DNA from: a virus | DNA: 22,731 nt | Direction: 5' to 3' (one strand) | IMG/VR virus record: IMGVR_UViG_3300035698_027840 | Span: 1 to 22,731 of that record | Shown: piece after piece, positions 1-22,731 of the stretch | How the letters are laid out: every line of letters starts with the position of its first letter | Position numbering within the stretch: position 1 is the stretch's first letter | Position numbers and translations under genes: made by a program | Notes under the pieces: model-generated | Database searches by the model: none | Seen by the model: the letters and a program-made list of their open reading frames with translations, nothing else | What the model was told of the DNA's origin: nothing

Positions 1-356
1 ACAAGAACGCCATGATCAAGCATGGTTGATACACCAGTGCCGCCCTCTGTTACTGCAAGATCTGTTGTAAGTTGTAAGTCATCTATAATAACGTGGCCTG
101 TTCCCTTAGCCGTAATATTTATGTCTATATTGGCATCGGTTCCATCAGCAAGAATAGTAGTTCCTGCAAGAGTTACGCCAGCTGCCACTACGTTTGTGTC
201 AAAGGTTGTAGCATTAATAGTTGTTAAAGTTATTGTAGCATCCAAATTAACAATTGGATCAGCACCAGTACCTGTAGTGTTAATATTTGTACCGCCCGTT
301 ACAGAAGTAACTGTTCCCGCTCCACCGGCAGTAGTAAATTGACCTATTTGGCTCAT
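1..356 (-). CDS. Tail-fibre-like protein, N-terminal part (runs off the left edge)
   Basis: The ATG at 356-354 has a good AGGAG ribosome-binding site 6 nt upstream, and the frame stays open to position 1, so about 118 residues are visible and the C-terminus is missing. The protein starts MSQIGQFTTAGGAGTVTSV and is rich in Thr, Gly, Ala, Asn and Asp. Short beta-like repeats follow (NINTTGTG, NLDATITL, NINITAKGTG). Near the edge is the motif TEGGTGVSTMLDHGVL, which I recognise from repetitive phage tail-fibre and appendage proteins, where EGGTG...DHGVLVGSG units recur. It is the last visible gene of the minus-strand tail operon and follows three small paralogues. The role as a surface-exposed fibre is inferred from composition and motif. 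The exact receptor-binding function is unknown. Confidence 0.75.
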   Translation of the reverse strand, partial: MSQIGQFTTAGGAGTVTSVTGGTNINTTGTGADPIVNLDATITLTTINATTFDTNVVAAGVTLAGTTILADGTDANIDINITAKGTGHVIIDDLQLTTDLAVTEGGTGVSTMLDHGVL

Positions 357-365
357 GATATACTC

Positions 366-704
366 CTATTCGCTACCATAAAATACTGTTACATATACGC
401 TTTCAGAAGTACAAGCAGCGCCAAGGTCCTTTACGTAAAAACGCTGGCCCTCAGCAAGAAAGAATCCAGTATCTATGGTTTTATTTGCTGTAATATCAAG
501 AACAATATAACCAGATGCTGCTAATGGAAAATGGTCTTCAACACCATCAAATGAAATCATTACAGTTTGATCAGTTAGATTTTGTAAAAGAATCATGCGT
601 ATAGGTCTCGTCATTGCTGTTCCTATACCAGCATAAACCCCACTAATTCCACCAAAAGCCAAACTTCTAACTGGTTCGACTTGAAGTCTAATAGCTAAGG
701 ACAT
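366..704 (-). CDS. Small virion-associated protein, paralogue 3 of a tandem trio
   Basis: Predicted 112 aa, starting at an ATG with an AAGGGA site 7 nt upstream. It looks like one compact beta-rich domain. The middle (LLQNLTDQTVMISFDGVEDH) and the end (GQRFYVKDLGAA...SVYVTVFYGSE) align by eye with the next two genes upstream in transcription order: each has a hydrophobic strand, then SxDGVxEH or a variant, then a VLEVNI-like strand, then a VYVKG-like strand. It is the most divergent of the three. The location among tail-fibre genes suggests a small structural component such as a fibre-tip, collar or cementing protein, but no characterised family was recognised. Confidence 0.7.
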   Translation of the reverse strand: MSLAIRLQVEPVRSLAFGGISGVYAGIGTAMTRPIRMILLQNLTDQTVMISFDGVEDHFPLAASGYIVLDITANKTIDTGFFLAEGQRFYVKDLGAACTSESVYVTVFYGSE

Positions 705-727
705 AAACTTTCCCTTCCTCTTTAATT

Positions 728-1057
728 TTAATCTTCTTGAGTGTATCCAGTAATATGAATGTACCCTATGCTTACTGACCCTTTAACATAAACAATAGTT
801 CTTTTGGAAAATTGAGCGTCTTCATCATGACCAACACTTGTTCGTATATTTACTTCTAAAACTTCTCCATGTGGAATGAAATCATGCTCATTAACGCCAT
901 CATAACTTATAAAAACATCATGTTTAGCTCGATTTACAATGCGTATTAGACAACATGGTCTTATTAAGCCAAGAGTGTTTATGGGCTTAAAAGCTATAGG
1001 ATCTAGACCACCAGCATTAAAAGAATCAAGAATTTCTTCAGTAACTCTGTTCTTCAT
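728..1057 (-). CDS. Small virion-associated protein, paralogue 2 of a tandem trio
   Basis: Predicted 109 aa beginning MKNRVTEEILDSFNAGGLDP. It shares with the neighbour at 1066-1401 the N-terminal pattern (R..EIL.SF...L, then .I..LGL.RPC.LIR.VN) and the core SYDGVNEHD...GEVLEVNIRTS, then AQFSK.T.VYVKG and a closing Y.T.Y.QE. The likeness is also visible in the DNA (GTTCGTATATTTACTTCTA on the plus strand occurs in both genes). The start is supported by position, although the AGAGGA site lies rather far (about 12 nt) from the ATG. Product unknown. The genomic setting and beta-rich look suggest a small structural protein. Confidence 0.72.
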   Translation of the reverse strand: MKNRVTEEILDSFNAGGLDPIAFKPINTLGLIRPCCLIRIVNRAKHDVFISYDGVNEHDFIPHGEVLEVNIRTSVGHDEDAQFSKRTIVYVKGSVSIGYIHITGYTQED

Positions 1058-1065
1058 TTTTATAA

Positions 1066-1401
1066 TTATTCCTCTTGAGAATAGGCCGTAAGATATAAAT
1101 ATCCTGATTGACCAGCTCCACCAGAAACATAAACAACCGTTCCTTTTGAAAATTGAGCAAGATGGTTGTAATCAGAACTTGTTCGTATATTTACTTCTAG
1201 AACTTTCCCTGTTTGAAGATAATCATTTTCATCAATTCCATTATAACTTACTACAACATCAACATCTGTGTCGTTAACAAGCCTTATTAACCCACAAGGA
1301 CGACTAAGTCCAAGTGGGTTAATTGCTTGAAAAACTCCAGTTAAATCAGCTGAAGAAAAAGATGTTAATATCTCAGCTCTAACTGAATTTTTAATAGCCA
1401 T
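1066..1401 (-). CDS. Small virion-associated protein, paralogue 1 of a tandem trio
   Basis: Predicted 111 aa, starting at an ATG preceded by AAGGAA. It begins MAIKNSVRAEILTSFSSADL and carries the trio's shared core: RPCGLIRLVN, then VVSYNGIDENDY, GKVLEVNIRTS, AQFSKGTVVYVSGG, and a terminal YLTAYSQEE. The predicted fold is a single small beta-sandwich, with no transmembrane segment or signal peptide. It is co-directional with the tail genes, 9 nt from its paralogue downstream and 9 nt from the 82-aa gene upstream. Three side-by-side relatives imply local gene duplication followed by divergence. Function unknown; a minor virion component is the likeliest guess. Confidence 0.73.
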   Translation of the reverse strand: MAIKNSVRAEILTSFSSADLTGVFQAINPLGLSRPCGLIRLVNDTDVDVVVSYNGIDENDYLQTGKVLEVNIRTSSDYNHLAQFSKGTVVYVSGGAGQSGYLYLTAYSQEE

Positions 1402-1410
1402 TATTTTTCC

Positions 1411-1659
1411 TTAGATTTTTTCTTCAGCCTTCTCTTCTTCTTTAGGCTTTGCATTTGCTGCTGCTTTTTTAGACATTTCTAACAACTCTGCAAGAACAGC
1501 AAATGCTGCATCATAAGCTTCTCCAATTGGTGATCCTAATTCCATGTTGAATGAGTATCTTCTATCACCTTTTTCAATGTTAATACCCAAAAAAGGCTTA
1601 ATTTTTGAACTTACAACTTCTTTTTCTAACTCTTTAACTGATTCTGGTCCGTTTTCCAT
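1411..1659 (-). CDS. Small charged protein of unknown function
   Basis: Predicted 82 aa. I chose the ATG at 1659-1657 because GAAGGAAG lies just upstream. A longer reading to 1749 would overlap the HNH gene and has no such site. The protein starts MENGPESVKELEKEV, has a central beta-like part (KIKPFLGINIEKGDRRYSFN), then a helix (EAYDAAFAVLAELLEMSKKA), and ends in a Lys/Glu-rich tail (AKPKEEEKAEEKI). No family was recognised. It sits between the HNH gene and the beta-rich trio and probably belongs to the same late operon. Confidence 0.65.
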   Translation of the reverse strand: MENGPESVKELEKEVVSSKIKPFLGINIEKGDRRYSFNMELGSPIGEAYDAAFAVLAELLEMSKKAAANAKPKEEEKAEEKI

Positions 1660-1733
1660 ATTCTTCCTTCTTAAAAGATTAAACAAATACTGCCTACATA
1701 TACTAACAACACGGTTAATAGAGGCATAGAATT

Positions 1734-2339
1734 TTATATATCCTTCCATGTCTTCCCAGTTTTTATCGAATGCATTGTTGTCATTGATACATTATAATCT
1801 TTTGAAAGCCTAGTTGATGTAATTCCCACGTCTAACTTCTCTTTAATTTCTTTAACCTGTTCTATTGTTAACCGTTCTCCAATACATCTTCCTCTTTCCA
1901 ACTTATCCCTTTGATTATTTAAGGCTGTGCCTAAATAAAGATGGTCTGGGTTAACACATTTTGGATTATCACATTTATGCAAAACCCATAAATCATTAGT
2001 AATCTCACCTTTATATATCATCCAAGCTGCGCGATGCGCCGTATATCTTTTACCTCTAAACGTAAAATTTCCATAAGGAAGGCGACCACTGCCTTTTGTT
2101 CCACCAATCCAATTCCAGCATCCTTCACCTTTTTCAAAGAACTTCTCAAGAGACAACCTCATTTTTTCAATAACTTCTTTAGGGGTATCGTTAGCCCATT
2201 TTTCTAGTTGATTTTTTCTAGATATATCTCCAGCATACTTACAACAACACGTTCTGGAACACGTCTTAGCTCTGTCAAACTTATCTTTTCTAGGGTAAAA
2301 ATCTATACCACAAACCACACACTTCTTACTCTTTGTCAT
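1734..2339 (-). CDS. Free-standing HNH endonuclease (homing-type)
   Basis: Predicted 201 aa. Residues 7-33 hold a cysteine-rich zinc-finger-like part (C7, C10, C27, C31-C33). Residues about 74-138 match the HNH_3 type of nuclease: W-x-W, YG-x-F, then HRAAWMIYKG (H102), VLHKCDNPKCVNPDHLYLGT with H121, C123, C128, N130 and H133. The C-terminus (about 158-201) looks like a helix-turn-helix DNA-binding segment (LTIEQVKEIKEK ... LSKDYNVSMTTMHSI). Such enzymes cut DNA at specific sites and promote their own spread between phage genomes. The gene is wedged between two structural genes with intact frames on both sides. Its ribosome-binding site lies in a perfect hairpin (2342-2381), a type of control known for phage endonuclease genes. 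The target site is unknown; the group I intron in the capsid gene is one possible partner. Confidence 0.9.
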   Translation of the reverse strand: MTKSKKCVVCGIDFYPRKDKFDRAKTCSRTCCCKYAGDISRKNQLEKWANDTPKEVIEKMRLSLEKFFEKGEGCWNWIGGTKGSGRLPYGNFTFRGKRYTAHRAAWMIYKGEITNDLWVLHKCDNPKCVNPDHLYLGTALNNQRDKLERGRCIGERLTIEQVKEIKEKLDVGITSTRLSKDYNVSMTTMHSIKTGKTWKDI

Positions 2340-2341
2340 TT

Positions 2342-2381
2342 GTATACTCCTGTTAAATTTATATACTCAACAGGAGTATAC
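2342..2381 (-). promoter_or_regulatory. Hairpin hiding the HNH gene's ribosome-binding site, with a TATAAAT box in its loop
   Basis: A perfect 13-bp inverted repeat (arms 2369-2381 and 2342-2354; GTATACTCCTGTT pairs with AACAGGAGTATAC) precedes the HNH start codon at 2339. The 3' arm contains the AGGAG ribosome-binding site, 7 nt before the ATG, so a transcript entering from the tail-fibre gene upstream would fold and mask it. The 14-nt loop on the minus strand contains TATAAAT, which resembles a phage late promoter or a sigma70 -10 box. A message starting there would lack the 5' arm and be translatable. The structure is seen directly; the regulation is inferred by analogy with T4 I-TevI. Confidence 0.75.
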
Positions 2382-2403
2382 GTTATATCCCTACTTTGTC
2401 AAA

Positions 2404-4029
2404 TTATGCAGCAGTCGTAAGAGCTGTCCATGCAGTGGATCCATCTGTATTAATATAGCACCTGTCGTTTGTAGTGGTCCCATCAGTTCTGAGAAACAAC
2501 GATCCTTTAGGTGCTGTGACAGATGCATGAGGGGTTCCTGCGCCATCAATAACTTTACATCCTGAACCAGCAATAAACCCTTTTGTAGCTGTAGCTGCTT
2601 CAACATCGCCAGCCGTACTTGTTACGTTCCCAGTGGCTGCTGTAACGCCTCCTGTAGCGCTTACTCCGCCTCCAGCAACGGTCAAACCTGTGCCTGCATC
2701 AGGAGCTGCTATTGTAACTGCACCAGCTGTGGAAATATCCATTCTTTTAAGTGCTGCATCGGTTGTATCTTTATGTGTATAGAATTCCAGGTTTGCTGGA
2801 ATTCTATCTGTAGCTATAGTTCCAGAAGAAACAGACTTTAGGTACGCACCTGCAATACTACTTGTTCCATCGTCACCATAAAAACCAAAGACACCAAGAG
2901 TATCACCAGTAGTTATCACACCATCTGCTCTGTTTTTAACTACACCAATATATGCACCAGATGCATCAGCTGATTCACTAATGGCGTCAAAGTCCCCAAT
3001 AACTTGAGAGTCCCCAGTTACATTAGTTCCGCCACCATCAACGGTCAAACCTGTGCCTGCATCTGGATCTGCTATTGTAACTTCACCAGTTGTGGAAATG
3101 TCCATTCTTTTAAGTGCAACATCAGTTGTATCTTTATGTGTGTAGAATTCCAGGTTTGCTGGAATTCTGTCTGTAGCTATAGTTCCAGAAGAAACAGACT
3201 GTATATACGCACCTGCAACACCACTTGTTCCATCGTCACCATAAAAAACAAAGGCACCAAGAGTATCACCAGTAGTTATCACACCTTCTGCTCTGTTTTT
3301 AACTACACCAATATATGCACCAACTGCATCAGCTGATTGACTAATAGCGTCAAATCCTCCAATAACAGTAGAATCTCCAGTTACAGCAGTTCCGCCTAAT
3401 GTAACGATGACTCCAGTACCCGCGGTTACTGTTGTAGCTGCGCTTACTGCTCCAGCTGTTGCAACCAGATCTCCAGCATCGGCTGTTATGTTGCCGAGCG
3501 TGCTAGAGATTCCTGTACCACTGGTAATTGTTGTACCTGCCGTTACTGCAAGGGCTGCGCTAACTAAACCAGCAGATGAAACAATATTACCGAGCGTTGC
3601 TGTGATGTTGCCAGCACTTGCCAAAAGTCCACCAGTCGTGGCAATGAACCCAGTACCAGCGGTACAAGTAGTTCCAGAACCAAGAGTTGTACCTGCCGTT
3701 ACTGCAAGGGCTGCACTTACTGATCCGGCCGATGAGGTTATATTTCCAAGCGTTGCGATTATGTTGCCAGCACTTGCCGTGATATTGCCGGGAGAAATAG
3801 TTAATGTAGTAAACACACCCGCTCCACCACCGCAGCCCATCCACAATGCATTATTGGCAAGAATTCTAGTAAGAATATAGACGTCGTCGTTTGGTTGATC
3901 TATCCAAACAGTTCCAATCTCATATTTGTCAGAAGTAACAGGTGCTCTTTGAGCAACAACCGGTGCTGGAAAAAGATCAATTAAGCCTTGCCCCACACCA
4001 TAAGACATATACTTTTTTCTGGATGCCAT
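2404..4029 (-). CDS. Repetitive tail-fibre protein
   Basis: Predicted 541 aa. The start is the ATG at 4029, with AAAGGA 7 nt upstream; an upstream in-frame TTG would lie between that site and the ATG. The N-terminal 60 residues (LIDLFPAPVV ... KYEIGTVWIDQPNDDVYIL) look like a virion-attachment part. Residues about 75-210 are short Ala/Gly/Thr/Ser repeats (GNITATLGNIVSSAG, AALAVTAGTT), suggesting a beta-helical shaft. Residues about 213-454 are two copies of a 121-residue unit containing YIGVVKNRA, FYGDDGTS and IPANLEFYTHKDTTD. The C-terminus (SLFLRTDGTTTNDRCYINTD) resembles the end of many fibre and pectin-lyase-like phage proteins. Likely a receptor-contacting fibre or appendage. It is the first gene of this minus-strand group, beyond the plus-strand cassette. 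Confidence 0.82.
   Translation of the reverse strand: MASRKKYMSYGVGQGLIDLFPAPVVAQRAPVTSDKYEIGTVWIDQPNDDVYILTRILANNALWMGCGGGAGVFTTLTISPGNITASAGNIIATLGNITSSAGSVSAALAVTAGTTLGSGTTCTAGTGFIATTGGLLASAGNITATLGNIVSSAGLVSAALAVTAGTTITSGTGISSTLGNITADAGDLVATAGAVSAATTVTAGTGVIVTLGGTAVTGDSTVIGGFDAISQSADAVGAYIGVVKNRAEGVITTGDTLGAFVFYGDDGTSGVAGAYIQSVSSGTIATDRIPANLEFYTHKDTTDVALKRMDISTTGEVTIADPDAGTGLTVDGGGTNVTGDSQVIGDFDAISESADASGAYIGVVKNRADGVITTGDTLGVFGFYGDDGTSSIAGAYLKSVSSGTIATDRIPANLEFYTHKDTTDAALKRMDISTAGAVTIAAPDAGTGLTVAGGGVSATGGVTAATGNVTSTAGDVEAATATKGFIAGSGCKVIDGAGTPHASVTAPKGSLFLRTDGTTTNDRCYINTDGSTAWTALTTAA
2668..3393 (-). repeat. Tandem duplication, two 363-bp units, inside the tail-fibre gene
   Basis: Units at about 2668-3030 and 3031-3393 match at a constant offset of 363 bp (for example AACGGTCAAACCTGTGCC at 2677 and again at 3040), exactly 121 codons. 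Long stretches are identical, including the segments coding for IPANLEFYTHKDTTD and ALKRMDIS, so the duplication is recent or kept similar by gene conversion. Confidence 0.92.
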
Positions 4030-4122
4030 CTCCAATTCCTTTCTTGTATAAATAAAATATAGAACAACTACTTAATAACTTGATATAAACATAAAACAAT
4101 ATCTACTTATTTAAAATATAAC

Positions 4123-4150
4123 TTGAGTAAATGATTATTTATGGTATACT
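4123..4150 (+). promoter_or_regulatory. Sigma70-like promoter of the plus-strand cassette
   Basis: TTGAGT (4123-4128) and TATACT (4145-4150) are separated by 16 bp, and the -10 is extended (TGG just before TATACT). It sits 39 bp upstream of the first plus-strand start codon. The whole intergenic stretch 4030-4189 is very AT-rich. It must also serve the divergent tail-fibre gene, but I saw no equally convincing minus-strand promoter in it. The ribbon-helix-helix protein encoded next could bind here. Confidence 0.65.
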
Positions 4151-4189
4151 TTAGTTAATAACAAAAAGATTGAAATTAACGAGGTAAAA

Positions 4190-4348
4190 ATGGCTGAAAA
4201 AAGAATAAAGAAAAGATTAAACTTAGATCTACCTTTAGAGTTGCATAAAGAGCTAAAGTTTCTTTCTGTAGCATACAATACAACAATTACAAAGTTAATT
4301 ATAAGAGAAATTATAAAATTATTAGAAAGACATAAGGTGGAAAAATGA
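4190..4348 (+). CDS. Small ribbon-helix-helix (Arc/MetJ-like) DNA-binding protein
   Basis: Predicted 52 aa, with a GAGG site before the ATG. The sequence fits a minimal ribbon-helix-helix fold: a basic N-terminus, a strand with alternating residues (KRLNLDLPLEL, about residues 8-18), helix A (HKELKFLSVAYN), a turn with TT, and helix B (ITKLIIREIIKLLER). Such proteins dimerise and bind operators, usually repressing their own operon. It is the first gene behind a clear promoter and overlaps the next gene by ATGA, so translational coupling is likely. Its last residues LERHKVEK are nearly repeated at the end of the next protein. The fold assignment is by pattern; the operator is not identified. 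Confidence 0.75.
   Translation: MAEKRIKKRLNLDLPLELHKELKFLSVAYNTTITKLIIREIIKLLERHKVEK
4322..4340 (+). repeat. 19-bp direct repeat, copy 1, at a gene junction
   Basis: TTAGAAAGACATAAGGTGG is identical to 4840-4858. It encodes the C-terminal LERHKV and at the same time carries the AAGGTGG ribosome-binding site of the next gene, followed by an overlapping ATGA stop/start. Confidence 0.9.
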
Positions 4349-4866
4349 TCAAAAAAAATAGATTAAAAGACGGCATTAAAGTGGTAGACGACATGTTTAA
4401 TGACGAAAGCCGCGAAAAAATTATAAAAGCTATGAAAGATATAGGGCCATTGAGTTATTCATTTGTAAAATACCAATCTGAAAAAATTGGCCTTACAGGC
4501 TGGATAGAAAGCCTTGACCCTAAAATTATTAATAAATTTGCAGACGCTCACGACAACATAGATAAAGAAAACACAGTTTCTGATGTTTTAAGTGAACGTG
4601 ACGGAGCTGATCTATATTCTGTTACTATGCTAATATTAACTAAAGGTGGAAGCAAGGAAAAACCGCCTAAAGACACGTTCTCCTTAGAAGAGGTGGATCA
4701 ATCTATGCTAAAAATAATGACTATGTGTTTAATGTATTCATTAGTAATAGATATTTATAAACAAACTGGAGCATCGGACGTATTTATTTTTGAGGACTGC
4801 AGGGAAAATCCTTGGTCATTAAACAAAGGAACAATTAGTTTAGAAAGACATAAGGTGGGAAAATGA
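4345..4866 (+). CDS. Unknown 173-aa protein of the plus-strand cassette
   Basis: The ATG overlaps the stop of the regulator gene (ATGA) and is served by AAGGTGG. The protein is mixed alpha/beta and soluble. The N-terminal third is charged and helical (DGIKVVDDMFNDESREKIIKAM). The centre has an acidic segment (AHDNIDKENTVSDVLSERDG). The later part contains a hydrophobic helix (LKIMTMCLMYSLVIDIYKQT) followed by DVFIFEDC. No catalytic motif or known family was recognised. It ends with LERHKVGK, echoing the end of the regulator. Function unknown. Linkage to a repressor-type protein in a reversed cassette suggests an early or accessory role, for example host takeover or exclusion, rather than a virion role. 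Confidence 0.72.
   Translation: MIKKNRLKDGIKVVDDMFNDESREKIIKAMKDIGPLSYSFVKYQSEKIGLTGWIESLDPKIINKFADAHDNIDKENTVSDVLSERDGADLYSVTMLILTKGGSKEKPPKDTFSLEEVDQSMLKIMTMCLMYSLVIDIYKQTGASDVFIFEDCRENPWSLNKGTISLERHKVGK
4840..4858 (+). repeat. 19-bp direct repeat, copy 2, at a gene junction
   Basis: Identical to 4322-4340 and in the same reading frame relative to its gene. It again combines the codons for a C-terminal LERHKV with the ribosome-binding site of the following gene and an ATGA overlap. Confidence 0.9.
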
Positions 4867-5081
4867 CATTTGAAGAAATAGAACAAGTTAAAAGAGAAGT
4901 ATTAGAAGAAACAAGCAAGAAGATAATTGACATGCAAAAACAAGTGTCGAATTATATAGAACAATACGAAGACTTCGACACTGTATTGTTTGAAAAGGTA
5001 TTTGAATATCAGAAAAAAACAAAAGAATTACAAGAAAGAATATCTGAAATAGAAAAAAAACTAGAGCAAGAAAATGAATAA
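4863..5081 (+). CDS. Small coiled-coil protein
   Basis: Predicted 72 aa, starting in an ATGA overlap with the previous gene and using the AAGGTGG site inside the 19-bp repeat. The whole protein is predicted helical, with heptad-like spacing (EEIEQVKREVLEETSKKIID, then KKTKELQERISEIEKKLEQE), and is strongly charged. No enzyme motif was seen. It overlaps the next gene by 8 nt. It probably acts as an oligomer or as a partner of another cassette protein. Nothing more specific is supported. Confidence 0.7.
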   Translation: MTFEEIEQVKREVLEETSKKIIDMQKQVSNYIEQYEDFDTVLFEKVFEYQKKTKELQERISEIEKKLEQENE

Positions 5082-5274
5082 AAAAACATTAAAAAAAATG
5101 TTGCTAAAAAATATTGACACCTATTTAGATGGCATAGAAGAACTGTATTATCGTTATTTCCAAGAACATATGGATAATGAATTTTATGGAGACACTCCTA
5201 GAATAACAGACTTTGAAGAAATATCAGACGAGCTGGATAAACTTAACGACAAACTAGACAAAATTAACGAATAA
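5074..5274 (+). CDS. Small acidic helical protein
   Basis: Predicted 66 aa. The start lies inside the end of the previous gene, with an AAGAAAA stretch as a weak binding site, so translational coupling is likely. A basic N-terminus (MNKKTLKKMLLKNIDTYL) is followed by an aromatic patch (EELYYRYFQEHMDNEFYG) and an acidic coiled-coil end (ISDELDKLNDKLDKINE). No family was recognised. Confidence 0.65.
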   Translation: MNKKTLKKMLLKNIDTYLDGIEELYYRYFQEHMDNEFYGDTPRITDFEEISDELDKLNDKLDKINE

Positions 5275-5301
5275 ATAATTTAAATGCTGGGGGGCATAAT
5301 C

Positions 5302-5619
5302 ATGGACACAAGTGTCATTGAAAAACTAGTAAAGAGAGATAACGTTTGGGTACAAAAAGCAGAGGCTCTTTACAAAGTTAAACAACTAAGACTTCAATGT
5401 GAAAAAACTGAAAAGGAACTGCTAGATCAGTTTAAACTAATAAACAATGGTGTTAACTCAATCGGGGGAAACTATAAGTTCATCGTTACTAAGCGAAAAG
5501 GTTCTATAAACTACAAAGACATACCAGAACTTAAAAGTGTAAATCTATCATTGTATAGAAACAATGACGCGGAACTTTGTTTGTTAGAATACATTGAAAA
5601 AAATAAAATGGGGGCATAG
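5302..5619 (+). CDS. Unknown protein resembling the tail region of phage recombination exonucleases
   Basis: Predicted 105 aa from the ATG at 5302, chosen because GGGGGG lies about 7 nt upstream; an in-frame ATG at 5284 has no binding site. The N-terminal half is helical and coiled-coil-like (KAEALYKVKQLRLQCEKTEK). The C-terminal half contains TKRKGSINYKDIPELKSVNL and LYRN. This RKGSxxYKxIPEL...LxxYR pattern recalls the C-terminal region of some YqaJ-type phage exonucleases, but the nuclease core is absent. It could be a split-off accessory domain for DNA processing. The resemblance is from memory and not verified. Confidence 0.65.
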   Translation: MDTSVIEKLVKRDNVWVQKAEALYKVKQLRLQCEKTEKELLDQFKLINNGVNSIGGNYKFIVTKRKGSINYKDIPELKSVNLSLYRNNDAELCLLEYIEKNKMGA

Positions 5620-5621
5620 GG

Positions 5622-5792
5622 ATGGGAAATTATTTTATAACAATGTTTGTCGATATACTTTTAACTTCAATAGCGACAATAGCTTTTACAGTAGGTATGG
5701 CAACATTATTTTTGATTGGATTCTTTTATCTCCTAATGTTGCCATTTTATTTCGTAAAATTTGGGTGGGATTTTGTTAATAAAAAAGATTAA
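5622..5792 (+). CDS. Small membrane protein
   Basis: Predicted 56 aa, last gene of the plus-strand cassette, starting 2 nt after the previous stop with a GGGGG/AGG-rich leader. About 45 of its residues are hydrophobic, enough for one long or two short membrane helices (YFITMFVDILLTSIATIAF and LFLIGFFYLLMLPFYFV), with a short charged end KFGWDFVNKKD. Size and topology would fit a holin-like or superinfection-related protein, but no family match was recognised. Its TAA shares the TTAA with the stop codon of the convergent minus-strand gene. Confidence 0.65.
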   Translation: MGNYFITMFVDILLTSIATIAFTVGMATLFLIGFFYLLMLPFYFVKFGWDFVNKKD

Positions 5793-6970
5793 ACACCTCC
5801 CAAAAACTTACCAACCCCTCCTATAAGTTGTCCTGGAGACCCAAGGATACTTCCTAAAGCATGTCCACTTACTCTTCCAGCCGTTTGAAGATAACTGTCT
5901 TCTGGAATTCCAGTAACTCTATTAACATCTGACATGTAATCTTTATATATCTTGTGCATCTTGGTGTTCATTCTTTTATCAACCTTTTCCATTATATTTC
6001 CAGGAGGCATCCCTCGCTTTTTTATAATCTTTCTAACCGTATCAGATCGTTCTTTTGCTGCATTATAGTATTTTCTAAGACCAGCAATTACAACCATCTT
6101 ACCCTTATCTGTTTGAGATAAGTTTGGAATAGTCTTCATGTAAGCTTGTAACTCAGTATTAGTAAGAGAACCCTTAATGTCATCACTAACATCTCTCATA
6201 AAGGTTTGAGTTATTTTTTCAAAAGCTTGAGTATCAGTTCCAAAGGTAGCAGGCGAACCTAATCCTGAACGCTTAAAAAATTCAAAATTAGCCGGATCTG
6301 TTAATTTACCTTTTTCTACCAATCTCGTAAGCTCATCTAAATCATGCAGTCTTTCTGAAGATTTCTCAGCCTTGTTTGATATTTTAGTTCTATAGTCTCT
6401 TGTTAAAGCATATGCTTCATTTCTTTGCCTTACTAAACTATCAGCCTGCCTAATAAGATTTCTACCGTATTCTTTAGGCGCAAAAGTAGCCGCCCTTCTA
6501 AGTCTTGCTATGTCTTTATCAATCTTTTTTGTTGCAGATAACGTTTTTATTTCTTTATATGAATCTGATAACTTGTTTGTTGGTTGTAAGGCTGCTCCTC
6601 CTTCGACAGGTAACTCAGAACCACCTTCAGCTGGTAAAGCTTCTCCTACTTTTTGTTGTGTAAAAGCTTGTGCTGGATTTACGCCAAAATTATTAACTTC
6701 CTCACTTACAGAATTCCCACCTAATTCTTGATTCATGCTATTTAATGAACCCTGGGCCTGCTTATTTTGCAATAATTGTTGTATTATTCTAGGATCCATT
6801 CCAGCCAATTCACCAGGAAGACCCAAAGCTTGCAATCCAGACTGTTCACGACCTCTCTGAATTTCTTTCATCTTCATATTTAACAAAGTTTGTAGGCCTA
6901 CACCAATCCCAGTACCCAGTTTCTTGCCAATGTCTCCACGTATATTTGGATCATTAAGTTGATACAACAT
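5789..6970 (-). CDS. Probable internal virion / DNA-ejection protein
   Basis: Predicted 393 aa. The start codon overlaps the stop region of the gene upstream. The N-terminus is Gly-rich and amphipathic (GKKLGTGIGVGLQTLLNMKM), followed by a Gln/Asn/Gly-rich low-complexity part and a long helical middle with many Arg/Lys/Glu residues (about 130-350). The end is Gly-rich and hydrophobic (LGSILGSPGQLIGGVGKFLG). Proteins of this look lie just after the tail-hub genes in P22-like and related podoviruses. They are packed in the head and leave with the DNA to form a channel through the cell envelope. There is no lysozyme-like domain. The assignment rests on position and composition, not on a family match. 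Confidence 0.6.
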   Translation of the reverse strand: MLYQLNDPNIRGDIGKKLGTGIGVGLQTLLNMKMKEIQRGREQSGLQALGLPGELAGMDPRIIQQLLQNKQAQGSLNSMNQELGGNSVSEEVNNFGVNPAQAFTQQKVGEALPAEGGSELPVEGGAALQPTNKLSDSYKEIKTLSATKKIDKDIARLRRAATFAPKEYGRNLIRQADSLVRQRNEAYALTRDYRTKISNKAEKSSERLHDLDELTRLVEKGKLTDPANFEFFKRSGLGSPATFGTDTQAFEKITQTFMRDVSDDIKGSLTNTELQAYMKTIPNLSQTDKGKMVVIAGLRKYYNAAKERSDTVRKIIKKRGMPPGNIMEKVDKRMNTKMHKIYKDYMSDVNRVTGIPEDSYLQTAGRVSGHALGSILGSPGQLIGGVGKFLGGV

Positions 6971-7698
6971 CAGTATCCTCCCATAAAGTTTGATGAACCT
7001 CTAGGCTGTAACATAGCAAGTAATTGCGACATTCCACCATCACCATATGCAGGTTGTGGCATAGAAGGCACTGGATTTACTTTTTCTTCATATAGAGGGC
7101 TAGCTGTACCTTGAGATCCGGTTGACCCAGATGACGAAGAAGAACCTAACTTTTGTTGTTGTTTAAGAAAATCCAACAGTTGAGCTAATGAATCTTTTTC
7201 CCCAAACATTGATCCAAGACTATTACCAAGACCCTGCATTCCACTTGAAAACAAACCTTCACCCATACCCTGCATCATTCCTTGTTGTGGACCTTGACGC
7301 ATAGTGTCAAACTGTGGCTGCAAGCCCATCATTAATTGTTGTAACCCTAGTTGTGGCATCATGGCTGCTATATTTCCTTGCATTTCAGCTCCTGCACCAG
7401 CTAACGACGCTGGAAACGCTGATGACCTTTGCGCACCAGCTCCGCCCATACTGGCAAATCTGGACGCTATTGAAGGCGCAGTTTCAGATGTAAATCTATT
7501 CATGGCCTGTTTTTGAATAGCTTCAGGATTTGTATTCTGCATTCCTTGCTGTAACAATTGGCTTAATGCAGATTGTTGCTCCGGAGAAAATCTTTGCAAT
7601 TGCTGCGTAGACGCAGGTTTTTTTTTACCTAATAATGACATTAAGCCTCCCGCAGCAGCCACTCCCCCTTGTATTGCCGGTAATACCCATGCTGGCAT
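6970..7698 (-). CDS. Probable internal virion / DNA-ejection protein, Gln/Met/Gly-rich
   Basis: Predicted 242 aa from the ATG at 7698, with AAAGGAGG 5 nt upstream; a GTG codon just before it is too close to that site. Residues 1-28 form an Ala/Gly-rich hydrophobic segment (AWVLPAIQGGVAAAGGLMSL) followed by a KKK cluster. The rest is low-complexity: Gln, Met, Gly and Ser dominate (GLQQLMMGLQPQ, QGMMQGMGEGLFSSGMQGLG, a run of Ser). This composition is common in podovirus ejection proteins that insert in membranes. Its position between the tail genes and a second such gene supports the same role. No enzymatic motif was seen. Confidence 0.6.
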   Translation of the reverse strand: MPAWVLPAIQGGVAAAGGLMSLLGKKKPASTQQLQRFSPEQQSALSQLLQQGMQNTNPEAIQKQAMNRFTSETAPSIASRFASMGGAGAQRSSAFPASLAGAGAEMQGNIAAMMPQLGLQQLMMGLQPQFDTMRQGPQQGMMQGMGEGLFSSGMQGLGNSLGSMFGEKDSLAQLLDFLKQQQKLGSSSSSGSTGSQGTASPLYEEKVNPVPSMPQPAYGDGGMSQLLAMLQPRGSSNFMGGY

Positions 7699-7714
7699 CA
7701 CGACCTCCTTTGAT

Positions 7715-8239
7715 TTAAGTTGAAATATATTCTACAACTATATAACTAACAGTATATGACGACCTATCTTTTCCAACCTTTATATTAACATTCGCATTGT
7801 CTACCCATAACTCTATATTGTCTGCTAAAACAGGTGAAGCATATGGCAATGGCATGAATGTAGTTCCAGCAAGATCAGAAGCTACTCCATAAATACGAGT
7901 AAATGTACATGTGTTATTTAATGTTATTCCATGAGCTACCGTAGCGCTTCCAGCAGCATTTGGTAACGCCTTATCCCAATCTATAACCTTGCGATAAACA
8001 GCTCTAAATTGATTAGCCCTAGCAGCAGTAGGAAAATAAGTTTGTCCGCAAATATACTCATTAACATCATAAATTCCAGTGTCTTTTTTATTCAAGACCT
8101 CTGAAATAATATTTATGTTTTCATACAATTTAATTATAAGTTGCTTTAATTCATTAGGAGACCCATGCAAACTAGAAATATTTGTTGAGTCCCAAATTTG
8201 AGTAGTAGGAAGAAAAGTACTTCTGTCTTCAACTGCCAT
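7715..8239 (-). CDS. Virion-associated tail protein of unknown function
   Basis: Predicted 174 aa. The ATG at 8239 shares a base with the stop of the tail-hub gene (TAATG), with GGGAGG upstream, so the two are translationally coupled. The N-terminal part includes a helix (ELKQLIIKLYENINIISEVL). The C-terminal part (about 85-174) is a beta-rich domain with the pattern WDKALPNAAGSATVAHGITL, then TFTRIYGVASDLAG, and WVDNANVNIKVGKDRSS, ending VSYIVVEYI. I recall this PN...VAHGI...YG...A pattern from small tail-appendage proteins in phages of this type. A baseplate or fibre-adaptor role is plausible but not shown. Confidence 0.65.
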   Translation of the reverse strand: MAVEDRSTFLPTTQIWDSTNISSLHGSPNELKQLIIKLYENINIISEVLNKKDTGIYDVNEYICGQTYFPTAARANQFRAVYRKVIDWDKALPNAAGSATVAHGITLNNTCTFTRIYGVASDLAGTTFMPLPYASPVLADNIELWVDNANVNIKVGKDRSSYTVSYIVVEYIST

Positions 8240-10464
8240 TAGATACCTCCCGAGGGACTTACATGTATAAGCATACCCTCTAATGTAAAGCTAATAGACG
8301 CCTGCCCGTCTTGTAACTGAGCATCAGTATGATAAATGTGTATCTGAACAAATTCTCCATTAGCAGAGAAATAAAGAGGATGCCAAAAGCGATCCGCTGT
8401 ATCTTCAAGAGGAACTAGCGCAAACGGGGAAGTTTCTAAAACATTACTTCCAAGTTGAGAACCAGAAAGCGTAGCCTCATTAATAAAATCAAGACTAGAA
8501 CTAGAAACATTATAATCTACTGTAATTTCTCCATTACCAGTTTTTTTAACACAGAAGTTAATCTTACTTAAATTTACGCCTTTTCCTTGTTTAATATATG
8601 GATTTAATTGCTTGGATTTTACACTAATACGAGAAAGTCTAGCTAGAGTTCCGCCTCCAGTATAAGTAGCGCTTTCAGCATAAACAAAAACACCACCAAT
8701 TTCAGCCCATATCTTAATTGTGTTGTTATCAGTAACAGTCTGAACAGAACCTATGGTTATAACTGCATCACAGTTATTAAGAGCTACAAAATCCCCTACC
8801 TTAAGATTATGATCCATAACAATAAAATCATCAGCAACAATAGATGAAACCTGCAAAACAGATGCATTTGCCACCTCATCACTATTAATTAAAAAAGTAA
8901 ATCCTTGTTGATTTCCACCTATAAGTTGTTTAGCGTATGGAATATCAAGATCACTGTTCCATGCAGACAGGTCTCTTTCCCATGCATTAAAATTTACTTC
9001 CCAAGTTTCCCCTGTAGACTGCTGACAATAACCAAATGTAGTAATAGAATCATCAAAATATGACCAAGTGTTGTTTTTGTAGTTATAAACCAATATTCGG
9101 TCTGGATAAGAATTAGTATCATTTGCAATAATCATTGGCAATGTCCAATAAACCAATTCAGTTCGATAATCCCTAACACCATGAATACGTCTTACTTGAT
9201 CACTATCCCTTAATGTTTTAAGTATTTCATGTGGAATCGCATTATCTATTCTTTGAACTGATGCTCCACTACAAGCCATAATTCCAGTTTGACCAATATT
9301 AAGAACAACATCATCAAAAGGAACGCTAGAAAATGTTCCAACAGATCCAATTTCTGTATTAATCTTTTGCCATACAAAAGGCAAAGTAGGATTTCCTGTG
9401 AAAGCCAGCTCCCAAATACTTTCCTCAAAAAAAACAATTAACCGATCACGTATAAATTCAGCTGACACTATTGCTTCTTCTACAGGAGCATCTGTATAGC
9501 CACCGCCACCAGCACCTACCTGCTTAGCCTCAAGAAACGCTACAGGATCAACAGGGCTTCCGTACCACGAAAACCTACACCTGTTTTGATAATGCTTAGC
9601 ACCACCTCTTTCTTCATATGTATTAAGAAAAACAAGATGCCCTTTAAATGGAAGTATTATTTTGGCAGATAAAACCGCATTGATGGCAGCTGCTCCAGCT
9701 ACAAGAAACTTGGGAGTCCAAGACGTCCATGCAGCGCCATTCCAATATCTTATAGGATCAATAACTATAGCATCTAAATTAAAATTGCATACAAATAATG
9801 CAGTATCTTCTGGATTGGTTCCAGCATAATTAGTCATCCAAAAATAATCGTAATAACCAGAATTCCAAGTAGTTGTTCCAACAGCAGCATCCAAAAAGTC
9901 CCAAGAATTACCATCAAACTTATATGAAAAACGAGTATCAAAAGCTACAGCAATCTCTTCTTCTCTAATTCCAGCCTCATATTGAGTAAAACCTAAAACA
10001 GGCTCTGATGGATAAAAATAAACACTTTTGTTCATATATGCAGCTGCAGCCGTAATCTCATATACCCCGGTAGCATAAGTATACTGTGCGTGTGTTATCG
10101 CAACAACATCGGTATTTAACATATCCTGCAATCCAGCTCCATTGTCTACCACAGTAAGCATAACTTCTTCTACTGAAAACATTTGCCCAATTTTTGCATA
10201 ACCACCACCCGGAACAGTTCCATTCCATACTCCAGTAGCAGCATTAGTAGTTCCAACCTTTATTCTTAACCTAGATGATAACTGGGCTGTTACTTCAGAA
10301 GCCGGAGTCCCCATGTAATTAGACCCTATTCGCTTTTTTACTTTTCCTTTGTATATATACGCATTGTTAAGTTCTGTGAAAGCAGATTCAGGAATTAACC
10401 AAGGAGCTTCTCCTTTTACAAGCCCAGAATCAAATGGAGCAATAAGAAAACGACCCTGTGCCAT
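8239..10464 (-). CDS. Podovirus tail hub / nozzle protein
   Basis: Predicted 741 aa, no signal peptide. The N-terminus FLIAPFDSGLVKGEAPWLIP followed by FTELNNAYIYKGKVKKRIGS is the typical opening of podovirus tail-tube or nozzle proteins (T7 gp12 / P22 gp10-like), which form the hexameric tube below the adaptor and carry DNA out. The middle has many WxY/F and aromatic-Gly strands consistent with a beta-propeller (KHYQNRCRFSWYGSPVDP, ILVYNYKNNTWSYFDDSIT). The C-terminal third looks like extra beta domains. The gene order adaptor, gp53-like protein, hub, then ejection proteins supports the call. Assignment to one exact family is inference. Confidence 0.75.
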   Translation of the reverse strand: MAQGRFLIAPFDSGLVKGEAPWLIPESAFTELNNAYIYKGKVKKRIGSNYMGTPASEVTAQLSSRLRIKVGTTNAATGVWNGTVPGGGYAKIGQMFSVEEVMLTVVDNGAGLQDMLNTDVVAITHAQYTYATGVYEITAAAAYMNKSVYFYPSEPVLGFTQYEAGIREEEIAVAFDTRFSYKFDGNSWDFLDAAVGTTTWNSGYYDYFWMTNYAGTNPEDTALFVCNFNLDAIVIDPIRYWNGAAWTSWTPKFLVAGAAAINAVLSAKIILPFKGHLVFLNTYEERGGAKHYQNRCRFSWYGSPVDPVAFLEAKQVGAGGGGYTDAPVEEAIVSAEFIRDRLIVFFEESIWELAFTGNPTLPFVWQKINTEIGSVGTFSSVPFDDVVLNIGQTGIMACSGASVQRIDNAIPHEILKTLRDSDQVRRIHGVRDYRTELVYWTLPMIIANDTNSYPDRILVYNYKNNTWSYFDDSITTFGYCQQSTGETWEVNFNAWERDLSAWNSDLDIPYAKQLIGGNQQGFTFLINSDEVANASVLQVSSIVADDFIVMDHNLKVGDFVALNNCDAVITIGSVQTVTDNNTIKIWAEIGGVFVYAESATYTGGGTLARLSRISVKSKQLNPYIKQGKGVNLSKINFCVKKTGNGEITVDYNVSSSSLDFINEATLSGSQLGSNVLETSPFALVPLEDTADRFWHPLYFSANGEFVQIHIYHTDAQLQDGQASISFTLEGMLIHVSPSGGI

Positions 10465-10465
10465 A

Positions 10466-11020
10466 TTAAATCCCTAAGGCAATATATTGAAAACCGCATG
10501 TGGAATTATTCGTGGAACGACTAACTGTAAAGTCAGTTGTAGTTTTTGCAGTCACAGCTAAGATAAAACTATACTGATTCCCAACTACCGTTGTAGAAGT
10601 ATTCGTTATCAATACGGTGTAACAACTAGTAGCAAAAGCAGCTGCAAATGTTGTTACTACGGTAGCGCTTCCGTTATTTATAGTCCCAGTTCCCCACTTC
10701 ACTTCTAAACCACACAGCAGTTTACATCTTCCAATTGCGGCTAAAGTTGCAGTTGAAACATCAATTTCAGCGCCGCCGTTAACCGAAGCACATAAAGCTC
10801 CAGCATTACTATAAAGAGCTACTTCATTTGCTGCAGATGTTGGAACTCCTCCAGCCTGGTTAGTTAGGTCCACTTTTACATGCTTTCCCTGCTGAGCCAA
10901 ATCAAAAGTTTCATGATTAATATCAACTAAAGTTTTTATTGCATTGAAATTATTTCTTAAATCAGCCTGAGATATGTTTATTTTATCATCAGGAAGCGGT
11001 ATATCATTTTTATAGGCCAC
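10466..11020 (-). CDS. Tail protein with gp53-like C-terminal domain
   Basis: Predicted 184 aa. It starts with GTG (AAGGAG 7 nt upstream) and ends 1 nt before the start of the hub gene. The N-terminal 55 residues have the pattern INISQADLRNNFNAIKTLVD and FDLAQQGKHVKVDL, seen at the start of small phage tail-fibre proteins. The C-terminal half (LEVKWGTGTINNGSATVVTT ... FTVSRSTNNSTCGFQYIALG) fits the gp53-like tail-fibre C-terminal domain: a WG start, a TVTTxFAxAF strand, and a closing W/YIALG strand. It probably forms a trimeric tip or a small fibre. Confidence 0.72.
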   Translation of the reverse strand: MAYKNDIPLPDDKINISQADLRNNFNAIKTLVDINHETFDLAQQGKHVKVDLTNQAGGVPTSAANEVALYSNAGALCASVNGGAEIDVSTATLAAIGRCKLLCGLEVKWGTGTINNGSATVVTTFAAAFATSCYTVLITNTSTTVVGNQYSFILAVTAKTTTDFTVSRSTNNSTCGFQYIALGI

Positions 11021-11032
11021 AACAATTCTCCT

Positions 11033-11998
11033 TTAAAAAAGTTTTGTATTGTTTCCAAGCCCCGCCTGACCATCATAAATAGTTGAAGTTCTTTGGTTGG
11101 ATAATTGCATAATGGTTCTTCTTAAAACAAGAGTTTCTTGCTTTTTGAATTCTGGCATTATCATAGAAACACTATCCATGTCCATTCGATCTTCAAATAC
11201 CTTCTTAGCTGAGCCATAAGCTATATATTGCCACCATTGAGCAAGCTCTGGCTGTTGAGCAGCAGTTAATAACTCTGTAGGCCTTACGTACGCTTCAAGC
11301 TCAACCTTATACGCTTGATCAGGAACCGGCCTTAAAGTAAATTTATTTTCATAAAGAAGAATAGAGTTTGGTCGTGATGCCTGATACTGAACAGTTTGAG
11401 CGTCTACGGATTGCGATGCTTTAACACCAGTTGTATATGTAAAGGCAAAAGCACCTGTAAGATAATTAATTGTTCCGCCAGCTATAACATTTCCAACTAA
11501 ATTACCATTACCATCATCATAAGCTTTTAAATCATCCTCAAACGCGTCAATGCTGCTAAACAAAACACTATTCTTAAGTATGGGAAATGGTAGTGTTCCA
11601 AAATCTGGCTGTATAAATCCATCACCAGTACGAACAGATTTTATTGAAACTGTTTTTGGCCAATAATCAAAAAATTCTTGATTAGATTGAGAAAAAAAAG
11701 CTTGCCTTCCAGCAACATAAACCGGTTGATGAAAACTTAAATAAATATTCTTAAAGTTATAAAAATCATCGCCAACAGTTGTATTAGATTCATACACATC
11801 CTGATGTGAATTAGTATAAAAACTAAAAGTTCTTCTTAAATAATCCATTTTAAGATGTTCTGGAAAATCATAAAAGACAAACGTATTAACATATTGATCG
11901 ATTTCAGCGTCTGTAATTTGTGAAGTTGATGGACTTCTTGTTAATCTTCTTATTTTTATGCGGATTCTCTCTAATGTAGATAAGGTAGCATCAGGCAT
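11033..11998 (-). CDS. Head-tail adaptor (connector) protein
   Basis: Predicted 321 aa, starting at an ATG with AGGAG 5 nt upstream. The opening (LERIRIKIRRLTRSPSTSQI, then TDAEIDQYVNTFVFYDFPEH) is characteristic of podovirus adaptor proteins that bind below the portal ring and receive the tail tube (the role of T7 gp11 or P22 gp4). The C-terminal part has ENKFTLRPVPDQAYKVELEA, then a helical segment with WWQYIAYGSAKKVFEDRMD, as usual for this group. The position between head genes and tail hub fits. The name rests on motif memory plus order. Confidence 0.75.
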   Translation of the reverse strand: MPDATLSTLERIRIKIRRLTRSPSTSQITDAEIDQYVNTFVFYDFPEHLKMDYLRRTFSFYTNSHQDVYESNTTVGDDFYNFKNIYLSFHQPVYVAGRQAFFSQSNQEFFDYWPKTVSIKSVRTGDGFIQPDFGTLPFPILKNSVLFSSIDAFEDDLKAYDDGNGNLVGNVIAGGTINYLTGAFAFTYTTGVKASQSVDAQTVQYQASRPNSILLYENKFTLRPVPDQAYKVELEAYVRPTELLTAAQQPELAQWWQYIAYGSAKKVFEDRMDMDSVSMIMPEFKKQETLVLRRTIMQLSNQRTSTIYDGQAGLGNNTKLF

Positions 11999-12026
11999 AC
12001 ATTTCTCCTAAAGTAACAACTTCTAA

Positions 12027-12428
12027 TTATTTTATTACAGTTCCCTCTGCTGTTACAATATCACTTTCAGGTGTTAACTCTTCAACATCAATAAACTCTA
12101 AGCTCTGAAATCCAACTCTTCTGACTTTTTCTCCAACCCGCATAGATGCTCCGCCTGCTTCTGTCTTTATATATTGATGAACCGGATACCATCCATTTTT
12201 ATTCAAATGCTTTGCAACGCCAAGAGGAATTTCATAAGTTTGGCCATCAACAAAATTATATTTTTCTACTTGATCCCCTTTATACGCCTTGAAAACAAAA
12301 CCCATTGTACTTCCAGGACATTCGTAAAATCTAAATATTCCCTTAACCTTTTGACGGTCCTTATCTCTTTGATACGACAAAGGAGCCTTAGATTTTTTAT
12401 TCTCTTCTTTAACAGCGCTTAAAGACAT
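12027..12428 (-). CDS. Small head-associated protein of unknown function
   Basis: Predicted 133 aa, with GGGAG before the ATG. The N-terminus is Lys/Glu-rich. The centre is a small beta domain (GIFRFYECPGSTMGFVFKAY, VEKYNFVDGQTYEIPLGVAK) followed by a helix and HLNKNGWYPVHQYI. The position between the decoration-like gene and the adaptor, in the morphogenesis operon, suggests a head-completion or minor capsid role. No family was recognised. Confidence 0.65.
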   Translation of the reverse strand: MSLSAVKEENKKSKAPLSYQRDKDRQKVKGIFRFYECPGSTMGFVFKAYKGDQVEKYNFVDGQTYEIPLGVAKHLNKNGWYPVHQYIKTEAGGASMRVGEKVRRVGFQSLEFIDVEELTPESDIVTAEGTVIK

Positions 12429-12444
12429 AATATCTCCCGTTTTA

Positions 12445-12470
12445 TGGAGGGCCCTATTAAAAGCCCTCCA
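12445..12470 (-). other. 8-bp hairpin between head genes
   Basis: TGGAGGGC pairs with GCCCTCCA (12463-12470 with 12445-12452) around a 10-nt loop, just after the stop of the decoration-like gene. No U-tract follows on either strand, so it is more likely an RNA-stability or processing element, or a weak pause site, than a full terminator. Confidence 0.6.
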
Positions 12471-12478
12471 GTTAATTA

Positions 12479-13471
12479 TTATATGTTAAAAGATTTACCT
12501 GCAATCCACTTAATAGCGTCACCCGATGTACCACCAGCACTACCCAATGCGATAGCTGCTGCTGAACTTGTTCCAAGCATAAAACCAATATAACCTGTGT
12601 TATTTGTGGCATCATCAAGAGAAACTTTTCCGGCAATGATATCTGAGGATTCACCAATAGGCATCATTACTGCTGGACTAAATGGAGTTGCGGCAGTTAA
12701 TGGAAATGCAAATGCTGTAAATGCAGTCGAATCAATATCAACTGTTACAGTATTTACACCTACAGCTGTAATAGTTCCAGAAAGGCCATCCATTTCTATC
12801 ATTCCATACCCAGCAGGGACTTTGAAACGAACTTCTTGTCCAATTGTGTATCCATGAGTAACAGTTAACGTTACAACTGCGCTAGCTGCTGCTGTAATAG
12901 CAGAAACATAACGTCGTCGTGGATAATACATATGATCGTAAGCTATCTTTCTAAAGTTCCCCGTTGTACCAGCAACGATTGTAGACATGTAAGTCAAGCT
13001 AAAGGTGGTTGCGTTAATTACTGTTATTGTATAATCCAAGCCACCAAGCTGTTGAGCACCAACAACGTTAATCATTCTAACAATGTCACCAGTGTTAAGA
13101 CCTGCTGTTGAAGTTATAGTTACTACTGGAGGAGCTGCGTTAGAAACTGCTGTTACTGTTGCATCAAGAGCGCCTACTGGATTTGCAGAAGAGTCAATAG
13201 TGTAAACACCTCTATAAACTTCACCATTATATCCAACAGCACAGGTAGATGTAGAAATAACTTGAGAAGCCGCAGCGTGAAAATTAGTAACCGCATCACC
13301 AGAAGTCATAGGTGTCTGCCAATACCACTCTGTACCACACCACTGAGTTGATGATGCAATATTGGTTAGGTTATAAACTTTAACCCAATCAACATCACTT
13401 CTAACCGCAATATATTTATCAGTACCATCAGATGAAAAATGTCCCTGCTGAATGCATGTATTGTAAGCCAT
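12479..13471 (-). CDS. Probable capsid decoration protein with Ig/FCCH-like beta repeats
   Basis: Predicted 330 aa, directly after the major capsid gene. The N-terminal 100 residues contain many aromatics (DWVKVYNLTN, QWCGTEWYWQTPM) and no signal peptide. Two beta repeats follow: VVTITSTAGLNTGDIVRMIN...YTITVINATTFSL (about 115-155) and VVTLTVTHGYTIGQEVRFKV...ITAVGVNTVTVD (about 195-250). This 'h-GhxxGDxVxh...G...tVxxhxxxTF' pattern occurs in phage structural proteins and is sometimes reported as FCCH-like. The C-terminus (MLGTSSAAAIALGSAGGTSG) is Gly/Ala-rich. Gene order favours a head decoration or cement protein; a tail role cannot be excluded. Confidence 0.65.
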   Translation of the reverse strand: MAYNTCIQQGHFSSDGTDKYIAVRSDVDWVKVYNLTNIASSTQWCGTEWYWQTPMTSGDAVTNFHAAASQVISTSTCAVGYNGEVYRGVYTIDSSANPVGALDATVTAVSNAAPPVVTITSTAGLNTGDIVRMINVVGAQQLGGLDYTITVINATTFSLTYMSTIVAGTTGNFRKIAYDHMYYPRRRYVSAITAAASAVVTLTVTHGYTIGQEVRFKVPAGYGMIEMDGLSGTITAVGVNTVTVDIDSTAFTAFAFPLTAATPFSPAVMMPIGESSDIIAGKVSLDDATNNTGYIGFMLGTSSAAAIALGSAGGTSGDAIKWIAGKSFNI

Positions 13472-13508
13472 TATATGTTCCTTTCAAATTCGTTAAACAT
13501 TACTACTA

Positions 13509-14764
13509 TTAACTTAATGTTGCTTTAAGATTGATTATCCATAAGTCATTAGTAATACGAGGAACTTCTGCAAACTTATAACCAACAGAACAATTTAATG
13601 CTAAAGGCCCATCGTAAATTGGTGGACGATAAATAAATTGACTGGAAAACGAGTCCTGATCGATAGATGCGTAAGCTTCCATACCTACACAGAAAATGTT
13701 GTAAACATTTACACCCAAGTTGGATGCATTTGCTGATACCGAACCTGCTGAAGAAAGCAAGAAGCGAAGATTACCAATTGCACCCCATTCAGATCTTAAG
13801 CCTTCTTTTGGATCTGGATATTGATTCTTATGAACAAATCCAGCAACTGCATCTAAATTTCCTGAGAGTTGAGTCGAAGCTAATGCAAAGTAAGAATCAC
13901 GAATCGGAGCTGTTCCAAATTTATTTTCGCCTACTATATTATCCATAACCGTATAAGCGTCGTTGTTTAACAATGCTCTTACAACTCCATCAATGTCTGC
14001 TCGTGTTACTTCGGTTGGATTGTCTCCGTTAACACCTGCAGTACAATTAATAAGTGATGCTGTTGCTGCCAACATATCTCTTGTTAATTGATCTTCTGTC
14101 TGACGAAGAGAAACACCCAATCGCTTGGCTGCTTCGTTCAAAACTGGATCTTGTGCCTGTAAGGTTCGATCTGTTACTTGTATTGACTACTTTGTGTTTG
14201 CAAAGTAGCGGTGAGTCTTGTTATTCCTCACTCCCAATATCTCTATTGGGGCCCGACTGTCGCTTCACCATTAGGTGTCCACTCGCCTCAGTCTGTCAGC
14301 GTGATATTTATTTCATTTTTAAATATCTTCGCCCCTGTCACCCTCGACTCTACGTTAGGGCTTCCAAGTCAATCAGAGCGGATTTAAAGCAGGCAATTAA
14401 CCTACAATCACAAGAAATTTCAAAGAACTATTTTTATCTACCTGCTCGTTAATTTGTATATAGGTCACTCACAAATTAACTATTACGGCACCTATGCTTT
14501 ACCGTAAAAACTCATCTTTGCATCAATATCAACAGCACTAAGAGTTTGTGCTGGTGGAGTTACTCCTGTATTCCCCAATGGAACCATTGCAGTATTAAGA
14601 GCGTTATATCTCCTCATACGCAGTGTAGTACCACCGTTACGTGGCATTTGTTTTTTCATTGAAGGAATTTTATGAATTAACGAAGGAGTTGGTACAGATA
14701 AAAGTTTATAACTAAAACTTTGCTGAACCGGCGCTGGAAGTAAGGTTGTTGTTGTTATTGCCAT
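13509..14764 (-). CDS. Major capsid protein, N4-gp56 family, in two exons split by a group I intron
   Basis: Exon 1 is 14764-14501 (88 codons; ATG with AAGGA 6 nt upstream). Exon 2 is 14186-13509 (225 codons plus stop). Joined, they give 313 aa with an unbroken frame through ...AKMSFYG|SIQVTDRTLQAQ DPVLNE.... The downstream part is clearly the N4-gp56 family of HK97-fold capsid proteins: LRQTEDQLTRDMLAATAS, INCTAGVNGDNPTEVTRADI, FGTAPIRDSYFALA, QFIYRPPIYDGPLALNCSVG and KFAEVPRITNDLWI. This protein forms the icosahedral shell around the scaffold encoded just upstream. Without splicing, translation stops two codons into the intron (KA, stop), giving a useless 90-aa product. A short product starting from the TTG at 14141 would lack the N-terminus. 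Exon 1 is Pro/Thr-rich, as expected for the family's N-terminal arm. Confidence 0.92.
14187..14500 (-). ncRNA. Group I self-splicing intron in the major capsid gene
   Basis: On the minus strand the exon end TTACGGT pairs with intron GCCGTAA; the final T faces G, giving the U-G pair that marks a group I 5' splice site (P1). P2 is GTTAATTTGT with ACAAATTAAC. P3 is TTGCCT with AGGCGA. P4 is CTCTG with CAGGG, P5 TTGACT with AGTCGA, and P6 GCG with CGC plus an 8-bp extension. P7 is ACAGACTG with CAGTCGG, close to the Tetrahymena guanosine-binding site. P8 is CACC with GGTG. P9, P9.1 and P9.2 follow, with a GAGA tetraloop in P9. The 3' end at G14187 is set by reading frame plus the terminal-G rule. 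It contains no open frame, so any homing enzyme acts in trans. P10 is weak, which leaves the exact 3' site less certain. Confidence 0.92.
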
Positions 14765-14806
14765 CTTTTGTCCTTAAAGTTATTACTTAAAATATAACCT
14801 AAAGCC

Positions 14807-14882
14807 GGACGAAAACTTTTACATACGTCCATGGGTTGGCGGATCCCGTTATACGCCCTAAATAGATGAGATTGCGAATCTC
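14807..14882 (-). other. Two hairpins in the capsid gene leader
   Basis: GAGATT-CGC-AATCTC (14868-14882) is a tight 6-bp hairpin. GGACG with CGTCC (14807-14811 and 14826-14830) encloses a 14-nt loop nearer to the capsid start. They lie downstream of the possible promoter and could influence translation or stability of the capsid message. Confidence 0.5.
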
Positions 14883-14897
14883 GGTGTACGCATAAAC

Positions 14898-14927
14898 ATA
14901 TTATCATAATATATATTTTATTTACAA
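14898..14927 (-). promoter_or_regulatory. Possible promoter for the capsid gene
   Basis: TTGTAA (14927-14922) is followed at 16-18 bp by overlapping -10-like boxes GATAAT and TAATAT in a very AT-rich stretch, about 135 bp before the capsid ATG. A separate promoter would fit the high demand for capsid protein. AT-richness makes chance matches likely. Confidence 0.35.
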
Positions 14928-14935
14928 GAATATTA

Positions 14936-15017
14936 CTTGGACGCGACCTAGAAGGAGAGGTACTAAATCTTAAAGACAGGTAAAGCTTCTAAACAAATCC
15001 TGTCTTTTGCGCCCAAG
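14936..15017 (-). ncRNA. Predicted three-way-junction RNA between scaffold and capsid genes
   Basis: Starting 7 nt after the scaffold stop, CTTGGGCGC (15017-15009) pairs fully (one G-U) with GCGTCCAAG (14944-14936). Inside this closing helix are AAAGACAGG with CCTGTCTTT (15007-14999 and 14980-14972, 18-nt loop) and a short ACCT with AGGT (14961-14958 and 14949-14946). The whole intergenic stretch 14765-15024 has no plausible gene. No typical U-tract follows the long hairpin, so it is not a simple terminator. It may be a structured leader, processing signal or regulatory RNA. Folding is by hand. Confidence 0.6.
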
Positions 15018-15024
15018 CAACTTT

Positions 15025-15765
15025 TTATGCACTTTTAGCAGCATCATTCATTTCTTTAAGCAACTGCTGCTTTAACTCATCAGTCAATCCATTAGCAAAG
15101 GCATTCGCGTAAGACAATGGAGAATCTCCTTGCTGCGGAGACATGCTGGTCAAAGGCTTTGGCTTAACAGTGTTCTTCTGTGCCAATTCTCTTTGTTGTT
15201 GAAAGTTGTCCTCTTTGTGTATACCTAATTTTTTAATCATTGTATACGCAGAAACCGCTTTACTATAAAGATCACTAGAAGAATTTATAGTTTGAGCAAG
15301 CTCTGGATAAGTACTCCTCAAAAGCTCAATGTTGTCTTTGCTCACTACATTGTCAAAATCTGAGTACTGCGCCTTAAGCTTGGATTCAACATTAAGACTG
15401 GCAGACTCTTTTTGAAAATTTTTTATTTGAGCTTCAAGTTTTTTAATGTGAGAAGAAACCTTTTTGAGATGCTTTCCCTCAGCAAGATCATCTTCTCCTA
15501 GGTCAATGTCATAATTTTCTTCAACTTGTGTGTCCTTGGATTTCTGCTTGTATTCATAAAGCGACTTAACCGCTTCATCACGTTCTCTTTCAATGCGATC
15601 TTTTGATTCTCTAAGTGATTTAAAATTCTTGCCCTGAGTGGTATCTTCTTTTTGCTCAACTTCATTATCTACTTCTGCAACTTCAGTCTCTACTTGAATA
15701 ACTTGCTCTTCTTTTGGTAAAGTCTCTTCTGATTCATTAACAACAATGTCTTTATTTTCTTCCAT
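15025..15765 (-). CDS. Capsid scaffolding protein
   Basis: Predicted 246 aa, ATG immediately after the previous stop, with AGGGAG upstream. It is acidic, helical and low in aromatics: a Glu/Val-rich N-terminus (EETLPKEEQVIQVETEVAEV), a coiled-coil middle (FKSLRESKDRIERERDEAVK, HIKKLEAQIKNFQKE), and a C-terminal helix (LTDELKQQLLKEMNDAAKSA). This composition and the place just before the major capsid gene are the hallmarks of podovirus scaffolding proteins, which guide procapsid assembly and then leave. A Pro/Ser spacer (KPKPLTSMSPQQGDSPLS) precedes the C-terminal helix, which probably binds the shell. Confidence 0.8.
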   Translation of the reverse strand: MEENKDIVVNESEETLPKEEQVIQVETEVAEVDNEVEQKEDTTQGKNFKSLRESKDRIERERDEAVKSLYEYKQKSKDTQVEENYDIDLGEDDLAEGKHLKKVSSHIKKLEAQIKNFQKESASLNVESKLKAQYSDFDNVVSKDNIELLRSTYPELAQTINSSSDLYSKAVSAYTMIKKLGIHKEDNFQQQRELAQKNTVKPKPLTSMSPQQGDSPLSYANAFANGLTDELKQQLLKEMNDAAKSA

Positions 15766-16266
15766 CTATACTCCCTTTTCTAATTCAATTGATTTTTCCT
15801 TTTCTCCATTCAGTTTCTTGCAAAGCTTATACAAAGTTCCATCAGCAAAATCTAGCACAAATTTTAACAAAACTCTTTCCTCTGATTTAACAATAAGAGC
15901 ATTTTGCTTAAACATAATACACGCATCCCTAGACGGAATTACCCATAAAAACTCTATATCACACGAAGACGAATGATAATGATAAACTACTTGATCATAG
16001 TCAGGAGATGGGCAAGTAAGACGACTAAAAAAGTAATTCCTAATGATATTAGGCATAAGTGGTTCTTTTTTTGTAATAACAATGATGAAAAAATCATCTT
16101 CTTTACCGTGCTTTTTAATACTATCTTTAATACAATCGGATATATTAGAATTATAATTAGTTAGACTCTCTCGCATTTGCTCAGTAGGTGTAACATTGCC
16201 AGGGTCTTTCGAAGAAAGCCTTATGGATGCACTACCAGCCGTTTCTTTAGGCTTTTTTGGTTTCAT
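15766..16266 (-). CDS. Unknown protein between portal and scaffold genes
   Basis: Predicted 166 aa; its stop directly abuts the scaffold start. The N-terminus is Lys/Ser-rich. A compact domain follows (DFFIIVITKKEPLMPNIIRN, then YFFSRLTCPSPDYDQVVYHY, CDIEFLWVIPSRDACIMFKQ), then a helix and a charged end. The pattern 'FLW.hP.R..C..h' is one I have seen in uncharacterised proteins at this place in phages with N4-gp56 capsids. No catalytic motif was assigned. A role in head assembly or portal incorporation is inferred from position only. Confidence 0.68.
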   Translation of the reverse strand: MKPKKPKETAGSASIRLSSKDPGNVTPTEQMRESLTNYNSNISDCIKDSIKKHGKEDDFFIIVITKKEPLMPNIIRNYFFSRLTCPSPDYDQVVYHYHSSSCDIEFLWVIPSRDACIMFKQNALIVKSEERVLLKFVLDFADGTLYKLCKKLNGEKEKSIELEKGV

Positions 16267-16429
16267 TTCTACCCTTAGTCTTTAGTGTTTTAACTACAGA
16301 CATTTTTCTTCTATGGATTTTTTTATTTTTAGAAACACCCTCTTCTTTTACCGCTCTAAATCCTACTACCGATTTAGAGAAAACACCCCCTAAACGAGAA
16401 AGAATCGTATAAAAAAACTCACATAACAC
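16247..16429 (-). CDS. Possible small basic protein (GTG start)
   Basis: Candidate of 60 aa. The frame is open further back to 16534, but that part would span the terminator at 16443-16479. Just after the terminator, AGGAG lies 8 nt before a GTG at 16429, giving MLCEFFYTILSRLGGVFSKS... and a very basic C-terminal half (SKNKKIHRRK). It overlaps the next gene by 20 nt. The fit of terminator, binding site and start is the main support. Coding status is uncertain. Confidence 0.4.
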   Translation of the reverse strand: MLCEFFYTILSRLGGVFSKSVVGFRAVKEEGVSKNKKIHRRKMSVVKTLKTKGRNETKKA

Positions 16430-16442
16430 AATATAGTCTCCT

Positions 16443-16479
16443 AAATAAAAATGGGGGATAGTGTCAGATCCATCCCCCA
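16443..16479 (-). terminator. Intrinsic terminator inside the head-gene operon
   Basis: On the minus strand TGGGGGAT pairs with ATCCCCCA (16479-16472 with 16459-16452) around a 12-nt loop and is followed by TTTTTATTT. It lies after the 35-aa gene and before the scaffold-side genes, so it probably lets only part of the portal-side transcripts continue. Confidence 0.85.
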
Positions 16480-16493
16480 AACAGAGAGCATAA

Positions 16494-16601
16494 TTATTTC
16501 TTTTTTGCTTTATCTTTTTTCGTTTTACCAGCACCCGAAATATTTAAAATCTTGTTAACTATCTTTTTAAACTTTTCACTGGTACGTGGCATTATAGGCA
16601 T
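16494..16601 (-). CDS. Very small Lys-rich protein
   Basis: Predicted 35 aa, starting MPIMPRTSEKFKKIVNKI and ending in a Lys-rich tail (TKKDKAKKK). AGGA lies about 8 nt upstream of the ATG at 16601. The gene begins 9 nt after the stop of the previous gene and is followed directly by a strong terminator, which supports a real gene end. Similar tiny basic proteins occur next to portal genes in phages of this type. Function unknown. Confidence 0.55.
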   Translation of the reverse strand: MPIMPRTSEKFKKIVNKILNISGAGKTKKDKAKKK

Positions 16602-16610
16602 TTAAATTTC

Positions 16611-16805
16611 CTATCTAGGTTTAGGTTTGTTTTCGCTAATCTCTTTGTCAATTGAACTAAGAGAATCACCATAATTTTCTTCTCCAAAGACCTTTTCTTT
16701 TGGATATGGTTTTATAATAACATTCTGTGGAAGATTAGCAGTTGCACTTCTGTCTTCCTTTATCATGCCATCATATTCTTCACCAGAATAATATCTTCTT
16801 GCCAT
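16611..16805 (-). CDS. Small conserved-looking phage protein next to the portal gene
   Basis: Predicted 64 aa, with a strong AAAGGAG site 8 nt before the ATG. The sequence MARRYYSGEEYDGMIKEDRS, then ATANLPQNVIIKPYPKEKVF, has a pattern I recall from small proteins encoded downstream of portal genes in many phages (RRYYS, a 'MI.ED.S..ANLPQ' core, then 'KPYP'). It is likely a head-assembly accessory; the function is not established. Confidence 0.72.
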   Translation of the reverse strand: MARRYYSGEEYDGMIKEDRSATANLPQNVIIKPYPKEKVFGEENYGDSLSSIDKEISENKPKPR

Positions 16806-16869
16806 TATAGGCTCCTTTCAATAAGTAGACAATGAGCGAAATTGCTCAAAACATACAACTCACCTCAAA

Positions 16870-18927
16870 CTATACGCCTCTATCTACAGAAACTTTTTTC
16901 ATAACTTTAGTAGGTAAAGCAACTGGGTCAGCTATAGCAGCTCCCGCTTCTTCCCCTTTAACAATCCTGTGCAAAGCAACAAGCTTCTCTAATTGGTTTA
17001 TATCTATGTCTTCTATCTCTTTAAGACTTCTTACTAAGTTAAGCACGCCCTGCTCTCTATCCTTAACCGCTTCAGCTCTACGCTCAACAGCAAGCGCTTT
17101 GTTTTCTTCTATACGGCTAATTCTTTCCATTCCAAGACCACGATCAGCTTGTGCTCTTGAATGAGCAAGATCTGTTCTGGCTTGTTGTTCTTGTATTTGA
17201 ACCTGAGCTTGTTGTTCTTGCATTTGTTGTTGTTGCTGCTGTTGCTGTTGCATTGCTTCTTTAAGTTCAGTTTTATTTTGTATCGTTGCAGAATCAAGAA
17301 TAAAATTATCAGGAATTTGAATACCTAGCTCTCTAAGCTGAAGAAGTTGAGCAAATTGCATTTGTTTCTGCGTAGTAGTATTAACTCCCTCTTCAACAGC
17401 AGCATCATATTTTCCAAACGCTTTATTATAAAATTGAGGCGAAGGCTCTTCTTCAGTAATCTTCTTAACTTTTCCAGGTGTAAAGTTATTCTGAATTATG
17501 TTTATCATCAATTTACCAAGTAACTTTTGAGACCGGTCAAGTTGATCAAAAAGCGACTGCAATGTTGTAAGCCCAGCACCCTGTCTAAGCATGGATAACA
17601 CTCCAGCCTTGTCATCAGTAGCCGAACCTAAAAGTTCTTCATTAACACCAGAGATTTCTTGAACCTCTTTCGCTAACATTTCTGAAATCTGAAGCATTGA
17701 AGGTGGTATCTGTGGTGGAAGTATTTGCTCAACGTCAGTCATCTGAGCATCCTCTTTCAACGCAAGTCCTCTTCCTTGCCCAGACATAAAAATATCCTTG
17801 GGATTAACTAAGGCATTCTCTTTATATTTAAACCCTGAATTTATTTGGGATTCAAGTATGTCTAACTCTATTGCTTTACGTCTGTTATAAAGATACTGGG
17901 CATCCCTTAATCCACGGACTACACCTTGTATACGCAAGGGAAAATGTTGTATCTGAGGAGAATAATACCCTAAAACAGGAACAAACGGATATTGATCTAT
18001 GCCAAGAGGATTGGCACCGTCGTACATAACCTTGCCTTGAACAACAATGGCAACCTTAACAGTTGGAATATCTTGCTCTACAAGCGTTACCTGTGGATAC
18101 ATGCTTAAGAATCGATTTAACTCTTCTTTTCTATCTACACTCCATTCAAATGATTCACCAGTTTCTGTGTCAATAAGCATCTTCTGAGACCTAAAATCAC
18201 GATAATAATACTCATCATAAGAAAAAAAAGTACTAATGTTGGATCCATTTGTATAATTTTCTGGCAAGAATTGAAACTTGTCATCATTAGCTAAAGATGG
18301 TTGCAAAAGATCTATCTCATCTTTTTTTCCAGGAAGTAAGGAGGACACCTCATTTCGTGTAAGAAAAGATCGCTTCCAAAGACCATTACAGTCAGACAAA
18401 TCTGCTTTCTTAAAAAATGGATCTATAAGAAAAGAATTATAAGAACAATTATCAACCTTTATAGTTCCCGAAATAGGATCATTTCGATAATCTACCCAAA
18501 CTTGAAGTAGATTCATGCCCGTTACAAGAGCTCCATGAAAACTTTCAGAAACCGTCTCTAAAATACCCTCTTGTTGAGCGCACCACACTAAGATTTTAGA
18601 AAATTGGTCCGCCGTAACTTGATCTCCATTTTCTACAGGCGAAACTATTGTAGATTTCCTAGTCCTTCTTTGATGCCCAGAAATCATGTTTGTAACACGT
18701 CTTATCCTATTAAAATTAAACTGCTTCTTAAAAGAATGTGACGTATTGTTATAAAGTTCTTGATATACTGATTGATCCCCGGACTCAAACCTGGTATCTA
18801 AATCCGCTTCAGACCAGAAAGATTGGTTAATAGATATGGATTCTCGATAGAAATTAGACATTTTTCCAAGGATATTCTTGTCCTTTTCTTCATACAGTTC
18901 TGGACCTACATCCGGAAATAAACTCAT
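16870..18927 (-). CDS. Portal protein, P22-like
   Basis: Predicted 685 aa, close to the size of the P22-type portal (about 725 aa). The portal forms the dodecameric ring through which DNA is packed and ejected. Visible hallmarks are FNFNRIRRVTNMISGHQRRT (early helix-strand part), LVTGMNLLQVWVDYR, YNSFLIDPFFKKADLSDCNG (wing/clip region), GVVRGLRDAQYLYNRRKAIE, and EVQEISGVNEELLGSATDDK leading into the tunnel helix. The C-terminal 130 residues are a Gln-rich coiled coil with a poly-Gln run near residue 556 and HSRAQADRGLGMERISRIEE, resembling the barrel of P22-like portals. It is co-directional with and downstream of the terminase genes. Confidence 0.9.
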   Translation of the reverse strand: MSLFPDVGPELYEEKDKNILGKMSNFYRESISINQSFWSEADLDTRFESGDQSVYQELYNNTSHSFKKQFNFNRIRRVTNMISGHQRRTRKSTIVSPVENGDQVTADQFSKILVWCAQQEGILETVSESFHGALVTGMNLLQVWVDYRNDPISGTIKVDNCSYNSFLIDPFFKKADLSDCNGLWKRSFLTRNEVSSLLPGKKDEIDLLQPSLANDDKFQFLPENYTNGSNISTFFSYDEYYYRDFRSQKMLIDTETGESFEWSVDRKEELNRFLSMYPQVTLVEQDIPTVKVAIVVQGKVMYDGANPLGIDQYPFVPVLGYYSPQIQHFPLRIQGVVRGLRDAQYLYNRRKAIELDILESQINSGFKYKENALVNPKDIFMSGQGRGLALKEDAQMTDVEQILPPQIPPSMLQISEMLAKEVQEISGVNEELLGSATDDKAGVLSMLRQGAGLTTLQSLFDQLDRSQKLLGKLMINIIQNNFTPGKVKKITEEEPSPQFYNKAFGKYDAAVEEGVNTTTQKQMQFAQLLQLRELGIQIPDNFILDSATIQNKTELKEAMQQQQQQQQQMQEQQAQVQIQEQQARTDLAHSRAQADRGLGMERISRIEENKALAVERRAEAVKDREQGVLNLVRSLKEIEDIDINQLEKLVALHRIVKGEEAGAAIADPVALPTKVMKKVSVDRGV

Positions 18928-18975
18928 CCTTTATCCTTTCAGCCTTAAATAAAATTCTCCTTTAAGAGCCAGAAA

Positions 18976-19275
18976 TTATGGAGCGAAATGCGTATTCACA
19001 GCATCCAATACTGTTTGAAATGCCACTTGTCCTAAGTTAGATTTAAAAGTAAGCCTTGGGTCATTGCTAAAAAAATCTCTCAAATTACAATTAACACTTG
19101 TTGTAATAAAATCAGAAACAGTATTTATATATTCAAAAAATCTTAAATACGTAACATCCCGAGCATATGTTGGCTCTGGAATACTTTGTGTGAATCTTAC
19201 TTCAACTAAGTTAGTATTACCAGCTACTACCGCCGGATCAAAGGAATAAATATATGCCTGTGTTACTACCGCCAT
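18976..19275 (-). CDS. Small protein of unknown function upstream of the portal gene
   Basis: Predicted 99 aa from the ATG at 19275, with GGAGG just upstream; an in-frame TTG farther back would include the binding site itself. The protein starts MAVVTQAYIYSFDPAVVAGN, has a beta-like N-terminal part (LVEVRFTQSIPEPTYARDVT) and a helical C-terminal part (FFEYINTVSDFITTSVNC, VAFQTVLDAVNTHF). No family was recognised. It is in the same direction as the portal gene with a 48-bp gap, so it is probably co-transcribed. Confidence 0.65.
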   Translation of the reverse strand: MAVVTQAYIYSFDPAVVAGNTNLVEVRFTQSIPEPTYARDVTYLRFFEYINTVSDFITTSVNCNLRDFFSNDPRLTFKSNLGQVAFQTVLDAVNTHFAP

Positions 19276-19314
19276 TCTTCCCTCCAATCTAATCTTAATT
19301 ATTACTACTAAATC

Positions 19315-19344
19315 AGTTTAATACGCTTCTTGGTCATGGGTCAA
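19315..19344 (-). promoter_or_regulatory. Possible promoter upstream of the portal-side genes
   Basis: TTGACC (19344-19339) and TAAACT (19320-19315) are 18 bp apart on the minus strand, 40 bp before the 99-aa gene. The -35 is good and the -10 weak. A promoter is expected here because a terminator lies upstream at 19892-19922. Confidence 0.35.
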
Positions 19345-19356
19345 TATTTAGATAAG

Positions 19357-19449
19357 TCATAAAAAATACTTACTAAATAACTTAGCAATAAAAACACACA
19401 CTAACGTACATAAAGTACATATTATTATAGATACCATACCATCAGACAC
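19357..19449 (-). CDS. Possible 30-aa membrane peptide (GTG start)
   Basis: AAAGGA lies 7 nt before a GTG at 19449 that opens a 30-codon frame: MSDGMVSIIICTLCTLVCVF then IAKLFSKYFL. Residues about 5-23 are hydrophobic and Cys-rich, enough for one membrane helix, and the end is basic. It fills most of the gap between two genes. The size makes chance likely; the good binding site is the main support. Confidence 0.35.
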   Translation of the reverse strand: MSDGMVSIIICTLCTLVCVFIAKLFSKYFL

Positions 19450-19473
19450 ATCGAATTCCTTTAATACAAAACA

Positions 19474-19806
19474 CTACCAATATCTGAAGCTTACCAAACT
19501 ACGATAGCACTCACTGCAGCAAGATCTAGGCTTTAAAGAAGTAAAAGCAGATCTTGTTTTTACCAACTCCTTACCACATCTACACCTACATAAAAACTCT
19601 AAAGCGTTGATGCTATCTTTCTTTTTAATGATTTTAACTACCGTCCATTGCCCTCGCTTATCACCTACCTCAATTGAACTAAGGTGTTGTCTTAAATCAA
19701 AAAGCTCACTCCCTCTTTCTCCATATTTTTCAATCGCATCTCCCAGCGTAGTCCCACGCGGATATATCCCAAGTTGTCTAAATATTTCAATACGTTTTTT
19801 TTCCAT
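19474..19806 (-). CDS. Zinc-ribbon protein, copy A
   Basis: Predicted 110 aa. The N-terminal half is helical (EIFRQLGIYPRGTTLGDAIE). The C-terminal half is a four-cysteine zinc ribbon: DKRGQWTVVKIIKKK, then CRCRCGKELVKTRSAFTSLK, then SCCSECYRS. This layout (G.W.V, CxCG, then CxxC) is common in small phage proteins and in the N-terminal part of some homing endonucleases. The gene at 21363-21668 has the same layout, so the two probably share ancestry and now flank the large terminase gene. No nuclease core is present, so it is probably a DNA- or RNA-binding protein or a relic of a mobile endonuclease. Confidence 0.7.
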   Translation of the reverse strand: MEKKRIEIFRQLGIYPRGTTLGDAIEKYGERGSELFDLRQHLSSIEVGDKRGQWTVVKIIKKKDSINALEFLCRCRCGKELVKTRSAFTSLKPRSCCSECYRSLVSFRYW

Positions 19807-19891
19807 AGTAGATACCCTAATGCGACCCCTAAGAGGGCAGCTAATAAATATTTAATACAACAAAAAAAAACCAAGATAAAAAACTCTAAAA

Positions 19892-19922
19892 TTTCGTGCG
19901 CCGTGTTACACCGCGCACGAAA
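19892..19922 (-). terminator. Strong hairpin terminator after the large terminase gene
   Basis: TTTCGTGCGC pairs with GCGCACGAAA (10 bp, G+C-rich) around a short loop that itself has three complementary pairs. On the minus strand it is followed by ATTTTAGAGTTTTTT; on the plus strand it runs into an A-tract. It ends the terminase transcription unit about 80 bp after the stop codon and may act in both directions. Confidence 0.82.
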
Positions 19923-19999
19923 AAACACCCATAAATCCAATCTTTTTTGCACAAGAAAAACGGAATAAGTTATTAAGTTATAAAGTTAATCTCGAGCTT

Positions 20000-21362
20000 T
20001 TAATACTTAGAAAAGCCATCATTAAAAAAACCAGGCAACTGTTGATTTCCAGACATAGCCTCTCTGTAGTTTTTATCTATGTCTTCAGCAGAAAGACCAT
20101 CTCTGGTTTTAGGCAAGGATAAACAAAGATACCTAAAGCTATCAGCAAAATTACTTGAAGAATCGTGAAGTGGTTTGCCACGATAAATCTTTCTCTTCGA
20201 GTCATACTCCTGTCTATAACTTTCTATAGCCTTTAAAAGAGGCTGAGCTTTTGTTTCATCAAGCCAAACCTTAGCAAATGTTGACCGACAAGCCTCTATC
20301 CCATCCTCAAGTGATAATTTAGGGGCAATAAGAAACCTTATTCCAAGTTGTCTGGCCTTTTCCAGCCGAGAAACCCCTGTACCCAATTCACGCACAGCAA
20401 TGTCGTGAGGAGCAAAATGCTTACCATAAGTATAATCAAGAGAACTAAGATACTTAATATAAAACTCAAGGCCCTGTGAAGTATTTTCATAACAATCAAT
20501 TATTCGTACCGTCGTTCCTATTGTTTGAAAGAATATGATCGATGTTGCATCCCTCATGCCGAGATCCCATGATGTGTGGACCTTAAATGCTGGCTCCCAT
20601 GGCACTGTAGTTATCTGACCGTTCAACCTCATTTTGTCCAAATAGCGTGAATAATAACTACCTTCTATACCAAGGTCAAACGACGTGAAATATTCCTGCA
20701 TGATAAGATCTTCAGACATCAGTCCCTCAGCCTTCTCTTTCTCTATCTGATGACGAGATATATGGCAGGTCTCATCGAGCGTTAGCTTATAACAAAACCA
20801 ATCAGGAGAGTTTTGTGCAATTTGATAAAGCTCATAAAGATGGTTTTGACGGCCACGTGGAGTAGACTCGAAAATCGCCCACCCACCGTTAGCCACCAGA
20901 ATTGGCCTTAAAAACTGGTAAGCCTTGGGATCTTGAATCGCATACTCTGAAAATACACAACCTCTTGGGTTAGTTCCGCAAATGCTATCAATATTTTCAC
21001 TTCCTATCAGCTGAATAAGCGATCCATTGGATAAGAAGACTTTCATTTCCTGAGAATTGGAAGAACTCACTAAAGTTGGAGGAATGAAATCCCTAAAACG
21101 CATGCCCTCATTTGTTATGGAATCCCATATAACCTTCTTAGCCTGAGAATAGGTTGGAAAGATGTAGTAATAGACTCCTACCTTGCGTAGAGCCTGGCGT
21201 ATTAATAGGTTCCAACAAACAATGTCTTTACCCAGCGCGTCGAGGCCAGATGGCCAGGACGCGCTTATATCCTTTATTTTCTATAGCATCAAAGATAGGT
21301 AACTGATATGTCCTGGGAACAAATTTGTTTAAGTATATTTTATTTTCTATGTCGGTTGCCAT
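20000..21362 (-). CDS. terL: Large terminase subunit (packaging ATPase and nuclease), read in two frames
   Basis: The ATG at 21362 directly follows the stop of the zinc-ribbon gene, with AGGGAAGG upstream. Frame 1 runs 44 codons to ...LAIWPRRAG and stops at TAA 21230-21228. Skipping one T (21230) continues as KDIVCWNLLIRQALRKVG... to the stop at 20000, giving 453 aa. The joined sequence RRAGKD is the Walker A motif of the packaging ATPase. GCVFSEYA (about residues 134-141) is Walker B with the catalytic Glu. The C-terminal half has HTSWDLGMRDATSIIFF and NFADSFRYL, with acidic residues of the RNase-H-like nuclease that cuts concatemers. No alternative start exists in the second frame before the ATG at 21103, which lies beyond the Walker A motif. 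The break is therefore a programmed +1 frameshift, a sequencing error or a disabling mutation. Confidence 0.9.
21227..21233 (-). other. terL: Frameshift site in terL (GGG TAA A)
   Basis: On the minus strand the zero-frame codons are GCT GGG TAA AGA. Moving one base forward at GGG gives GGT AAA GAC, which keeps glycine in the P site (GGG to GGT) and meets Lys-Asp of Walker A. A stop codon after a slippery codon is the layout of known +1 sites such as that of RF2, although no Shine-Dalgarno-like stimulator was seen just upstream. Confidence 0.6.
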
Positions 21363-21668
21363 TTAACAGCCTTCCCTAAAAAAAGGTCGTCTTTTATTCT
21401 TCTTACGAGCTAGTCGAAACGCTTTATCGATACAATATGAACACATAAGGTTTTTATTCTGTCTAATTTTTGAATATTTAAGAATGGCTTCTGTACCACA
21501 AGAGCATCTTGCCCTATACACCTTCCTCCCATTATCATCCCTATTCCTTTCAATTATTGTCCATTCCCCAATAACATCTCCAGGATAAAAATCAAAGGGG
21601 ATGCGTTTCTTAGCGTTACCTCTTTCTACACGCAAAACCTCCGAATCTAAAACAGTTACTCTTTTCAT
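21363..21668 (-). CDS. Zinc-ribbon protein, copy B
   Basis: Predicted 101 aa. The ATG overlaps a stop codon upstream (TAATG at 21670-21666), and its own TAA abuts the large terminase start. A basic N-terminus (MKRVTVLDSEVLRVERGNAK) precedes a zinc ribbon: GDVIGEWTIIERNRDDN, then ARCSCGTEAILKYSKIRQN, then MCSYCIDKAF, with a Lys/Arg-rich end (RLARKKNKRRPF). The cysteine spacing (CxCG, then CxxC) and the G.WTxI core match copy A at 19474-19806. The directly preceding stop belongs to a leftover small-terminase tail, so this gene may have arrived with a rearrangement between terS and terL. Function unknown; nucleic-acid binding is likely. Confidence 0.72.
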   Translation of the reverse strand: MKRVTVLDSEVLRVERGNAKKRIPFDFYPGDVIGEWTIIERNRDDNGRKVYRARCSCGTEAILKYSKIRQNKNLMCSYCIDKAFRLARKKNKRRPFFREGC

Positions 21669-21697
21669 TACTCATCCTTTTCCTTTAAGGGTGGAAC
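21668..21697 (-). pseudogene. Remnant of a small-terminase C-terminus
   Basis: Codons for VPPLKEKDE plus stop lie between the 112-aa gene and zinc-ribbon copy B. The intact small terminase ends VPSLKEEDE plus stop (22338-22309). The two 30-nt stretches differ at five positions, all transitions. The remnant's frame closes a few codons upstream, so no gene is intact here. It marks where a terS copy once ended. Confidence 0.65.
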
Positions 21698-21701
21698 ATC
21701 A

Positions 21702-22040
21702 CTATGCTTTTGTATCTTTAAACTCCGCTCTTATCTCTCTCAAATTCAAACCTAAAAGAAAATCTGCAATCAGATTAAGCTCAAATCCTTCTTGAGAAAC
21801 TACTTTGACTAAAGAAATGTTAAAATACTTGGTTACATAGTGCATGTAGCTAAGACGTTCGACTGTAAGTGTTTTTACCGCATATTCAGAATGTATACAT
21901 AAAAGGATAACGACAGCTCTTTCAACTACAATAGTAGCTTTTGATCCGACCAAGATTGTATATATTTTTTCTAGCTTTTCATCCTTTGACATCTCAAGCA
22001 ACATTTGTTCCCATTTATAATCAAGCATTTCTTCGTTCAT
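21702..22040 (-). CDS. Unknown 112-aa protein between the terminase genes
   Basis: Starts at an ATG with an AGAGAGA stretch upstream. The protein is mostly helical: MNEEMLDYKWEQMLLEMSKD, then a hydrophobic stretch (IYTILVGSKATIVVERAVVI, LLCIH), then YVTKYFNISLVKVVSQEGFE and a C-terminal helix. No motif or membrane helix is convincing and no family was recognised. It is followed by the terS remnant, so it may be part of an insertion between the terminase subunit genes. Confidence 0.6.
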   Translation of the reverse strand: MNEEMLDYKWEQMLLEMSKDEKLEKIYTILVGSKATIVVERAVVILLCIHSEYAVKTLTVERLSYMHYVTKYFNISLVKVVSQEGFELNLIADFLLGLNLREIRAEFKDTKA

Positions 22041-22058
22041 AGTATCTCTCTAACGTTA

Positions 22059-22316
22059 TTAAATAGATAAATTACTCATTTTATATCTCCACAACTTTTT
22101 CTTTTTTTTATGTTCTCTAAAATATTCCTGAAGCTGAATAACTTCAGAAGCTTTAACATAATCGACTTCAATAGGGGGTTCTAAATTTAAAAACTCTTCT
22201 TTCGTAAGATGGCTATACCCAATCTTATTTTTTTCACCTATGAAAAATTCATCTTTTTCTTTCCATTCTTCTAATGAATTAAATTTAGAGTCTTTTTCTT
22301 CTTGCATTCTATTCAT
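22059..22316 (-). CDS. Unknown 85-aa charged protein
   Basis: The ATG at 22316 overlaps the end of the small terminase gene by 8 nt and is preceded by AAGGAAGAGG; a second in-frame ATG at 22307 is also possible. The protein is charged and helical (KDSKFNSLEEWKEKDEFFIG, LTKEEFLNLEPPIEVDYVKA, EYFREHKKKKKLWRYKMS). No family was recognised. Coupled translation with terS suggests expression in the packaging operon. Confidence 0.6.
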   Translation of the reverse strand: MNRMQEEKDSKFNSLEEWKEKDEFFIGEKNKIGYSHLTKEEFLNLEPPIEVDYVKASEVIQLQEYFREHKKKKKLWRYKMSNLSI

Positions 22317-22731
22317 CCTCTTCCTTTAAAGATGGAACAATAGTTGTTTCTTTTACTCTGTCTATTACGACGATTTTAGCTGTTGCTTTATCTTCGTCTT
22401 TTTGAACTATAGAAGCCTGCCATTTAAATAGCTCCTTCCAACTATCTGAATACATTGCTATGGACTTGAGAAATATTGCTGTGTTCATATTGTTATAAAT
22501 TGCCTTTCTCTCTCTGGCGTTAGCTATGCACTCTTTAGTGAATTTATAAACGCTTTCTAACTCCGGACAACGATTCATAAAGTTCCTAAGTGTTGCCCGC
22601 TGAATACCCTCTTGTTGAAGAAAGTCACCAATAATCAGTTTTATTGGTTTTTCGTTAACCCATTTAAGCATTCTATATGCTAACTGTTGATTTTGTTCGT
22701 TAGAAATAGGCTTCTGTCTAAGGGTAAATAG
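22309..22731 (-). CDS. terS: Small terminase subunit (5' end beyond the window)
   Basis: 140 residues are visible and the frame is open to the right edge, so the true start lies outside (an internal ATG at 22671 is unlikely to be it). The pattern IKLIIGDFLQQEGIQRATLR then NFMNRCPELESVYKFTKECI is the DNA-binding helix-turn-helix part of small terminases. ARERKAIYNNMNTAIFLKSI, AMYSDSWKELFKWQ and the tail TAKIVVIDRVKETTIVPSLK fit the oligomerisation and C-terminal parts seen in many phage TerS proteins. It recognises the packaging site and activates the large subunit, which lies about 950 bp further on. The tail is echoed in the remnant at 21668-21697. Confidence 0.8.
   Translation of the reverse strand, partial: LFTLRQKPISNEQNQQLAYRMLKWVNEKPIKLIIGDFLQQEGIQRATLRNFMNRCPELESVYKFTKECIANARERKAIYNNMNTAIFLKSIAMYSDSWKELFKWQASIVQKDEDKATAKIVVIDRVKETTIVPSLKEEDE

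Follow-up and report, generated by a model that had tools for sequence, protein, structure and literature searches.

A hairpin masking the Shine–Dalgarno sequence and a putative nested promoter upstream of an HNH endonuclease gene in a phage with a P22-type portal

The HNH gene, its neighbours and its leader

The viral DNA analysed here (22,731 nucleotides, positions 1 to 22,731 of IMG/VR record IMGVR_UViG_3300035698_027840; hereafter the window) comes from a phage with a P22-type portal, for which no close relative was found among deposited phages, the portal identity being at most 24% among the matches listed. On its minus strand an HNH endonuclease gene lies directly after a tail-fibre-like gene, and its leader, which reads TAATTTGACAAAGTAGGGATATAACGTATACTCCTGTTGAGTATATAAATTTAACAGGAGTATACAAATG from 5' to 3' on that strand, carries a hairpin and a promoter-like site. 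The features, in the direction of reading, are as follows.

2404..4035, minus strand: tail-fibre-like gene, directly upstream of the HNH gene and co-directional with it; its stop lies 22 nt before the stem
2397..2402, minus strand: -35 box TTGACA (6/6), with a 16-nt spacer to the -10 box; shuffle P 0.004 taken alone
2375..2380, minus strand: -10 box TATACT (5/6), part of the 5' arm
2369..2381, minus strand: 5' arm GTATACTCCTGTT, anti-Shine–Dalgarno sequence and -10 box in one
2366..2370, minus strand: predicted transcription start, about 7 nt 3' of the -10 box at the end of the 5' arm, placed from promoter geometry and the folding of truncated RNA
2355..2368, minus strand: loop of 14 nt, with TATAAAT at 2363-2357
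2342..2354, minus strand: 3' arm AACAGGAGTATAC, with the Shine–Dalgarno sequence inside
2347..2351, minus strand: Shine–Dalgarno sequence AGGAG, 7 nt 5' of the ATG at 2339
1734..2339, minus strand: HNH endonuclease gene, 201 aa; Pfam HNH_3 39.3 bits (cut-off 24.8 bits); PHROG endonuclease/HNH families
1411..1749, minus strand: small gene downstream of the HNH gene; its relative follows the fibre gene in a record that lacks the HNH gene (L011)

The HNH gene starts 64 nt past the stop of the fibre-like gene. Its product consists of a Cys-rich N-terminus, the HNH_3 core and a C-terminus resembling a helix–turn–helix (HTH), and also matches zf-His_Me_endon weakly. Residues H102, H121, N130 and H133 are invariant among the aligned members of its clade (described below), as befits a catalytic HNH domain. 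A profile search of the PDB with this protein gave nothing useful and no solved close relative. From these sequence features, the gene is a probable free-standing homing endonuclease gene.

Elsewhere in the window, the frame of the large terminase gene is broken near 21230 (21050-21330, minus strand): the N-terminus and the beginning of the ATP-binding motif share one frame, and the rest (20000-21103 and just upstream) is in another, a break that may reflect sequencing error, decay or recoding. On either side of the terminase gene, small Cys-rich proteins are encoded on the minus strand (19474-19806 and 21363-21668); they resemble part of the phrog_374 HNH endonuclease family, lack the Pfam HNH core and are perhaps HNH endonuclease remnants. 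The Shine–Dalgarno sequences in the leaders of these two genes are not masked.

In the leader of the HNH gene, the earlier note had pointed to a perfect 13-bp inverted repeat that hides AGGAG and to a TATAAAT in the hairpin loop, and both are indeed present. The repeat, at 2342-2381 on the minus strand, stands alone: no other perfect 13-bp inverted repeat with a loop of 3-30 nt exists in the window, and 0.03 would be expected from mononucleotide shuffles. The leader RNA is predicted to fold with -22.9 kcal/mol (z = -6.4; 0/200 shuffles were equally stable), and the probability that the Shine–Dalgarno sequence is unpaired is 0.000. This is the most occluded Shine–Dalgarno sequence in the window (next 0.008, then 0.08) among 32 gene starts examined, 25 of which had a scorable Shine–Dalgarno sequence at the start chosen. 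A scan of the window against Rfam gave no match to a known cis-regulatory RNA family. An intrinsic terminator was considered for the same hairpin and rejected: a U-tract is absent, AAATG follows the 3' arm and the leader is not among the terminator-like sites that the scan found.

Related loci and co-variation of the hairpin arms

Relatives were gathered by searches of viral contigs, the records of which are fragments. They yielded four more genes of the HNH subfamily to which the window gene belongs, with proteins 67% (L001), 51% (L312) and ∼45% (L072 and L073) identical to that of the window, and in a tree of 86 genes these four and the window gene form one clade with support of 99/98. The HNH gene directly follows a fibre-like gene in all five, the window fibre gene sharing its N-terminus and its ..WTALTTAA end with the fibre genes that adjoin the HNH gene in relatives, and on the 3' side of the clade genes lie homologues of the next small genes of the window. 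The syntenic relatives L011, L014 and L015 have the fibre gene and the genes after it, with no HNH gene between them. Judged from these sequences, presence and absence at one site is as expected for a mobile, free-standing endonuclease, and the view of the earlier note that the gene is a mobile endonuclease is upheld insofar as it behaves as a mobile insertion.

In the three relatives that lack the HNH gene, the fibre stop is followed by a strong hairpin ahead of the next gene (L011 14615-14760, L014 15933-16020 and L015 10900-11040), and the next Shine–Dalgarno sequence is left unmasked. L073 and L312 have their next strong hairpin only beyond the HNH gene, so that the fibre mRNA should run through the HNH gene; in the scan of the window, no terminator-like site was found between the fibre gene and the HNH gene.

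A hairpin that masks the Shine–Dalgarno sequence is found in all five clade leaders, the letters of the arms differing (stems GTATACTCC.., ACGTATACTCTTT.., GTGATAGGATCTT.., CATATGATACTCTT.., AAGCATTCTATA..). When the arms are anchored on the Shine–Dalgarno sequence, each pairs with its own partner at a mean of 11.8/12 positions, compared with 7.8 for swapped arms, and among 120 permutations the true pairing ranks first. Changes on both sides are seen at 7/12 pair positions across the five leaders, which is the co-variation of the two arms that had been proposed as a check, and no clade member keeps the gene without the pairing. On this comparison of leaders, the clade hairpin is real and under selection, and it is inherited within the HNH clade. 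Predicted folding, Shine–Dalgarno accessibility and co-variation agree in pointing to sequestration of the Shine–Dalgarno sequence by an RNA hairpin on the read-through transcript.

A putative promoter in the 5' arm and the proposed switch

The site TTGACA-16-TATACT was first flagged by a -35/-10 scan of the window, and this consensus sigma-70-type promoter had been missed by the earlier note, which placed the promoter in the loop. The favoured promoter lies further upstream, with its -10 box in the 5' arm, as in T4 gene e (PMC3014915). The top sigma-70-like site across the whole leader has its -10 box within the 5' arm in 5/5 clade members, with a tie in L073. The sites of the other four members are as follows.

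L001: TTGACT-16-TATACT
L312: TAGACA-16-TAGGAT
L073: TTTACG-17-TATGAT
L072: TTGACA-17-CATTCT

Promoters were scored against the sigma-70 consensus, which may not be that of the host. Summed over the five leaders, the -35 boxes match TTGACA at 26/30 positions, compared with 16.1 (sd 1.75) in shuffles (0/20000), a test that, like the Fisher test, overstates independence since these leaders share ancestry. The -35 box lies outside the stem, and pairing therefore does not force it. Some -10 boxes are weak (CATTCT in L072, and CATCCT in L314, a more distant relative considered below). In all five leaders the site is placed such that its own transcript, from the predicted start, would lack the 5' arm. 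In RNA from that start, the probability that the Shine–Dalgarno sequence is unpaired rises from 0.000-0.002 to 0.35-0.70 in 5/5 leaders, the window leader going from 0.000 for the full leader to 0.67.

On the basis of these sequences, a two-transcript switch is the probable arrangement, in which a homing endonuclease gene is silenced by the hairpin on read-through RNA of the fibre gene and expressed from a nested promoter. RNA reading through from the fibre gene would contain both arms, the hairpin would fold and the Shine–Dalgarno sequence would be buried, so that the structural message would give little endonuclease. The fibre stop lies 22 nt before the stem, so that a terminating ribosome presumably need not melt it. 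RNA from the nested promoter would begin at the loop without the 5' arm, the Shine–Dalgarno sequence would thus be freed and the enzyme would be made. Here, homing activity, actual silencing, timing and the transcription start are inferred from sequence. The long transcript is structural and probably late and the nested promoter looks to be of the host type, and the timing may thus be the reverse of that in T4. It is possible, although doubtful, that host-type promoters within hairpins that mask the ribosome-binding site form a general control cassette of free-standing endonuclease genes within the structural modules of non-T4 phages, silent late and expressed early by the host sigma factor.

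The hairpin might instead act as a plain damper that lowers endonuclease translation on the structural mRNA, the promoter boxes being incidental and no separate transcript being made. This is unlikely, although it is in keeping with the Endonuclease-VII-type leaders described below, which keep the hairpin, most of them with a poor promoter match, and TATACTCC partly follows from the need to pair with GGAGTATA. However, such a damper leaves the -35 box unexplained, since this lies outside the stem and is kept at a fixed distance in the HNH clade at a level that the shuffles did not reach. Furthermore, a gene that is hardly translated could presumably not spread by homing, and some bypass of the hairpin would therefore be expected. 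It is very improbable that the loop TATAAAT is a T4-style late promoter that drives late transcripts, as the earlier note had proposed. T4 late-promoter spacing puts the start for this box near 2350, inside the Shine–Dalgarno sequence AGGAG. The motif does occur in the window loop, and late promoters are in use at T4 homing genes (PMC2988022), but the loops of L001, L312, L072 and L073 lack it, and the geometry is wrong. No T4 late or middle promoter was recognized, the best site being sigma-70-like with a -35 box. A search for a sigma-factor gene in eight related records, which are fragments, also gave none, the single weak match being the C-terminus of the HNH gene itself; a search of the eight records for a phage RNA polymerase gave no match, and neither did its control searches.

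Two further readings concern the origin of the palindrome and its binding partner. The strong hairpins after the fibre stop in L011, L014 and L015 could suggest descent from a hairpin that closes the fibre mRNA, as a terminator or a 3'-end stabilizer, with masking of the Shine–Dalgarno sequence as a by-product. This is hardly credible, in that a U-tract is missing from the window leader, which the scan did not list as terminator-like, a further strong hairpin is kept separately beyond the HNH gene in L073 and L312, and the Shine–Dalgarno sequence is in the stem in 6/6 leaders (the five of the clade and L314). Equally, the palindrome overlaps the -10 box, and I-TevI binds an operator over its own late promoter (PMC2988022), which would fit a DNA operator at which the endonuclease represses its own gene. 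As the sole role of the palindrome, this is most improbable: the arms differ widely among proteins 42-67% identical to that of the window while the pairing is kept, which is expected for RNA and not for a protein site. An operator role could still exist besides the RNA hairpin.

Occurrence in other genes and comparison with known systems

A masked Shine–Dalgarno sequence is combined with an arm promoter scoring at least 9/12 in 5/86 HNH genes, all in the clade and hence related, and in 1/847 neighbouring genes, the start codons of which were picked by rule (p = 3e-5). HNH_3 genes as a whole do not share the trait: Shine–Dalgarno occlusion at P < 0.01 is seen in 10/86 HNH genes, half of the ten being from one clade, and in 18/847 others. 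The masking hairpin is missing in 76/86 HNH_3 genes, and it is therefore a lineage trait or a recurring solution and not a rule.

A sixth, more distant HNH gene, in L314, occupies the same spot after a fibre gene and has TTGACT and a stem that masks the Shine–Dalgarno sequence; its arm site scores 8/12, the best-scoring site elsewhere in the leader reaching 9/12. It was rejected as an independent acquisition, a single clade with the five not being rejected (p-AU 0.76). Hairpins that mask the Shine–Dalgarno sequence were also found in Endonuclease-VII-type genes (PF02945; L152-L175), one of which, in L154, follows a capsid-like gene. These hairpins hold the Shine–Dalgarno sequence and often the start codon, with changes on both sides at 6/11 consensus pairs. 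Most of the promoter matches in these leaders are 6-9/12, with mostly 3-4/6 for the -35 box; scored singly, L152, L154, L155, L158, L161 and L162 reach 9/12 and L175 reaches 11/12. In the deduplicated set, a masked Shine–Dalgarno sequence with a promoter of at least 9/12 was found in 0/21. A nested-promoter rule for this family was accordingly rejected, and, the promoter signal being uneven, the hairpin alone is claimed for it. The question of convergence or transfer raised by the earlier note is thus answered in part: the hairpin is inherited within the HNH clade, common descent with L314 was not rejected, and the presence of such hairpins in a different family favours an independent origin there.

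The likeness to the control of T4 homing endonuclease genes seen in the earlier note is supported by the literature. Hairpin regulation has been described for I-TevI, I-TevII, I-TevIII, T4 segB and Aeh1 mobE in T4-like phages, and in T4 the long early and middle transcripts of homing endonuclease genes are silent and the late transcripts are active (PMC2988022). As in these systems, the Shine–Dalgarno sequence would be buried on long read-through transcripts, a transcript from the gene's own promoter (here predicted) would lack the 5' arm, and the endonuclease gene is embedded in the transcription unit of another gene. However, the lineage of the window has a P22-type portal, its promoter is sigma-70-like with a -35 box and not T4 late TATAAATA, its read-through mRNA is structural and probably late so that the timing may be reversed, and no intron was seen in the window HNH case. 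T4 gene e, which encodes lysozyme, has a late promoter in the 5' strand of an inhibitory structure (PMC3014915), an arrangement like that in the window, but gene e does not encode an endonuclease and its promoter is of the late-sigma type. The window protein shares with I-HmuI-type HNH endonucleases (Pfam HNH_3/zf-His_Me_endon) an HNH_3 core above the curated cut-off, whereas the window gene is free-standing after a fibre gene. The Endonuclease-VII-type genes resemble it in the co-varying hairpin around the Shine–Dalgarno sequence and in placement after a structural gene, but belong to another endonuclease family, and the nested promoter is weak or absent in many. No report of homing endonuclease control by a hairpin plus a promoter outside T4-like phages was found in the open-licence papers searched.

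The sequences would place a T4-like control logic, backed by co-variation, in a phage lineage other than that of T4 and with a promoter of the host type. A single stretch of 13 nt would serve as both -10 box and anti-Shine–Dalgarno sequence, a compact design that other selfish genes could easily reach. It would offer an easy route to the timing of such genes in phages that lack a sigma factor of their own, and hairpin plus nested promoter could be used as a sequence signature for finding more cases.

The exact letters of the arms were rejected as such a signature, since a pattern search with them also matched leaders of T4-like structural genes and of a NUMOD3 endonuclease gene (L005), and they are thus not specific. 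Arms TACTCCTGTT/AACAGGAGTA also surround the Shine–Dalgarno sequence of structural-type genes in other phages (L002, L006, L008, L004, L007 and L009), including genes for a neck-like protein and a protein with an Mtd_N domain, with CTAAATA or TATACATA within the loop. In the NUMOD3 leader (L005 2509-2534), these arms enclose a loop of 6 nt and TTAATAAATA stands immediately 5' of the 5' arm; this leader is possibly a T4-style version. Near-perfect TATACTCC..GGAGTATA palindromes were also observed in contigs of 218-238 kb (L039, L043, L040 and L058), mostly with no long open reading frame at the expected start, and one 218-kb contig contains two such sites.

Follow-up and report, generated by a model that had tools for sequence, protein, structure and literature searches.

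A putative non-autonomous group I mini-intron beside a complete group I intron in a phage major capsid gene

An interrupted capsid gene and its micro-exon

How can a phage make its major capsid protein from a gene whose reading frame is broken? The window, the whole 22,731 nt stretch of viral DNA analysed here, raises this question on its minus strand, where the ORFs on either side of an insert, taken together, hit a phage family of major head proteins (phrog_1357, E 3e-27; Pfam Phage_capsid_4). The capsid identity had been recognized in an earlier note on this DNA, which attributed the interruption to one group I intron of 314 nt without an internal gene, ending at position 14187. A gene-less group I intron does split the capsid gene, but not as a single 314 nt unit, because positions 14440–14465 are exon. 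The intron drawn in that note fused two introns and a micro-exon, and joined P1 of a mini-intron to the core of its neighbour.

Capsid exon 1 (14501–14764, 264 nt) can be aligned to intronless relatives as far as residue 88 and ends in TTT TAC GGT (F Y G), the 5′ splice site of the mini-intron. Mini-intron A (14466–14500) consists of 35 nt, AAAGCATAGGTGCCGTAATAGTTAATTTGTGAGTG, without a catalytic core, and is missing from intronless relatives, in which FYG is followed directly by TY. The micro-exon (14440–14465) comprises 26 nt, ACCTATATACAAATTAACGAGCAGGT, reading T Y I Q I N E Q plus GT, and corresponds to residues 89–97 of the intronless relatives (n=80, 76–82 % identity), which carry FYG-TY[VI]Q[IL]NEQV-TLQ or a sequence near it. 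It is followed by group I intron B (14167–14439, 273 nt, without an ORF, 3′ end AAGTAACAGATCG) and by capsid exon 2 (13509–14166, 658 nt with the stop counted in). Removal of intron B creates the junction GT/A ACC, read as E Q V T L Q.

The exons of 264, 26 and 658 nt add up to 948 nt, or 315 amino acids plus a stop, a length equal to that of the intronless relatives. The product lacking both introns is identical to the intronless relative L002 at 263 of 315 positions (83 %), without a gap. That removing both introns restores the full-length capsid exactly counts in favour of the two-intron layout, and the predicted exon/intron boundaries are supported by this comparison. All sequences compared are metagenomic contigs with no cultured relative among them, and the closest named phages share <30 % identity. 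The multiples of three that the earlier note had seen in its exon lengths and offered as evidence of frame are coincidental. The alignment to capsid relatives that it had proposed as a check spoke against it, as the claimed splice leaves the protein two residues short and TYIQINEQV lies inside the supposed intron (14465–14440). The two-intron layout predicts the spliced junctions GGU-ACCUAU between exon 1 and the micro-exon (TTTTACGGT^ACCTATATACAAATT) and GAGCAGGU-AACCUU between the micro-exon and exon 2 (GAGCAGGT^AACCTTACAG), as well as a capsid peptide specific to the micro-exon reading, TYIQINEQVTLQ.

The pattern of variation within the micro-exon marks it as protein-coding. Not one in-frame stop occurs among 49 distinct micro-exons of class B, in which, as in the window, a core-bearing intron begins 26 exon nt after the mini-intron, and pairwise differences number 3932 at third positions versus 2210 and 1208 elsewhere. 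The codons GAG CAG are fixed in class B, where they form part of the P1 helix of intron B, and appear as the synonymous variants GAA/GAG and CAA/CAG in two further classes, C and D. Part of the micro-exon (GARCARGT) was preset by the search patterns, so the NEQV end weighs less in this comparison.

Intron B, its group I core and its surroundings

The catalytic core of intron B (14255–14385, minus strand) contains P3 (14375–14380/14279–14284), P4–P6, P7 (14290–14293/14255–14258) and P8 (14274–14277/14266–14269). A scan of viral contigs for the P3–P4 motif returned at least 120 stretches, mostly capsid genes of the same phage group, and the core structure, P3–P9 with its P3/P7 pseudoknot, was counted on 30 aligned compact introns. 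In this alignment, 87.8 % of cells were paired versus 69 % in shuffles, and 38 of 52 pairs varied on both sides. Pairing reached 99.4 % in P3, 97.5 % in P7, 97.4 % in P8 and 94.8 % in P9, with two-sided changes in four of the six P3 pairs and also in P8. The earlier note had thus correctly read an interrupted minus-strand capsid gene whose insert carries a group I core, together with the P3–P8 and P7 pairings.

Intron B has the conserved P3–P8 and the P3/P7 pseudoknot of a group I core, and its ends have the form of group I splice sites. P1B (14388–14447), read directly, pairs exon GAGCAGGU (14440–14447) with the guide GCCUGCU (14388–14394) and places a U.G pair at the splice site; the last intron nucleotide is G (...CAGAUCG). 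The P1B pattern GAGCAGGT...GCCTGCTNTAAATC was found again in 87 viral contig stretches. A P10B may lie 4 nt away from P1B in the window, a tentative assignment. The 3′ tail (14167–14186) reads TCAATACAAGTAACAGATCG, of which AGTAACAG is near-invariant in the 30 introns, at many insertion sites; in L082 the same tail runs directly into a clean exon junction, VNG/DNP. The boundary at 14187 had consequently been set 20 nt too early, the next 20 nt being this conserved intron tail. Compared in this way, intron B and its aligned kin are classified as group I introns.

The check with the Rfam group I model suggested in the earlier note came out negative: RF00028 gave no match to the window even at E ≤10. 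Five family loci with the same core were likewise all missed at the gathering score. A match to Rfam is a screen for group I introns and not their defining feature. Given the covariation of the core and the failure of the model on five relatives as well, the miss probably reflects a limit of model coverage rather than a structural failure.

LAGLIDADG-like endonuclease genes lie in related capsid introns, downstream of mini-introns in loci such as L083 and L354, on the opposite strand in 37 of the 41 with a recognizable motif. Since relatives carry such genes inside the same intron, the copy of intron B in the window has most likely lost its own endonuclease gene. The earlier alternatives, an old and immobile intron or one mobilized by an HNH enzyme, found no support. 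A free-standing HNH endonuclease gene is present between structural genes (1734–2339; HNH_3, E 5e-10), and nothing we found links it to the capsid intron.

Of 19 complete capsid genes in a portal-based sample, drawn without regard to introns, 10 held at least one, and the capsid introns of this phage group occupy dozens of positions. Up to four to five group I introns occur in a single capsid gene (L103, L111, L124, L253, L292, L306 and others). Elsewhere in the window, the frame of the large terminase gene is broken in the Walker A region (21231–21280; ...WPRRAG, then a frame change), possibly by an assembly error; relatives read through, and 47 matches span the break. The terminase gene is flanked by two small ORFs (19474–19806 and 21363–21668) sharing a cysteine-rich domain that resembles part of an HNH family (phrog_374). 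A predicted structural protein with long internal repeats is encoded at 2404–4035 (FDAIS-SADA-GAYIGVVKNRA-GVITTGDTLG twice).

Mini-intron A, its guide helices and its tether

Mini-introns were gathered by scans anchored on intron B and, independently, by a scan that used only the insert as its anchor. Together with the window copy, 81 distinct mini-introns of 28–75 nt were found at residue 88 of the capsid gene. The length of 63 of the 81 is not divisible by three, and straight read-through is possible in one. All 81 are preceded by GGU, which was part of the search pattern. Every capsid mini-intron ends in G; one scan filter had demanded this nucleotide, which is circular, and the result was the same when the scan was repeated with the terminal G left free.

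P1A (14483–14507) pairs exon UUACGGU (14501–14507) with the guide GCCGUAA (14483–14489) and appears in the MFE fold. The P1 with a U-G pair at 14501/14500 described earlier is therefore real: the helix has 6–9 bp and the splice-site U.G is found in 81/81. Two-sided changes occur at exon position −4 (CG 76, UA 5) and exon position −5 (AU 76, UA 5). P10A (14460–14495) pairs the guide AUAGGU (14490–14495) with ACCUAU of the micro-exon (14460–14465). Its third pair is Watson–Crick in all 81 mini-introns and takes all four types (CG 51, UA 15, AU 9, GC 6), and the mean P10 length of 4.7 compares with 3.6 when partners are swapped, the maximum across 2000 swaps being 3.9. P10 pairs changed at least 20 times on the exon-1 tree, which is itself poorly supported, and fully supported independent pairs number only two. 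The insert-anchored scan demanded TACGGT...GTGCCGTA, which inflates P1 and the first P10 pair in that subset, but not the third P10 pair or the tether described below. Mini-intron A thus displays a P1 with U.G, a P10 and a terminal G, and this comparison identifies P1A and P10A as the pair of guide helices that a substrate of group I splicing carries. No P3–P8 core of their own was found in the mini-introns, which at 28–75 nt contain no core motif and are filled for the most part with P1, P10 and the tether. Mini-intron A appears not to be an autonomous group I intron, and to work with group I splice signals.

The same arrangement recurs in two further contexts. A second site (IDW), one codon earlier and in another lineage, was represented by 13 cases with exon GAUUGGU and guide GCCAAUC. 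A third, at residue 81 and in a third lineage, was seen in L105, L187 and L188, with exon AUGUGGAU or AUGUCGAU and guides GUCCACAU or GUCGACAU. When small insertions were sought automatically at other places in the capsid gene, by a procedure blind to mini-introns beside very short exons, only residues 81 and 88 came up. Bacterial genome contigs yielded mostly chance matches, and only L390, from a Methylococcaceae MAG contig, passed the filters as a capsid case, a weak hint at the host group. The mini-intron of L085 holds an SSLSINDLV-like coding sequence similar to the exon sequence YVQINEQV, and may perhaps have arisen through exon duplication. In L135, a full core-bearing group I intron occupies the mini-intron site after FYG; it is possible that such an intron was the ancestor from which the core was lost.

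A third pairing links the mini-intron to the exon beside its neighbour. The P2-like tether (14448–14480) is formed by GUUAAUUUGU of the mini-intron (14471–14480) and ACAAAUUAAC of the micro-exon (14448–14457), and adjoins P1B directly. A core-bearing intron lies downstream of the mini-intron in 81/81, at 26, 48–50, 86 or 96 exon nt, and the insert-anchored scan had set no requirement for such an intron. The tether partner shifts with it. In class B (57 cases, core intron at 26 exon nt), the partner is the NEQ codons just upstream of the core intron; in class C (18 cases, 48–50 nt, QDP-GT), it is the QNQ codons just upstream; and in class D (five cases, 86 nt, GVS-CT), it is CGUCUUGG just upstream. 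The single case at 96 nt is L138. Class means of the tether score were 8.3–10.9 with the class's own partner versus about 4–5 with the partners of other classes, and a score of at least 7 was reached by 85 % of inserts versus 4 % of shuffled inserts. The gap between tether and P1 of the core intron was 0 nt in 55 of 70 cases, −1 in 11 and +1 in four. Weaker tethers mostly show, by eye, a single bulge or mismatch.

No mini-intron without a downstream core was found where enough sequence was available; the contig of L331 breaks off too soon for a core to be seen. In seven cases, intron B was present and the mini-intron absent. As the core occurs without the insert and the insert never without the core, the insert appears to depend on the core and not the reverse. 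A comparison of L065 with L337 points to joint acquisition of the mini-intron, the exon and the core intron: the exon that lies between the mini-intron and intron C and the matching tract of L065 are about nine substitutions apart, all of them synonymous as we read them, while the flanking exons are 96.8–100 % identical. The possibility that L065 is a spliced cDNA of L337 was rejected, as L065 has GGC instead of GGT as the codon where the mini-intron sits; it represents an intronless allele or a transcript thereof.

Candidate mechanism, rival readings and known systems

Comparison thus supports P1A, P10A, the tether, the core and the need of the mini-intron for a nearby core. On this basis we consider it probable that mini-intron A is a non-autonomous group I intron spliced by the core of its neighbour, so that one ribozyme would serve two introns 26 nt apart. 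With slightly less confidence, it is likely that the mini-introns form a natural class of coreless group I introns, spliced in cis by a neighbouring core, base pairs with the exon in between serving as their tether to it. In the proposed pathway, intron B would itself be a complete group I intron, equipped with P1, P10 and core, and mini-intron A would contribute substrate elements only, namely a P1 with U.G, a P10 and a terminal G. The 3′ half of the mini-intron and the micro-exon would, as the tether, hold P1A beside the P3–P9 core of intron B. A guanosine bound in P7 of B would cut behind GGU, and the freed end of exon 1 would attack behind the terminal G of A with P10A as guide, so that a 35 nt piece is released and exon 1 becomes ligated to the micro-exon. 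Intron B would then self-splice via P1B, restoring the reading frame of 315 amino acids. We infer that splicing occurs, that the core of B catalyses the removal of A, and that A leaves first, since the tether needs B still in place. Against this model, P1B sits where P1A must approach the core, and the docking of P1A is putative.

The simplest rival is the single 314 nt intron, running from GGU to 14187 and yielding FYG-SIQVTDR-TLQ. It is in frame, P1A and the core would form one canonical-looking P1-P2-P3...P9 chain, and L083 and L084 permit similar SxxVTDR readings. Yet its new exon is the near-invariant intron tail known from many other insertion sites, a segment that is not open in relatives such as L086, and the protein would lose nine conserved residues that are intact in the micro-exon (313 instead of 315 amino acids). 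Nor does it account for P10A, the codon conservation of the micro-exon, or classes C and D, and we regard it as very improbable. The SxxVTDR segment as an exonized intron tail is refuted by relatives with TYVQLNEQV inside the supposed intron, and a single intron from GGU to 14167 was rejected as out of frame. Alternatively, ribosomes could hop the 35 nt insert, as at T4 gene 60, where a short coding gap is bypassed during translation. The likeness is a short gap in a phage coding sequence, in the same size range, with a hairpin at the take-off codon and an invariant GGU ahead of the gap, the GGU being in our search pattern. Translational bypass requires a landing codon identical to the take-off codon, however, and the last triplet of the inserts is AAG, TTG, ATG, TAG and others, never GGN. 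Hopping also leaves the P10 covariation, the terminal G, the tether and the constant core unexplained. With splice-guide covariation in place of a matching landing codon, we consider bypass excluded for practical purposes.

Two further explanations accept RNA splicing and differ in the catalyst; each is unlikely. The mini-intron could be an autonomous minimal ribozyme, like the 63–75 nt fungal rDNA introns claimed to self-splice, which have likewise been reduced to P1, P10, a short P7 and a pairing between mid-intron and 3′ exon. The capsid mini-introns are mostly 28–41 nt, in which P1, P10 and the tether leave no room for a guanosine site; a complete core adjoins every case, and autonomy is doubtful because the tether moves with that core between sites. 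Removal in trans, whether excised copies of intron B or different introns supply the core, would be compatible with the location of P1A and P10A in the substrate, which any core could in principle accept, and engineered group I ribozymes do excise internal segments in trans. A tether to the exon beside a cis core would then be pointless, and a mini-intron without a nearby core was never found. Splicing in cis by the core of intron B is the reading we prefer.

To our knowledge, group I introns are regarded as autonomous, each with its own active site, and in the literature covered, which is incomplete, no natural group I intron is described as spliced by the core of another. Core loss is a step that accounts of how spliceosomal introns originated usually assume. 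If the model is true, nature offers introns cut down to their splice signals that borrow the active site of a neighbour, a group I counterpart of the step toward dependence on a shared external splicing machine. The idea is testable with short RNAs. It would also mean that capsid genes of metagenomic phages can hold 26 nt exons and 28 nt introns that are missed by annotation pipelines and Rfam.

Capsid introns have a precedent in mycobacteriophage LittleE, whose major capsid gene contains a probable group I intron, shown by RT-PCR to splice (PMC3706429). As in the relatives studied here, that intron has an endonuclease frame on the opposite strand; it differs in being a single full intron, with no mini-intron or micro-exon reported (PMC3706429). 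The small degenerate introns of fungal rDNA (PaSSU, Phialophora, 63–75 nt) have been described as functional ribozymes themselves (PMC3160393). In structure they come nearest to the mini-introns, having P1 with U.G, P10 and a pairing between mid-intron and 3′ exon without P3–P6 or P8, but they lie in rRNA genes, end in U rather than G, have a claimed P7 and were explained with no neighbouring core invoked (PMC3160393). The mini-introns, by comparison, lack the PaSSU-type combination of internal P7 and terminal U: they end in G, and no P7 was recognized by eye. Borrowing of a core is a conjectural candidate explanation for the puzzling fungal rDNA introns of 56–81 nt. The closest parallel in reaction comes from engineered trans excision-splicing ribozymes and group I spliceozymes, which excise an internal segment and join its flanks (PMC4094466 and references therein). 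Removal of a separate internal segment by a group I core is the reaction proposed here; these ribozymes are engineered, act in trans and carry the guide on the ribozyme, whereas the capsid system would be natural, act in cis and carry the guide on the excised segment (PMC4094466).

What the first reader, a model, noticed from the sequence alone, without database searches (positions are those of the whole stretch)
21227..21233. +1 frameshift exactly inside the Walker A motif of the large terminase
The zero frame ends ...WPRRAG then TAA. Skipping a single T continues KDIV... and completes the ATP-binding loop RRAGKD. GGG-T can re-pair as GGT, so glycine is kept, and the following codon is a stop, the layout of a programmed +1 site. 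No start codon can produce a terminase with an intact Walker A in one frame. If real, ATPase synthesis is controlled by frameshifting, and a 44-aa peptide is made as well. A single-base sequencing or assembly error is the main alternative; a true loss-of-function mutation is the third.
Basis: partly seen in the sequence, partly recalled or inferred. Interest (0 to 1): 0.78.

Follow-up and report, generated by a model that had tools for sequence, protein, structure and literature searches.

The report
Hairpin-driven frameshift site in terminase ATPase
This virus's DNA-packaging motor gene is broken in two exactly at its ATP-binding site, and a strong RNA hairpin beside the break, plus similar breaks in other phages, suggests the ribosome is made to slip there on purpose rather than the gene being dead.

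Summary
The terminase large subunit (TerL) reads 44 codons to ...WPRRAG and meets TAA (GGG TAA A, 21233-21227); +1 continues KDIV... and completes the P-loop. A plain error or dead gene is unlikely. (1) A 32-nt hairpin (21265-21234, -23.4 kcal/mol) abuts the slip codon; 0 of 124 intact TerLs and 0 of 20,000 synonymous recodings fold as well. (2) The near relative L003 is broken at the same codon (GGT TAA GGC AAA), with a perfect 14-bp hairpin in the same place; the intact sister L002 has only a weak one. (3) Among 153 TerL contigs covering the site, 9 are frame-broken there and 2 carry inteins there; one other internal break was seen. (4) Six of the nine share another design, GCC-[A/C]GG-C, five of them with a Shine-Dalgarno-like GAGG three bases upstream, each among intact sisters. 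(5) Three cultured Streptomyces phages are split at the same P-loop Gly|Lys. Best reading: programmed recoding at the TerL Walker A. Bypassing in phiHau3 was already proposed; the hairpin design, the GCC-MGG-C design and the recurrence look new. No shift was measured; a homing-element origin is only suggested.

The parts
21228..21362 (-). terL 5' ORF (frame 0): 44 codons ending WPRRAG, then TAA
21227..21233 (-). shift site GGG TAA A: P-site Gly codon GGG, stop UAA in the A site, overlapping +1 codon GGU then AAA (Lys of the P-loop)
   Evidence: aligned to intact relatives
21234..21265 (-). 32-nt hairpin abutting the shift codon: AGCGCGTC-CT-GGCC-ATCT-GGCC-TC-GACGCGCT (8 bp, 2x2 internal loop, 4 bp, tetraloop)
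   Evidence: -23.4 kcal/mol for the 33 nt ending at the Ala codon; 0/124 intact TerLs and 0/20000 synonymous recodings as low
20000..21229 (-). terL 3' ORF (+1 frame): KDIV... rest of the ATPase and the nuclease part, stop at 20002-20000
   Evidence: weak PHROG 7579 terminase match for the 367-aa part; PDB terminase match for the family profile
21363..21668 (-). zinc-ribbon ORF directly upstream of terL, similar to a non-catalytic part of phrog_374 HNH endonucleases
   Evidence: phrog_374 E=1.3e-7 over residues 20-85; role in the shift unknown

Best explanation
The site is a programmed recoding signal inside the P-loop (Walker A) of the phage large terminase. The ribosome reads 44 codons and stops with peptidyl-tRNA-Gly on GGG and UAA in the A site. 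The tRNA slips one base to the overlapping GGU, and reading goes on at AAA GAC, giving the uninterrupted P-loop RRAGKD and the whole motor protein. The 32-nt hairpin directly 5' of GGG is the likely stimulator: its 3' arm is inside the ribosome when GGG is in the P site, so refolding behind the ribosome should favour forward slippage. L003 uses the same layout with a 6-nt shift: take-off GGU, UAA, landing GGC just before the P-loop Lys. Shown from sequence: frames, site, recurrence and hairpin statistics. Inferred: slippage, its efficiency, and the hairpin's action.
For: Frames and site. Hairpin: 33 nt ending at the Ala codon fold at -23.4 (window) and -26.7 (L003) kcal/mol; 0 of 124 intact TerLs as low, lowest -16.7; 0 of 20,000 synonymous recodings as low for either; intact sister L002 -13.3, 200 of 20,000 as low. 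Window, L003 and L002 encode the same 11 residues KRVLAIWPRRA there, so the difference is synonymous. Recurrence: 159 distinct TerL contigs, 153 with the P-loop region, 9 frame-broken there; one other internal break, L191 in an A-run, plus stops near the C-end in L069 and L150. Four of the nine (L003, L095, L142, L165) were found without asking for a break. Cultured precedent at the same Gly|Lys: phiHau3, GreenWeasel, BroPlease. Both halves keep low pN/pS (window vs L002: 0.23 and 0.12). [quoted passage not shown]
Against: No product, reporter or read data. The hairpin is in only two relatives, and L002 in the same clade is intact. The hairpin touches the P-site codon, whereas the gene 60 5' stem-loop lies further upstream. 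The six GCC-[A/C]GG-C sites lack it (12 to 113 of 124 intact TerLs fold as low) and the Hautrevirus trio shows no unusual 5' folding, so it is not a family-wide signal. Low pN/pS cannot exclude a very recent break. No isolate of this TerL family with such a break appeared in the listed rows (60 of 138 records each, overlapping).
Confidence: 0.8

Rival explanations
1. The extra base is a sequencing or assembly error, or a fresh loss-of-function mutation, in an ordinary TerL.
For: The window differs from an unbroken frame by one base in a GGG run, and its sister L002 is intact. No reads were available.
Against: Hairpin abutting the site with 0/124 and 0/20000 controls; L003 broken at the same codon by 6 nt including a stop; nine breaks at this codon against one elsewhere inside the gene. 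No other single-base frame break was noticed in the window; only the capsid gene is interrupted, by a long insert.
Confidence: 0.1
2. The inverted repeat and the broken codon are DNA-level features: a scar or resistant allele of a homing endonuclease site in the P-loop codons, with little or no programmed translation behind it.
For: The P-loop is an insertion site: inteins in L171 and L196 (LAGLIDADG domain in the L171 intein). In L165 an HNH gene lies directly upstream with a duplicated terL 5' piece that ends just before the P-loop Arg codons. L142 has a related HNH directly upstream.
Against: An HNH motif upstream was found in 2 of 8 broken and 5 of 98 intact loci, a weak association. Without recoding these phages would lack a terminase; L233's contig has a 99-nt terminal repeat, suggesting a complete genome, and no second terL was found in it. 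Synonymous building of a hairpin is better explained at RNA level.
Confidence: 0.08
3. Some other RNA-level repair, such as a very small intron, editing or transcriptional slippage, restores the frame.
For: The window's capsid gene carries an intron-like insert.
Against: Inserts of 1 and 6 nt are too short for known introns; there is no long homopolymer; no Rfam family reached its gathering score in 13 loci including the window.
Confidence: 0.02

Closest known systems
Streptomyces phage phiHau3 terminase bypass (described in the review PMC5009743, passages read; the original paper is not held)
   Same: Large terminase split exactly at the P-loop Gly|Lys (KGWG|KD), Gly take-off GGC and Gly landing GGT, in cultured viable phages; relatives Diane and RedBear intact.
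   Different: A different TerL sequence, 10-nt insert with a 7-nt gap, UUA rather than a stop after take-off, and no unusual 5' folding. In the passages read, the review does not say that the site is the P-loop.
T4 gene 60 translational bypassing
   Same: Short first ORF (46 aa there, 44 here), Gly take-off codon followed by a stop, hairpin 5' of the take-off; homing-endonuclease origin proposed there (PMC5009743 and PMC11194080, passages).
   Different: 50-nt gap and a nascent-peptide signal there; here a 1-nt shift and no nascent-peptide signal tested.
Bacterial release factor 2 (RF2) +1 frameshift
   Same: +1 shift of a P-site tRNA with a stop in the A site.
   Different: RF2 uses an internal Shine-Dalgarno sequence 3 nt from the shift site (PMC5009743); the window has none, but five of the six GCC-[A/C]GG-C relatives have GAGG at that spacing.
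Ty1 (CUU_AGG_C) and Ty3 (GCG_AGU_U) +1 frameshifting
   Same: The six relatives pair a slow Arg codon AGG or CGG with an overlapping GGC Gly codon, as Ty1 does for AGG, after an Ala codon, as Ty3 has (PMC5009743, passages).
   Different: Yeast retrotransposons; other P-site codons; not the layout in the window.

Membership tests
Programmed +1 ribosomal frameshifting | Two overlapping ORFs that together encode one known protein | tested here: met
Programmed +1 ribosomal frameshifting | P-site tRNA can re-pair in +1 (GGG to GGU) with a slow A-site codon (UAA) | tested here: met
   read
Programmed +1 ribosomal frameshifting | Stimulatory element beyond chance | tested here: met
   hairpin 0/124 and 0/20000; its action is not tested
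Programmed +1 ribosomal frameshifting | Same shift site conserved in relatives | tested here: inconclusive
   L003 broken at the same codon with another offset; L002 intact
Programmed +1 ribosomal frameshifting | Trans-frame product made | not testable with these tools
   needs a reporter or mass spectrometry
T4 gene 60-type bypassing | Matched take-off and landing Gly codons separated by a coding gap | tested here: not met
   window: overlapping GGG/GGU with no gap. L003 (GGT TAA GGC) and phiHau3 (GGC TTACTCC GGT) do fit
T4 gene 60-type bypassing | Stop codon after take-off and 5' stem-loop | tested here: met
   the stem position differs from gene 60
RF2-type Shine-Dalgarno-stimulated +1 shift | Shine-Dalgarno-like sequence 3 nt 5' of the P-site codon | tested here: not met
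   window lacks it; 5 of 6 GCC-[A/C]GG-C TerLs have GAGG there; 3 of 111 intact have a Shine-Dalgarno-like 4-mer there

The most novel reading that the evidence does not exclude
The P-loop Gly-Lys codons of the large terminase are a general recoding locus in tailed phages. Several unlike signals (a hairpin plus a Gly slip at a stop; a Shine-Dalgarno-like GAGG, 3 nt, GCC-[A/C]GG-C; a 7-nt Gly-to-Gly hop) evolved at the same two codons, driven by conflict with inteins and HNH homing elements that target this conserved DNA, and they also keep motor protein levels low.
Probability: 0.35. Interest if true: 0.88.

Novelty: new variant of a known kind. Interest (0 to 1): 0.77.

Why it matters
Frame-broken terminases in viral metagenomes are easily dismissed as errors or dead genes. 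If these are programmed, a universal phage gene uses recoding at its catalytic codons, with at least two stimulatory designs that can be tested in E. coli reporters. The recurrence at one codon, together with inteins and an HNH cassette at the same site, would allow a direct test of the idea, so far resting mainly on T4 gene 60, that recoding evolves as a shield against homing endonucleases.

Tried and rejected
Sequencing error as main cause: rejected, see rivals. HNH neighbours as a clear cause: not upheld; an HNH motif lies within 1.5 kb upstream in 2 of 8 broken, 5 of 98 intact and 3 of 16 other loci with at least 900 nt upstream (the ninth broken locus, L233, had 849 nt upstream and no hit). 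The looser zinc-ribbon pattern gave 7 of 8 broken against 13 of 98 intact, but it matched unrelated zinc proteins and was chosen after the fact, so I give it no weight. A scan with the HNH pair of L165 and L142 returned 5 loci, only those two contigs being close. A second DNA pattern with the extra base after the Gly codon (the window's own type) gave 42 stretches, none a TerL in frame; the same scan with the base before the Gly codon gave 32 stretches, 6 of them TerLs. L165's 23-nt insert (TAG plus a possible GCCC-TTCG-GGGC hairpin) has no landing codon I could make work; unexplained. Its own fold prefers another structure. A 5' hairpin in the Hautrevirus trio: not unusual in energy. Downstream structure: window not unusual (78 of 124 intact fold as low); only L226 is extreme. 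Rfam for an intron in the capsid insert: nothing credible. No cultured member of this TerL family with a break in the listed rows.

Full report
Observation. The terminase gene lies on the minus strand. From ATG at 21362 the frame reads 44 codons to ...AIWPRRAG and ends at TAA, 21230-21228. The +1 frame continues KDIVCWNLL... to 20000. The record is a 22,731-base virus contig. The protein family is a large terminase: the part after the break matches phage terminases by tblastn (897 phage records) and PHROG 7579 weakly; the family profile matches solved terminase chains 4znj and 4zni (E about 1e-7); Pfam gives only a sub-threshold GpA_ATPase hit.

Close relatives. L002 (89% identical) and L003 (86% identical) were the nearest of 12 loci. 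L002 has an unbroken RRAGKD. L003 is broken at the same codon: GCT GGT TAA GGC AAA GAT, six extra bases with an in-frame stop. The three form one clade, with L002 nearest L003.

Hairpin. In the window and in L003 the 33 nt that end at the Ala codon, just 5' of the Gly codon, fold at -23.4 and -26.7 kcal/mol. None of 124 intact TerLs reaches this (mean -5.8, lowest -16.7). Keeping the protein (KRVLAIWPRRA) and drawing synonymous codons with window usage, 0 of 20,000 draws were as low for either; L002 folds at -13.3, with 200 of 20,000 draws as low. The L003 stem is 14 bp without a break; the window has 8 bp, a 2x2 loop and 4 bp. L002 may hold a remnant of a shared hairpin, which would fit loss of the signal after the frame was restored; this is inference.

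Census. I gathered TerL loci by three profile or protein scans of viral contigs, a later one, two DNA patterns that hit TerLs, and one genome scan (2 loci). After removing duplicates by DNA there were 159 TerL contigs. Six lacked the P-loop region (L013, L105, L129, L154, L172, L211), leaving 153. Nine are frame-broken at the P-loop: window, L003, L095, L142 (same contig as L223), L165 (L260), L226, L227 (L270), L233 (L245), L242. Two have inteins there, L171 and L196. Other internal breaks: L191 only, in an A-run; L069 and L150 have stops within the last dozen codons. Four of the nine (L226, L227, L233, L242) came from a pattern that asked for the break and the window was given, so the fair count is four of five internal breaks (L003, L095, L142, L165 against L191). 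With three codons of 450 as target, chance gives about 1e-8; the target width was set after seeing the data.

Second design. The pattern with one base before the Gly codon hit 32 stretches, of which six are TerLs in frame: L095, L142 and L242 with GCC CGG CAA AGA, and L226, L227 and L233 with GCC AGG CAA GGA. The mirror pattern, with the base after the Gly codon, hit 42 stretches and no TerL. In 111 intact TerLs GCC plus GGC occurs in 2 and CCG-AGG in 3; in the six, 6 and 5 (binomial 3e-11 and 8e-8, treating the six as independent). The five with CCG-AGG have GAGG three nt before GCC; the review PMC5009743 (passages) gives 3 nt as the spacing of Shine-Dalgarno stimulators of +1 shifts. The A-site codon is AGG or CGG: the codon used at the site makes up 1-6% of Arg codons in these contigs. 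In Ty1 a slow AGG with overlapping GGC drives +1 shifting (same review). On a FastTree tree of 141 TerLs built without the N-part, the six need six changes, each beside intact sisters; the tool warns that L095's place is unsure. L226 and its intact sister L091 are 96-100% identical over +24 to +71 and over +96 to +119 from the P-loop (88% between) but 62% identical in the 24 nt of the P-loop itself, so the motif arose or arrived as a local tract. These six lack the window's hairpin. They are the same phenomenon by place, not the same signal.

Viability. L233's contig (35,283 bp) has an exact 99-nt terminal direct repeat, which suggests a complete genome; only the two parts of one terL were found in it. 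The cultured Streptomyces phages phiHau3, GreenWeasel and BroPlease carry AAG GGT TGG GGC, then TTAC[T/C]CCGGT, then AAG GAC, where Diane and RedBear read KGWGKD without a break. The review mentions a likely phiHau3 terminase bypass; in the passages I read it is not identified as the P-loop, which I read from the sequence. Both halves of the broken genes evolve with low pN/pS, for example window vs L003 0.24 and 0.15, L003 vs L002 0.20 and 0.06; distant pairs such as L095 vs L176 reach 0.46 and 0.57, with synonymous sites near saturation.

Why this site? The P-loop is a conserved DNA target for mobile elements: inteins in two TerLs (the L171 intein has a LAGLIDADG domain), and in L165 an HNH gene with a duplicated terL 5' piece that ends just before the P-loop Arg codons. 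L142 has a related HNH (54% identical) directly upstream of terL. This recalls T4 gene 60, where a homing endonuclease origin was proposed (PMC5009743, passages). But the HNH association is weak, so the origin stays a hypothesis, about 0.4 by my judgement. Keeping terminase low is another possible use, untested.

Novelty. Searches of the paper library listed no report of recurrent frameshifting at the terminase P-loop; the library holds open-licence papers only, and I saw listings, abstract beginnings and passages of two papers. Programmed +1 shifting and bypassing are known kinds; the placement with an abutting 5' hairpin, and the recurrence, look like a new variant.

Noticed in passing
window 14157-14494 (-): The major capsid gene (phrog_1357 on both sides) is interrupted by about 340 nt without an open frame, intron-like; no credible Rfam match.
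   Followed up: partly
window 1737-2339 (-): HNH_3 endonuclease ORF (Pfam PF13392).
   Followed up: no
window 19477-19806 (-) and 21366-21668 (-): Two zinc-ribbon ORFs on either side of terL, both similar to a part of phrog_374 HNH endonucleases but without the HNH motif.
   Followed up: partly
L165 (same contig as L260), about 2953-2990: P-loop split by 23 nt that start with TAG and can form GCCC-TTCG-GGGC; no landing codon found that restores GKD. An HNH gene and a duplicated terL 5' piece lie just upstream.
   Followed up: partly
L081, L178 (L345), L189, L196 (L197), L200, L201, L206, L226: A second insertion point of about 0.7-1 kb in TerL at residues 396-410, near the nuclease motif; in L178 and L226 it holds an HNH-like ORF.
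   Followed up: partly
L057 2506-2694: Partial second copy of TerL residues 195-257 downstream of an intact terL.
   Followed up: no
L348 (GreenWeasel) 2403-4069: The split terminase of a cultured phage is annotated as two hypothetical proteins and a terminase.
   Followed up: yes
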